This document shows positions 1 through 45,461 of a stretch of DNA of 45,461 nucleotides, piece after piece. Positions within the stretch are counted from its first letter, which is position 1, and each line of letters starts with the position of its first letter. The translations under genes and the position numbers were made by a program. The notes beneath the pieces were generated by a model that ran no database searches, was not told where the DNA came from, and saw only the letters and a list, made by a program, of their open reading frames with translations. The stretch spans positions 1 through 45,461 of IMG/VR virus record IMGVR_UViG_3300025151_000070, one strand, 5' to 3'. The DNA is from a virus.

Positions 1-2
1 CA

Positions 3-134
3 TTAGTCCATCCACTTGCCGTGATTTAACAAATGCCAACATCTATGTTTGAATATCTCCCAACCTAATTGAAAGTATCCGTCTGAATAATATTCTCCTG
101 CAGTACATTTCATAGTATATTGTTTATTCTTCAT
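3..134 (-). CDS. small hypothetical protein, 43 aa
   Basis: I do not recognise this protein. It starts at an ATG two bases after the stop of the upstream gene, and an AGGTGA ribosome binding site sits just before it inside the end of that gene. It is aromatic and Trp-rich in its second half (LGWEIF and HGKWMD near the end) with two cysteines, C10 and C32. No membrane segment is visible. It is the last gene of the left minus-strand operon in this window. Its stop codon lies two bases from the window edge, which matters for the possible end-joining discussed in the findings. Confidence 0.6.
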   Translation of the reverse strand: MKNKQYTMKCTAGEYYSDGYFQLGWEIFKHRCWHLLNHGKWMD

Positions 135-136
135 CG

Positions 137-616
137 TTAGTCACCTATCAATACTACTGTTACAGTTGCCTCATGAACACCGTCACTATAAGCAGAAGCA
201 TGTATTTTACAACTTGACAACGCTCCGCTTACTAATGGTATACATACAGATTCTCCAACACTTAATGTTGCATGAACTTGTGAACCAAAAGTAACACTTA
301 CGCTTGCTACAGTACCTAATGTGCTATCATATCTAACATAAAATGCTTTTACTCCTCCTGAACTAGGTTCTGTTCCTGTTGTTGTTGCAGTTCCTTCAAA
401 AGCAACTTGTCCGTCTGTTAAAGCAGCTGCACTTGTTACATTTACAACACCTACATATTTAATTGCTTTTGAGTCTGTAAATGATGTTTCATAGCTACCA
501 CCGTTATTTCCAGTGTTCTGCTCTATACCAAAATGCGTATATGTTTTACCATCTACTGTTTCAGATGTATCTATTTGAGGCTCTAAATTATTTCTTATAA
601 TTAGTTTATTTGCCAT
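137..616 (-). CDS. beta-rich virion protein, unknown function, 159 aa
   Basis: No family recognised. The protein is rich in Ser, Thr, Val and Gly, with alternating hydrophobic residues suggesting an all-beta fold (for example VASVSVTFGSQVHATLSV and ATVTVVLIGD). It has no signal peptide or membrane helix. Its start codon overlaps the stop of the upstream adaptor/coiled-coil gene as TAATG, so the two are probably translated together. Its place among head and connector genes suggests a virion component such as a decoration or head-completion protein. That role is inferred only from position and composition. Confidence 0.7.
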   Translation of the reverse strand: MANKLIIRNNLEPQIDTSETVDGKTYTHFGIEQNTGNNGGSYETSFTDSKAIKYVGVVNVTSAAALTDGQVAFEGTATTTGTEPSSGGVKAFYVRYDSTLGTVASVSVTFGSQVHATLSVGESVCIPLVSGALSSCKIHASAYSDGVHEATVTVVLIGD

Positions 617-2442
617 TATATTTGTCCTTGTAATGTTTGTAATTGTTCTTTATATCTAGCATCTATAGCTGCGTATTGTTTTTCATACCAGCCATATTTA
701 GATACGTCTTTTTGCAAGTTAACGCCATATTCTTGAACTTCTTCATTTACTTGCGCAGAATACTTACCTAACTCTGCTGAAAATTTTTGCAACAAGTCAT
801 CATTGTTTTGTATAGCAGCTGCCATAGTCTGTGCAGCGTTTTGTAATGCTAAAGCTTGGTCTTGTGCTTTGTTAGCTAAATCTACTTGAGTAGCTTGCTG
901 AGCTTCTTGTTGTGCGTCTGCTGCATCAAGCTGAGCTTGTGTTATAGCTTTTTGCAAGTCTGAATTATGTTTTTGTACTTCAGCTTGAATATTAGCTTGA
1001 TATCTTACATTATCTTTATTAAACTCATTTAGCTCGTTTTGTATATCTAAAGAATAGTTTTGTAAGTCATTGCTAGTTCTAGCTGTAAACAATTGTAATT
1101 CTTTACCTGTATTAGCATTATATTGTTGTACTTCTTTAGCTATATTCTGTTGATATAGATTTAATTCTTGTGAAAACTTAGATAGCTTACTGTTATTGTC
1201 ATTTATAATTTTTTGCATATTGTTAACTGCATTTTGTACAGAAAGCTCTTGTTGTCTTGCTTTATTTTGTAGTTCTACATTGTTTGTATTTTGTGCATCT
1301 TGCTGAGCTTTAGATAAATCTAATCTGGCTTGCTCTAAAACTTTTTGTTGGTCTGCTTGAAATTTTTGTACAGCTTCATTAAATTCAGTTTGATATAAAG
1401 CAGCATCTGACTGAAATTTAGCTTGAGTTTCTTGTATCTTTGCTTGATACTGAGATATTTCATTATTCAATCTTCCTAACTGTACTTGAGCTAACTCTGA
1501 ATCTTCATCTGTTTCTAAGAATGTTTCAAATTGTGTCATATCTACACTTAGTGTAGGTGGACTATAAACAGGTGCATTGCTAGAAACATCTATTATAGAA
1601 GGAACAGTTCCAACTGTTACTCCGCTTACATCTGTACCATCTGCATTTAATCCAGTAGCATTTGTATAAGTAATATCGCTAATAGTTGGAACAGATGGAG
1701 CGCTTGCAGAAATACTTAAATCGCTAATAGATGTCACATTTAAAGATACAGTTGGTTTTGTATATGTAGGTACATCTCCTGATATATCTGCTTTATTAAC
1801 ACCGCTAACTGTGATTGCTTGTATTGATGATGAACTTGCGTCTGCATTACTTGCTGCAGAGTAAGATACCGTAGCTAAACTAGGTGCACTAGGTGCACTA
1901 GCACTAACACTTAACGCGCTTATACTATTCATATTGTTCATTAATCTTTGTAAAGCATTTCTACTCGCATATAAAACAACTGCTTCTTCTGCTTCGTCAG
2001 GAAAGTTTGCTATTGCACTATCTCCATGTGCTACAGTTATTGAAGAGTTTACAAAAACAACTCTACTATCATTGCTTGCATTACTTCCTGGGTATGTATT
2101 TAAAACATCGTTTTGTATAATATATGCTGGGTCGCTTTCTGAAGCTGCTTCCATATAATTTGTATCATTTACAATTCCCATAGCAGAAGGAGGTAATTTT
2201 CTAGCAGGCATATAAATTTTACTTGAATGATTGTTATCTTTTCTAACAACAGCTAAAACTTTTTTACCTTCTACATCTAGATTGTTTGTAAAGTTTTCAT
2301 TGCTTGCCACTCTTTCTAATTTATTTATAGGAAGCACATTCATTACAGAACGAGCACCAGCTGACAACCAGTCACTTAATGCTGTATCATCAGTGCTTGC
2401 AAAGCCTGTCAAATCATCTATTCTTGTTTTAAAATCAGCCAT
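616..2442 (-). CDS. adaptor-like N-terminus with tandem repeats and long Gln-rich coiled coil, 608 aa
   Basis: Residues 1-175 look like a head-tail adaptor-type helical domain. The stretch ending FPDEAEEAVVLYASRNALQR is a pattern I associate with connector proteins of marine podoviruses, from memory. Residues about 176-310 hold two copies of a roughly 65-residue Ser/Thr/Pro-rich repeat (SVSASAPSAPS and SISASAPSVPT mark the starts) and a partial third. Residues about 310-608 are a long Gln/Asn/Ala-rich coiled coil with internal repeats of the type QAQLDAADAQQEAQQAT. The mix of globular head, spacer and coiled coil fits a structural neck or tail-associated protein that may form a fibrous extension. 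The start ATG lies inside the end of an upstream 49-codon ORF, overlapping by 8 nt. Confidence 0.75.
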   Translation of the reverse strand: MADFKTRIDDLTGFASTDDTALSDWLSAGARSVMNVLPINKLERVASNENFTNNLDVEGKKVLAVVRKDNNHSSKIYMPARKLPPSAMGIVNDTNYMEAASESDPAYIIQNDVLNTYPGSNASNDSRVVFVNSSITVAHGDSAIANFPDEAEEAVVLYASRNALQRLMNNMNSISALSVSASAPSAPSLATVSYSAASNADASSSSIQAITVSGVNKADISGDVPTYTKPTVSLNVTSISDLSISASAPSVPTISDITYTNATGLNADGTDVSGVTVGTVPSIIDVSSNAPVYSPPTLSVDMTQFETFLETDEDSELAQVQLGRLNNEISQYQAKIQETQAKFQSDAALYQTEFNEAVQKFQADQQKVLEQARLDLSKAQQDAQNTNNVELQNKARQQELSVQNAVNNMQKIINDNNSKLSKFSQELNLYQQNIAKEVQQYNANTGKELQLFTARTSNDLQNYSLDIQNELNEFNKDNVRYQANIQAEVQKHNSDLQKAITQAQLDAADAQQEAQQATQVDLANKAQDQALALQNAAQTMAAAIQNNDDLLQKFSAELGKYSAQVNEEVQEYGVNLQKDVSKYGWYEKQYAAIDARYKEQLQTLQGQI

Positions 2443-2584
2443 TTCTTCCTTGTCCTCTATACTTTTTTACGTAATACTTCTTACTTGTCTTTGTTCCATA
2501 TTTAGTATTTACACTATTACCCTGTCTGGTCTTTTTCTTACCATTAGTATTTCTAACTTGAGTTCCAAATACAGGTCTTCTCAT
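2435..2584 (-). CDS. small basic protein, 49 aa
   Basis: A short ORF rich in Lys, Arg, Tyr, Asn and Gly (ends KYRGQGRNG). Its ATG forms a TAATG overlap with the stop of the upstream 62-codon basic gene, and its TGA lies 8 nt inside the next gene. These are the same tight junctions used across this operon, which supports it being translated. No family recognised. Its charge suggests nucleic-acid binding, perhaps virion-packaged, but that is inference. It is the first of three consecutive very basic mini-proteins between the adaptor gene and a zinc-ribbon gene. Confidence 0.6.
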   Translation of the reverse strand: MRRPVFGTQVRNTNGKKKTRQGNSVNTKYGTKTSKKYYVKKYRGQGRNG

Positions 2585-2772
2585 TAACCTCTTCTTGCCT
2601 TCTTGCGTTTTTTAGCAGTTTTAGCAGCTCTTTTAAAATTAGCTGCAGTAGGAGCGCCTTTGCTTCCAGGTTTTCTCATACGTTCACCTGAACCTGCTTT
2701 AATGCGTTTACGTTTAGCATGTATGTTTGCATACAAACCTTTTCTCTTACTTTTTCTTTTTTTTGCTGCCAC
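2584..2772 (-). CDS. Lys/Arg-rich small protein, 62 aa
   Basis: The protein is very basic: almost half its residues are Lys or Arg, with Ala-rich helical stretches. The block YANIHAKRKRIKAGSGERMR followed by KPGSKGAPT resembles a small conserved protein seen in many marine phage genomes (recollection of the family, no search done). A virion DNA-binding or scaffold-associated role is plausible given the charge and its position between capsid and adaptor genes. The gene begins inside the end of the preceding 34-codon ORF and ends in a TAATG junction with the next one. Confidence 0.75.
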   Translation of the reverse strand: MAAKKRKSKRKGLYANIHAKRKRIKAGSGERMRKPGSKGAPTAANFKRAAKTAKKRKKARRG

Positions 2773-2851
2773 GCTTCATTCCTTTTTTCTTTTTACCTTT
2801 TTTAGGCGGTCTACCTTTTTTACTTCCGTAAGTTCCTTTACCCATTGGCAT
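2747..2851 (-). CDS. very short Lys-rich protein, 34 aa
   Basis: A mini-ORF whose ATG overlaps the stop of the upstream zinc-ribbon gene as TAATG. Its 3' end overlaps the next basic gene by 26 nt. About half the residues are Lys or Arg, and the product starts MPMGKGTYGSKKGRPPKKG and ends in a lysine run. The GRPPKK motif resembles AT-hook-like minor-groove binders. Composition and tight coupling support a real product, but the ORF is short and the overlap reduces certainty. Confidence 0.5.
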   Translation of the reverse strand: MPMGKGTYGSKKGRPPKKGKKKKGMKRGSKKKKK

Positions 2852-3105
2852 TACATTACCCTTATTCCCTTCCCACGTGGTGTGGGTTTTGCGTTTTTCT
2901 TAGATTCTTTCATCCTTTTAACTCCGTCTTCCATAGACATGTGGTTAAAATCTATTTGGTCCTTTCTAATAGCTGTTGCCCAAGGATTATTTTCCCTTAC
3001 AACAAATTGAGTGCTCCATTTTGATGGATGCGCCCTCTTGCCACAAGAAGGACAATTAAACATACCTTCAGGATTTGGCTCGTTACAATGTTGACAATTA
3101 GCCAT
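2851..3105 (-). CDS. zinc-ribbon protein, 84 aa
   Basis: The N-terminus carries two Cys-x2-Cys knuckles (CQHC at residues 4-7 and CPSC at 18-21), a classic one-zinc ribbon. A basic tail without recognisable catalytic residues follows. The region WSTQFVVRENNPWATAIRKD after the ribbon is a pattern I have seen in small zinc-ribbon proteins next to capsid genes of marine phages (recollection). It is a likely nucleic-acid or protein-interaction module in virion assembly. It follows the 63-aa gene by one base and is coupled by TAATG to the next ORF. Confidence 0.75.
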   Translation of the reverse strand: MANCQHCNEPNPEGMFNCPSCGKRAHPSKWSTQFVVRENNPWATAIRKDQIDFNHMSMEDGVKRMKESKKNAKPTPRGKGIRVM

Positions 3106-3106
3106 A

Positions 3107-3298
3107 CTACATATAAGTTACTATATAAGCAACTCTTGAACTATCTAATTTTACTGTGTCTATTGAAATAATCGTATTGTCTGTTAATGTAGCTACAAAT
3201 GTTTTAATTTCATTTGCTAGTGAACCACTAACACTGCTAGCATCTGCGCTAATATCATTTATAATAACCTTTACTTCTGCACCGCTGTAATTTGCCAT
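3107..3298 (-). CDS. small hypothetical protein, 63 aa
   Basis: No family recognised. It is small, slightly acidic and mixed alpha/beta, with a C-terminal strand pattern (SRVAYIVTYM). Its start has an upstream AGGAG at good spacing. It lies just downstream of an intergenic hairpin that separates it from the capsid/decoration genes. A minor head or accessory role is suggested only by position. Confidence 0.65.
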   Translation of the reverse strand: MANYSGAEVKVIINDISADASSVSGSLANEIKTFVATLTDNTIISIDTVKLDSSRVAYIVTYM

Positions 3299-3335
3299 TT
3301 TTTTCTCCTATTAATTAAAATTCTTTATAGGTTTC

Positions 3336-3356
3336 GGAGTGGGACCAGCCCACTCC
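3336..3356 (-). other. intergenic stem-loop after the capsid/decoration genes
   Basis: A perfect 8-bp stem, GGAGTGGG (3336-3343) and CCCACTCC (3349-3356), with a 5-nt loop. It lies in the 75-bp gap between the decoration-like gene and the 63-aa gene. The minus-strand transcript has no U-run after it, so it is not a standard terminator. It could stabilise or process the abundant capsid mRNA. Confidence 0.6.
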
Positions 3357-3373
3357 ATAGTACCTAATAACTA

Positions 3374-3817
3374 TTATGATGTTGTAACAGCTCCATCTTT
3401 AGCAGAGTTTCCGTAGAAATACCACTTTTTACCATCACATTCGATGTTAATATGGTCACCTTGTTCTGCAGTTGTTCCAAAAATAACATTTGAAACTCCT
3501 GTAGCGCCAGATGAACCTGGATTATCATCAGATGTATCAACTTCAGATTCTGCTATTTTACCAAACATAATTGCAGAACCAGCTGCTATGGTAATAGCTC
3601 CTGTTGGTGTATTCTCTTCTACAATTAATTTGTATTGAGTACCAACTTCTAAAGTTGTAGGTAAAGTGATAGAGTATGCACCACCAGCTGCGTCTAGTAG
3701 AAATATTTTTCCACTATCTTTCACTGCGTCTAAAGTTTTAGCTGCAGTTACTCTTTCAACTGGTAATAAATATCCACCATTACCACTATTTTTTTCTAAT
3801 ATACTACCTCTTGCCAT
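3374..3817 (-). CDS. putative capsid decoration or head fibre-like protein, 147 aa
   Basis: A beta-rich protein with alternating hydrophobic residues (GAYSITLPTT, YKLIVEENTP, GAITIAAGSA). It resembles small beta-sandwich/barrel proteins that sit on phage capsids, and its place directly after the major capsid gene fits. The start was placed at the ATG at 3817 because a strong GGAGGG lies 8-13 bases upstream, inside the end of the capsid gene. An in-frame ATG 18 codons earlier would create a large overlap with the capsid gene. No specific family is recognised, so the decoration role is inferred. Confidence 0.7.
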   Translation of the reverse strand: MARGSILEKNSGNGGYLLPVERVTAAKTLDAVKDSGKIFLLDAAGGAYSITLPTTLEVGTQYKLIVEENTPTGAITIAAGSAIMFGKIAESEVDTSDDNPGSSGATGVSNVIFGTTAEQGDHINIECDGKKWYFYGNSAKDGAVTTS

Positions 3818-3818
3818 T

Positions 3819-5234
3819 TTATAATCCCTCCACATTGTATAGAGCGTGACATTCAGGAAGTGTGACTTCAAGACCAGCTTCAGTCATAATCATGTCTTTT
3901 CTTAAATCTTCATCCGCACTTTGTACGTTTGTCATGATTTGAGTGTCACGATTTAAACCGTTACCGACTAATGGTCTGTATGCCAATTTAGACATATCAG
4001 CCATAAGCATGAATCCACTAGCGATTCCTCTAAATAGAGGTTCTTTCACTAAGAATAGAGAACCGTGGATAGTGTTGATTTCCATTAAGGAGTGACCAAA
4101 CTGTCCTGCTACTTGTCCCATATTCATTCTGAATGGTGATTGATTTGTTCCTGTCGCAGTTGGTGTTGCTGCTTCACTAGCATTTCTGTTGTAAGCAAGC
4201 GACTGTGACATAAACGCATCTCCGCCCAGTTTGTTAAAGAATGAGATTACTGGTAAAGAAGCCATAACAAGTTTTTCACTTGCTCCGCCTCTTGCAGGGT
4301 CAAAGATAACCTCTAAGTCAGATAGCAATCTGTCATATGTAAGTTCTTTTTGTGCAACACTTCTGTAGTATGCATTTCCAGAATCATATGAAAAAGCTGA
4401 GTTATCTACTACTGGATTTACATTTTTAACAATGTGTCCAACTAGCCCTTCAGTGTATTGTACTCCGTTCACACGAGCTTTTTGACCGAAAAGCATAGCT
4501 CTTTCGATGTCTACTTTGTGTTCACGTAATTTTTGAGCCCAAATTCTTTCGAACTCGTTTGCATAGCCACGATATCTTGTAGCTATAGCTGTGTTGGTTA
4601 ATTCACAAGCTGTTTTAAAGATTTGAGTATAACCAAAGTCATCTTCAATTGTGTCTGAGAAAGTATCAGGTGAACCTGTTCCTTCTTCGAATGATGTACC
4701 AACAATTTGACATGCGTCCTCGTTAGATAATACATTGTATCCAGATACATTTGCGTTTGACACATCAACAATTCTACCTGAGAAGGTAGTGTTTGCTGAT
4801 TGTACGTTTGGTGCAGACTCAACTCTAACTAAAACTTGTCCATAACCAGCTGTTGAATCAACAGAGGATATTGCAATTACCATTCCTTTTGTAAGGAAGC
4901 CAATTGAACCGCCTGCTGCATCATCTACTGTAAAGTCATGTAATTCACCTTGCGCAACTGCTGCTTCTCCGTTAACATGAGCTGCTAAGTTAAAGTTACG
5001 TGCAGTGTAGTTAGTTACAGTTCTGTTTTCTAAATATCTAAAAACAGAATCATCTGTAGCTTGTTTAGCGACTTGGCTAAGATAGACGAAAAAAGGTGAC
5101 TCCTCTGGCATAAGTTCTGCAACTCTATCAGAGAAATCATATAAGCGTCTAACGTCAGGTCGTTGTCCCACACCTGCGTCTGCAGATTGTGCTGTGATTA
5201 CTGATGACTTTAAAGGTCCTTGATTAAAAGCCAT
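3819..5234 (-). CDS. major capsid protein
   Basis: This 471-residue protein follows portal and scaffold genes in the canonical order and is the right size for an HK97-fold coat protein. The N-terminal region (DFSDRVAELMPEESPFFVYL) looks like the N-terminal helix of coat proteins of marine podoviruses. The central part contains mixed alpha/beta blocks such as EFERIWAQKLREHKVDIERA followed by MLFGQK, which fit the long spine helix region. I cannot assign a precise Pfam family without a search. No internal frameshift or truncation is visible. Confidence 0.85.
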   Translation of the reverse strand: MAFNQGPLKSSVITAQSADAGVGQRPDVRRLYDFSDRVAELMPEESPFFVYLSQVAKQATDDSVFRYLENRTVTNYTARNFNLAAHVNGEAAVAQGELHDFTVDDAAGGSIGFLTKGMVIAISSVDSTAGYGQVLVRVESAPNVQSANTTFSGRIVDVSNANVSGYNVLSNEDACQIVGTSFEEGTGSPDTFSDTIEDDFGYTQIFKTACELTNTAIATRYRGYANEFERIWAQKLREHKVDIERAMLFGQKARVNGVQYTEGLVGHIVKNVNPVVDNSAFSYDSGNAYYRSVAQKELTYDRLLSDLEVIFDPARGGASEKLVMASLPVISFFNKLGGDAFMSQSLAYNRNASEAATPTATGTNQSPFRMNMGQVAGQFGHSLMEINTIHGSLFLVKEPLFRGIASGFMLMADMSKLAYRPLVGNGLNRDTQIMTNVQSADEDLRKDMIMTEAGLEVTLPECHALYNVEGL

Positions 5235-5255
5235 TTTATTTACCTCTTAGTTAGT

Positions 5256-6017
5256 TTAGGCTATTCTACCGCTTTTGCTAGCATTCATAACTTTGTCCCA
5301 AATTTGGTCTGCTTCAGATTTTTGTGGTTGTTCGCCACCTTGAAGTACACCAGCTGGTTTAGGAATTGATTTTGCTTTTTGTACAGCTTCTAAGTTTTCA
5401 GTTTTCTTTACTGCCTTGCCTTCTCCTTCTTTCCATACTTTAATAAGTGTTTCAATAGGAAGGTTGGCTTTCGGAGTTGTTGCAAACTGTAAAAACTTCT
5501 CTGCATCATCTGCACCTAAGTTGTGCTTACTTACCAATTCTGTTTTCAAATTATTCATTGCCATTACATTCTGTAGTTTAGCCAGTTCATTATCTACTGT
5601 TTCGTGTACAAGCTTTTTCTCTTGACTTACCCTAAATTGGTAAGAATCAGATTCTGGCTTGTAGTAGGCGTCCCAAGGGTCAAAGTTGTCTGGAGTTGTA
5701 CTCTTTTCTTGTCCTTTGTCCTCAATAGATTCTCCAGCAAGGCTTTTTTCAATTACGTTAACTAATTCTGGTTTTTCAGATAAGACTTGTCTTAACTGAA
5801 GTAAATCACTACTATCTTGTTTTAAGTTTTCGTGTTCTGCAACCTTTTTGTCATACATTGATTGAAATTTTTTAGCTTCTGTTTCCCAGTCTACAGCTTC
5901 AGATGTTTCCACACCTTCTTCTATGGTTTCCTCTTGCAATGAAATTTCTTGTTCCACTGTAGATTCAACAATTGGGTCTTGCTGTTCAACCTGTTGTTGT
6001 TCTTGTTCCTGTGCCAT
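5256..6017 (-). CDS. scaffolding protein
   Basis: This 253-residue protein has a very acidic, Gln/Glu-rich N-terminus (EQEQQQVEQQDPIVESTVEQ). A predicted coiled coil (EAKKFQSMYDKKVAEHENLKQ region) follows, and then a basic C-terminal tail with Lys-rich segments. That composition, together with the position between portal and major capsid, is typical of phage capsid scaffolds, whose basic C-terminus binds the coat protein. No protease domain is visible, so capsid maturation by self-cleavage within this protein is not suggested. Confidence 0.8.
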   Translation of the reverse strand: MAQEQEQQQVEQQDPIVESTVEQEISLQEETIEEGVETSEAVDWETEAKKFQSMYDKKVAEHENLKQDSSDLLQLRQVLSEKPELVNVIEKSLAGESIEDKGQEKSTTPDNFDPWDAYYKPESDSYQFRVSQEKKLVHETVDNELAKLQNVMAMNNLKTELVSKHNLGADDAEKFLQFATTPKANLPIETLIKVWKEGEGKAVKKTENLEAVQKAKSIPKPAGVLQGGEQPQKSEADQIWDKVMNASKSGRIA

Positions 6018-6046
6018 ATTTTTTTTCTCCTAACCCTGATTTAGTC

Positions 6047-8050
6047 CTAAGACTCTGAACCAGGCTCGTTATTTTGTTCTTCCTCCAAATTTTTTTCCGA
6101 TTGACTAATCAAATTGCCTAACCTCATTGCACTTTCTTTTTCTTTAACTTTAGTAGCAGAAGCAATCTCATTTAACCTAGATTTAAACTTCTCAACTTCT
6201 GTACGTTTTCTAGATGATACCATCTCACGTTCAGATGTCTGTAAATCGCCACTTAGTTTCTTTACTTGATTTTCAAGTTGTGTGATATATTGTTGCATTT
6301 GAGCCATACGGCCTTTTCTTTGAAGGACACCTTCTTTGTCAAAGATTTCAGTTTTCTTTAAAACCTCGACATCATCTACCAGTCCAAGCTTATAAGCATC
6401 AAGATACATGTTGTATTCAGATACCTTGTTGCTAGGTAAAGTTGAACCTGATATAATTCGAATATCATGCTGACCGAGTTGAATATCATTTTTCAACGTC
6501 AACAATTCATTCGATTTATCATCATACAATTTCATATTTACTGAAAACTCAGTAATATCATTATTTGGTTGTACAATTCTAAATGTTTTTGCAAACTTAT
6601 AATGGTCTTTTGCTAGATTGTAAACAACCTGTCCTACCATTGATAAACTTGCTTCAATATCTCTTAATTTTGATTTACCTCTTGATTCTCCCATTTCTGA
6701 TAAAAGCATAGTACCTCTAACAGATTCAGGTGCTTGGTCTTTAAAACCTTGTAAAAGTTCAGGTATACCAAAATTTAAATCTATATATTTTTCTACCCTG
6801 TCAATTAAATAATAAAACTCACTAGTAAGTGGAGCTGGTTGAGGGTAATGTGGCTCACCAAATTCTGGATTATATTCAATAACCGCATTTGGATTTGCCC
6901 AATCTTTTTCTAACTGACTAACACTATCAACACTACCTTCTGGAATTAAGAGTTTTAATCCAGCAGCAGATTGAGCGTGTGACAAGGTTAGAGAAAATAA
7001 CTTATTTAAAAGTCTTTGTGAATCTTTAACCTTGTTCACATCTGATTTTGGATAGGGAGTATTAGTCCAAATGTTCGTAAATGGAACAATTGGATATATA
7101 TCAGTGTTAAGAATACGCTCATAAAGTAAAGTATCTCCAATGCTACTGCATTGAGCAATTCTTGTTTGTAAAATTTCTTCTATTTCTAAAGCACCCATTT
7201 CGATAGCTTTCATAGTTTCTTCTTGTTCAACAATAGTAGCATACATTTCTACATCTATTATTTTTTCGCTACCATCTATTGTGTTAAAAAGTCTATAGAA
7301 TGGAACTTTTACTTTGTAAAATCTATCAAGTATTTGATATTTTTGATTTACATTATAATCTAAATTCTTTGCTTCAGCAGGAGTTAAAACATTATTACTG
7401 TTTTTTAAGTTAGATGTTGGATAATCTTCTCCGTGTAAAGAATTAACTCCAACTTCTATATCATCAATCATTTCTTGCAATTGAGGATATAGGTCTAATA
7501 CTTGCTGCCTGGTTAAAAAAGTAGACAATATCATTCCTGATGCATCGTTAAAAAATCTATCTCTTGATGCTGGGTCTACATATACTCTAAAAGGGTCTAC
7601 GTGCGTATACTTAACTTCACCTCTACCATAATCTGCTTCAGGGTCTACATATACATACATATATCCCAGTCCAGTAACAGCATAATCGTGGACAACTTGT
7701 TTAAATGTGCTATCTCCATTAGATATATCCCACACATATTCTAGTATAGTTCTCCAAACATTTGCTAGTTTGTTGTCTGAGTCTTCTCTTGCAATAACAG
7801 AAAACCTAGCAGGTCTAGCTGTAAGCAATGATTTTAATTTATCAACAGCAGCATATACTCTATCTATAACAAAATCAGCTTGCCCTACAGCTTGTAGCGC
7901 ATCTGATTCTTCGTTACTATAATGATTTCCTAGAGTAAAGTCTACTGCATTTCTTGCTTCAGCGTCCCATTGTTGTCTTGCGTCTCTCCAACGCCTAAAC
8001 AATTCTTTTGTAATCTGAGGCTTAGATTTATTTTCGTCGTAATTAGCCAT
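6047..8050 (-). CDS. portal protein, P22-like
   Basis: This 667-residue protein has the features of P22-type portals. It has an N-terminal helical start (ELFRRWRDARQQWDAEARNA). The conserved block around DFVIDRVYAAVDKLKSLLTARPARF is followed by VVHDYAVTGLGYMYVYVDPE and by YTHVDPFRVYVDPASR. The C-terminal about 80 residues are a charged coiled coil (QLENQVKKLSGDLQTSERE), comparable to a portal barrel. It forms the dodecameric DNA channel at one capsid vertex and docks the terminase. It sits between terminase large subunit and scaffold, as expected. Confidence 0.9.
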   Translation of the reverse strand: MANYDENKSKPQITKELFRRWRDARQQWDAEARNAVDFTLGNHYSNEESDALQAVGQADFVIDRVYAAVDKLKSLLTARPARFSVIAREDSDNKLANVWRTILEYVWDISNGDSTFKQVVHDYAVTGLGYMYVYVDPEADYGRGEVKYTHVDPFRVYVDPASRDRFFNDASGMILSTFLTRQQVLDLYPQLQEMIDDIEVGVNSLHGEDYPTSNLKNSNNVLTPAEAKNLDYNVNQKYQILDRFYKVKVPFYRLFNTIDGSEKIIDVEMYATIVEQEETMKAIEMGALEIEEILQTRIAQCSSIGDTLLYERILNTDIYPIVPFTNIWTNTPYPKSDVNKVKDSQRLLNKLFSLTLSHAQSAAGLKLLIPEGSVDSVSQLEKDWANPNAVIEYNPEFGEPHYPQPAPLTSEFYYLIDRVEKYIDLNFGIPELLQGFKDQAPESVRGTMLLSEMGESRGKSKLRDIEASLSMVGQVVYNLAKDHYKFAKTFRIVQPNNDITEFSVNMKLYDDKSNELLTLKNDIQLGQHDIRIISGSTLPSNKVSEYNMYLDAYKLGLVDDVEVLKKTEIFDKEGVLQRKGRMAQMQQYITQLENQVKKLSGDLQTSEREMVSSRKRTEVEKFKSRLNEIASATKVKEKESAMRLGNLISQSEKNLEEEQNNEPGSES

Positions 8051-8114
8051 AAACTCCCAATTTAGTTTTTAGTCTAAAAATAACAAATTTTATGCACTCA
8101 AGTCAAGATAAAAA

Positions 8115-9701
8115 TTATATTTTTTGACCAGTAACCCAGTTTATGACTTTTTTTGCTCTACTTTCTTCTATTCTAGTTATTTTGTCTTCTAGCTTAGAAG
8201 CTTCTATTGCAGAGCTTTTAGGAGGTTTTGCTGTTGTGACTGCATACCAAAGTCCGTCAAGTAGGTCGTCATTCCTACCTTTTGGAAACTCAAACATCTC
8301 ATCTACTATATTTGCATGTTCTTTTTTGATAAACATTTTTCTTCGATTTACAATAGGGCAAAGCAATGCTTCTAACCTATCTTCTTTTTTGATACCAGCA
8401 GGAGGTCTTACTCCTTGAGATAAACCAGGAGCTAGTTTTCTGTCTTTTCCTACAAGTTGATTTACGTAATCTTTTACTAATCCTTGAGCACCGACTTTTT
8501 CTACATTAACTCTTCTTACAGGGTGATATTCTTTTGCCATATTTACAATTCGTTTTGGCATATCATATAAAGGAGAGTGCTCTCTATAGTAATCTACTAC
8601 ATATATATTTCTATCGCTATCAATAGCAATAACCATAATTACCTGAAAGTCGCTTCTTGCATTTGCTTCATAAGCTAAGTCAACTCCTATATATACATTT
8701 ACAGGTATAGCAGACTCATCTACCATCATATAGTTAAAACCGTTTCTTTCTATAAGATTTCCTTGATAATAATTTAATCTATCTATATGAAACTTAGCAC
8801 TTTCTAAATCTCTTGCTTCATTTAGATATTCTTGAGCAAACTTATGAACCAAGCCCATTTCAGTAAATCTTCTTTTAATATCAATTAGCTTCTCTCTAGT
8901 AAAATAGCTAGGCCATAGAGGAACATCGTCTACTATAGCCTTTTTATATAGCACATTCCAAGCAGATTTTCTATCTTCTTTTTGAGCTTGTAGATATCCA
9001 TCGTACACTCCTTGTAGGAATGAATCGTAGTGGACTATCGTACCAATAAGCCATATTGACCCTTCGTTTTCTTTGGAGTTTTCCAAAGCGGGTTCTACTG
9101 TTGACATTACCCATTCTTTAATCTCTCTTCTTCTTTCTGGTGTTTTCGTATTTAATTCTGATTCAAAGTCATCAAGAATAATATTTGTATATCTTAATCC
9201 TAACTGAGAACGACCACGCAAACGTTGTGATGTACCTTTTGCAATAATTCTATCTCCTCTAGCGGTAGTAAATTCTTTTTCTGTCCACTTACTGCCTTTT
9301 AAGTCTCCAAAGTAATATTGAAGTGCTGGATTTATATCTATATGATTTTGTATATACTTAATATGGTCAATAGCCTGAGACTGTTCTTCTGACACCCAAG
9401 CAATAAATTGTTTTTTTTCTGGTGGAGAAAAATATAATTGATGTAAAAGCGCTGTTTTAGCTAACGTTGATTTAGCATGACCTCTGGGCAATATAATACA
9501 AACACGTTTATCTTGACCTAAAAGTATATCACTTAACTCATACTGATAAGGAGCAGGAGTTGACTTCATAAAATCTTCTGGTAGAAACATTTGACCAAAA
9601 GTCACAATATCCTTTCTTGCCAACTCCAAAGCTTTTTCTTTTTGAGAAAGGTCTGGTGGTATAATATTAAACTGTTCTGGCTTCTTCGTATTCTTTTTCA
9701 T
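8115..9701 (-). CDS. terL: terminase large subunit (ATPase/nuclease)
   Basis: This 528-residue DNA-packaging motor carries a Walker A variant LPRGHAKST (residues about 71-79). The Walker B segment IILDD has a following Glu (about 174-180), and there is a likely coupling motif at SIWLIGT. The C-terminal RNase H-fold nuclease begins at VYIGVDLAYE (D341 is the first metal ligand), and a late acidic motif RNDDLLDGLWYAV follows near residue 490. The start ATG lies 34 nt inside the upstream cyclotransferase-like gene. Partners are the portal and the small subunit at 10237-10998. The family is clear; the packaging type (cos, headful) cannot be read from this gene alone. Confidence 0.95.
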   Translation of the reverse strand: MKKNTKKPEQFNIIPPDLSQKEKALELARKDIVTFGQMFLPEDFMKSTPAPYQYELSDILLGQDKRVCIILPRGHAKSTLAKTALLHQLYFSPPEKKQFIAWVSEEQSQAIDHIKYIQNHIDINPALQYYFGDLKGSKWTEKEFTTARGDRIIAKGTSQRLRGRSQLGLRYTNIILDDFESELNTKTPERRREIKEWVMSTVEPALENSKENEGSIWLIGTIVHYDSFLQGVYDGYLQAQKEDRKSAWNVLYKKAIVDDVPLWPSYFTREKLIDIKRRFTEMGLVHKFAQEYLNEARDLESAKFHIDRLNYYQGNLIERNGFNYMMVDESAIPVNVYIGVDLAYEANARSDFQVIMVIAIDSDRNIYVVDYYREHSPLYDMPKRIVNMAKEYHPVRRVNVEKVGAQGLVKDYVNQLVGKDRKLAPGLSQGVRPPAGIKKEDRLEALLCPIVNRRKMFIKKEHANIVDEMFEFPKGRNDDLLDGLWYAVTTAKPPKSSAIEASKLEDKITRIEESRAKKVINWVTGQKI

Positions 9702-10074
9702 AAACTCTATCCATCATAACCATAGTTTTAGGTGAAAGCCAATCACCGTCAGGAACTTCTGTAAACATGCTAGAGCTTTGCCAAAGTAAAGGTCCAGCAA
9801 CATAAACCCAACATTTTTCTTTTTTATTTGTTTCATCAAGTATTATGTTAGCTGTTGTTCTTATATATAAACCATCTTTTGTAGATTCGTACATATCATA
9901 CATATTTAACTCTTCATCAGTAACATCCATAACTTCTACTATAGCACCTTTTCCTTTTTCGTTTTTAATTAAAGCTGGAAAAGACTTAGTCCCAGGAAAT
10001 ACAAGACTAAATCCTTCAATCTTTCCAGTTTCTTCAAAACCTGTTCTTAATGTTCCGTATACTGCTAATCTCAT
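9667..10074 (-). CDS. AIG2/gamma-glutamylcyclotransferase-like protein
   Basis: This 135-residue protein begins with VYGTLRTG, matching the Y-G-[ST]-L-[RM] substrate-pocket loop of gamma-glutamylcyclotransferases and gamma-glutamylaminecyclotransferases. A Glu in the expected helix (MYDMYE, E63) could be the catalytic base, and LYIRTTANI then matches the conserved strand after it. Known members cleave gamma-glutamyl amino acids or gamma-glutamyl-amines to 5-oxoproline. The gene is wedged between the terminase subunits: ATGA overlap with the upstream gene and 34-nt overlap with terL. In Pfam, Aig2 cyclotransferases are noted as gene neighbours of Amidoligase_2, and an Amidoligase_2-like protein is encoded at 16945-18705. 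The substrate here is unknown. Confidence 0.85.
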   Translation of the reverse strand: MRLAVYGTLRTGFEETGKIEGFSLVFPGTKSFPALIKNEKGKGAIVEVMDVTDEELNMYDMYESTKDGLYIRTTANIILDETNKKEKCWVYVAGPLLWQSSSMFTEVPDGDWLSPKTMVMMDRVYEKEYEEARTV

Positions 10075-10298
10075 GAATGACCTACCTCTCTAGGTATACC
10101 TACATCTGTAATACCAAAAGATGTATTATATACTGTTAAACAATTAAAACATTTGACATGAGTAGTATCTCTTTTTTCTTTACTATAAAGAAACACTCCT
10201 GTTTTACTTAATCGATAATAGCAGATATGACAACGTTTATTTTTCGTTATCTTTTTTAACTTCCGCCAATTTCTTGTGTTGGGACCCTTGAATTGCAT
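10071..10298 (-). CDS. small Cys-x2-Cys zinc-finger protein, 75 aa
   Basis: Two knuckles (CHIC at residues 23-26 and CFNC at 50-53) indicate a zinc ribbon, with a basic N-terminus (NWRKLKKITKNKR). It starts 62 nt inside the end of the small terminase gene with an AGGAG upstream, and ends in an ATGA overlap with the cyclotransferase-like gene. It could help terminase bind DNA or be an independent regulator. No family name can be given. Confidence 0.65.
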   Translation of the reverse strand: MQFKGPNTRNWRKLKKITKNKRCHICYYRLSKTGVFLYSKEKRDTTHVKCFNCLTVYNTSFGITDVGIPREVGHS

Positions 10299-10998
10299 TT
10301 AGTTGCTCCTGTGTAAATCCTTGGAATAAGGTTAAAGACTCTGTAGTTTTCTCTGTATCCATCATTCCAGATATTTTCATTAATGTTGTTATAGCTGTTA
10401 TCTTGTCTCTATCTGAAGAACCTCCTTTATCTATGATATTTCTCATTTCTTCTAATAGATATTGAGGAGTAATCTCAGCATCATTCAAGTGTTTGTCTAT
10501 TTCTTCTCTAATCAATTTTTTTACCCTATCGGTTTTTAATAGTAACTTTGCTTGTGATTTTGCATAATTTTCATTTTTACTAGGAAATGCTTTCATATAT
10601 GCTTCAACCACGTCGTCTCCTTTAGCAACATACTTTCCAAACAAAAATTCTTTATCTGTAGTATGTTTTCTGTTTTTCTTCCTAACAGATGGAGATTCTC
10701 CTGCTGTAGAAAAAGTGTACATGTTTGTTTTCATGTCTCCTTTCATTACAACACTTGGACTACAAACAAATGAACCCATTATGGTTCTTATGAATGTAGT
10801 TTCTTTTTTTCTGTCGTTTTTCTTTAGAACGCCTAGGTGTAACACTTGACATACTTGACCATCGTCAGTCAATATCCAATCTCCTTTATTAGAATGTCTC
10901 CAGTCTCTTACAAGAGGTAAAGTAACATACTTATCTCTAAACTCTTCAATACTTTCAAAAAGATAGTGCGTTACACCTTTTACAATACGTTCTTTCAT
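10237..10998 (-). CDS. terS: terminase small subunit-like protein
   Basis: This is a 253-residue protein. Residues about 115-200 match the DNA-binding helical domain of Terminase_2-type small subunits: FLFGKYVAKGDDVVEAYMKA, then YAKSQAKLLLKTDRVKKLIRE and TPQYLLEEMRNI. The N-terminal about 110 residues are an extra beta-containing region (GDWILTDDGQVCQVLHLGVL) that resembles an SH3-like or Tudor-like barrel; this is unusual for a small terminase and its role is unknown. It recognises the genome for packaging and hands it to TerL, which is encoded two genes downstream. Confidence 0.8.
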   Translation of the reverse strand: MKERIVKGVTHYLFESIEEFRDKYVTLPLVRDWRHSNKGDWILTDDGQVCQVLHLGVLKKNDRKKETTFIRTIMGSFVCSPSVVMKGDMKTNMYTFSTAGESPSVRKKNRKHTTDKEFLFGKYVAKGDDVVEAYMKAFPSKNENYAKSQAKLLLKTDRVKKLIREEIDKHLNDAEITPQYLLEEMRNIIDKGGSSDRDKITAITTLMKISGMMDTEKTTESLTLFQGFTQEQLNAIQGSQHKKLAEVKKDNEK

Positions 10999-11005
10999 AA
11001 TTTAA

Positions 11006-11239
11006 CTATTTCTCTTCTTTGTCGTCAACATCTTTTTCAAGTTCGTTAATAACAAACCTAGCATAGTTGTTTGCAAGGAATCGTAACTCATTAGACTGCT
11101 GTTCTAATTTTATTAATTGACCAGCAAGCTCATTAGCACGATTGAACTGAGCTTTAGCTTCTTCGGATAAGTCAGAATAATAAAATTCTAATTCCTTATC
11201 TCCACTCATCATTTTTAGCTTTTCTTCTTTTTTAGCCAT
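11006..11239 (-). CDS. small helical protein, 77 aa
   Basis: The protein has a short beta segment (DKELEFYYSDLS) followed by helices rich in Ala, Leu, Gln and Glu (EEAKAQFNRANELAGQLIKL). The pattern resembles the small DUF6447-like proteins common in cyanophage and other marine phage genomes, but I am not certain of that match. A GGAGGAAAC precedes the ATG. Function unknown. Confidence 0.65.
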   Translation of the reverse strand: MAKKEEKLKMMSGDKELEFYYSDLSEEAKAQFNRANELAGQLIKLEQQSNELRFLANNYARFVINELEKDVDDKEEK

Positions 11240-11251
11240 GTTTCCTCCTAA

Positions 11252-11980
11252 TTATAATGGTCTTACCATTGGTGGTGCATATTCTTCTAACTTACGATGT
11301 AGTTTTTCTAATATGACTACATCTGCTACATTGTGGTCGTAAACGTATTTCATCGCTTTTTCATCGCCCCATCTAGCTTTTTGCCACATTTCTGGTTTTA
11401 CTCTGGTTTTACCAGCAATACCAAAAAACTCTGTAGCTGCCATTAATGATGAACGATGTAGCTTTAATTTAGATTTTACTACATAATATAGGTCTTTGTG
11501 TGACTTTTGCTTGTATAGCGGGAAGAATGTCTTATGATACAATGCACGTGTTCTGATAAAAGGAATATCAAAACGAGTACCGTAATATGTAAATATTACA
11601 TCATATTTATTCATTTCTTCTACTAAAAGCTCTACAATGCGAGCATCTTGCTTATCTGACATTAGCTCTTCTCTTGTAATTTTAGCTCCAGCAACATTCT
11701 TGTCACCTCTTCCTTTTATACACCAAGACAACATAACATCGATATTAGCACTAAATCCAGTAGATTCAATATCTAGGTATCCGATAGTCATCTCATGTCC
11801 AGTTGTATATCTGGTAGGTTTTCTTAATCCTAAGGATTCTATTTTACGAGATACTGCTTTATATGTTCTATTATATCCAGCAATACGTATTTCTTGATAC
11901 AGAGTGAAAGCAGACTTAGCAGTACGTTCATACTGGTCTATAATTCTGATTTCATCTTCTGTCCATTTTACTCCAGGCAT
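11252..11980 (-). CDS. DnaQ-like 3'-5' exonuclease with N-terminal helix-turn-helix
   Basis: This is a 242-residue protein. Residues 1-52 resemble a SANT/Myb-like or helix-turn-helix domain (KWTEDEIRIIDQYERTAKSA). Residues about 65-230 form an RNase H-like (DEDD) exonuclease: YLDIESTGF supplies D70 and E72, TYYGTRFDIPFIRTR supplies D138, and HNVADVVILEKL supplies D220. It is closest to the RNase_H_2/YprB-type family, which acts on single-stranded nucleic acid. The gene lies in the left operon with packaging genes rather than with the replication genes. It may trim DNA ends during replication, recombination or host-genome breakdown. Confidence 0.85.
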   Translation of the reverse strand: MPGVKWTEDEIRIIDQYERTAKSAFTLYQEIRIAGYNRTYKAVSRKIESLGLRKPTRYTTGHEMTIGYLDIESTGFSANIDVMLSWCIKGRGDKNVAGAKITREELMSDKQDARIVELLVEEMNKYDVIFTYYGTRFDIPFIRTRALYHKTFFPLYKQKSHKDLYYVVKSKLKLHRSSLMAATEFFGIAGKTRVKPEMWQKARWGDEKAMKYVYDHNVADVVILEKLHRKLEEYAPPMVRPL

Positions 11981-12339
11981 TATTTACCCCATTTGTTTTG
12001 TTTGACTATCATTGCCATCACTGCATATACTGCAATATCCATAAAAGCATCGTCTATTGGTTCATTCTTTGCTTTCATATCGTGATTAGTTGACAAGTTG
12101 ATTAGTCTGTTTATCTTATCATTAAGCCTTACAATTATACCAAATAAGGCTGTATTGACTTCTTTTTCGTTTTTTAACGTGGTACCCATAGCAATATTGC
12201 CAGGACCATAATCAAACTGTTTTTTACAAAATGTTAGGTACATTTCATTTAAAATAGTCTGAAATTCTTTTTCTGTAATAGGGTAGTTATCTTTTATATA
12301 TGATACTACGTTTTCTGCTGTACTAGTTTTCTGGTTCAT
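11980..12339 (-). CDS. DUF1599-like (Nmad1-type) protein
   Basis: This 119-residue protein has blocks CKKQFDYGPGNIAMG, GIIVRLNDKINRLINL and PIDDAFMDIAVYAVMAMI. These match what I remember of DUF1599 (nucleotide modification associated domain 1), an all-alpha phage family thought to be linked to nucleotide metabolism or base modification. The ATG at 12339 was chosen because GGAGGA lies 8 bases upstream; the in-frame ATG six codons earlier has no ribosome binding site. It overlaps the neighbouring genes at both ends (TAATG at 11980). No partner modifying enzyme such as a thymidylate synthase-like protein is visible. Confidence 0.75.
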   Translation of the reverse strand: MNQKTSTAENVVSYIKDNYPITEKEFQTILNEMYLTFCKKQFDYGPGNIAMGTTLKNEKEVNTALFGIIVRLNDKINRLINLSTNHDMKAKNEPIDDAFMDIAVYAVMAMIVKQNKWGK

Positions 12340-12508
12340 TTGGAAAGTCCTCCGCATCTTTTACATTTTCTAATTCACGTATTAACTTATCCCAGTTAAG
12401 GTTTTGACGTATTTTTTCTAATTCATCTAGTTCTTGCTGTAATCTTTGAACTAATGGTGCATTTCCTTGTTCTTTTGCTTTTAAGATTGCTTTTTTGAGG
12501 TCTTCCAT
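12323..12508 (-). CDS. small coiled-coil protein, 61 aa
   Basis: The protein is highly charged and helical (KKAILKAKEQGNAPLVQRLQ and QELDELEKIRQNL), likely a short coiled coil. It overlaps the upstream zincin gene by 28 nt and the downstream DUF1599-like gene by 17 nt. Its GGAGG-containing end supplies the ribosome binding site for the latter, so the three are translationally linked. Function unknown. Confidence 0.6.
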   Translation of the reverse strand: MEDLKKAILKAKEQGNAPLVQRLQQELDELEKIRQNLNWDKLIRELENVKDAEDFPNEPEN

Positions 12509-12801
12509 AGATAGTCTCCTACTCCTAGTTGAAATAATCCGTTTGATATAGCATCAATAAGCCTTTCTTCGTGTTCTAGCCCATAATTAAAGAATATAGC
12601 GTGTAATACTTCGTGTACTAACGTTTCTTGTTTTCTGGATTTATGTATTTCGCTGTTAATAAGTATGATATTGTCTTTTACCAGATGTCTACCATATAGT
12701 TCTTTACTTTCATCTTCGTGTGTTAGTGGTAATTCTACTACCTTGTATAAATGACCACCGATAGTTAATTCCATTGCTTTTTTTTGTTCTTTTTTACTCA
12801 T
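12481..12801 (-). CDS. zincin-like metallopeptidase (ImmA/IrrE-type), 106 aa
   Basis: The motif HEVLHAIF (H63, E64, H67) is the HExxH zinc site of minimal metallopeptidases. E79 or E80 in the following helix (EHEERLIDAISNGLFQLGV) is the likely third ligand. ImmA/IrrE-type members cut repressors in mobile elements; phage versions of this short form are of unknown target. It is the first gene of the left operon, directly downstream of the divergent control region, with a GGGAG ribosome binding site. That position suits an early or regulatory role. Confidence 0.8.
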   Translation of the reverse strand: MSKKEQKKAMELTIGGHLYKVVELPLTHEDESKELYGRHLVKDNIILINSEIHKSRKQETLVHEVLHAIFFNYGLEHEERLIDAISNGLFQLGVGDYLWKTSKKQS

Positions 12802-12831
12802 AATACTCCCATACTAGTTAATTGTGTATGC

Positions 12832-12861
12832 AAATTAGGTAAAAACTGCTACACAAGTCAA
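12832..12861 (-). promoter_or_regulatory. candidate sigma70 promoter for the leftward operon
   Basis: Reading leftward: TTGACT (12861-12856), an 18-bp spacer, then TAATTT (12837-12832). It lies 31 bp upstream of the ATG at 12801. The -35 box is good and the -10 box is weak, so this may need an activator or be a late promoter. Confidence 0.4.
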
Positions 12862-13008
12862 ATAAAAAACGTATTTTTTTTAAAAAAATCGCACGACGTC
12901 TCAATGTTCTAGATTCTAATGCTCTATAAATCGCTATAAATAAAAAAAATCTTGACAGCAATAAAACAAAACAAGTAACTTTGACAGTCCGAAGGACAAA
13001 AAAAAAGA

Positions 13009-13078
13009 TTAATGCTCGTTGCTCTTGAATAACATAGAATATTAAATCTATTTCTTATATAATGCTCGGTGTTCTAGA
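13009..13078 (+). repeat. pair of 20-bp direct repeats 50 bp apart
   Basis: TTAATGCTCGTTGCTCTTGA (13009-13028) and ATAATGCTCGGTGTTCTAGA (13059-13078) agree at 16 of 20 positions. A shortened third copy, CTAATGCTCTATA, lies at 12918. The second copy overlaps a perfect TATAAT (13058-13063). They could be operators or tandem start-site elements. Confidence 0.55.
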
Positions 13079-13336
13079 GAGGGTCTTACCGAAAAATTTT
13101 TTCCAAAATTATTCTAGTCGTCGAATTTCACCACCTCACCAGTTTTACCCCAAAAATTCCAACCTTGTTGAAAAAATCGCACTATTTTGTGTGTGGCTTT
13201 TGTTTCCATTTCGGCGCACCCCTCTAATATATTCACGCATTTAAAAAAAAGGTTGAAAATTCAGATTTTGGTTATATATGTTATTTTTTTTGATTTCTTA
13301 GACGACAACTTTTTTTCATTTTTTTGCATTATTTTC

Positions 13337-13365
13337 TTGCACGTTTGGTTCTTATATGTTAAAAT
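13337..13365 (+). promoter_or_regulatory. sigma70-like promoter for the rightward early operon
   Basis: TTGCAC (13337-13342), a 17-bp spacer and TAAAAT (13360-13365). Predicted transcription start is near 13372, about 34 bp before the first early ATG, which has its own GAAAGG ribosome binding site. Confidence 0.6.
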
Positions 13366-13405
13366 TGTATATTATTTAACAATTGGAAACGAAAGGAAAA
13401 GGAAT

Positions 13406-13582
13406 ATGACTGAACTAGAAGGCGTATTGATAATGTGTCTTGTATTAGTTTTGTTTGGTGTCCATCTTTATATGATGGAACGTGCATTCAGTAGAATACG
13501 CGACTTAGAGTACCAACAGAAGCAACAAGACAAGTTAAATCGTATGATTAGTAGCGATTTAGAAAAGTTATCTAAGAGATAG
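13406..13582 (+). CDS. small membrane protein, 58 aa
   Basis: One hydrophobic helix near the N-terminus (VLIMCLVLVLFGVHLYMM, residues about 7-24) is followed by a charged, helical, probably cytoplasmic tail (DLEYQQKQQDKLNRM). The ATG at 13406 was chosen over upstream in-frame codons because GAAAGGAAAAGGA precedes it at correct spacing and the sigma70-like promoter at 13337 lies just upstream. It is the first rightward early gene. A role in host takeover or superinfection exclusion is possible but not shown. Confidence 0.7.
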   Translation: MTELEGVLIMCLVLVLFGVHLYMMERAFSRIRDLEYQQKQQDKLNRMISSDLEKLSKR

Positions 13583-13585
13583 TTG

Positions 13586-13624
13586 AATTAGCTTCGGGGT
13601 GTGGTGAGCCTGGCAACAGAAATC
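13586..13624 (+). other. intergenic stem-loop
   Basis: GTGGTGA and TCACCAC form a 7-bp stem with a 15-nt loop, in the gap between the two early membrane-protein genes, close to the second gene's ribosome binding site. It may tune translation or transcript stability. Confidence 0.4.
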
Positions 13625-13657
13625 ACCACTTAACTTAACAAACGAAAGGAATATAAA

Positions 13658-13828
13658 ATGGGTTTATTAGTAATATATGCAGTGTTCATTACATTATGGG
13701 CGATTGCAATGACAATAGAGTACAACAAAGTATCATCATTTAAAAATGGATATGATGAAGGTTGGAATGATTGTAATAGCCATCATTGTTCAAATGAAGC
13801 ATCAGAAGAATGTCAAGGACCATTCTAA
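13658..13828 (+). CDS. small membrane protein with Gly-Tyr-Asp-Glu-Gly-Trp motif, 56 aa
   Basis: The protein starts with a membrane helix (LLVIYAVFITLWAIAMTI, residues 3-20) followed by a polar segment with GYDEGWNDC. Its C-terminus holds several Cys and His residues (C39, H42, H43, C44, C51) that could bind metal. GAAAGGAA precedes the ATG. A strong intrinsic terminator follows 9 bases after the stop, so these two small membrane proteins form their own early unit. Function unknown. Confidence 0.7.
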   Translation: MGLLVIYAVFITLWAIAMTIEYNKVSSFKNGYDEGWNDCNSHHCSNEASEECQGPF

Positions 13829-13836
13829 CACAAAGA

Positions 13837-13871
13837 TACCCTGGGGCTAACAACCCTGGGGTATTTTTTTT
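13837..13871 (+). terminator. rho-independent terminator
   Basis: TACCCTGGGG and CCCTGGGGTA form a 10-bp stem with two G-U pairs and a 7-nt loop, followed directly by eight T residues (13864-13871). It ends the first rightward unit. Confidence 0.85.
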
Positions 13872-13898
13872 GGTATATATAAAATAATTGGATAGCTC

Positions 13899-13941
13899 TA
13901 GAGCTGGACTATCGTCCCTCAGTCCAGCTCTATCCCCCGAC
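13899..13941 (+). other. stem-loop plus CCCCCGAC module, copy 1
   Basis: A perfect 12-bp stem (13899-13910 with 13921-13932) encloses a 10-nt loop. CCCCCGAC (13934-13941) follows 1 nt later. A 12-bp perfect palindrome, AGCTCTAGAGCT (13894-13905), overlaps the left arm. The same architecture recurs at 13974 and 14523. Confidence 0.7.
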
Positions 13942-13973
13942 GATTTCTAGGGTGTGCTTGATTATTGGGGTTT

Positions 13974-14021
13974 GACTAGCTAGATAAAAAACACATCTAG
14001 CTAGTCGGAGGTCTCCCCGAC
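13974..14021 (+). other. stem-loop plus CCCCGAC module, copy 2
   Basis: A perfect 12-bp stem, GACTAGCTAGAT (13974-13985) with ATCTAGCTAGTC (13995-14006), encloses an A-rich 9-nt loop. CCCCGAC lies at 14015-14021. A second inverted repeat, GTCTCCC (14011-14017) with GGGAGAC (14032-14038), follows, close to the end of the minus-strand gene at 14051. Confidence 0.7.
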
Positions 14022-14050
14022 TTTTACATCAGGGAGACAAGAGAAGTAGA

Positions 14051-14410
14051 TTATAAATCTACGCTTTCGATTTTGACTGATAGTCTAGGATAACAATCGA
14101 CTGGCTTTTTTTCGCCTTCTATCGATTTATTAACTTGATAAACGAATTCGTCTTTATATTTCCTGATTAATTCGTTCCCTTCGGCAACGTTTAACACGTC
14201 TTTATTTTGTACTATTTCGATAATTCGGCTCATATCTTTATGAACTGCTTTATCTTGTTGATTTGTCAAAACCCTTGTCGCATTATCAACAATACGACCT
14301 TCGTTTGAGGAAGCTTCAAGAACGTCAATGTCCATTTCTTTTAGTTCTTCTTTGCTTAAACCTGTTTTGACCATAAGTTTAGCAAAAGCTTCTTGTTTTA
14401 ATTTACTCAT
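14051..14410 (-). CDS. lone minus-strand hypothetical protein, 119 aa
   Basis: This is the only leftward gene inside the rightward early region. The protein is helical and charged: EAFAKLMVKTGLSKEELKEM could be a helix-turn-helix-like start, and RIIEIVQNKDVLNVAEGNEL is a further helix. No strong Shine-Dalgarno precedes the ATG. Hairpin plus C4-5GAC modules lie on both sides. Its isolation and orientation suggest a regulator or a separately expressed function, but no family is recognised. Confidence 0.65.
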   Translation of the reverse strand: MSKLKQEAFAKLMVKTGLSKEELKEMDIDVLEASSNEGRIVDNATRVLTNQQDKAVHKDMSRIIEIVQNKDVLNVAEGNELIRKYKDEFVYQVNKSIEGEKKPVDCYPRLSVKIESVDL

Positions 14411-14522
14411 AAAATCAATCTACGTCTAAAAATCGGGATTTCCTAGAAATACTTTGTAAATATAAAAGATTTTTCGTCTTGACCGACTGACTAGTCTAAA
14501 ATTCAAGCTTGACTAACTCTAT

Positions 14523-14692
14523 GAGCTAGACTAAGTCTAGTCTAGCTCTCTACCCCCGACAATATAGACTATGCTGGACAATTGAGTTCTAGGTATTGTC
14601 GCTAGGATTTTGTAAGTTCAGATATGAAAAAAGACCCGATAGCAACCAAGTCAGCGACGATTTCAGGCGTAGCGTCGGGGAAAGGTAATAAT
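14523..14692 (+). promoter_or_regulatory. structured leader with stem-loop module copy 3 and competing pairings
   Basis: An 11-bp stem, GAGCTAGACTA (14523-14533) with TAGTCTAGCTC (14538-14548), is followed by CCCCCGAC (14553-14560). CGACAATA (14557-14564) can pair with TATTGTCG (14594-14601). Alternatively CCCCGAC can pair with GTCGGGG (14674-14680), which abuts the ribosome binding site (GGGGAAAGG) of the gene at 14693. CCCGA (14635-14639) could also pair with TCGGG at 14675-14679. These pairings exclude one another, so the leader may act as a switch. No known riboswitch class was recognised. Confidence 0.55.
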
Positions 14693-15109
14693 ATGAAAAC
14701 AATAAAAAAGACGATTAGCGAACCTTGTCCTACTTGCAATCAGCGTTGGACTAGAGAGATTGACGTTCCTGCTCCTGTAGACGGAATGACAGCTTTAGTC
14801 ATTATGAACGCTAGACGTAAAGTAGACTTGACAATGCAGTATCACGATGTCATAGATAGTAGTCGTAATGGAGACACAGACGTATTAACAGACCTGTCTT
14901 TTAACGAAGCTATAACTTGTATCGAAGTCTTCGCCAAATTACAGTTCAAAGACAATACATATCTACGTGTCGATAGCAACATTATGGACACTTATGAGAT
15001 AAAAGATAGACGTATAGCATTAGACACTGGTAATATAGCAGACGGATTGAAAACACTTGCCAAGTTGTACCGACAAGCACGTAGAGCTTGGACGCCAAGT
15101 AGGTTGTAG
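14693..15109 (+). CDS. hypothetical protein with CxxC knuckle, 138 aa
   Basis: The N-terminus has CPTC (residues 12-15) followed by NQRW, a zinc-knuckle-like start; only one CxxC pair is visible, so a full zinc site would need another partner. The rest is mixed helical with many Asp residues. The ATG at 14693 was chosen because GGGGAAAGG precedes it; an earlier in-frame ATG at 14624 has no ribosome binding site and lies in the structured leader. Function unknown. The leader suggests controlled expression. Confidence 0.7.
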   Translation: MKTIKKTISEPCPTCNQRWTREIDVPAPVDGMTALVIMNARRKVDLTMQYHDVIDSSRNGDTDVLTDLSFNEAITCIEVFAKLQFKDNTYLRVDSNIMDTYEIKDRRIALDTGNIADGLKTLAKLYRQARRAWTPSRL

Positions 15110-15190
15110 ACGATAGTATAATGATAGACTACAAGACATATCAGACGTTTTATTGTATAACAAAAGCTAGACTAGAAAAGGAGCTAGATA

Positions 15191-15412
15191 ATGATAGAAG
15201 ACAAAATAAAGACGCATAGACGCAATTTGCAAATGATATCAGGTATTGATAGACAATTAAAAGAATTGCAGTCGGCGATTTTCAATTTCTATGCAGACAA
15301 CCAAGTCGTAAAAGATAAGAGAGACGAAATCACTCAGGACATAGCACAGCTACGTCAGGATTTAGAAGACGTCAGACTTATGAATTACGACATTACAAAG
15401 GGCATTATATAA
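15191..15412 (+). CDS. small coiled-coil protein, 73 aa
   Basis: The protein is almost entirely helical and charged, with heptad-like spacing (IDRQLKELQSAIFNF, then DEITQDIAQLRQDLEDVRLM), likely a coiled coil. AAAAGGAG lies 8 bases before the ATG. It ends with a TAATG overlap with the next gene. No family recognised. The preceding 80-bp gap contains a TATAAT at 15117 without a matching -35 box. Confidence 0.65.
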   Translation: MIEDKIKTHRRNLQMISGIDRQLKELQSAIFNFYADNQVVKDKRDEITQDIAQLRQDLEDVRLMNYDITKGII

Positions 15413-15747
15413 TGCAAAAAAACGACTATCAAGACAAGCGTGCCTTCGTTATAAATTGCTACAAAGATTTATATCGACAGGGACGTTTGTCTGGTCGTGG
15501 TATAGAGCGACACAATGAACTAGTCGCAGAATATATCAAAGACTTTAAAAAGTCTACTATGCAATTTTTACCTGTTCCAAAGACTATAAAACAGGATATA
15601 AAAACGTCATTAGACAGATGGTTTATTAAAAGACGTTATGAGAATTTTATTGGTATGGATAAAATACCTTATAAGTATAGTCGCAATCAAGCAAAGCGAC
15701 TATCAACAAGAGAAAAATTTTGGCTTGCAATAGCAGGTACACAATGA
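15412..15747 (+). CDS. basic hypothetical protein, 111 aa
   Basis: The protein is Lys/Arg-rich and helical (DIKTSLDRWFIKRRYENFIG, QAKRLSTREKFWLAIAG). Charge suggests nucleic-acid contact. It is coupled at both ends, by TAATG upstream and an ATGA overlap with the 46-codon gene downstream. No recognisable family or catalytic motif. Confidence 0.65.
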   Translation: MQKNDYQDKRAFVINCYKDLYRQGRLSGRGIERHNELVAEYIKDFKKSTMQFLPVPKTIKQDIKTSLDRWFIKRRYENFIGMDKIPYKYSRNQAKRLSTREKFWLAIAGTQ

Positions 15748-15884
15748 TTATAGCGACAAGACATAATCAGTATGGACAAATAGTCGGTTTGTCTGGGTGT
15801 TATTCCTTTCGCACCGAATATGTTTTGTCGCAAACTTCGCCTATACAGGATATAGGGATTTTAAACCAAAACAAAGGAGATTAG
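15744..15884 (+). CDS. small hypothetical protein, 46 aa
   Basis: The ATG overlaps the preceding stop as ATGA. The frame stays open for 46 codons and stops three bases before the ATG of the amidotransferase gene. It has mixed composition, one Cys, and no membrane helix. The same DNA encodes a 13-bp stem (15753-15765 with 15819-15831), so this stretch may be a short coding region, an RNA structure, or both. Confidence 0.5.
   Translation: MIIATRHNQYGQIVGLSGCYSFRTEYVLSQTSPIQDIGILNQNKGD
15753..15831 (+). other. long stem-loop upstream of the amidotransferase gene
   Basis: GCGACAAGACATA (15753-15765) pairs with TATGTTTTGTCGC (15819-15831) over 13 bp with one G-U. An inner stem, TCGGT (15784-15788) with ACCGA (15813-15817), lies within. 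It sits 57 bp before the amidotransferase ATG. Confidence 0.5.
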
Positions 15885-15887
15885 ACT

Positions 15888-16955
15888 ATGTGTGGTATAT
15901 ATGGTATAGCAAAGTCTCCGACGCCGTACACTAAGAGACAACATAAAGTTGTCAAAAAGGTGTTGCGTGAAATAGCAATAGATAGCCAGTCGCGTGGTTC
16001 TCATTCGTCTGGTATTGCTAAAGTCGGAACTAGCACTAGAATATATAAATCACTATTGCCGTCTGAGAAGTTTGTAGATACAAAAGAATATAATGAGGCA
16101 GTCAAGTCATTACTAGACGCTTCATACATATTGCTTGGACATACACGCTTCGCCACAGAAGGAGCAATAGTCAAATCGAACGCACACCCATTTAGAGTAG
16201 GCAACGTCGTTGGCGCTCATAATGGTTGCGTTTACAATATTAAAGAAATGCAAGGTAAACTAGACAAACAATGTCCAGTAGACAGCCAGCTTATCTTTAA
16301 GTCAATTAACGATAATGATAATATACAGGAAGCAGTCAAAGATTTTGACAGCGACTTTGCGTTATCGTTTGTTAAAGAAAACCCAATGGTATTGTATTTA
16401 TGTAGAGAGACAAATCGTCCTTTACACGTCGCATACGTACCTGAACTAAAAACGTTGTTCTATGCAAGTGAAGCGTCGTTTATTAATGATGCTTTAATAA
16501 TGCATAATTTAGACGCAGACGTTTATAGTCTTAACAAAAATACATTATATGCTTTTGATACGTCAAGGTTTGACGATTTAAAGACTAATGTAGAAAAGAC
16601 GTTGTTCAAGTATGAAAGCAGAACGTATAGATGGAATATCAATCAATACCCGACAAATCGTGGTTGGGGTCATTTCAAAAATGCAAGTCAAGTAGTGGAC
16701 TATAACTCGCAACAAGAACTTGAATTTGATGATGACATAAATGATGATTGGTCTAAACAATGGCTTAATGACGAAGCGTTGGAACTAGCTGAGATATTTC
16801 AGACTAGTCCCAATTCTTGGTTCTTTGACGAAAGCGACGACACTTGGTATTACGTCTGTCCTCACTCAGAAGAGGTATTTAGTGAAGACAAGATGTTTAA
16901 TGACAAGTATGGAATAGACGTCTGGGAAGAGGTAGAGGTCAAAAATGCCTCCTGA
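15888..16955 (+). CDS. class-II glutamine amidotransferase (Ntn hydrolase)
   Basis: This 355-residue protein starts MCGIYGIA, so Cys2 becomes the N-terminal nucleophile after Met removal, as in GlmS, PurF and asparagine synthetase. The other class-II landmarks are present: GHTRFAT (R87), NAHPF (98-102), HNG (111-113) and a following Asp (D132). About residues 1-225 form this glutaminase, which releases ammonia from glutamine. The C-terminal about 130 residues are acidic and unrecognised; no sugar-isomerase or synthetase domain is fused. The 3' end overlaps the amidoligase gene by 11 nt, which strongly suggests that it feeds ammonia, or a glutamyl-transfer activity, to that enzyme. AAAGGAG precedes the ATG. 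Confidence 0.9.
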   Translation: MCGIYGIAKSPTPYTKRQHKVVKKVLREIAIDSQSRGSHSSGIAKVGTSTRIYKSLLPSEKFVDTKEYNEAVKSLLDASYILLGHTRFATEGAIVKSNAHPFRVGNVVGAHNGCVYNIKEMQGKLDKQCPVDSQLIFKSINDNDNIQEAVKDFDSDFALSFVKENPMVLYLCRETNRPLHVAYVPELKTLFYASEASFINDALIMHNLDADVYSLNKNTLYAFDTSRFDDLKTNVEKTLFKYESRTYRWNINQYPTNRGWGHFKNASQVVDYNSQQELEFDDDINDDWSKQWLNDEALELAEIFQTSPNSWFFDESDDTWYYVCPHSEEVFSEDKMFNDKYGIDVWEEVEVKNAS

Positions 16956-18705
16956 AGGATATAGAGACCAGCCAAACCTTGACGTAGATACAGAAGTCTC
17001 TTGTTGTGAAGACTGTAATGAAGACGTCGTCGAAGATGGCAATCATTACACCAATTCAAGTGGCGACCCTTTGTGCGATAGTTGTGCAGAGAATTACGTC
17101 AATTGTGAATGTGGAGAGAATATTCATCAAGATGACGCTATGGAGTTTGATGGTCAATACTTCTGCGAGCCTTGTTATGATGAAGCAGTGATGTGTTGTC
17201 CTTCTTGCGACTACGAGATGTATCGTGATGATATGAGTTGGTCAGACAGGTATGGAGACTATCTCTGTGATAGTTGCTACGAAGAACACGATGAATATAG
17301 TCTACCTAATTGGGAAGTCTATAGCCACAATTATGTTCAAAGCAGAACTGACTGGGTACACCCTGATAGACATTATTACCCGAAAGACACTTTTCGTTGG
17401 ATAAAGTCTAAAAGGTATATCGGTCTAGAACTGGAGACTAACTTCAGGTATGACGAGAGCTTCGGAGAAGTCCAAGACGACCTGAACTACGAACTCGGAA
17501 GAACAAGAGACACTTCTAAGAGAGACAGTTATCATACTCTTGGTATGTCTAACTTTGTCTCCGACGGAAGCGTCACAAGTCAAAGGCACCGATATGGTGG
17601 CGAACTTGTTATGCGACCAAGACGTGGCGATAGACTATTACACGATGCTGACTTCTTTTGTAAGCGTCTGGAAAACCAGTGGAACGCATATGCGTCTTGG
17701 AAGACTGGACTTCACTTACATATAGACGTCCAAGACTACGACTGGATACACGCGTCAGTCTTAACACTATTTACTAAACTGATGGAACCTCATATTTATA
17801 CGTGGTTGCCAAAGTCTAGATACTATGGTAGTGGTGGACAACGTTGGGGCAGACCAGTTTCACAAGTAGTCGGTGATTTCAAATACATTGGCGATAGAGA
17901 TAGTTTTATAGAGTTCTATTACGACAATGGTGGTTATACAAACGAAAAGTATAACGACAAAAGATATCATGGACTGAATTGGCATAGCCATTTCCAAGCC
18001 AATCAAGGTCTGGAAATACGATATCACTCAGGTACTTTGCAAACAGACAAAATCAAGTACTGGACGAAATTCTGGACACAAGTCGTGGATAGGTCTTACG
18101 AAATAGCAGAAGACATTAAAGACAATATGATTAGTTATTCCAACTTTGGAAATACTGATATGTTTAAGTCTTTATGGGTTTCTTCTACTGTAAACACCAA
18201 GTTGTCGCAGATGTCAAATCAGTATAGTCAATATACTGACTATGGTGATAGTTCTGACGTATTTGATTATAGGAAAAAGTCTGAGGTATTACGACGATAT
18301 CTCGGTCTGCCTAAAAAAGATAGACCTTACTTATTGCAACCTATGGTACATTATTTGAGACATAGAGCAAATAGGTCTTGTATGTCGTTAGATAATATCT
18401 ACGACGTGTTCGACATAGACGCTGATACAAAGAGCTACTTCCAAAATAGGAAGGAGCAATTATATAATGCTATGGAAGAACATACAGCGACTAAATTCTA
18501 CAACGACGTATTTTCTAACGTCGATAGTATTGTAGAGTTTAACAAAGAGAAAATGGCATTTGAGTACAAAGACATATTTAAGGATACGTTCTTACTTGTG
18601 AACGACGTTAGATGTGAGGTGTGGAAACAAATGTCCGAACAAAAACAAAGTGTAGACTATGAATACCATCTAGTCAATTATAGTAATTATGATACTACTT
18701 TGTAA
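16945..18705 (+). CDS. Amidoligase_2-like enzyme with N-terminal zinc-finger array
   Basis: This is a 586-residue protein. Residues about 18-115 hold repeated Cys-x2-Cys pairs (CCEDC, CDSC, CECG, CEPC, CPSC, CDSC) like LIM or treble-clef zinc fingers. Residues about 150-420 match the glutamine-synthetase-fold Amidoligase_2 family: IGLELET (E162, E164), DGS (207-209), GGELVM (E220), TGLHLHID (H257, H259, D261) and LEIRYHSGT (R359, H361). Such enzymes are predicted to form amide bonds using ATP, and Pfam notes neighbours that are glutamine amidotransferase-like or Aig2 cyclotransferases; both kinds are present in this genome. The C-terminal about 150 residues are helical and unrecognised. A GAGGT precedes the ATG within the upstream gene. 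The substrate is unknown. Confidence 0.85.
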   Translation: MPPEGYRDQPNLDVDTEVSCCEDCNEDVVEDGNHYTNSSGDPLCDSCAENYVNCECGENIHQDDAMEFDGQYFCEPCYDEAVMCCPSCDYEMYRDDMSWSDRYGDYLCDSCYEEHDEYSLPNWEVYSHNYVQSRTDWVHPDRHYYPKDTFRWIKSKRYIGLELETNFRYDESFGEVQDDLNYELGRTRDTSKRDSYHTLGMSNFVSDGSVTSQRHRYGGELVMRPRRGDRLLHDADFFCKRLENQWNAYASWKTGLHLHIDVQDYDWIHASVLTLFTKLMEPHIYTWLPKSRYYGSGGQRWGRPVSQVVGDFKYIGDRDSFIEFYYDNGGYTNEKYNDKRYHGLNWHSHFQANQGLEIRYHSGTLQTDKIKYWTKFWTQVVDRSYEIAEDIKDNMISYSNFGNTDMFKSLWVSSTVNTKLSQMSNQYSQYTDYGDSSDVFDYRKKSEVLRRYLGLPKKDRPYLLQPMVHYLRHRANRSCMSLDNIYDVFDIDADTKSYFQNRKEQLYNAMEEHTATKFYNDVFSNVDSIVEFNKEKMAFEYKDIFKDTFLLVNDVRCEVWKQMSEQKQSVDYEYHLVNYSNYDTTL

Positions 18706-18718
18706 AGACAATCAAGAT

Positions 18719-18759
18719 GGCGTCCGACAATTTTATGTCGGGCGTCGCTTGGTTTTTTT
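18719..18759 (+). terminator. rho-independent terminator after the amidoligase gene
   Basis: GGCGTCCGACA and TGTCGGGCGTC form an 11-bp stem with two G-U pairs and a 6-nt loop, followed after GCTTGG by seven T residues. It lies 14 bp after the amidoligase stop, so the amidotransferase/amidoligase unit ends here. Confidence 0.75.
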
Positions 18760-18769
18760 GATTTTATTT

Positions 18770-18961
18770 ATGAAATTTTTACAAAAGCTCGACAAAAAGC
18801 TCGACACGAGACAATATAGTTCTTGGAATTATAGATTATTTTTTATAACTTGTGGAGTGAAAATTTATATTAACAGAATTGCAGGTAGTCAAAGAGGTTA
18901 TGCAAAGACATCTTTTGGTCTGGCGACGCTACCTGCAATACAACAATGGGAAATAAAATGA
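18770..18961 (+). CDS. possible small basic protein, 63 aa
   Basis: This frame opens just after the terminator and ends in an ATGA overlap with the next gene's likely start, which favours it. Against it: no ribosome binding site precedes the ATG, and the frame covers a 12-nt tandem repeat (AAAAGCTCGACA at 18783 and 18795) and a long hairpin (18878-18939). The product would be basic with a hydrophobic centre (YRLFFITCGVKIYINRI). It may instead be an untranslated leader. Confidence 0.35.
   Translation: MKFLQKLDKKLDTRQYSSWNYRLFFITCGVKIYINRIAGSQRGYAKTSFGLATLPAIQQWEIK
18878..18939 (+). other. 11-bp stem-loop before the run of tiny genes
   Basis: ATTGCAGGTAG (18878-18888) pairs perfectly with CTACCTGCAAT (18929-18939), enclosing 40 nt that can fold further. 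It ends 18 bases before the ATG at 18958. It is not a tRNA: the T-loop sequence and cloverleaf spacing are missing. Confidence 0.55.
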
Positions 18962-19170
18962 ACGATACTATAAGTAAGAAAAGCGACCCTGCTTTCATCA
19001 AAATATATATTCCAGTCGCTCACGATGAAGAGACTGAGCTAGATGTATGGGATGTAGACTTTGCTTACAACGAGTTTGCTAATGCTATCAAAGAGTTTGA
19101 GAACGACAATGATATGCGCTATGACGCTTGGAATGATAAGCAAAGAGATTATATGAATGACCAAAGATGA
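18958..19170 (+). CDS. small acidic protein, 70 aa
   Basis: Asp/Glu/Asn-rich, with the pattern DVWDVDFAYNEFANAIKEFE. No family recognised. The ATG at 18958 has a weak GGGAAA upstream and overlaps the previous frame as ATGA; an ATG four codons earlier is possible. It ends in an ATGA-type overlap with the next gene. It opens a tightly packed run of seven small ORFs leading to the recombination genes. Confidence 0.6.
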   Translation: MNDTISKKSDPAFIKIYIPVAHDEETELDVWDVDFAYNEFANAIKEFENDNDMRYDAWNDKQRDYMNDQR

Positions 19171-19523
19171 GTTATCTTGGATTTATATCAGTTGAAAAGG
19201 GCGAGTCGTCTAAAGGTCTATGGGAACCAACAGTTGTTTGTAAGTGTGGCAATAGACACGAAGGCGACGAGCCAAGTATTAATGTTAAAGAATGTGAACA
19301 ATGTGAGGGAAATATGATTGAACACAAAGAAGGTGTTATAGAAATGATAGATACAGACGATATGATGGTCTGTGGATATTGTGGTATTGAAGAATTTTAT
19401 ATGGAAGATTGCGACTGCTCTGAAGAAGTTATAACTTACTCTGAATTTGAAGAGAAAATATCAGAAGAGACTATCGGCAATAAAGATGAATATCATAGAA
19501 TATTAGACGGAGGTAGGTGCTAA
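19167..19523 (+). CDS. acidic zinc-binding protein, 118 aa
   Basis: Several Cys pairs are visible: CKCG (25-28), CEQC (43-46), CGYC (69-72) and CDC (83-85). They suggest two zinc ribbons in an otherwise very acidic protein, reminiscent of DNA-mimic or transcription-binding phage proteins (inference). It is coupled to both neighbours, overlapping by 4 nt upstream and in a TAATG arrangement downstream. Confidence 0.65.
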   Translation: MSYLGFISVEKGESSKGLWEPTVVCKCGNRHEGDEPSINVKECEQCEGNMIEHKEGVIEMIDTDDMMVCGYCGIEEFYMEDCDCSEEVITYSEFEEKISEETIGNKDEYHRILDGGRC

Positions 19524-19723
19524 TGGGAGTATATAAAGTAGTAAATGTACTAGGTGACAAAAACTATATAAACGACGTACAATATCTAAAAATTAAAGAT
19601 ATGTACTTTATACTATATGATTTGTTAGATAGACTGGAGGAAAACAATGACGACGAAAGTTATGCAGAAGTAAAGAAGGCTATAAAACTTTTAACGTCTG
19701 TAATGCGAGGTATAGATGAGTAA
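19523..19723 (+). CDS. small helical protein, 66 aa
   Basis: The ATG at 19523 shares a base with the previous stop (TAATG), and GGAGG lies about 10 bases upstream; an in-frame GTG two codons earlier is less likely. The protein is helical and charged (MYFILYDLLDRLEENNDDES). Function unknown. Confidence 0.6.
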   Translation: MGVYKVVNVLGDKNYINDVQYLKIKDMYFILYDLLDRLEENNDDESYAEVKKAIKLLTSVMRGIDE

Positions 19724-19898
19724 TAAGATAGTAGACAAAACGTGGTCTATAAAACACGAAGGTCATTTAAATAGAAATAATATTATATTCAATGAAAAGA
19801 TTAACAGACTAATTCAAGACTTAGAAAGAGTTAATAATAGTCTAGGACATTTTGTGCTAAGGGAGGGAAAATGGACAAAAACGAACAAAGACAATTAA
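19716..19898 (+). CDS. small hypothetical protein, 60 aa
   Basis: It overlaps its neighbours by 8 and 28 nt. GCGAGG precedes the ATG. The protein is Asn-rich, basic and helical (EKINRLIQDLERVNNSLGHF). No family recognised. Confidence 0.55.
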   Translation: MSNKIVDKTWSIKHEGHLNRNNIIFNEKINRLIQDLERVNNSLGHFVLREGKWTKTNKDN

Positions 19899-20077
19899 AT
19901 AAATATAGGTCTGAAAGAGCTATAGCGATTAATAAAATGATACTTGAACTTACTGCAGAACTAGACGAGATAGGTTACAGAATAGAAACTATATATCGAC
20001 CAGGTGCAGGATGGACAAGTGAAATAGTTAACAACAATACTGGAGAAAATCATGAGCAAAGGTTACGAGCAGTTTAA
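19871..20077 (+). CDS. small hypothetical protein, 68 aa
   Basis: A strong GGGAGGG lies 4 bases before the ATG. The N-terminal half is helical (NKYRSERAIAINKMILELTA), followed by a short polar tail with RPGAGW. It overlaps both neighbours by 26-28 nt. Function unknown. Confidence 0.6.
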   Translation: MDKNEQRQLNKYRSERAIAINKMILELTAELDEIGYRIETIYRPGAGWTSEIVNNNTGENHEQRLRAV

Positions 20078-20285
20078 AAGAGTAGATAAAGAATTAGACG
20101 CATTACTTCTTTATCTAGAGAAATTAGAAGAAGACTACGCAGAAGCAGTAGCAAATGTAGATAAAAACTTTAATCAGTATAAAAGATATCAAAAGGCATA
20201 TAATATATTATGTAATTATTTTGATTATATACCTCAGGATGATAAAGATGCGGTTGATAAAGAACTTATGAAACTTGACTTATAA
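20052..20285 (+). CDS. coiled-coil protein, 77 aa
   Basis: The protein is almost all helix with heptad-like hydrophobics (ELDALLLYLEKLEEDYAEAV), then Tyr-rich YQKAYNILCNYFDYIP. GGAG precedes the ATG. It is the last gene before an internal promoter. Function unknown. Confidence 0.6.
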   Translation: MSKGYEQFKRVDKELDALLLYLEKLEEDYAEAVANVDKNFNQYKRYQKAYNILCNYFDYIPQDDKDAVDKELMKLDL

Positions 20286-20301
20286 AGTTTTAAAGTTTTA
20301 T

Positions 20302-20331
20302 TTGACCCAAGTAAAACTATTTAACTATATT
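20302..20331 (+). promoter_or_regulatory. sigma70-like promoter giving a nearly leaderless transcript
   Basis: TTGACC (20302-20307), an 18-bp spacer, then TATATT (20326-20331). The ATG of the regulator gene is at 20338, which is about where transcription should start. No ribosome binding site precedes that ATG. The same layout recurs at 23720. Confidence 0.65.
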
Positions 20332-20337
20332 CTGTGT

Positions 20338-20529
20338 ATGATAAATACAAAAGATAGATATCAAACTTCTTTCGTTGTGGACAAGAAACTTTGGATAAAG
20401 TTTAAGTCCAAGACGTTAAAAGAAGGTGTGTCAATTAAAGATAAACTACATAGTTTGATGACAGACTATGTAAATAACAAGGAGACAACGAATGCCCGCA
20501 ATTGGTTTTCTTTACCCCGATGGAAGTAA
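20338..20529 (+). CDS. ribbon-helix-helix-like DNA-binding protein, 63 aa
   Basis: A beta strand (RYQTSFVVDKKLW) followed by two helices (IKFKSKTLKEG, then SIKDKLHSLMTDYVNN) matches the MetJ/Arc ribbon-helix-helix pattern of small dimeric repressors. The ATG at 20338 was chosen because a promoter ends 6 bp upstream and earlier codons would place the start before it. It heads the recombination gene cluster and probably autoregulates it, which is inference. It overlaps the next gene by 38 nt. Confidence 0.7.
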   Translation: MINTKDRYQTSFVVDKKLWIKFKSKTLKEGVSIKDKLHSLMTDYVNNKETTNARNWFSLPRWK

Positions 20530-21373
20530 AGTATCATTTGAAGACGTTAAAAAGGGCGACGTAGATATTGTTAAAATGGGTATGTCATTACCTACTTTAA
20601 TTGAAATGTCGAAAGAAAGAGACCCTGATAGAAAGCCGTCTACGACCGAGCTTCTAAATGGAGCGTGTGAATCTTATCTTAAGAGGACTAAAGAATATTA
20701 TGTAGACCCTCAAGATAGAGCATTTTCTCTAGCAGGAACAATGCACCACGCTCGACTAGAACAACACGAAGACGACAGACATATGTTGGAAGAAAAGCTA
20801 GAAGAGTTTAACATAACTGGTATAGCCGACTTGTATGACAAGGAGACTAAAACATTACTAGATTATAAAAACACTGGCTCTTACAAATGTGCTAAACTAT
20901 TAGGGATGACATATAAACTAATTCCAGACCCGTCTGGTGCTAGATACAAAATGAGCGGTAAATGGGGAAAAAAAGGTTCTCCTAAGATGATTAAACAATG
21001 GTATCGTGATGAAGGTCTAGCAGAATATGGAGATTGGGGCTGGCAGGTAAATTGGTATAGATATCTTTTAAATAAAGCTGGATATGACGTAGATAATATG
21101 TATATTCAGGTTACTTTAAGAGACGGAGGTCTGGCAGTATCTAGAGATAGAGGTCTAGACAAACATATTTACCTGATTGAAATACCTAAGTATGACGATG
21201 AAGTATTGGAGAATAAGTTTCTTTCTGCTAGAGATGAGCTTGTAAAAGCTCTAGAAACAGGGAACTTGCCTCAAAAGTGTAGTAGAGAACAAACCTGGGA
21301 CGGTAGAAAATGTCAGTCATTTTGTGACGTCAGACATCTATGTCCTTACAACAATGGGAGTATAAATGAGTAA
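20492..21373 (+). CDS. Cas4/RecB-like PD-(D/E)XK exonuclease with Fe-S cysteines
   Basis: This 293-residue protein has the RecB-nuclease order: GTMHHARLE (H85/H86), GIADLYD (D113), LLDYKN (D124, K126) and a later QVNWYRYLLNKAG helix motif. The C-terminus carries C263, C274, C278 and C284, the cysteine pattern of Cas4/AddB-type iron-sulphur nucleases; the N-terminal partner Cys may come from C59. It likely resects DNA ends to make single strands for the annealing protein encoded next (21366-22007). GGAG precedes the ATG. Confidence 0.85.
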   Translation: MPAIGFLYPDGSKVSFEDVKKGDVDIVKMGMSLPTLIEMSKERDPDRKPSTTELLNGACESYLKRTKEYYVDPQDRAFSLAGTMHHARLEQHEDDRHMLEEKLEEFNITGIADLYDKETKTLLDYKNTGSYKCAKLLGMTYKLIPDPSGARYKMSGKWGKKGSPKMIKQWYRDEGLAEYGDWGWQVNWYRYLLNKAGYDVDNMYIQVTLRDGGLAVSRDRGLDKHIYLIEIPKYDDEVLENKFLSARDELVKALETGNLPQKCSREQTWDGRKCQSFCDVRHLCPYNNGSINE

Positions 21374-22007
21374 AGTACTGGAAGCTGCGTTAGATACTGA
21401 CGGTAGAGATGCTATGGAAGTATTACACGACCAAGCAATTCTCAACACTCAAGACGATGTATTGATACGTAAGCACCAACACGTTTCAGAAGAACCTACT
21501 CCAAGCGACGTAGTTAAAAGTAGAAATGGTTTTGACTATGTAGATGAAGGATATATGCGCTGGCGTCTAAACCAACATTATCCTATATGGTCTTGGGAAG
21601 TAATCAAATATGAAACTCTTGGAGATAAAGCTATTGTAGTTCACGGACGTCTTAAAGTTATGGACGAAGGTGTACCTCGTAGTTTTGATTCAGTCGCAGC
21701 ACATAGAATAGCTGTATCTAGAAATGGCTCAGGGTATGTAGATTTAGGTAATGACCTAAAAGCTGCTAACTCAGACGCGTTCAAGGTTGCAGTAAATAGA
21801 CTATGTAATGTAGCAGACGATGTTTATCGTAAGCAATATATAGATAAGAGTCTTGGAGATGTCCAAGTAAATAATCTTATGGATGTTATTGCAGAGATGG
21901 ACAACAAAGAAGAAGCAGACAAAGTGCATAGAGCACTTAAGTCTGGAATGATAAACCAAGACAATTACGATAAAGTAATGTCTAAATTAATCGGGAGTGA
22001 AAAATGA
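21366..22007 (+). CDS. Rad52-like single-strand annealing protein
   Basis: In this 213-residue protein, the segment YMRWRLNQHYPIWSWEV is followed by a beta-rich core (KAIVVHGRLKVM) and then by GNDLKAANSDAFKVAVNRLC. It matches the Rad52/Sak-type annealing fold, whose A-x-x-D-A-x-K-x-A motif is well conserved. The C-terminal about 55 residues are helical and charged. It should coat the ssDNA made by the upstream nuclease and anneal homologous strands. It overlaps the nuclease gene by 8 nt and the SSB gene by 4 nt. Confidence 0.8.
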   Translation: MSKVLEAALDTDGRDAMEVLHDQAILNTQDDVLIRKHQHVSEEPTPSDVVKSRNGFDYVDEGYMRWRLNQHYPIWSWEVIKYETLGDKAIVVHGRLKVMDEGVPRSFDSVAAHRIAVSRNGSGYVDLGNDLKAANSDAFKVAVNRLCNVADDVYRKQYIDKSLGDVQVNNLMDVIAEMDNKEEADKVHRALKSGMINQDNYDKVMSKLIGSEK

Positions 22008-22564
22008 GTAATGTTACAGATGTACTAAACGACATAGATAACAATGTAGCTTATTATAATCCTTCAGAAGATACAGCAGGTAAGAAGTATGCTACTATCG
22101 AAGAAGGTTCGTATGAAGCTATAGTCAGTAAATTGACTATCAAAAAAGATATCGTTGTTAGAAATCAATATCTAAGCGACATCTTTGAAGCTACCTACAG
22201 GCTAGACGATGATAGATATCCTGACTTAAAAGGTAGGGAAGTCAAGTCTAAAGGGTACTTTAGATTTAAAAGCCCTGACAAAAAGAAATATCCTAAGCTT
22301 GAAGACAACCAAGGTAATAACAAAGGATATATGATATTCGCAGAAGCTTGTGGTTTTGAAATGCAGAAAGACGACCAAGGTAGATATCTTTTACCTATGG
22401 TTATGGAGTCTGACATTTCAGGAAACCCTGTGACTATTAAGGTTGTACACGACAAGTGGACTGACCAGTCAGGAGAAGAAAGAGTAACACCAACTGCTGT
22501 CAATGTTTTTAAATCTAATAGAAAAGTAGACAAGCCAGTAACAGAAGACGAATTGCCGTTCTAA
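22004..22564 (+). CDS. single-stranded DNA-binding protein analogue
   Basis: A 186-residue beta-rich protein (EGSYEAIVSKLTIKKDIVVR and EATYRLDDDRYPDLKGREVK blocks) consistent with an OB fold. It ends EDELPF, the acidic Phe-terminated tail typical of SSB proteins that recruit partners. It resembles the DUF669-type phage SSB analogues. It is placed between the annealing protein and small genes, coupled by ATGA and TAATG overlaps. Confidence 0.8.
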   Translation: MSNVTDVLNDIDNNVAYYNPSEDTAGKKYATIEEGSYEAIVSKLTIKKDIVVRNQYLSDIFEATYRLDDDRYPDLKGREVKSKGYFRFKSPDKKKYPKLEDNQGNNKGYMIFAEACGFEMQKDDQGRYLLPMVMESDISGNPVTIKVVHDKWTDQSGEERVTPTAVNVFKSNRKVDKPVTEDELPF

Positions 22565-22791
22565 TGAGGTATTCTTTCGAACTTACAAAAGAAGAAGCAA
22601 AGTCTATCATAGAAACCTTGCAGTCTACTAGACACGAAGACGAGGAAGATATGAAGAAACAGGCTAGAAGAGCCTTTGAATCTCAATACAAAGACCAATA
22701 TAAAGAAGACGCTCCTGCTGTAAAAGACAAAGATGTTCTTGAGCAGTCAAGAGCGGCTCTTGGTCCAAACTATTGTGATACTTGCGATTAA
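22564..22791 (+). CDS. small charged protein, 75 aa
   Basis: The protein is helical and strongly charged (TKEEAKSIIETLQSTRHEDE) with a C-terminal CDTCD. It overlaps both neighbours by one base (TAATG). The position suggests an accessory to replication or recombination. No family recognised. Confidence 0.6.
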   Translation: MRYSFELTKEEAKSIIETLQSTRHEDEEDMKKQARRAFESQYKDQYKEDAPAVKDKDVLEQSRAALGPNYCDTCD

Positions 22792-23045
22792 TGGACATTA
22801 GTAAATGGAATGCCATTATGAAGTCTTTCCAAGACCTTATGGGATACCAACCTGGTATTAACGAGGTTTTGGTGACTAAAAGACTTAGCGCAATAGGATT
22901 CAAAGACATAGAGAAAATAAGTGGGCGAGAAGAAAAATATCTCGTCCACATCTTAAGGAAACGTTATAGGGAGATATTAGATGACATCGAAAGAAATAAA
23001 GATAAGAGAAAAGATAGAGAAAACGGGAGTGACGTCAACCAATGA
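22791..23045 (+). CDS. small helical protein, 84 aa
   Basis: The ATG at 22791 shares its A with the previous stop (TAATG); an upstream in-frame TTG is less likely. The protein is helical with a basic C-terminus (RKRYREILDDIERNKDKRKD). A weak helix-turn-helix reading is possible. Function unknown. Confidence 0.6.
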   Translation: MDISKWNAIMKSFQDLMGYQPGINEVLVTKRLSAIGFKDIEKISGREEKYLVHILRKRYREILDDIERNKDKRKDRENGSDVNQ

Positions 23046-23214
23046 GTGTTTTGTCAAGTACAGAGCATTTCCTTCATTTACAAAAAAGGTAGTTTTGGAT
23101 ATGATAGAAGAAGGATATAACATAAGTATTATCAACGACCACATTGATTTGTCGTTTTTTTGGCTCGACTGCACAAAAAACATAGTTTTCCCACAAAAAA
23201 GAGTGCTAAACTAA
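22981..23214 (+). CDS. hypothetical protein, 77 aa
   Basis: It starts 65 nt inside the previous gene with GGGAGA at good spacing. The protein is mixed alpha/beta, with FTKKVVLDMIEEGYNISIIN that could be a helix-turn-helix segment. The long overlap lowers confidence, but otherwise 170 bp would be empty. Confidence 0.5.
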   Translation: MTSKEIKIREKIEKTGVTSTNECFVKYRAFPSFTKKVVLDMIEEGYNISIINDHIDLSFFWLDCTKNIVFPQKRVLN

Positions 23215-23238
23215 AATAACGCACGAGGTTGCCCTTCT

Positions 23239-23325
23239 ATGGACGAAACACATATTAGTCGACAGTTATGTCGAAAGTGTAATTATAAACGCTTAGAGGG
23301 GCATTCTCGAAAGGAAAATTTTTGA
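23239..23325 (+). CDS. possible tiny protein with CxxC, 28 aa
   Basis: A 28-codon frame containing CRKC, preceded by GAGG at a long spacing. Its TGA overlaps the TTG start of the next gene, a coupling layout that supports translation. It is too short for a family assignment. Confidence 0.35.
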   Translation: MDETHISRQLCRKCNYKRLEGHSRKENF

Positions 23326-23723
23326 AAAGACCAATTTTATACGAGAAAAGGTTTAAACAACCAATAATATTTGATGGATTGCAAGATGGGCTTGTTTCGC
23401 CTACTGATATTGACTTCTGCTTTGAAGTCGGCAATAAATTTCTATTAATAGGAGACTGTAAAAAAGACGACGCTCCGTTTCCATTAGGGCAAAGACTAGT
23501 AATAGAAAGAATTGTCGATACCTGGAGAGCGACCAGGAAGATATCATTAGGAGTTATTGCCACACATAGCACAAGCCCTGAGCAATCAATTATTCTAGCT
23601 AACACTGTAGTGACTAAAGTATACTACGACGGAGAGTGGAAAGACACTTTTATGGTGTTTGACGATTTTGTTAGAAGAATAGCAGAAAGATTTGATATAG
23701 ATAAATTAAAAAATTTGAGTTGA
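23322..23723 (+). CDS. PD-(D/E)XK nuclease-like protein, TTG start, 133 aa
   Basis: The motif SPTDIDFC (D29/D31) is followed by a strand ending LLIGDCKK (D45, K47), the spacing of restriction-endonuclease-fold active sites. The C-terminal part (VYYDGEWKDTFMVFDDF) is unrecognised. No ATG exists upstream in frame; TTG at 23322 has AAAGGA about 9 bases before it. It may act on recombination intermediates or host DNA. It is one of three nuclease-fold genes in this cluster. Confidence 0.65.
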   Translation: MKRPILYEKRFKQPIIFDGLQDGLVSPTDIDFCFEVGNKFLLIGDCKKDDAPFPLGQRLVIERIVDTWRATRKISLGVIATHSTSPEQSIILANTVVTKVYYDGEWKDTFMVFDDFVRRIAERFDIDKLKNLS

Positions 23724-23749
23724 CTGAGAAAAGAATAAATAAGTATATT
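23720..23749 (+). promoter_or_regulatory. second sigma70-like promoter giving a nearly leaderless transcript
   Basis: TTGACT (23720-23725), an 18-bp spacer, TATATT (23744-23749), then the ATG at 23755 only 5 bp later, with no ribosome binding site. The design is nearly identical to the promoter at 20302. Confidence 0.65.
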
Positions 23750-23754
23750 AAAAT

Positions 23755-24093
23755 ATGGCAAGTAAATCAAAAGCAAAAGGTAATCGATTCGAAAGAGAAT
23801 GCGTAGACATTGCAGAACAACACGGCTTCAATGCAAAAAGAGCCTGGGGTAGCGATGGTAGAAGTATAGGTATGTCTCCAGAGGTCGATTTAGTAATAAA
23901 CTATTTACTAGACGAAAATACTTCAAGAGAAATGAAGGTTCAATGTAAAGTAAGAAAGTCTATTGCTAGCTATCTTTTACCACCAGACGATTGCGATATT
24001 ACTCTTATCAAACAAGATAGAGGAGAAATATACGCAACTATTCGATATAAAGATTTGTTGGAATTAATTCAACTAGCTTTTCAACTCGACTAA
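23755..24093 (+). CDS. Hjc-like Holliday junction resolvase / PD-(D/E)XK nuclease
   Basis: This 112-residue protein has the order KGNRFERE (E13), RAWGSDGRS (30-37), EVDLVI (D45) and VQCKVRK (Q63, K65). It matches archaeal Hjc-type resolvases and related phage nucleases in motif and size. It would resolve four-way junctions made during annealing-type recombination or replication. It has its own upstream promoter and no ribosome binding site. The next gene follows after 24 bp. Confidence 0.75.
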   Translation: MASKSKAKGNRFERECVDIAEQHGFNAKRAWGSDGRSIGMSPEVDLVINYLLDENTSREMKVQCKVRKSIASYLLPPDDCDITLIKQDRGEIYATIRYKDLLELIQLAFQLD

Positions 24094-24117
24094 TCACAAT
24101 TAAATAGGGAGATTAAT

Positions 24118-24480
24118 ATGAGAAGTGTCTTTAGTTATAAGACTACAGAAGAATGGGAACGTGAAAAAGCAGAGTTTATGACTTATTATCATTACCTTAA
24201 ACAAGTAGACCCTGATGGTTATGAAGACTGGTTTGATAAAGATATATTAGACTTGTATGTAAACAGCAAAAGAAATCCATATTTCTATTCACAAAGAGCA
24301 AAACCAAGTCACGAAAACGTTTCTATGGTAAGAGTGCCTACTAGATGTCCAATATGCCAAAAAGCTTGGGCAATAGAAATGCAAGACAATAATAAATTTG
24401 AGCCTGGATACTTAGACCAGTCTGTATATAAAACTATACCTATGGTGAAAGGAGTGTGTCATAAATGCAAGAATCAGTAG
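24118..24480 (+). CDS. hypothetical zinc-binding protein, 120 aa
   Basis: The N-terminal half is Tyr-rich and helical (EWEREKAEFMTYYHYLKQVD). The C-terminal half has CPIC (residues 77-80) and CHKC (114-117), a split zinc ribbon. It overlaps the helicase gene by 16 nt and has GGGAG before the ATG. Its position suggests a helicase-loading or primase-like accessory role, but no catalytic motif is visible, so this is only a guess. Confidence 0.6.
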   Translation: MRSVFSYKTTEEWEREKAEFMTYYHYLKQVDPDGYEDWFDKDILDLYVNSKRNPYFYSQRAKPSHENVSMVRVPTRCPICQKAWAIEMQDNNKFEPGYLDQSVYKTIPMVKGVCHKCKNQ

Positions 24481-25781
24481 GTGGTATATTTAGCGACGAT
24501 GCAGAAAGAGCTGTATTAGGTTCTATTCTAATAAAAGATGAGTGCTATGATGTAGTAAAAGAATACATTGTAGAAAGCGAAGCGTTTTACGTAGAGAAAA
24601 ATAAAAAGATTTGGGAAGTAATGACAGAACTTAAGTCAGAAAATATTCCAATAGACATCGTTAATATATCTAGCAAGATAAAAGGCATTACATATTATTT
24701 AACAGGACTATCTGAAATACCTAGTACTGCTAATGTAGAGTCGTATGCTAAGCAAGTTAATTCTGATTGGCTAAGAAGAAAACTAGTATCGCAATCACAC
24801 GAGATTGCTAAGAAAGCTTACGACAATAATAATGATATTAGCAGTTTACTTGTAAATGTTCACGACACAACAAGCTCTTTACTAAACTTAGAGCCTGGTC
24901 AAAAGTTTGACTTAGATACATTGTTGTCTATGACAAAAGATTCTCTGTTCAACAAACGCAACCTAACTACCACTGGTTTTGCTCCGATAGATAATATAAT
25001 ATCGGGTATGACTAGAGGAGAAATAACTATTTTTGCTGGGCGACCTGGGAATGCTAAAACCACGACAGTTGCCAATATAGCTAGAAATCTTGTGTTGTCT
25101 GGCAAAAAGGTTGTGATGTTCAATAGAGAAATGCCTAATACTGAGATGATGAAAAAGTTTATTGCTATGGAAGCAGAGGGTATTACATACCATATGTTGC
25201 GACATAACGCAGTCACTAGTAAATCAGAGATTGAAAAAAGTTTAAATATTATTAAAGAAAAGTATACTGACAAACTATTTATGTTTGACAACATACGAAA
25301 TTTAGAGGGAACTTTTCGTGAAATTAGACGTATAAAACCTGACGTCGTTATTGACGACCATATAGGTTTGATTGAATACCCTAGTAATGATATGAGAGAT
25401 TTAAGATTGAAAATAGGTGATACATCAAGAAGATATAAATGGTTGTGTAAGTCTGAGAATATTTCAGTTATTCTTGTTTCACAACTTAATCGTAACATAG
25501 AGTATAGGACAGAAAGAATTCCTAAACTTAGTGACCTTGCCGAGTCTGGTAATCTAGAACAGGACGCAGAGATTGTAGCATTTACACATTATCCTTGGAC
25601 TGTAAACTTTGAGAATGCAAAGCATGGAAAGTATGGACTAGATATAGTTGTGGCTAAAAATAGGTATGGGTCAACAGGGAAAGCAACGGTTGGTTTCTCA
25701 CCAGATTGTTGTACGTTGTATGATACTGTGGAAGAAGCAGAAGCAAGTGTCGCAAAAGAAATGCCAGGCGTTCCATTTTAG
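24465..25781 (+). CDS. DnaB-like replicative helicase
   Basis: In this 438-residue protein, residues about 8-115 match the DnaB N-terminal domain (DDAERAVLGSILIKDECYDV). The RecA-like core has Walker A GRPGNAKTT (192-200), Walker B DVVIDDHIG, and the SQLNR block with the trailing SDLAESGNLEQDAEIV typical of DnaB/SF4 helicases. It should unwind DNA at the phage replication fork. With no phage polymerase or primase visible, it would work with host enzymes. It converges tail to tail with the leftward gene at 25778 with a 4-nt overlap and no terminator between. Confidence 0.9.
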   Translation: MQESVGGIFSDDAERAVLGSILIKDECYDVVKEYIVESEAFYVEKNKKIWEVMTELKSENIPIDIVNISSKIKGITYYLTGLSEIPSTANVESYAKQVNSDWLRRKLVSQSHEIAKKAYDNNNDISSLLVNVHDTTSSLLNLEPGQKFDLDTLLSMTKDSLFNKRNLTTTGFAPIDNIISGMTRGEITIFAGRPGNAKTTTVANIARNLVLSGKKVVMFNREMPNTEMMKKFIAMEAEGITYHMLRHNAVTSKSEIEKSLNIIKEKYTDKLFMFDNIRNLEGTFREIRRIKPDVVIDDHIGLIEYPSNDMRDLRLKIGDTSRRYKWLCKSENISVILVSQLNRNIEYRTERIPKLSDLAESGNLEQDAEIVAFTHYPWTVNFENAKHGKYGLDIVVAKNRYGSTGKATVGFSPDCCTLYDTVEEAEASVAKEMPGVPF

Positions 25782-26527
25782 AATTGTGAAAGAGATAGTA
25801 TGTCTTCTATGTTTTCTAGCGATGGAGACCTTCTTCTACGAGGCTTTTTTTTGAAGCTTTTTCTTTTCATAAAATCACTTCTCATTTCATCCATAAGCTC
25901 TCTTCTCATTATGTTAAATAGACCCATCTGTATATCGTTGTCTGGAAATGGACCTATTCCTAGGTCTTCTAAGGAGCCTAAATTTATAGAAACAGGCTTA
26001 CCTTCTCCTTCTCTTGCATCGCTACCAAACTTTCCAGCAAGAGCAGATACAAGGTCGTAAGCGTTAAGTTGGCCTGATTCAGTTAATACTTCTAATAAGG
26101 TTGCATTTTTATATTTATTGGGCTCAAGTTCAAAATCGTACATATCTTTTATAACTGCTTGACCTCCGCTTAAATCTAAAGTAGACTTACCTAAAGATGT
26201 TTTTAAACTTAGTGCTGGGTCAAAACTTTTTTTAATAAGACTTAATAAATTACCTTCGAACATAATATCATCAGGACTTCTTGTATATTCTCCACCTGGC
26301 TGAATAGCAACTGTTTCTTTATCTACAAAACGTCCACTGTTAATTATCTCTACTAGATTAGTTTTTAAATAATCTAACTCCTTAGACGTTAAGTCTTCTT
26401 CAGTAAAAACTTTATCAGGACTACCAAACAAGTCTGCTAACAAAAATCTAGCATTAGAAGGTATAATGCTCTTTCTTTTGCTACCAAATAATCTTTTAAA
26501 TAATCCTTGTCTATCTGCGTATTTCAT
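25778..26527 (-). CDS. hypothetical protein, 249 aa, last gene of the ejection-protein cluster
   Basis: No family recognised. The protein is mixed alpha/beta and ends in a very basic stretch (MKRKSFKKKPRRRRSP) before a short tail. Repeated LDLSGG/INLGSLEDLG-like loops are seen in the middle. It follows the ART-like gene by 3 bp and belongs to the set of genes downstream of the 1736-residue protein. It is perhaps packaged and injected with it, on positional grounds. Confidence 0.65.
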   Translation of the reverse strand: MKYADRQGLFKRLFGSKRKSIIPSNARFLLADLFGSPDKVFTEEDLTSKELDYLKTNLVEIINSGRFVDKETVAIQPGGEYTRSPDDIMFEGNLLSLIKKSFDPALSLKTSLGKSTLDLSGGQAVIKDMYDFELEPNKYKNATLLEVLTESGQLNAYDLVSALAGKFGSDAREGEGKPVSINLGSLEDLGIGPFPDNDIQMGLFNIMRRELMDEMRSDFMKRKSFKKKPRRRRSPSLENIEDILSLSQF

Positions 26528-26530
26528 GTT

Positions 26531-27445
26531 TTAACGAAAGGTTCTTAAATAATCCATAACTTCTTGTATTCTTTTAGGGTCGTTTAATATTTTAGTTGTA
26601 CCAGTGGTTGTTCTATATCCTGGTACAAATTCTAAGTCGCTAAGATATTTTATAGGAATACCTTGCCTAAATCTATAAGTACCTCTTGTTAAACCGCTTG
26701 TAACTAGACCTTTAGGGTCTCCAGCAAATCGTCTTACTAATTCGTCCATGTCTGACATAAAAGGATATCTAGCTTGGTTTAAGTTTCCTTGCACTAGACC
26801 TCCTTTATCTCTCATAATTGATTGAACTATATTGTCAAAATAATCTGGGTCAAAAGATTTTTGTCCAATCCTTCTTGCTATTTCATCTGTAGCTTCTTTA
26901 TTTATGTCATATATATAACTAGATGGAACTTCAAATCTAAAAACAGTTCCAGGTTCATTTAAAACATTAATATCGTCAACTCTCTGTCCAAAACTTAAAT
27001 TTCTTGCATAACCTTCTGCATACTTAGGAGACAAAGTAGCGTAAGTAGAGTTAGGAAAGTTCTTTGCGTCTCCCCATATTTTTTTACCTCCACCTACAAG
27101 CATCCCGTCTTCAACTAATTTAGAAAGAGACTCCTCTGTTGAAACCCTATTAACTCCCCTGAAGTAGTCATAAGCATCATCCATAATCCTTGACTTTAAT
27201 AATCCTCCAACCAAAGGACCAGCAAATTTACCAGCTCCGAAAGTAGCAACATCAAAGGTAACATTTCTTACAGGATTTTCTACGTAGTCAGACAAAATAC
27301 CAACACCAAATTCCATTCCTTTGGCTATAGAATTGACACCAAATTCCATTCCTTTATATAGTCCAGATATGGCAGCCTCTGGAGCTTCCTTTAAAAGAAA
27401 GTCTGCTATTGTCTTTTCTTTATTTTTTGTCTCTACGTTTTGCAT
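26531..27445 (-). CDS. hypothetical virion-associated protein with possible ADP-ribosyltransferase-like region, 304 aa
   Basis: The N-terminal about 85 residues are hydrophobic and contain a direct repeat (KGMEFGV twice at residues 31-49, from a 33-bp duplication at 27303-27355). Residues about 93-275 show an order seen in toxin-type ADP-ribosyltransferases: YFRGVNR (R97), STYATLSPKYAEGYA (133-147), a VFRFEVPSSYIYD strand, and IPIKYLSDLEF at the end. The match is a fold-level guess; a definite catalytic Glu cannot be assigned. It is coupled by TAATG to the upstream gene. If the guess is right, it could be an injected host-modifying enzyme. Confidence 0.6.
   Translation of the reverse strand: MQNVETKNKEKTIADFLLKEAPEAAISGLYKGMEFGVNSIAKGMEFGVGILSDYVENPVRNVTFDVATFGAGKFAGPLVGGLLKSRIMDDAYDYFRGVNRVSTEESLSKLVEDGMLVGGGKKIWGDAKNFPNSTYATLSPKYAEGYARNLSFGQRVDDINVLNEPGTVFRFEVPSSYIYDINKEATDEIARRIGQKSFDPDYFDNIVQSIMRDKGGLVQGNLNQARYPFMSDMDELVRRFAGDPKGLVTSGLTRGTYRFRQGIPIKYLSDLEFVPGYRTTTGTTKILNDPKRIQEVMDYLRTFR
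27303..27355 (-). repeat. 20-bp direct repeat, 33-bp unit duplicated
   Basis: ACACCAAATTCCATTCCTTT occurs at 27303-27322 and 27336-27355, in frame, encoding KGMEFGV twice. This is a recent-looking duplication inside the gene. Confidence 0.85.
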
Positions 27446-28203
27446 TATTTTTTAGTTCTTCTAAACAAAGGACCACCAACAACTCTTCCGCCTAATTCAG
27501 CTACTTCATCTTGTAGCATTCTAATTTTATTAAGAGTTTCTGTAACATTTATTGGCTCTAATCTACCAGGAATACTTTTATTGTAGGCACTTCTTATTTC
27601 TTTCATTCTAAGAGCAGGAAGATTAGTTCCTACTTCTTGTTTAGGTAATTGTAAAGCTCTTCTAACTGCTTGTTTTACAGGTTCTTGACTAAACAATTCT
27701 TGTTGTCCTAAAGGTTTTTGAATTATACTAGGAGTATATTGTGATGGTTGACTTCCTCTTCTAAAAACAATATCTCCTATTTCACTCTTTCCTCTGCCCA
27801 TCATCTCTCTAAAAATGTCTAGTATATTTTTACCGCCTCTTCTAATAGCCTGTCCAGCAACTTTTAATCCACCGCCTCCTACAAGCCCCATAGTAAAGTT
27901 CATTAGTTCTTCGTCGCTCATTGCTGCAGCAAGCTGTTCGTTTCTATAATCTTTCGACGACATAACTCTACCAAATCTTTGGTCCTCTATCTGTCTAGTC
28001 AATGCTTCAACAAGTACATCTGCTTCAGAGCTTTTGTCTCCAAAGAAGTCTAAATAATCTTCCATTGTTATTTTATCACTACCTCCCAGTAGTTCTTCCT
28101 CTAAGTTTAAAGGTGTAGGTCCAGAACGTCGTAATGGTTTCCTACCTCCCAGTAGTTCTTCCTTTAAGTTTAAAGGTTTCATTTTATTTTTATTATCTGC
28201 CAT
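27445..28203 (-). CDS. hypothetical virion-associated protein, 252 aa
   Basis: The N-terminus carries two copies of PLNL[KE]EELLGG (residues about 9-19 and 29-40) separated by a basic linker. A helical region, a Gly-rich segment (LVGGGGLKVAGQAIRRGGKN) and a basic Arg/Lys-rich C-terminus follow. It lies between the 1736-residue protein and the ART-like gene. A head-internal or ejected protein is likely by position. The repeated double-glycine sites could be processing or binding motifs. Confidence 0.65.
   Translation of the reverse strand: MADNKNKMKPLNLKEELLGGRKPLRRSGPTPLNLEEELLGGSDKITMEDYLDFFGDKSSEADVLVEALTRQIEDQRFGRVMSSKDYRNEQLAAAMSDEELMNFTMGLVGGGGLKVAGQAIRRGGKNILDIFREMMGRGKSEIGDIVFRRGSQPSQYTPSIIQKPLGQQELFSQEPVKQAVRRALQLPKQEVGTNLPALRMKEIRSAYNKSIPGRLEPINVTETLNKIRMLQDEVAELGGRVVGGPLFRRTKK
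28079..28177 (-). repeat. 36-bp direct repeat encoding PLNL[KE]EELLGG
   Basis: Two copies, 28079-28114 and 28142-28177, are identical at 35 of 36 positions and in the same frame. Confidence 0.9.
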
Positions 28204-28212
28204 AATATTTCC

Positions 28213-31200
28213 TTAGTTTCTTTTTAATAATCCTTTCAGAGGTCTATCTGCACCCTCTGCTCTGTATCCTTCTTGTTCTTTTAATCTCTTCTCCCTAATT
28301 TTTTCTTGTCTTTCTAATGCTTTTTGATAAGATTCTTCTGAAGGGAAGTCTTCTCTTAGTTTACCAAAAGCCATCTTTCCTCTTCCTGGTATAATTGTTA
28401 CACCATCATCATCTACAAAACCAAACTCATCTTTAACGTTTGCTTCATAGTGTTTTTGATGTCGATTTACAAATCTTGCATAATATTCCATTACTTTTTT
28501 TTCAGAATAATCATCTGGAACAATTTGTAAACTAGGGAACCTTCTAACGTAAATAGATTCGTTCCAAGTTTTTATTTTTTCTCTTGCATCTGCCATCACT
28601 TCATCATAGTTATCTAGCTTATCAGGCATATATCCTATTTCTGGGTCGCCTTTTTCGTTGTAAGTAAACAACAACATATTATTTACTTCGCTTATTATGT
28701 TTGACTTCATAGAAGAAACCTTAGCTCTTTCAAAACCTTCTGGATATTGAGCAAGCTCTATATCTGTGAAAGGTACAACAAGCGGAGAATAATGATATCT
28801 TTTAAAGAAAGCATTAGGCATAGAACCAAATATAGGACCATTTTCTCTTAATAGTTTTCTCATTCTAATATCTATAGGTTCACTACCTTGGAAAAACAAT
28901 CCTTCTACCAGCCCTTCATCTCCTGGTTCTCCAAAAAGATTTCTTGTTAATTTAACAATATCGTCAACAATCAAAGGCTTAACAGCAAACTCTACACTAC
29001 TATAAAATGTATCCATGTTTGCTATAATATCTCCAAAAGAACCTAAAGTACCAGCCCCTGCTAGTATGTTTAATCCATCTTCAAGGCTAAGCTGTCCCTT
29101 CTGTCCTTGGAAAAATTGTTTATTTATCTTATCAATATAATTTTTTTGTTCTCTTTGTCCATAAAAAGCTCTGTCTCCAGATAGTGCTTGCAAGAAAGCG
29201 TCTTTTGCTGATACAGCCATAGTACCTCCAGTTGCACCATATGCTAAAGTATATAAAGGTTGTAGTATGTTTCCATTTTCTATTTCAAACTTATTGTATT
29301 CAAAAGTATATCTAGTTTGTCTTATAGGGAATCTTTTAAATAGTAAAAGTGTTTTTGTATACTGGTCAGTAAAACCTAAAGCATCTAACTCAAAGTCTCT
29401 ACCCATCTGTGATTGCTGAGCATATCTTTCCATAGCTCCCATAATTTTTTTCTTTTGTCTTAATTGAGCTGGAGTAGTATAAGTTCTATTGATAACAGAA
29501 TCTTTAAACTTTTCAAGCTCTTTTGGATTTAAATTAAATACTTGTTTTAATTTATTTGTTGCATAAGATTTTCTTTGTGCTCCAGTTAGTACAGTTGGCA
29601 TACCAATATCAAATCCAGGTTTACCATCTAACATCTTAGTAAGCTTTATAATATTGTCTTCTGCAGCAGAAGCAGCAACGATTTTATTCCAAACGTTAAC
29701 AGTCATAAATGGCTTAGAAGCAACATCTTGTGCTACCTGCCAATAATCATTAGCACCCCAAACTTCTCTAGCATAGCTTTCAGTAAGACCTCCAGTTGCT
29801 CTAGACTGACCTCTTTGTAAAGCTCTACTACCACCAAGAAGTTCATCATACAAATTCAAAGCTGTAGCTCCAGAACGTTTTACCATATCTCTTACCTGAG
29901 GATTTGTCCAATAATTTACCAAACCTCTTACTGTAGAAGCAGCTCCAAGTTGAGGCAATGTAGAAATAAATGTCTGAGTTAAATTAGGAATAACAGCAGT
30001 ACCAAAGTTAATTTTAAAGAAGAACTCTATCTCTGCAGCTTTTAAAGCTCCAGCTGTAAAGTCGTTAAATCTACTAAATGCATCTTCACCAGTAATTGTT
30101 TCTTTTAAAAGTCTTACCGCATCTTTCTCTTTGACAATAAAAGGTGGTAGTTTATCAGGACTGTTTCCTTTGAATACTCTACCTATATAGCTTCCTGCTC
30201 CTTGCAATTCTATAGAATCATCTATTTGATTTACAATAGTTTCAAATAAAGCTCCTTCTGGCATAAACATTTTGTTTAATTCTATAGCTTTTGTAGAACC
30301 ATTTATATAGTCTGTTCCAAGAGTTACTACATTTTTATCCAACAAGTTAGTTTTCTTTTGTTCAGCCAAAGCCATGATATCTACGCTTTTTCCTTTACCT
30401 AAAAGTTTTTTACTTTTCTGTAAAGGAGCATATGTTTTAAATCCATCGTTATATATTTGAGCTTGTATATTAGCCCATACATCATAGTTTGGAACATCAG
30501 ATAAGCTACCAGGCTTTGCCTCTAAAGCATCTCTTGTCATTGTCCAAACGTCTGCAAAAGCTCTCTCTGCTTCATCTTTAGAACCAGCAAGTTTTTTTAC
30601 ATAATCTTCTAGGTATTCTGTTAATTCTGCTTTTTTGGTTTCGTCTAAATTTCTTAAAGCTACATCAGAATCTAAACTTAGATTGTCTAGCTCTTTCATA
30701 ATAACTTTCATCTTTTGATTTATGTTTAACATATTAGAATATATAGCATCTCTTATTGGTTTTTTTATAACACTAGGTAGGTAGTATTTTTGTCTACCTG
30801 CTAGTTTCATTTTTGTTGAAAGAGCATCATCGTATATAGGGTCAAAGGTTCTTTTTAAATTTTTAACAATCTTAACTCTGTTGTTTAAGAAAAATCTTTC
30901 TTCTGGTGTTAATGGAAACTCTGTGCCTTTTCTGTCTGCTTTTCTTATAAGTCTTTTATTTTCTTTTATCATTTCATCTAAATAGTCTACACCAGTTATT
31001 TCTCCACCCTGTAGCTTCTGATATGTTTTCCAGGCAGAAGGTATTTTTGTTCCATTCTGAAGTACAATTTCGTCAGTTTGACCTACCAACCATCTTTCTG
31101 TTAATCTACTTTGAAAAGGATTATATCCAAACATTCTTGAAACAGGCAACACAGCCTTTCTTAAACTTATAACAGATGTGTCCATACCTAAAGCCTGCTG

Positions 31201-33423
31201 AAAAGTAACTACTCTATCTGTAGCTGTTGAGGTAATGTTTCTGTCAAGTTGAGCAAACATTCTTGTAAGAGTTTTAGCTTGAGGACTTTGTAAAGATGAC
31301 TGAAATCCAGCAAATAAAGACCTTGCAAAGTTTTCAGCAATAGATGCTCCTGATGTACCAGAAATATTCTCAAGTTCTCCAAAAAATTCTCTTCTTATAT
31401 ATTCTTCATGGTTTCTTAATAGAGCCATATCTCCAAATTGTTCTGTAACAAGTCTCATTTCTATATCAGACATATCGTTTATGTCAGGAAGTTTGTCTGG
31501 ATTTTGAAATTTCTTTATATCGTATTCTGCACCTACGTTTGCTATAGCTCTATCATAGTCTCCTTTTTTCAAGCCATGCTTTCCTGAGTAAGAATCATCT
31601 CTTAGACCCTCTAAAGCCTTTCTTCTAATTCTAGTCATTGCAAACTTTTGATTAAATACTCCCTTATTATTTGCTTCAAATCTTTTTTTCAGTCCAGGTT
31701 GAGATGTATAGAATTTAAAGAATAAATCAGCGTTTTCTTCATCTAACGAATATCTTAATCTTCCTGCTTTTACTTCAAAAGATATACCAGTATCGGTAAC
31801 TTCCATAGAGTTTCTATCTATCTTAACGTCTAAATCTTTTGGTATTTCATGTAGAGTAGGTTCTAGACTACCATCTGCTCTTACTACCTTACCTTTAATA
31901 TTAACATTCATATATGGTCCAGTAGCCATACCTTTTGGCAGCTGTCTTGAATTTAATCTTTTAATAGCCATGTCTGATTGGTCTGTTTCATAACCTATTA
32001 GCTGCATGTTACCATCTGCGTCTGTTTCAAAGATAGGTTTTGATGTTACATCTGTTGAAGTGTTTTCTACTTTAATTAAAGGGTCTTGAACTCTAGTATA
32101 TATATCTTTGCTTCTTTTTCTAGAGCCCGCTAAACTAACTGCCTCTTCTGCAGCATCAGCAAACTCTTCCAAGCTCATAGACCTTGTATCTACACCTGGA
32201 GCAAACTTACCAGTTTTGTATGCATTTCTAAGACTTGATGGTACATATGAAGCCAGAACAACGCTAGTCGTTAAAGTTGCAAGACCTACTTCTCCACCTT
32301 CTATGTCTGATATAACCTTTCTCATTTCAGGTTCTACGATAGCAGCAGTTAAGAATCCTCCAGCTATCTCTCCACCAATACCATACTCAACACCTTTTGT
32401 AGTAACACCTCTTGGTCTAAAACCTGTTTCTACCTGAAGTTTTCTGCTTGTAGGCATAATAGGACCAAGAAGACCACCTTTGGTGTATCTGTTCATACCA
32501 AATCCAGTAGCACCACCTATTGCAATACTATAACCTTTTAAAAAATCTTTAGGGTCTGCATAGTTTACTAAGTCTTTTGCAAATAAATTATATCTTTCCA
32601 TTTCACTTAAACCATCAAATTTGTCCAAGTCATAGTCTCCTGCAATAACAGCATCTCTAAGATTTAAAGTTGAGCCGTATAACATATCTAGGTTAGCAAA
32701 AGTAATTCCTTCATATCCCAAAATTCTATTCATATCCGTTACATAAGGTTTAATAGCTCTTTTAGGCATAATTCCTTTTTTAACCAGTTGTTTTGCTATA
32801 TAATTATTAACAGAATTTAAACCTAAATTTTTTGCACCTATGTTTATTCCTGTTTTTGCAAGCTTACCTAAACCTAAAGAGCCTGCAGTAATCAAAGCAT
32901 TTTCTCTTGAAGGCATTAAGAAACCTCCTATTCCAACTCCAAGATTATACATCCAACTTTCGTCTCCAAGAGGTAAGTCAAATGGTTGTTCACCGTAAAG
33001 AACACTTTCTGCTATACCAGGAATACTTCTATTGTAAGCGTCTTTAATCATTCTTCCACCAGGTCCATTATATGCACCTATTGACCATCTTAACGCATTG
33101 TTCCAATATCCAAGAGAGTATTCTAACTCTTCGTCTGTAGGAGCTATATAATTTCTTTCTTCTTTAGGCGGTCTACCTCTTTCGCTAAGAAGTCTAGGGT
33201 CGTCGTCTTCTTTTATTTTAGCTTTTAATTCTTCAATTCTTTTTAACCTTGCAGGGTCATTAAAATAAGAATCAGCTTCGGAATAAGGATTAGGGTTCCA
33301 ATCTGGCATTAATGGAATTAATTTTAAGTTAGGGTTTCCTGTATATGCATCAAAACCAGTTTGCTTATTACTTGATAGAGCGCTTGAAAAGTCTATCTGC
33401 GGATTTGTTGGGCCATTAGACAA
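28213..33423 (-). CDS. giant internal virion / DNA-ejection protein, 1736 aa
   Basis: This is the largest gene in the window. The protein is mainly helical with several Gly/Ala-rich amphipathic or membrane-like stretches, for example around residues 160-200 and 300-320 and in the last 400 (LAYGATGGTMAVSAKDAFLQ). Large polyproteins of this kind form the internal core or trans-envelope ejection channel of podoviruses (T7 gp16 is the functional analogue). The block LFKRFPIRQTRYTFEYNKFE is one I recall from large marine phage virion proteins. The start is TTG at 33423: AGAGGA lies 8 bases upstream and no in-frame ATG is nearby. No lytic transglycosylase motif was recognised. Confidence 0.75.
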   Translation of the reverse strand: MSNGPTNPQIDFSSALSSNKQTGFDAYTGNPNLKLIPLMPDWNPNPYSEADSYFNDPARLKRIEELKAKIKEDDDPRLLSERGRPPKEERNYIAPTDEELEYSLGYWNNALRWSIGAYNGPGGRMIKDAYNRSIPGIAESVLYGEQPFDLPLGDESWMYNLGVGIGGFLMPSRENALITAGSLGLGKLAKTGINIGAKNLGLNSVNNYIAKQLVKKGIMPKRAIKPYVTDMNRILGYEGITFANLDMLYGSTLNLRDAVIAGDYDLDKFDGLSEMERYNLFAKDLVNYADPKDFLKGYSIAIGGATGFGMNRYTKGGLLGPIMPTSRKLQVETGFRPRGVTTKGVEYGIGGEIAGGFLTAAIVEPEMRKVISDIEGGEVGLATLTTSVVLASYVPSSLRNAYKTGKFAPGVDTRSMSLEEFADAAEEAVSLAGSRKRSKDIYTRVQDPLIKVENTSTDVTSKPIFETDADGNMQLIGYETDQSDMAIKRLNSRQLPKGMATGPYMNVNIKGKVVRADGSLEPTLHEIPKDLDVKIDRNSMEVTDTGISFEVKAGRLRYSLDEENADLFFKFYTSQPGLKKRFEANNKGVFNQKFAMTRIRRKALEGLRDDSYSGKHGLKKGDYDRAIANVGAEYDIKKFQNPDKLPDINDMSDIEMRLVTEQFGDMALLRNHEEYIRREFFGELENISGTSGASIAENFARSLFAGFQSSLQSPQAKTLTRMFAQLDRNITSTATDRVVTFQQALGMDTSVISLRKAVLPVSRMFGYNPFQSRLTERWLVGQTDEIVLQNGTKIPSAWKTYQKLQGGEITGVDYLDEMIKENKRLIRKADRKGTEFPLTPEERFFLNNRVKIVKNLKRTFDPIYDDALSTKMKLAGRQKYYLPSVIKKPIRDAIYSNMLNINQKMKVIMKELDNLSLDSDVALRNLDETKKAELTEYLEDYVKKLAGSKDEAERAFADVWTMTRDALEAKPGSLSDVPNYDVWANIQAQIYNDGFKTYAPLQKSKKLLGKGKSVDIMALAEQKKTNLLDKNVVTLGTDYINGSTKAIELNKMFMPEGALFETIVNQIDDSIELQGAGSYIGRVFKGNSPDKLPPFIVKEKDAVRLLKETITGEDAFSRFNDFTAGALKAAEIEFFFKINFGTAVIPNLTQTFISTLPQLGAASTVRGLVNYWTNPQVRDMVKRSGATALNLYDELLGGSRALQRGQSRATGGLTESYAREVWGANDYWQVAQDVASKPFMTVNVWNKIVAASAAEDNIIKLTKMLDGKPGFDIGMPTVLTGAQRKSYATNKLKQVFNLNPKELEKFKDSVINRTYTTPAQLRQKKKIMGAMERYAQQSQMGRDFELDALGFTDQYTKTLLLFKRFPIRQTRYTFEYNKFEIENGNILQPLYTLAYGATGGTMAVSAKDAFLQALSGDRAFYGQREQKNYIDKINKQFFQGQKGQLSLEDGLNILAGAGTLGSFGDIIANMDTFYSSVEFAVKPLIVDDIVKLTRNLFGEPGDEGLVEGLFFQGSEPIDIRMRKLLRENGPIFGSMPNAFFKRYHYSPLVVPFTDIELAQYPEGFERAKVSSMKSNIISEVNNMLLFTYNEKGDPEIGYMPDKLDNYDEVMADAREKIKTWNESIYVRRFPSLQIVPDDYSEKKVMEYYARFVNRHQKHYEANVKDEFGFVDDDGVTIIPGRGKMAFGKLREDFPSEESYQKALERQEKIREKRLKEQEGYRAEGADRPLKGLLKRN

Positions 33424-33427
33424 GGTA

Positions 33428-34624
33428 TTAGTCCTCTATTAGTTTTAATCTAAATCTTGGGTTTGGTTTGTCAGTAGTAGACATATAGTCGCTCCATGTC
33501 TCGTAAGGTCCTAGATATTCTTCTACTTTCCGTACTATTCTTTGTTGAGTTTCAGAGTTGCTTAGTTTTTCAATTAGCTCTCTTCTATTGTTAATACCTC
33601 TTAACTCTGGGTCTGACTCTATAGCTAATCCAACATAAGCGTTTACAAAATATTGTTGACCTCTAGATTCTCCTGGCTTTACTCCTTCTCCAAGTATTTG
33701 AAATAAAGTTGGTTTGCCTTCGCCCCTATATATAGTTTGTACATACATGTCATCCATAAGTTGTTCAGCTTCAGGTGAACTTCTTTGAGTTCTCCAAAGA
33801 GTTTTCAAATATTCCTTTTGAAATTCTTCTCTTTTTGTTGATGTATCCAATGTAACGCCCTGATTTTTTGCTTCAGATAACATCATATCAGAAAAACCCT
33901 TTGAGCCATATGTGCTTTGAGCCCATGTAAGAGCTTCTGCTGGTTTGTAAAAATTATCACTTTGATATCTACTAATTAAATTTCCAACTGTTTTTAAGTC
34001 TGCTTGTATACCATCAGCGCTTGGACCACCTGGCATTTCTGCTGTGCTTAATCCTAAATCTTTAAACCAAGGTTGATTTTTTCCTATGTTGAGAGCTTTA
34101 TTAAACTCTTCTATAGTCATACTACCTTCTGCTACAGCATCTAACATATTACCATATATATCACTCTTGTCAACGTTAGGGTCTCTGCTTAAAAACTGCT
34201 TAAATAAACTTTCTCCCTTTAACTCAAAATTTTCTTCTTCTTTTAATAACTTAAGATAATCTTCAGCGGTTTTATAAAGTCCTAAATTTTCTGGTTTTAC
34301 CATACTATTTCTAGCCATATCATAGGTATATGTTCCTGGTTTATCATCTACTTCTCCAAGAAATATTCTTGCTGTTCTAAAGTCTCCAGATTTTATGTAT
34401 CCCATCATAATATCTTCATATTCGTCTTTAAATTTGTCTTCTCTTTTTGTTGCTTCATCAGCAGCTTTCTGTGTTGCATTAGCTGCATCTCTTTTTTTAT
34501 AGTAATCTAAAGTAGCTTCACTTCTTTTTTGTCTTCCAACTTCAGAACCTAGCTGTCCTAATACTTTTGACAATGTGTCTGTTGGACTAGTTGTTACTTT
34601 TGGGAATAAAGTTCTTCTTGCCAT
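33428..34624 (-). CDS. hypothetical internal virion protein, 398 aa
   Basis: The protein is highly helical and charged, with a Lys/Ala/Asp-rich N-terminal coiled coil (RSEATLDYYKKRDAANATQK, then AADEATKREDKFKDEYED). It has no membrane segment or catalytic motif. It is placed in a block of virion genes, coupled by TAATG to the upstream Gly-rich protein and 4 bp from the giant protein's start. The size and composition fit an internal core protein (T7 gp15-like role). Inferred from position and composition. Confidence 0.65.
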   Translation of the reverse strand: MARRTLFPKVTTSPTDTLSKVLGQLGSEVGRQKRSEATLDYYKKRDAANATQKAADEATKREDKFKDEYEDIMMGYIKSGDFRTARIFLGEVDDKPGTYTYDMARNSMVKPENLGLYKTAEDYLKLLKEEENFELKGESLFKQFLSRDPNVDKSDIYGNMLDAVAEGSMTIEEFNKALNIGKNQPWFKDLGLSTAEMPGGPSADGIQADLKTVGNLISRYQSDNFYKPAEALTWAQSTYGSKGFSDMMLSEAKNQGVTLDTSTKREEFQKEYLKTLWRTQRSSPEAEQLMDDMYVQTIYRGEGKPTLFQILGEGVKPGESRGQQYFVNAYVGLAIESDPELRGINNRRELIEKLSNSETQQRIVRKVEEYLGPYETWSDYMSTTDKPNPRFRLKLIED

Positions 34625-35622
34625 TACGTTCCTCCTGATTCATCCATTTGTTGGTACATATTATATACATCATAAGCTAATTGTTGTAAATGAGAAGCAG
34701 TTAAGTTGCTATGAGCTTGGCTTACAAAGTATTGAAATGCTTGTGTAGCATTACCAAGGTCTCCAAACATTCCTGAATACTGTTCTAGTTGCTGAGCAGT
34801 CATACTTGAGCCTCTAGGTATATTGGTATATCCAGTATATCCTGATTCAGTTCCAGCTCCCTTGTCTTTCTCTCCTCCAGATGACAGTATGTTAAGAGCT
34901 ATTTGAGATTGAGAATTTATAAAGTCCATTAAAGAACCTTCCAATACTCCCATTTGATTTCCTATAGATTCTTGTGCTCCAGCATATTTAGACTGAGTTT
35001 GCTGTCCTAATTGTAGTAAATTTTGTTGTCCAGCTTCTCTAGTAAGCCTTCTTCTTTCTCCTTGTCTACCTCCAACAAGACCAGTAGTACTTTCTTGTCC
35101 TATCATTTTTAGTAAACTATCTTGTAGGTTTGCTTGCATTGACTCTGTTCCAGCTTGAAATTGTTGTCCTATTTCTCCTAACAATCTTGACTCTCTATCC
35201 ATTAAAGACTGTTGGGCGTCGTAATATCCAGCAATATCAAATTGTCCAAATAAATCAGCATATTGAGAAAATCCTAATTGACTAGCAGGGTTCATTAAAT
35301 TATAGCCGCTCTCTCCTATAGAAGATAGTATGTCTTCTATGCTAGAAAACTGAGAAGTGTATTGACCTCCATATGTAGTAGGTCCATAATTAGGAGTGCC
35401 AGAACCAGGAGTGCTTCCGCCACCAGGATTACCATCTCCATCTCCATCTCCACCGCCAGAACCACCGCCAGTATTACCGCCGCCGCCGAACGGGTCATCA
35501 TCTGTTTTATAATTAAAATTAAAATTAGGTTTCATAAATCCACCTGGTTGACCCATTTTTTGTGGGCTCATACCAGTAAAAGATGACTGCATTTGTTTTA
35601 GTATATCGTCGTACATTGCCAT
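34624..35622 (-). CDS. Gly/Gln-rich virion protein, 332 aa
   Basis: Residues about 40-75 are a glycine-rich low-complexity stretch (GGGNTGGGSGGGDGDGDGN). The rest is Gln/Ser/Gly-rich and helical (LGEIGQQFQAGTESMQANLQ). It probably belongs to the internal or ejection proteins. No known domain. It starts after the stop of the 201-aa gene with a 2-bp gap and ends in a TAATG junction. Confidence 0.65.
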   Translation of the reverse strand: MAMYDDILKQMQSSFTGMSPQKMGQPGGFMKPNFNFNYKTDDDPFGGGGNTGGGSGGGDGDGDGNPGGGSTPGSGTPNYGPTTYGGQYTSQFSSIEDILSSIGESGYNLMNPASQLGFSQYADLFGQFDIAGYYDAQQSLMDRESRLLGEIGQQFQAGTESMQANLQDSLLKMIGQESTTGLVGGRQGERRRLTREAGQQNLLQLGQQTQSKYAGAQESIGNQMGVLEGSLMDFINSQSQIALNILSSGGEKDKGAGTESGYTGYTNIPRGSSMTAQQLEQYSGMFGDLGNATQAFQYFVSQAHSNLTASHLQQLAYDVYNMYQQMDESGGT

Positions 35623-35624
35623 TA

Positions 35625-36230
35625 TTAACTACCGCCCATTGGTATAGCTGTTGAAGGTTCTATAAAATCATCTTCTTCATCTCCAGTTGGCGGAGGAGTT
35701 TCACCATCTTCCATGCCTTTTAAACCTGTAAACATTCTATTCATGTTGTATATAGTATACGCATCTGCTAACGCACTAGTCATATTTAATAAACTTTGTT
35801 GGTCTGCTGCGTCTTGTATAAATAGATTAGTTGACTCAATGTCTCTACTTAAATCTCTTCTTGATTGTTTTAAAAATCTACCACCTGGTAAAGAGCTTGA
35901 TATATTTGCCCTATAAGGGTCTACTGAACTTCTTCCAAGTAAAGAAGCTCCTGCTCCTATTGCTGTTCCTATAGCTGGAGTAATTGCTGGAAAAGCTAAA
36001 CTTAAACCAGCGCCAAGAAGTGTTCCAAATAAACCTCTGCTACTTCTTCTGTTTGCTCTTCTTTGCATTTCTCTTTGAGCTGCTTGTACATCGCTTTGAT
36101 ATTTAGACCTAGCTTCTTCTACATCTTGCCTTTCTTCTTGAACTTCCATGCCCATATCAAGCATATTTGATTTGTTCATAAATTCTTGCTCTGCTCTAAG
36201 TCTTCCTATTAATTGTGAAAAACTTGCCAT
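35625..36230 (-). CDS. internal virion protein with Gly/Ala membrane-like segment, 201 aa
   Basis: The N-terminal half is a charged coiled coil (EVQEERQDVEEARSKYQSDV). The centre has a long small-residue hydrophobic region (LFGTLLGAGLSLAFPAITPA, then IGTAIGAGASLLG) that could insert into a membrane. The C-terminus is acidic. This organisation resembles short ejection proteins of podoviruses (T7 gp14-like role), which form an outer-membrane pore. It is coupled by TAATG to the lysozyme-like gene upstream. Confidence 0.65.
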   Translation of the reverse strand: MASFSQLIGRLRAEQEFMNKSNMLDMGMEVQEERQDVEEARSKYQSDVQAAQREMQRRANRRSSRGLFGTLLGAGLSLAFPAITPAIGTAIGAGASLLGRSSVDPYRANISSSLPGGRFLKQSRRDLSRDIESTNLFIQDAADQQSLLNMTSALADAYTIYNMNRMFTGLKGMEDGETPPPTGDEEDDFIEPSTAIPMGGS

Positions 36231-36718
36231 TATAATTTACCCTCCGTTAATTCTAAAAAATGTTCTACACTACCAGCACCTTCTTCTGTGTTATAGTGTT
36301 TTTTCCAATACTTTGCTAATTCTTTTTCCCCTTCTTTAATTGGTTCTGGTATACGCCAGTACTTAATTCTACAATGTAATATACCAGCGCTGATATTAGT
36401 ACGAAGAATCCAATCCCAATCGTCAATGTTAGCATCAATAAAATAATAAGGGTCAATCCCAAGAATATCAGCAGATGCCTGAAGCAAGTCAGGGCGAGAT
36501 GATATAAAGTTTTTACAATTGTCGACGGCTGTGCTGGGCTCCACTTGCCAAAAGCTTCTTGCAGGACCTCTACCAATTTGTTCGATATATTCGTACTTGC
36601 TTTCCACAAGCCCTGTAGCATATACGATATCCAATGCTTCTTTTTTTGCATATTTGTCTCCCATCTGGACACAAACATCTTTAATTAAATCTTTGATTTG
36701 TTTGCTATTTACGCCCAT
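36230..36718 (-). CDS. lysozyme/transglycosylase-like muralytic enzyme, 162 aa
   Basis: The segment GLVESKYEYIEQIGRG, then PARSFWQVEP, resembles the active-site helix and beta region of a goose-type or phage lysozyme-like endolysin family common in marine phages; E39 is the likely catalytic acid. It would cleave peptidoglycan at lysis or during entry. The ATG at 36718 was chosen because AGGAG lies 6 bases upstream and because a 38-codon gene with its own ribosome binding site ends 14 nt inside it. A GTG 19 codons earlier would add a hydrophobic N-terminus (RYILAILIIFLLN) but has a weak ribosome site. Confidence 0.7.
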   Translation of the reverse strand: MGVNSKQIKDLIKDVCVQMGDKYAKKEALDIVYATGLVESKYEYIEQIGRGPARSFWQVEPSTAVDNCKNFISSRPDLLQASADILGIDPYYFIDANIDDWDWILRTNISAGILHCRIKYWRIPEPIKEGEKELAKYWKKHYNTEEGAGSVEHFLELTEGKL

Positions 36719-36821
36719 TGTTTCTCCTCTTAGGTTTAATAAAAATATTATGAGTATAGCTAGAATGTACCTCACCGCTATAAAATACTAAAAATTTGTC
36801 GTCTATGTCAAGATAATTCAT
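36705..36821 (-). CDS. small hypothetical protein, 38 aa
   Basis: It opens 7 bp after the stop of the upstream gene with AAGGA about 11 bases before the ATG, and ends 14 nt into the lysozyme-like gene. It has an acidic N-terminus and a very basic C-terminus (KPKRRNNGRK). Function unknown; it fills the only gap between its neighbours. Confidence 0.5.
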   Translation of the reverse strand: MNYLDIDDKFLVFYSGEVHSSYTHNIFIKPKRRNNGRK

Positions 36822-36827
36822 CGTTCT

Positions 36828-37217
36828 TTATTCCTTAATTATAAACTGTCCAGAAGTAGAGGACTGTTCTGTTTCTCCTGCTTCTACCGAACTGTCTCCA
36901 GAGCCAGGCATTGAAAAGTATGCGTTCTTTCCTCTAGCAACTCTTACTCCATCTTTAATTACTTTAATTGCATCTTTCTGCGGTTTTTTCACATCAGAAT
37001 GTTGTGCAAATGTTTTTAATTCTTTTTGTTCTGCTGGTCCTTTTTGTTGTACAAACTCTAGTTCAAACAACTTACCAAATTCTTTTCTAACAACTTTTAA
37101 CCTACCATTATGGTATTGTATAACTTCTTCTCCATTCTTCATTTCGCTTTTACCAACAGCTCCACGTTTTACTTGTTTGTTAGTTCCAGCTACTCTTCTA
37201 CCTTTTAATAAAGCCAT
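36828..37217 (-). CDS. hypothetical protein, 129 aa
   Basis: The N-terminus is basic (LLKGRRVAGTNKQVKRGAVG) and is followed by a beta-rich stretch with ENGEEVIQYHNGRLKVV-like alternation. The C-terminus is Ser/Glu-rich and probably disordered. It shares a TAATG junction with the tail protein gene. It is probably a minor tail or assembly protein, judging from position only. Confidence 0.6.
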   Translation of the reverse strand: MALLKGRRVAGTNKQVKRGAVGKSEMKNGEEVIQYHNGRLKVVRKEFGKLFELEFVQQKGPAEQKELKTFAQHSDVKKPQKDAIKVIKDGVRVARGKNAYFSMPGSGDSSVEAGETEQSSTSGQFIIKE

Positions 37218-39349
37218 TATCTTTGTCCTTTTGCTCTTAATATAACAGATAAGTCTTGTAACTCAAAATCTGCTGCTGCAGTTCCATCTATTTGTATTTG
37301 CATAGATTTGCCACCTCTATTAGATGATAATAATAAGAACTCTTCTGTTGCTAATGATGAAGAATCCATAACATTTTCTAGTCCAGTTGTTACAAACTCA
37401 TCACTAGGAGATGCTCCGTTTCTTCCTACTTTAATGTTAGCAGTACTGCCGTTATTACTATAAGTAGCATATACTGAATAAAATCTTTTATCTACAGAAG
37501 GTAATCCAAAATCTATTTCTTTTGTTTTTATATCTATAGTTTGAGACCTAGGTGTAGGGTCATATCTTTTAAATGTACCACTATCTGGTAAACATACTAG
37601 CTCTTCATTAAATACTACAAAGTTTGAAATTTTATCTCCTTCTAAAACATGAGTACTGTTAATATTAACAATAGACTTTGTTTGTATATCATATAAATAT
37701 CCTGCAGGAGTTGTGTCGTTTGCGTCTCCTACAACAATAATTTGATTCTTTTTAGGTATAAACCCTACAACCGCTGTTTCTTCGTTGATGTTTGTTTGCC
37801 AAGTTTCATCTTTTATTGTAGTTGATAGTTTAGAAATATCTTGACTATATGAAAACATACCATGCTCATTTACCCAAACTAAACCTACATCTGATTTAGT
37901 AACAGCTGCAGGAGAACTAACTCCTCTGTTTTCTAATTCAGCTTCTACATACCAGCCAGCATCAGAACCTGTAGCTATGTTAATTACAAATAATTTATTC
38001 TTTTTATATACAAATAATTTATCTTGAAACTCTGCTAGTTTTACAATTTCATCACCGTCATTAGTCCCAACATCTAAATAAAAACTTTGTGGAAACAAAT
38101 CATACTTTCTTACAGGAGTATATTGTATTCTATCTCCCATTACTTTTGTTGTACCTTGAGAATCTTTATATCTAACATTTGCTACAAAAGCTCTTTGGTT
38201 AGCAACAACTGCAGTTTTATATCCATAAGTTCCTTCTCCGTTAAATGATATTTCTTTTTCATCTGACAAATAACCATTTATAGTAGCATAAGTATCTAAA
38301 CCAGGTTGTTTCATTGCATAAGCTCTTGTTCCTGCAGCTCTGTTTTTTGTATCATTGGTAACAACATAATCTCCTTTATCTACAAAAGAATCAAATTCAT
38401 CAGCTAAAGATATTCTTGAACCTTGTTCAAAGTCTATATCTAACAACATAGTAAACTCATCATCAGGATTGTTAATATCTCTTAAGTATATTCTCATTCC
38501 TTGTATTTCAGAAAGTTTTACCTCTCCATCTCCTATAGAAACACTTATGTTTGGAAATTGTCCATCTGCAAGAGTAATTGTACCTCCAGAGATATTGTCT
38601 AAACCTGTAGATATTAAAGATTCTTGTCCTCCGTAATATACGTAACTAGCTCCTATTGCGTAAGTGCTAGCACCCCAAAGTCCATCTGTTCCACTAGCAT
38701 CTGTTTGTACTATAAAATCAGCACCACTAGGGTCTTGTCCTTCTTCAGCTCCAGAAGACGCAGATGTACAATCAGAGCTAGAACTATCTTCAAAGTCCGC
38801 ATCTAAAGGTCCAGCAAATTTGTCTCCTACTAAATCCATCGTTTCTGAAAGAGCTCCATAAGGAGCAGATGTTCTTACTAGTCTTTGCAATGCAATAGTT
38901 TTAGAACCTGTGTTTGACAAGTTGCCATCAGAAATTCTTAAGCCTCCATCTGCATAATAATATACAGGTAATACATCTGTATCGCTTGAAGATAAATCTG
39001 CTTGAACACCTCCATTGTCCCAAGCTCCCAAAGAACTTGACTGTCCTACATATACTCCACCATTTCCATTTGTATATACTAAATGTTCTCCAGTAGTAGT
39101 TGTACCAGTTGATTCTGGTGGACCATCTGTATTTATTTTAAATAATCCATATGCAGGTTCATGATTAGTTACATCGCTAGTTATAGAACTAGCTAGGTTT
39201 TTAAACTCTCCGAGCGTACGTATCCTACCAACAGAGCTTACATCTACATTAGTAGCTTCTGCAAGAAAGTTGTCTCCAATATCTCTTGCAGAATCTCTAT
39301 TATTCAGACCGCCGTCAAATTTATTTAATGGTACTGAAACTTTGGGCAT
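37217..39349 (-). CDS. beta-propeller-type tail (nozzle/tubular) protein, 710 aa
   Basis: The N-terminus FDGGLNNRDSARDIGDN, then FLAEATNVDV and IRTLGEFKN, is the characteristic start of podovirus tail tubular B / nozzle or stabilisation proteins. Repeated beta blades follow, for example FVYKKNKLFVINIATGSDAG, GLVWVNEHGMFSYSQDISK and QIIVVGDANDTTPAGYLYDI. It likely forms the tail tube tip below the adaptor. An ATG directly follows the stop of a 9-codon Cys-rich mini-ORF. Confidence 0.75.
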   Translation of the reverse strand: MPKVSVPLNKFDGGLNNRDSARDIGDNFLAEATNVDVSSVGRIRTLGEFKNLASSITSDVTNHEPAYGLFKINTDGPPESTGTTTTGEHLVYTNGNGGVYVGQSSSLGAWDNGGVQADLSSSDTDVLPVYYYADGGLRISDGNLSNTGSKTIALQRLVRTSAPYGALSETMDLVGDKFAGPLDADFEDSSSSDCTSASSGAEEGQDPSGADFIVQTDASGTDGLWGASTYAIGASYVYYGGQESLISTGLDNISGGTITLADGQFPNISVSIGDGEVKLSEIQGMRIYLRDINNPDDEFTMLLDIDFEQGSRISLADEFDSFVDKGDYVVTNDTKNRAAGTRAYAMKQPGLDTYATINGYLSDEKEISFNGEGTYGYKTAVVANQRAFVANVRYKDSQGTTKVMGDRIQYTPVRKYDLFPQSFYLDVGTNDGDEIVKLAEFQDKLFVYKKNKLFVINIATGSDAGWYVEAELENRGVSSPAAVTKSDVGLVWVNEHGMFSYSQDISKLSTTIKDETWQTNINEETAVVGFIPKKNQIIVVGDANDTTPAGYLYDIQTKSIVNINSTHVLEGDKISNFVVFNEELVCLPDSGTFKRYDPTPRSQTIDIKTKEIDFGLPSVDKRFYSVYATYSNNGSTANIKVGRNGASPSDEFVTTGLENVMDSSSLATEEFLLLSSNRGGKSMQIQIDGTAAADFELQDLSVILRAKGQR

Positions 39350-39379
39350 TTAACACCCACATCCACATTCGCAGTTCAT
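39350..39379 (-). CDS. 9-codon cysteine-rich mini-ORF (MNCECGCGC)
   Basis: An ATG with AGGAG at ideal spacing opens a 9-codon frame with four alternating cysteines. It stops immediately before the ATG of the tail protein. It may be a translated metal- or thiol-reactive peptide, or a leader that delivers ribosomes to the tail gene. Confidence 0.45.
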   Translation of the reverse strand: MNCECGCGC

Positions 39380-39387
39380 ATTATCTC

Positions 39388-39546
39388 CTATTTTTTATCT
39401 AGTGTCTTTTTCACTTCTGCCCATAGTTTGTCATCTAATTTGTTAGATGATTTAGCTACAAGCCAATCTCCTAGGTGCATAATGATAGCTTTGATAAGCT
39501 TCTCTGTACCTAAACTTGTAAGAACTTTACCTAATATTGGTCCCAT
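39388..39546 (-). CDS. small amphipathic protein, 52 aa
   Basis: GGAGGAATC precedes the ATG. The N-terminal half is hydrophobic and Gly-containing (PILGKVLTSLGTEKLIKAII), and the C-terminal half is charged and helical (NKLDDKLWAEVKKTLDKK). It could be a small membrane-associated or holin-like protein, but the hydrophobic part is short. It occupies the gap between the DUF6321-like gene and the mini-ORF. Confidence 0.6.
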   Translation of the reverse strand: MGPILGKVLTSLGTEKLIKAIIMHLGDWLVAKSSNKLDDKLWAEVKKTLDKK

Positions 39547-39561
39547 GATTCCTCCTATTAA

Positions 39562-39861
39562 TTAGCATTTCCATCTTCTACGTGCCTGTCTTATTCTAGA
39601 ATTAGGATTATTCCTAGTTTTAGCAGAACTTCTTTTCAGTTGTCCTAAAGACCTTGCACAATAAGACTTTCTTCTTTTGGCTGCTTTACTACCTTTCTTT
39701 ACTTTGCCAGTAACAGCAGTTTTTAATTTACTGCCAGGATTAGCTCTTCTATAAGCTTTTACGCCTTTCTTTGTCATTCCAGCACCTTTTTTAGTAGGTC
39801 TGTAATTAGCGTTCTTACCTTTAGTAGTTCTTCTTATAGATTTTGCTTTCTTTCTTGGCAC
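39562..39861 (-). CDS. DUF6321-like basic protein, 99 aa
   Basis: The protein is very basic. The order KKGVKAYRRANPGSKLKTAV, then GKVKKGSKAAKRRKSYCAR and a terminal SRIRQARRRWKC, matches my recollection of DUF6321, small proteins frequent in marine phages. A role as a packaged DNA-binding protein is possible. It has a TAATG junction with the thioredoxin-like gene upstream. Confidence 0.75.
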   Translation of the reverse strand: MPRKKAKSIRRTTKGKNANYRPTKKGAGMTKKGVKAYRRANPGSKLKTAVTGKVKKGSKAAKRRKSYCARSLGQLKRSSAKTRNNPNSRIRQARRRWKC

Positions 39862-40244
39862 TATTTTATTTCTCTTTTAATCTTGTTAAATACTTCTATT
39901 TCATCAAATCTCATACTGATACCAGGTTCATACCTCATAACTTCTTTCCCTTCTTTTAGAATGATAATAGTAGGGACAACTCTAATGTTCCACTCTTTTT
40001 GTATTACAGCACCTATAGTTTTATTATTTAAATCTATTTCCGCTACGTAACAAAGGTCAGCAAGCTTTTCAATCTTAACTCTATTTTTGTAATTCCAAGA
40101 TGCATTAACTTGTACTACAGCACATTCTTGTATGTTTAATGCTTGTATCTTCTGAAAGCTATCTAAGTTGACTGATTGTGAGTGCAGCCAAGATAGCGAT
40201 GAGAAGAGCGTTAATACCAAGTATGATATAAATCTGTTGTTCAT
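39861..40244 (-). CDS. exported thioredoxin-like protein lacking the CxxC motif, 127 aa
   Basis: Residues 1-24 look like a signal peptide or anchor (NRFISYLVLTLFSSLSWLHS). The rest follows the thioredoxin fold: a VVQVNASW strand with WNYKN where WCGPC would be, a VAEIDLN strand, and the cis-proline loop VVPTIIILKEGKEV. Without the redox cysteines it cannot act as a disulphide reductase; it may bind host thioredoxin partners or serve as a structural or periplasmic chaperone. It sits among fibre and small membrane genes. Confidence 0.7.
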   Translation of the reverse strand: MNNRFISYLVLTLFSSLSWLHSQSVNLDSFQKIQALNIQECAVVQVNASWNYKNRVKIEKLADLCYVAEIDLNNKTIGAVIQKEWNIRVVPTIIILKEGKEVMRYEPGISMRFDEIEVFNKIKREIK

Positions 40245-40256
40245 CTGTAAACCTCA

Positions 40257-40553
40257 TTATTTGTTATTCATATCAAGTAGAGTTTCTTGAATCATTCTAG
40301 TATCATCTTTAACCGAGTCTACTTTTTCTTCAAGTTTTTCTACTTTTTCTTCAGTGTTTAATATAGAATCACGAACCATTTGGTCTTTCAAATCATATTC
40401 CATTCGTGATACTTCTGGCTCTGGTAATTCTTTAGCAAGTTCTATTTCTGCTTGCAGGGAATACCACATACCAATTATCATAGCTACAGTAACTAAAATG
40501 CTTACAGCTGTTTCTATAGATAATGTAAATTTACTATCTTTACTTACTTCCAT
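40257..40553 (-). CDS. membrane-anchored coiled-coil protein, holin/spanin-like, 98 aa
   Basis: One N-terminal membrane helix (TAVSILVTVAMIIGMWYSL, residues about 15-33) is followed by a long charged coiled coil (NTEEKVEKLEEKVDSVKDDT). That layout is common for class III holins or inner-membrane spanins of marine phages. No lipobox is visible. It lies next to the exported thioredoxin-like protein, perhaps as part of a lysis or envelope module. Confidence 0.65.
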   Translation of the reverse strand: MEVSKDSKFTLSIETAVSILVTVAMIIGMWYSLQAEIELAKELPEPEVSRMEYDLKDQMVRDSILNTEEKVEKLEEKVDSVKDDTRMIQETLLDMNNK

Positions 40554-40563
40554 TATTGCCCCT

Positions 40564-41628
40564 TTATGTTATCTCACTGTGAACTAATACGCCACCTGCG
40601 TAAAAGTTATTATTCTTTGTTAATATTGTATATGTTAAATCTTCCTCTGCCATATATTCAAATCTATGAATTTGTTTATTTCCATCGATTGTTTTCATAA
40701 CGCTATTTTCTTCTAACTGACTAGCGTCTAAGTCATATAAATCTTTTGTCCTTTGCGGTCTATAACTAGCTATGCTGTTATCTGATAAATATATAGGGTG
40801 GTCTCTTGTTACTATAATATTATCTAAAACATTATCTTCGTTTTCATACATAATTCTTACTAACCTACTATGTCTTGGTTTTTCTATTCTAAGAATAGGT
40901 GTTTCCTCTATCTGTCCTGTTTCTAAATTGTAAGACAACACTAAATCGTCTACTGATAAATCATCAATACTCATTAAACCACTAGGAGTATCTACCAGTA
41001 CGCTATGATGTATACAAAGACCTCCTATTCCAGGGAAAGTTATGTTACCAGTAATAGCTGAACTATCTACCGAGTTATTTCTTACAGTAAACGAATAAGA
41101 ACCCGTACCGTCTTTGTTAGAAGGTTCGTGTAGCCAACCTGGTCTAAGTTTTAATGTACCAGAATTAAAGCTTGATAACGAATTTTGTAACGATGTAATA
41201 CTAGATACTCCGCTTGTACTTGTACTTGGTGTACTGCCATCTGTAGTAAATTGAAATCTTAAACTACCAAATGGACCACCACTTGTAGTAAAATTTTCTA
41301 TATCAATTCCGCCCGAACCTCCAGTTAATACTAGCGTAGCAAATCCGCTTGCCATAGCTGTTGTTCCTTCTGCCCCAGAACAATGCAAATTAGTATTACC
41401 GCTTGTGCTCCAAGACGTGCTTGAAGCGTCGTGGTCATAACTATAAAACTCAGACATATTGTGCGGAGCAGAGCCATCTGGTCTGTCTCCGCTATCATTT
41501 GCGGTGTTGATAGTTGCAACAGTTCCGTCAGATAAATCTTCTAATGAACTGTTAGCAGTTGTTCCACTCCTACCAAATTCTCCATTAATATCATTAATGC
41601 TAATTTGTCCTGATGACGTTAATGCCAT
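40564..41628 (-). CDS. fibre-like protein with C-terminal Hint autoprocessing domain, 354 aa
   Basis: Residues 1-62 match a module common in marine phage fibres (INDINGEFGRSGT ending MSEFYSYDHD). Residues about 70-204 are Gly/Ser-rich beta. Residues 205-354 form a Hint domain: the nucleophile C205 opens CIHHSVLVDTPSG, VTRDHPIY (H277) is block B, and FYAGGVLVHSEIT is the C-terminal block. Inteins end in Asn after VH; here it is Ser (H350-S351), so C-terminal splicing is not expected, but cleavage or nucleophile-driven attachment at L204/C205 is possible. Processing would release or covalently attach the N-terminal fibre part. It has a TAATG junction with a 15-codon ORF upstream. Confidence 0.8.
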   Translation of the reverse strand: MALTSSGQISINDINGEFGRSGTTANSSLEDLSDGTVATINTANDSGDRPDGSAPHNMSEFYSYDHDASSTSWSTSGNTNLHCSGAEGTTAMASGFATLVLTGGSGGIDIENFTTSGGPFGSLRFQFTTDGSTPSTSTSGVSSITSLQNSLSSFNSGTLKLRPGWLHEPSNKDGTGSYSFTVRNNSVDSSAITGNITFPGIGGLCIHHSVLVDTPSGLMSIDDLSVDDLVLSYNLETGQIEETPILRIEKPRHSRLVRIMYENEDNVLDNIIVTRDHPIYLSDNSIASYRPQRTKDLYDLDASQLEENSVMKTIDGNKQIHRFEYMAEEDLTYTILTKNNNFYAGGVLVHSEIT

Positions 41629-41675
41629 TATTTACCTTTAATTCGATTAATTAATCTTATTAAATACCCAATCAT
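41628..41675 (-). CDS. 15-codon mini-ORF, cationic amphipathic peptide
   Basis: The frame MIGYLIRLINRIKGK begins in a TAATG overlap with the stop of the 80-aa gene and ends in a TAATG overlap with the Hint-fibre gene. This pair of junctions is hard to explain unless it is translated. The peptide is amphipathic and positively charged, like small membrane-active peptides. Short length limits certainty. Confidence 0.45.
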   Translation of the reverse strand: MIGYLIRLINRIKGK

Positions 41676-41917
41676 TATGCGTCTTTAATTGCGTTCAAGT
41701 CTACTAATTCAGCATCTACTTCAGCTACTTGTGCTTCAAGACTTGCTTTTTTTGCTTCTGCTCGTTCTATAGCAACATCAACTTCCATATTCTCTGAATA
41801 ATCTAAAACAGAAACATCGTTTCCATCTGCATCTTTCATAGTTCTCATATGTTTAATTTCTACTTGCTTTACAACTGCTGGAGTATCTCCAGCTTTTTCT
41901 GAAATTACTTTAGCCAT
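41675..41917 (-). CDS. fibre-associated coiled-coil protein, 80 aa
   Basis: The protein has a short beta-rich start, then a heptad-like helix (AIERAEAKKASLEAQVAEVD). It lies one base after the long fibre gene with GGAGA upstream. Small proteins of this type commonly follow S74 fibres in marine phages and may chaperone or cap them; this is inferred from context. Confidence 0.65.
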   Translation of the reverse strand: MAKVISEKAGDTPAVVKQVEIKHMRTMKDADGNDVSVLDYSENMEVDVAIERAEAKKASLEAQVAEVDAELVDLNAIKDA

Positions 41918-41918
41918 T

Positions 41919-44900
41919 TCATTCTCCTAGTTTGGTTTTAAGTTCATCTATTTGAACTTGTTGTTCTTTTATTGCTTCTATTAAAACACCAACCATTTTA
42001 TCATAGTTTACTGTTTTAAATGTTTTTTCATTACCCTCGCCACCAAACTCTCCAGTACAAAGTTCGTGTTCGGTAACAAGTTCTGGTATTACTTTTTCTA
42101 CTTCTTGTGCAACTAACCCTATATCGTGTGTGCCTTTTCTTGAAGTAGCAGTCCAGTCATATTCTACACCTCTTAATGCCATTACTTTATCAAGAGCATT
42201 ATCTATGGTAGCAATATTTTCTTTTAATCTTTTATCTGATACAGTAGATGAATATGCAACTACATCACTATCAAAATGTCCTGCACCAGCTGCAGTTAGT
42301 CTAAATCTTTCAGTCATTGTCATTGCATTATTTAAAGTTCCATTTGCTGCTGCTCCTTGCCAAAATCTTAATTCATCATCTATAACTAATGCTCCTCTTA
42401 CAAAGTTTGAGTTGTCAGCAGAACATAAAAACTGGTCATTTGTATCTGTAGATGCTTTTACACCAAATCCTATAACAGTAGCAATAGAACTATATTGAGT
42501 GCTATAAGTATTTACATAATCTCCATTAGCTCCAGAATATCCGTGAGCCATATTAAAACAACCATTGGACGCAGCTCCATTTGCTACAATTGCTGGACTT
42601 GTTGATGAATCACTTTTTACATCAAGTTTTTCATAAGGAGTACTATTGTTAATACCAACTTTATCTGCACTTGCATCAGTAAATATCAAATGTGTGTCAG
42701 TATCTCCCTCTACTCTAAAATCTACTGCATCATCTCCACCTTGATTAATAACAACAGGTCCTGAATGACTCATTAAAAATACTGCTTCGTTAATTGTTCT
42801 ATTGTAAAAATATATTTGGCTTGTATCATGTTCTATACTGAATGTACTTCCACCATCTCGTGTGAAATATACTGAACCATCATCTGTAGTATTGATGTGT
42901 AAATCAGCACTCGGCGATGTAGTTCCTATACCGACTCTTTGAGAAGAGTCAATAGTTAAAGCATTGTTACCATCTGTTGAAAAATACAATGGCTGGGCTG
43001 CTTCAGTATATACACTTAAAGCACCACCATTGCTTCTGATATAATTGTTATTATTAGATGATAGATGAAATAGTCTTAATCCATTAGTAGTATCAGTTCC
43101 AACATATAAAGTTTCGTCATCGGCTAAGTAAATATCTCCATTAAAATTTGTTAATTTGTGATTTATAATTTGACCAGAACTACCATCTAATGTTAGGTAA
43201 GCTTCAACACCTCCACTACCATCGTCATTTCTAAAAATGATGTCAGTATCATCTACTTCATTAGTAATATAAAGACTACCATTATGATTTTCTATATTGT
43301 TATTGCTTGAAGAACTATTGTGATACATTTTTAAATCATTACCAGTTCCTAAATGGAATTGAACATTATCATCAAGTTTTACATAATCAGTTCCACCTTC
43401 ATACAATCTCATTATTTGAGTTCCACCAATTACAAAGTCTACTTGGTCTCCTGATGATTCGTGAACATAACTATTACCACCACCGTCAAAGTAAAATTTC
43501 TTAGTAGCAGCTAATCTTGCATCTACAAAGAAATCAAGAGAAGTTGCACCACCATCTAATCTTAAATATTCGTCATCTCCACCAGAACCATCATCGCAAT
43601 AGAACCTCATATCAGCATCAGTTGCTTGTGCCATAATTTTGAAATCACCATTCTTGCTTCTGATTACTGCTGTGTCAGCTCCACCTGCCTCAACATACAT
43701 TTCTAAGTCTTGACCAGCACCAATTTGGAATGTTGCGGCACCAGCATCTTGTGGTATCATAATCGCATTATTCCCTTCGTCCATTCTAAACATATGGTCT
43801 CCACCGACATAAAAGTCTAATCTATCTCCTGCTGTTTCTGAGATATAAGTGTGACTACCGCCATCTAAATAAAGTTTTTTGGTTGCATCTATCTTTGTAT
43901 CTTTTGCTATGAATATAGTATTTGTGCTACCATCTAATGTTAGGTAAGCTTCTGTTCCACCAGAACCATCATCTGATTTTAAAATTACATCTCCATCATC
44001 AGTTGATGTTTGAATAGTTAGATTCCCAGTGGCATTAGAGAAAGTTGCATTACTTCCATCATGCGATAAACTCATATCTCCACCACTACCAAGTTGTAAA
44101 TTAATACTATCGTCTAATCTTAAATCTTTCGATACATTAGTTCTTGTTTGACTACCATCTAATGTAAGGTATGCAGTTGTTCCGCCTGAACCATTATCTG
44201 ATTTTAAAATAATATCTGCATCATCTGTTTGTTGAGATATAATTAAATTACCAGTTCCAGCTCCTATTATGTAACTATTAGAACCATCGTGATGTATTTT
44301 TAAATCATCTCCTGCACCTGCTCGTAACTGAACACTATCAGCTAATTCTAAATTTTTAGCAACTTTAATAGCAGTAGCACTACCATCTAAAGTTAGATAA
44401 GGTGTAACTCCACCAGAGCCATCGTCTGATTGCAGTATAACATCTGCATCATTTACTGCATTGGTTATATATAAATTTCCAGTTGCTGTATTTTCTATGT
44501 AGCTATTACTTCCATTGTGCCATAGTGCTAAATCTGCACCTGCACCAATTCTTAATTCTTGATTATCGTTAGGTAATTTAAATTGTGCTACATTACTTGT
44601 ATCAATAGTCAATGCGTTAATAGTATTACTACCACCATCATCTACTTGAATATATATATCGCCATCGTCTGCGTGATTTCTTATATACAAAGCTCCTGTA
44701 TAATTATCTATAAATGAATTTGAGCCATTATGAAGTAATCTTAAATCGTTACCATCTCCTATTCTTACTTCTGCATTATCTGCTACATATAGCTCATCAT
44801 TAAACTGTGCTGGTTTGTCAAATACTGTTTTAGTAGAACTACCTGCTAAATAAAAGTAAGATGTCATACCACCACTTCCATCATCAGCTCTAAATATTAT

Positions 44901-45461
44901 TTCTCCATCATTAGTATTGTTATCTATGTATAAATTACCAGTATGGTTTTCTAAAGAACTATTACTGCCATCGTGATATATTCTAAAATCAGCACCAGTT
45001 CCAAATTCAAATTTTACATTATCTAATATGTATGCTTTCTTATCAAATTCAATTCTTTCATTATCACCATCTAATACAAGGTAATTAGTTACTCCACCAC
45101 TTCCATCATCATTTTTAAATATAATATCTTGGTTATCTGCTCTTTGTTGGAATATTAAAGCTCCTGTATAATTGTCAGCTCCGAAACTATTTGTTCCATT
45201 GTGATAAATTTGTAAATCATCAGAAGCACCATATCCTATAATTACACTATCAGGAACTCTTGTATTTCTGTTTAAAGTGTTTATTGCAAGACTACCATCT
45301 AAGGTTATGTAAGCAGTTGTACCACCACTACCATCGTCTGATTGGAAGATAATATCTTTATCATCAGCATTGTTTCTAATATAGAAATCTCCAGTAGAAT
45401 TATTTATGCTTGTATTAGTTCCATCGTGAATCATATTTAAATCAATATCATTACCAGCACC
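41919..45461 (-). CDS. long repetitive tail fibre with S74 peptidase/chaperone C-terminus (partial)
   Basis: At least 1180 residues. About 15 imperfect repeats of 50-65 residues share G[AT]G-DL--HDGSNS, TGNL, DD-DIIF-SDDGSGG and YL-LDGS; they probably form a long beta-helical or trimeric shaft. Residues about 950-1060 are a non-repeat domain. The C-terminal about 110 residues are a Peptidase_S74 intramolecular chaperone (SDKRLKENIATIDNALDKVM, then EYDWTATSRKG, GLVAQEVEKVIPELV and a final coiled coil), which folds the trimer and cleaves itself off. The open frame runs to the window edge, with nine codons before the first visible ATG at 45434, so the true start lies outside or across a joined end. 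Confidence 0.85.
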   Translation of the reverse strand, partial: GAGNDIDLNMIHDGTNTSINNSTGDFYIRNNADDKDIIFQSDDGSGGTTAYITLDGSLAINTLNRNTRVPDSVIIGYGASDDLQIYHNGTNSFGADNYTGALIFQQRADNQDIIFKNDDGSGGVTNYLVLDGDNERIEFDKKAYILDNVKFEFGTGADFRIYHDGSNSSLENHTGNLYIDNNTNDGEIIFRADDGSGGMTSYFYLAGSSTKTVFDKPAQFNDELYVADNAEVRIGDGNDLRLLHNGSNSFIDNYTGALYIRNHADDGDIYIQVDDGGSNTINALTIDTSNVAQFKLPNDNQELRIGAGADLALWHNGSNSYIENTATGNLYITNAVNDADVILQSDDGSGGVTPYLTLDGSATAIKVAKNLELADSVQLRAGAGDDLKIHHDGSNSYIIGAGTGNLIISQQTDDADIILKSDNGSGGTTAYLTLDGSQTRTNVSKDLRLDDSINLQLGSGGDMSLSHDGSNATFSNATGNLTIQTSTDDGDVILKSDDGSGGTEAYLTLDGSTNTIFIAKDTKIDATKKLYLDGGSHTYISETAGDRLDFYVGGDHMFRMDEGNNAIMIPQDAGAATFQIGAGQDLEMYVEAGGADTAVIRSKNGDFKIMAQATDADMRFYCDDGSGGDDEYLRLDGGATSLDFFVDARLAATKKFYFDGGGNSYVHESSGDQVDFVIGGTQIMRLYEGGTDYVKLDDNVQFHLGTGNDLKMYHNSSSSNNNIENHNGSLYITNEVDDTDIIFRNDDGSGGVEAYLTLDGSSGQIINHKLTNFNGDIYLADDETLYVGTDTTNGLRLFHLSSNNNNYIRSNGGALSVYTEAAQPLYFSTDGNNALTIDSSQRVGIGTTSPSADLHINTTDDGSVYFTRDGGSTFSIEHDTSQIYFYNRTINEAVFLMSHSGPVVINQGGDDAVDFRVEGDTDTHLIFTDASADKVGINNSTPYEKLDVKSDSSTSPAIVANGAASNGCFNMAHGYSGANGDYVNTYSTQYSSIATVIGFGVKASTDTNDQFLCSADNSNFVRGALVIDDELRFWQGAAANGTLNNAMTMTERFRLTAAGAGHFDSDVVAYSSTVSDKRLKENIATIDNALDKVMALRGVEYDWTATSRKGTHDIGLVAQEVEKVIPELVTEHELCTGEFGGEGNEKTFKTVNYDKMVGVLIEAIKEQQVQIDELKTKLGE

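Follow-up and report, generated by a model that had tools for sequence, protein, structure and literature searches.

The question raised by this locus is what perfectly paired hairpins are doing on either side of a lone gene that runs against its neighbours. The window (the whole stretch of DNA analysed, which is the whole virus record of 45,461 bases) has late genes running leftward from 12.8 kb, and also from 45.4 down to 25.8 kb, and early genes running rightward from 13.4 to 25.8 kb. Within the early region, a lone leftward gene (14051-14410) lies between a short operon 1, closed by a terminator, and the main early operon 2, which starts at ~14693. The genome encodes an SU10-like capsid protein, a DnaB-type helicase, a RusA-like resolvase, a class II amidotransferase and an amidoligase; no named phage matches the window at the DNA level, and the terminase, amidotransferase and capsid matches to named phages are distant only. 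Elsewhere in the genome, the glutamine amidotransferase and amidoligase genes lie side by side (15888-18705), a possible modification pair, and a late-region protein of 1736 aa (28213-33423) has no Pfam or PHROG match and only marginal PDB matches. The elements of the locus are:

13832-13868, plus strand: terminator T of operon 1, two G-U pairs in the stem, then T8
13899-13932, plus strand: hairpin 1, twin copy 1, TAGAGCTGGACT (10-nt loop) AGTCCAGCTCTA; two AGCTNGAC half-sites, inverted, at a spacing of 20 bp
13934-13941, plus strand: CCCCCGAC tail of copy 1, its C-run conserved in relatives
13974-14006, minus strand: hairpin 2, putative 3'-end hairpin of the minus-strand gene; an intrinsic terminator in the relatives L130/L160 and L048/L157, with no U-tract in the window
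14011-14038, minus strand: hairpin 2b, GTCTCCCCGAC...GGGAGAC, near the stop codon of the minus-strand gene; contains the second CCCCGAC
14051-14410, minus strand: the 119-aa gene, with a conserved S-x-x-EGR motif and a predicted mixed helix/strand fold
14523-14548, plus strand: hairpin 3, twin copy 2, GAGCTAGACTA (4-nt loop) TAGTCTAGCTC; half-sites 15-16 bp apart
14553-14560, plus strand: CCCCCGAC tail of copy 2, as read in the sequence

The preliminary description saw three stems here, at 13899-13932, 13974-14006 and 14523-14548, and all three are indeed perfect: 12 bp with a loop of 10, 12 bp with a loop of 9, and 11 bp with a loop of 4. Stems of at least 11 bp (loops of 3-14) number four in the window, against a mean of 0.19 per shuffle in 100 dinucleotide shuffles; the fourth, 20083-20117, is inside coding DNA. 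None of the same number of dinucleotide shuffles produced a CCCCGAC-tailed stem. CCCCGAC itself occurs four times (0.30 expected), a count reached in 0/100 shuffles; its fourth occurrence reads GTCGGGG, at 14674-14680, over the ribosome-binding site (RBS) of the next gene. The stems are real, conserved and far beyond chance.

Relatives were gathered through the amidotransferase, the 119-aa protein and DNA patterns; further scans with DNA patterns brought in no new family members. The minus-strand gene is present in 27 distinct sequences including the window (~26 other phage sequences), and these share a common order: terminator, hairpin 1, C-run, hairpin 2, hairpin 2b, minus-strand gene, hairpin 3, C-run, operon 2. 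The sequences are related to each other, and counts among them are not counts of independent events. For a few of them the automatic finder chose another stem for hairpin 2, 2b or 3, and there the sequences were read by eye; hairpin 2b is indistinct in L037. Terminator T is either conserved or has another plus-strand terminator in its stead. The stems bracket the lone gene, as had been proposed, in every genome that carries them. Proteins of the minus-strand gene fall to ~19-25% identity with that of the window, but in hairpins 1 and 3 the arms hardly change. Three sequences, L016-L018, have neither the hairpins nor the minus-strand gene at this place. Among hosts, a search for GAGCTAGACTN{3,13}AGTCTAGCTC across the genomes of 84,980 species gave three scattered single matches (one contig each of Paenibacillus, Prevotella and Macrococcus), about what chance would give.

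Are the hairpins copies of one element? When hairpin 1 is used to build a covariance model, hairpin 3 is recovered at E ~1e-4 to 1e-6 and hairpin 2 is not recovered at all; the first and third hairpins are thus a single element present twice, to which hairpin 2 does not belong. Given the tail as well, the model picks out exactly two places per record, both on one strand, in 10 of the 14 records. In the three records of the L010 group, where hairpin 3 has changed to GAAAGCTAG...CTAGCTTTC, it picks out a single place, and in that of L016 none. Its weaker matches on the opposite strand are the same stems read in reverse. The likeness of arms first reported for all three stems holds for hairpins 1 and 3, which have AGAGCTNGACT in common; hairpin 2 has different arms. 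The tails fared similarly. CCCCCGAC, CCCCGAC and CCCCCGAC do follow hairpins 1, 2 and 3 after 1, 8 and 4 nt, respectively, but the second of them (14015-14021) belongs to an arm of hairpin 2b and is no free tail; nor is the tail fixed, its C-run being conserved in all relatives but its GAC not in every one. A conserved RNA element in three copies thus gives way to a twin element and a separate pair of hairpins, while compensatory changes in related phages uphold the conservation of the stems.

The separate pair is the easier to account for. The arms of hairpin 2 are unrelated from lineage to lineage (GACTAGCTAGAT, TAGGGGCTAG, TATACCGGCTA, AAGCCCGAATA, AAAAGCCCAAATA), and in L130/L160 and L048 a minus-strand T-run follows it and the structure is called as a terminator; the assertion that none of the stems is explained by terminators accordingly fails for hairpin 2, which is a minus-strand intrinsic terminator in related lineages. 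The arms of hairpin 2b covary in relatives, and its interior mismatches in L141, L157 and L130/L160 read A-C on the plus strand and hence G-U on the minus; its wobbles fit the minus strand only, and hairpin 2 has one outer U-G that fits the plus. Given the terminator form in relatives and the minus-strand G-U pairs of 2b, the best reading of hairpins 2 and 2b is that they form the 3' end of the minus-strand transcript, with a putative terminator in the window. In lineages where hairpin 2 clearly has the form of a minus-strand terminator, both converging transcripts would end short of hairpin 1.

Hairpins 1 and 3 are not terminators of this kind: no U-tract follows window hairpins 1, 2 or 3 on either strand, which sets all three apart from T (13832-13868, plus strand) and from the minus-strand hairpin 2 of L130/L160 and L048/L157, and no T-run follows hairpins 1 and 3 in relatives. 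One way to understand them is as cis-acting RNA: they might stabilise a 5' leader, be a site of processing, or signal antitermination for operon 2 in the manner of put/nut, and CCCCCGAC would be a recognition sequence displayed single-stranded. Covariation in stem 1 is strong. Across 14 distinct sequences 97.6% of cells are paired; at four of the 12 positions both partners vary, and at one of these all four pair types occur, a level reached by 1/500 shuffled controls and never by slid controls. Stem 3 varies less, and for that reason offers weaker evidence of covariation. The segment spanning hairpins 1, 2 and 2b folds far better than its shuffles on either strand (z -3.4 to -7.4), all tails are oriented towards operon 2, and CCCCGAC is complementary to the GTCGGGG over the RBS.

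Against RNA, the interior pairs of stem 1 are all Watson-Crick (the exception is L157, with its inner three pairs broken), and neither stem 1 nor stem 3 has an interior G-U on either strand; hairpin 1 comes after a terminator and beyond hairpin 2; the motif in the arms occurs in L016-L018, which have no hairpins; and Rfam has no match. The GTCGGGG is missing in L076, L157 and L160, and pairing of the tail with the RBS of the next gene was rejected on that account. Many lineages also show complementarity between loop and tail of hairpin 1 (ATCGTY with GACGAT); a pseudoknot was likewise rejected, the match being broken in L037, L071, L147 and L076. On balance an RNA element seems rather unlikely, while keeping a substantial share of our expectation. 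Immediately 5' of the operon 2 RBS there is also a leader hairpin, CGACG...CGTCG (14655-14680 in the window), which is kept with other sequence in relatives (GACGATT...AATCGTC in L157, GTCGG...CCGAC in L017).

A second perspective supposes that the pairing is partly a product of mutation. Template switching between arms, a process documented to homogenise arms and invert spacers (PMC8604942), would keep stems perfect and make the covariation of stems 1 and 3 partly neutral. The arms change jointly, with no intermediates seen. In L141, L154 and L155, both arms switch together to AGCCAGAC, a change that favours pairing (as RNA, as a cruciform, or through arm homogenisation) over the motif. Joint changes of this sort, including these three sequences with the motif altered in both arms, mean either that pairing matters or that template switching homogenises the arms. 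However, by eye no inverted loop was found in 27 sequences times three hairpins, and the process leaves unexplained both the rebuilding of hairpins 2 and 2b with unrelated arms at the same place and the conserved sequence of the twin arms. We regard it as very unlikely to be the main story.

The arms of hairpins 1 and 3 contain the 8-bp AGCTNGAC, whose N is the most variable position of stem 1, and eight of its 11 copies in the window are in non-coding DNA, which makes up 6% of the window (binomial p 3e-8, indicative only, since the motif was picked after these sites had been seen). Copies or variants outside the hairpins include:

14506-14513, plus strand: an additional AGCTNGAC half-site; the hairpin 3 copy follows after 18 nt, a distance kept at 18-20 nt in most relatives
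14573-14579, plus strand: a degenerate half-site, GCTGGAC, within TAGACTATGCTGGACAA, aligned by eye to the 36-bp direct repeats of L016-L018
15165-15172, plus strand: a single AGCTAGAC, preceding the RBS of the second gene of operon 2
18786-18805, plus strand: two AGCTCGAC sites directly after a plus-strand terminator, upstream of a promoter-like TTGGAA-N16-ATAACT (read by eye)

The intergenic places of the motif and its plus orientation are kept in L007, L010, L013, L032, L071, L133 and others. In the same intergenic region of L016-L018 the motif recurs as a direct repeat at a distance of 36 bp, and the region shows no tendency to fold (z = 0.16); there, upstream of the start of operon 2 (4880-5040 in L017; L016 and L018 too), run ~36-bp direct repeats of TTCCCC(T)GCGTCGGAGCTAGACTATGC. 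Occurrence of the motif without hairpins points to a sequence recognised in duplex DNA, arranged as an inverted pair in the group to which the window belongs.

We therefore lean, tentatively and at somewhat less than an even chance, towards hairpins 1 and 3 as an operator-type element acting at the DNA level to control the minus-strand gene and operon 2. Four observations incline us this way: the motif occurs without hairpins; interior wobble, which these phages do have in hairpin 2b and in terminator T, is missing from stems 1 and 3; in lineages with a true hairpin 2 terminator, hairpin 1 sits in the gap between converging terminators; and half-site spacing (20-21 bp in hairpin 1, 15-16 in hairpin 3, with one exception of 23) survives replacement of the loop. 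No single one of these arguments is decisive alone. Moreover, the N positions stay complementary, though an operator needs no such pairing, and the C-run tail is left without explanation.

The operator reading would mean that two kinds of element are mixed here, DNA sites (hairpins 1 and 3) and RNA structures (hairpins 2 and 2b). The twin copies, each an inverted pair of AGCTNGAC half-sites followed by a C-run, would be a cis-acting site of operator or enhancer type flanking the lone gene in the gap between operons 1 and 2. We infer that AGCTNGAC is the target of a DNA-binding protein of phage or host. Occupying copy 2 within the divergent intergenic region, this protein would balance leftward transcription of the 119-aa gene against that of operon 2 to the right, and copy 1 would be a distal or auxiliary site. 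Hairpins 2 and 2b, at the 3' end of the minus-strand mRNA, would serve as terminator or 3'-end protection.

Two further accounts keep both DNA and pairing. In one, the perfectly paired DNA hairpin or cruciform is itself the recognised signal, its two same-orientation copies switching transcription between the small gene and the next operon; this we hold to be distinctly unlikely. In the other, the hairpins are single-stranded or cruciform sites for replication or processing (an origin, a primosome site or a nuclease site). Perfect stems without wobble, the helicase and resolvase encoded in the genome, and a sign change of the GC skew at ~13-14 kb are in keeping with such a role. But the skew changes at the same place as gene orientation, L016-L018 do without the hairpins, and two copies 600 bp apart around a gene would be unusual for an origin; such a role is very unlikely. 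Where late and early genes diverge (12885-13130), AATGCTCGGTGTTCTAGA-type repeats and a conserved TTCTAGTCGTCGAATTT stretch, present in L015 and L017 too, look like operators or origin iterons.

Where, then, does the locus stand among known systems? At gathering score no Rfam family is found in the window; relaxing the threshold brings up just a piece at 13436-13630 and a weak NsiR1 match on terminator T, and leaves hairpins 1-3 without any match. At the end of that piece, within operon 1, is a hairpin with a CCTGGCAACAGAAA loop (GGTGAGCCTGGCAACAGAAATCACC; 13595-13630), with counterparts at 4130-4170 in L017 and 4140-4182 in L018 and with compensated stem changes between the window and L017. 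It matches the 3' part of the alpha_tmRNA family at 26-33 bits (E ~1e-5), below gathering score; it is a possible tmRNA mimic or decoy, and the likeness may hint at an alphaproteobacterial host.

Integron attC was rejected on reading hairpin 1, where the GTTRRRY and RYYYAAC boxes are both missing. Hairpin promoters of the N4 virion RNA polymerase have stems of 5-7 bp and loops of 3 nt. The stems here are 11-12 bp and the loops 4-10 nt, and on these dimensions an N4-type promoter was rejected, although those promoters, too, are DNA hairpins of conserved sequence in several same-orientation copies upstream of early genes (PMC4496689). A search of the phage for a T7/N4-type RNA polymerase (PF00940) gave no match, with the positive control silent as well. 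The put element of HK022 (PMC9378689) is likewise a phage cis-element of the early region, and stem-loops here could similarly act in cis on RNA polymerase; put, however, works in the nascent early transcript, whereas hairpin 1 follows a terminator and copies 1 and 3 stand 600 bp from each other, on either side of an oppositely directed gene.

The nearest known concept is the PeSL (promoter early stem-loop) cassette of T4-type phages (Arbiol et al. 2010; Comeau et al. 2014, both as cited in PMC4503421). PeSLs are repeated intergenic stem-loops of the early region, located by promoters around small genes, much as here; here, in contrast, a half-site motif makes up the stem, whose sequence is conserved, there are two copies only, no shuffling is seen and no T4-type early promoter is recognised. 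A promoter scan gave 8, against 9.5 in shuffles, and is no richer. A mobile or shuffling module of this type, through which small early genes are gained, lost or swapped by recombination as stem-loop and promoter cassettes, would fit the same-orientation copies around a gene that is missing at this place in L016-L018, the variable loops, and terminators that adjoin probable promoter regions. Yet the flanked gene is of one family in all members found, with no swapping seen; no empty single-copy site was found; and the copies are more strictly conserved than shuffling requires. Such a module is improbable, and PeSL membership is not claimed, because the stem sequence is conserved and no gene exchange was seen.

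The flanked gene offers few leads of its own. Its 119-aa product has no relative in Pfam, PHROG or PDB, and no DNA-binding domain was recognised in it; AlphaFold predicts a confident small mixed fold (pLDDT 86), for which a fold search found nothing below E 0.6 in PDB or viral libraries (the best Z, 5.0 over 83 residues, is uninformative). Against the first plus-strand gene of L015-L018, hhalign gives a probability of 26%. This protein, or another early protein, could be the putative binder of the AGCTNGAC motif.

This is a real, conserved and probably regulatory locus of an uncultured phage group, undescribed in the libraries searched. For the phage family it defines a site of control made up of a twin element, an 8-bp motif that can be tested, and a gene without known fold. 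The case shows that strong covariation can be too quickly taken for RNA; and if the hairpin itself is what is recognised, the locus would be an example of DNA secondary structure as a conserved control signal of phages.

Follow-up and report, generated by a model that had tools for sequence, protein, structure and literature searches.

Two overlapping genes on the plus strand of the window, by which we mean the whole 45,461-base viral record analysed here, encode a stand-alone class II (Ntn) glutamine amidotransferase of 355 aa (GATase, 15888-16955) and a 586-aa member of the Amidoligase_2 family (16945-18705). A third gene, at 9667-10074 on the minus strand, encodes a 135-aa GGACT/AIG2-like gamma-glutamyl(amine) cyclotransferase (GGACT). 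The record, whose G+C content is ~35%, is that of a phage, with a terminase, a P22-like portal, an SU10-type capsid protein, a DnaB helicase and a tail fibre all recognized. When its terminase (TerL) was compared with 50,697 phage records, every match fell below 60% identity, those listed lying at ~24-27%, and because terminase relatives among phage records are only distant, the lineage is, as judged by this protein, one without a near isolate. Profile searches of genome contigs with the amidoligase and terminase alignments returned no relatives, and so gave no clue to a host or prophage. Several further genes on the minus strand are worth recording. The 1171-aa tail fibre (41919-45434) contains repeated stretches, and its C-terminus matches many different fibre PHROGs. 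A 354-aa tail-region protein (40564-41628) carries a C-terminal Hint-like domain (PT-HINT, PF07591, 1.9e-5, just under the cut-off) and is possibly a self-processing structural protein, while a 1736-aa protein among the late genes (28213-33423), without a Pfam match, is perhaps an ejected virion protein. The product of 25778-26527, possibly a lysis or virion-associated domain, aligns with the C-terminal portion of an endolysin PHROG that is itself very long (4e-9), and 12481-12801 encodes an IrrE-like Peptidase_M78 protein of 106 aa (2e-5).

The GATase matches GATase_6 (PF13522) with an E-value of 6.2e-13 and 49.4 bits (cut-off 27), and PHROG 4736 with 1.3e-39. A Foldseek search with its structural model finds the glutaminase of GlmS (glucosamine-6-phosphate synthase, 1xff; E 2.9e-11, probability 1.00), as well as the glutaminase domains of PurF, AsnB and EgtC. 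No synthase domain follows the glutaminase in the polypeptide. Instead, the catalytic domain (residues ~1-240) leads into a variable C-terminal tail (241-355) that diverges far faster than the core, with median distances of 1.67 and 0.40, respectively. The Cys directly after the initiator Met is present, as are the catalytic R, H, N-G and D, and residues C2, R87, T90, H100, N112, G113 and D132 are invariant in 53 distinct sequences; we take them to be the equivalents of the GlmS catalytic residues. A Shine-Dalgarno-like AAAGGAG lies shortly upstream of the ATG. By profile, fold match and invariant residues, then, the product is the class II glutamine amidotransferase that the original prediction named, and glutaminase activity is predicted for it. 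The positions given there for both genes, and their 11-nt overlap (16945-16955), are also correct.

The downstream protein was likewise correctly named an amidoligase. It matches Amidoligase_2 (PF12224) with an E-value of 1.9e-14 and 54.6 bits (cut-off 22) over nearly the whole model, 15/15 of its relatives scanned match the same model, and a six-frame search places the catalytic core at 17413-18081. The sequence motifs first quoted for the pair are all there, most of them conserved. The ExE, second Glu, HxH and E-x-R motifs of Amidoligase_2 are kept in all 47 distinct sequences, in which E162, E164, E220, H257, H259, E357 and R359 are invariant. The proposed glutamine-synthetase fold fared less evenly: the sequence-profile match is strong, but the AlphaFold2 model is of low confidence (pLDDT 65), and its best glutamine synthetase match in the PDB is weak (E 0.4), so that the fold assignment draws mainly on the family profile and is only weakly suggested by structure. 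A search of a viral structure library with the same model returned phage amidoligases and a 'LIM domain containing protein', with E-values down to 2.3e-9. Among ten conserved genes compared, the amidoligase is the fastest-changing, with a median identity to the window protein of 42%, as against 62% for the GATase, 74.5% for GGACT and 78-87% for the seven other phage genes (terminase, 85%). At L048:10001-11741, and likewise at L092:10610-12350, the amidoligase is encoded as two overlapping ORFs of 452 and 166 aa, with the C-terminal part separated; a frameshift, a sequencing error or a natural fission are all possible. The pair is closed, as predicted, by an intrinsic terminator at 18718-18747 on the plus strand, with a 12-pair stem and a T-run, the folded stretch having z = -6.8 relative to shuffles. 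Just 3' of the amidoligase, 19167-19523 (+) encodes a small Cys-containing protein, present in many relatives although not all, whose match to a Lar-like PHROG for restriction alleviation is weak (0.023).

Linkage of the three genes was assessed in lineage contigs retrieved as the best-scoring 80 per search, a sample outside which more distant members fall. The terminase served as a search anchor too, since searches based on the pair could favour pair-bearing contigs. With duplicates removed, GATase, amidoligase and GGACT are all present in 37/37 terminase-anchored contigs reaching at least 7.5 kb beyond that gene, and terminase-anchored searches find GGACT in 83/83 contigs with enough sequence. 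A glutaminase without the ligase occurs in the lineage only where a contig ends, and most distinct pairs have overlapping genes. Because the pair and GGACT are universally present in the lineage, they are, we would argue, core to its life cycle and not passing cargo. Both genes of the pair are under purifying selection, with dN/dS of 0.13-0.21 for the GATase and 0.23-0.32 for the amidoligase (0.05-0.06 for the terminase, for comparison). Chance ORFs and pseudogenes were rejected for both on this combined range of 0.13-0.32 together with the conserved residues. Conditioned on TerL and exonuclease distances across 38 genomes, the partial distance correlation between GATase and amidoligase is 0.81, compared with 0.10-0.30 for other pairs. 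In an adjacency control, admittedly small at 19 genomes, it is 0.79, against 0.11 and 0.25 for the neighbouring pairs 20492/21366 and 21366/22004. Some non-adjacent gene pairs in the same 19-genome set reach 0.5-0.66, however. High as it is, the value for GATase and amidoligase is thus not without parallel, and part of it could stem from the exchange of adjacent genes as a block.

Universal linkage, matched divergence and mostly overlapping genes bear out the earlier proposal of one functional unit. Probably, the two proteins are subunits of a single two-subunit, glutamine-dependent amide-forming enzyme, a statement that implies no single target. The Ntn glutaminase, with Cys2 as nucleophile, would release ammonia from host glutamine, and the Amidoligase_2 subunit would form the amide on a carboxylate that it has first activated, at the expense of ATP, as an acyl phosphate. 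Supply of ammonia by a glutaminase to a separate synthetase site is familiar from MurT-GatD and from GlmS, PurF and AsnB, although the synthetase folds of these enzymes differ from the amidoligase and the glutaminase of MurT-GatD is of class I. The poor amidoligase model and its faint resemblance to glutamine synthetase count against such an enzyme, as does any inflation of the co-evolution figure by block exchange. Could the proteins have nothing to do with one another, with the amidoligase domain a binding module and the glutaminase a supplier of nitrogen to metabolism at large? That the polypeptides are separate would fit. Even so, the proposal is improbable, given that linkage is universal, that divergence is matched and that the catalytic residues of both proteins are invariant. 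Loss of these residues in homologues that keep the glutaminase, which would have refuted the original prediction, is nowhere seen in the 47-53 distinct sequences.

The original prediction treated the module in phages as new ground, yet the association had already been published (PMC5498523, PMC3890496, PMC10580990, PMC11945000). RIO1-like phages carry a seven-gene peptidoglycan modification cassette that includes a gamma-glutamyl amidoligase, a second amidoligase, an ATP-grasp enzyme, a cyclotransferase and a glutamine amidotransferase; the cassette is also listed for phiEco32, 7-11, PA11, tf, LUZ24, PaP3 and CW02 (PMC5498523) and occurs in LUZ24-like phages (PMC3890496, PMC11945000). The peptidoglycan-modifying role ascribed to the larger cassette is a predicted function (PMC5498523, PMC11945000). 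OM43 phages carry an amidoligase-GATase pair, for which an idea of superinfection exclusion has been relayed (PMC10580990), and early products of phage SU10 identified by mass spectrometry include a glutamine amidotransferase, an ATP-grasp-type enzyme and a YtfP/UPF0131 protein (PMC4281155). In our own searches, tblastn with the GATase found 334 phage records. Co-occurrence was evident in 15 named phages picked from these for their GATase relative, all 15 of which have a PF12224 match, 14 of them above cut-off. Most also have a COOH-NH2 ligase and an ATP-grasp gene (RimK-type in 11/14 isolates), and often GGACT.

Like the cassettes of the phiEco32/LUZ24/PA11/RIO1 type, in which the genes are generally clustered, the lineage combines a class II GATase with Amidoligase_2 and, as in many of them, GGACT/AIG2. 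It differs in that neither the COOH-NH2 ligase (PF14395), present in most larger cassettes, nor the RimK-type ATP-grasp (PF08443) was detected in any of eight lineage records, some of them incomplete. Its cyclotransferase is split off beside terL, whereas that of the phiEco32/LUZ24 type lies near the ligase genes, and its amidoligase, with 586 aa and zinc-finger-like units, is larger than the ~270-390 aa usual in the phiEco32/LUZ24/PA11/RIO1 type. Other phages come closer in one respect or another. The marine OM43 phages MEP401 and MEP402, likened here by description, have the same PF12224 and PF13522 pair (PMC10580990). Arthrobacter phage Wheelbite (gp92-94) has GGACT, amidoligase and GATase without a COOH-NH2 ligase, although its three genes are contiguous and its amidoligase, of 337 aa and with 23% core identity, lacks the Cys units. 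Phage ctRwf057 (MW202789), from spring water, has an amidoligase that is also long, at 684 aa, and rich in Cys in its N-terminal half; the gene adjoins a GATase relative, but the Cys spacing is different and GGACT was not detected in it. The pair is, in sum, a reduced, domain-extended variant of a phage module already described, and there is nothing new in the association as such. If the larger phiEco32/LUZ24/RIO1 cassettes are a guide, the likeliest role of the two-subunit enzyme would be to modify, in the infected cell, a host cell-wall precursor or a peptide, for instance so as to block superinfection. Precursors of the cell wall are also the target traditionally assumed. In several isolates, the cassette adjoins primase/helicase and polymerase genes, a setting that would also suit amidated hypermodification of phage DNA bases as a means of nuclease resistance. 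Such a function is highly unlikely, as no base-modifying gene was recognized in the window and published readings of the cassette favour peptide-type substrates (PMC5498523).

The part of the amidoligase that sets the lineage apart went unmentioned in the original prediction. Residues 21-111 (17005-17277, plus strand) form three tandem four-Cys, zinc-finger-like units with the spacings CxxC-19-CxxC, CxC-17-CxxC and CxxC-19-CxxC. Ten of the 12 Cys residues are invariant, and the other two occur in 45/47 distinct sequences. The nearest solved relatives are LIM proteins, found weakly by both sequence-profile and structure searches of the PDB; the sequence search with the amidoligase profile found nothing besides these weak LIM matches, and the match to the LIM model (PF00412) is marginal, appearing in 2/15 members with a best E-value of 0.0059. 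In LIM domains, two residues separate successive four-Cys units, whereas here the units are 6-7 residues apart. Given this spacing and the weak scores, we do not regard the region as a true LIM domain; it is 'LIM-like' at most. Target recognition by the enzyme may lie with this N-terminus and with the variable C-terminus of the amidoligase. Both change faster than the catalytic core, with median distances of 1.45 for the zinc region and 1.94 for the hypervariable C-terminus, compared with 0.75.

These features raise the possibility of a protein target, from the host or from the phage itself, on which the zinc-finger-like region would dock while acidic side chains are amidated or cross-linked by the pair, in the service of host takeover or counter-defence. 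Such a reading overlaps that of the two-subunit enzyme, being the same enzyme with another target, and we regard it as a minority option that deserves attention. It would account for the conservation of the tandem Cys units in 47 sequences, the rapid change is what would be expected of target-binding parts that co-evolve, and the lineage records are without a detectable ATP-grasp or COOH-NH2 ligase of the presumed cell-wall cassette. Fast change can equally reflect relaxed constraint, however, and most cassette amidoligases from the isolates sampled are without the Cys units, so that the core activity is independent of them. A PADLOC search, moreover, gave no match.

The cyclotransferase that the original prediction noted elsewhere in the genome is confirmed by its match to PF06094 (1.6e-14), and its link to the pair is supported by their joint occurrence. 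The gene lies between terS and terL, overlapping the latter by 35 nt in the window, and in all 83 informative contigs of the lineage it either overlaps terL or lies directly against it, an unusual fixed position for a metabolic gene. The motifs YGTLR and YE....GLY.R are kept in 77 distinct sequences. GGACT is ~6 kb from the GATase-amidoligase pair, on the opposite strand and in another operon, and its distances show no special tracking of those of the pair (partial r 0.23-0.30). Enzymes of this family act on gamma-glutamyl amines, and the cyclotransferase, encoded among the packaging genes, might therefore cleave or recycle gamma-glutamyl-amine linkages. Plain amidation leaves it unexplained; from its presence one would expect some step at which a gamma-glutamyl-amine bond is formed or broken. 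One could imagine a small gamma-glutamyl-amine metabolite as the product, a gamma-glutamyl group being put on an amine, either by the glutamine-synthetase-like enzyme or by the glutaminase via a gamma-glutamyl thioester, and later removed by GGACT, much as in the protecting-group chemistry of butirosin. The constancy of GGACT in the lineage, its presence in many larger cassettes and the general substrate preference of the family would fit. We nevertheless consider such a metabolite rather unlikely, since GGACT is distant from the pair and co-varies with it only weakly, and no further metabolite-building genes were recognized beside it.

Whatever the target of the probable two-subunit enzyme, the question reaches well beyond this lineage. 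GATase relatives occur in hundreds of phage records, with amidoligase cassettes recurring alongside them, and our literature search found no paper demonstrating the reaction or substrate of any member. Reduced as it is to a single glutaminase and a single ligase, with the cyclotransferase at a distance, the lineage cassette brings the number of proteins needed to test the reaction down from five or more to two or three. There is also a small chance that a presumed cell-wall cassette has here become a glutamine-dependent enzyme that amidates proteins under the guidance of its zinc fingers, with binding parts evolving quickly against a target in the host. If true, this would be a phage-driven modification of host proteins of a form not previously demonstrated.
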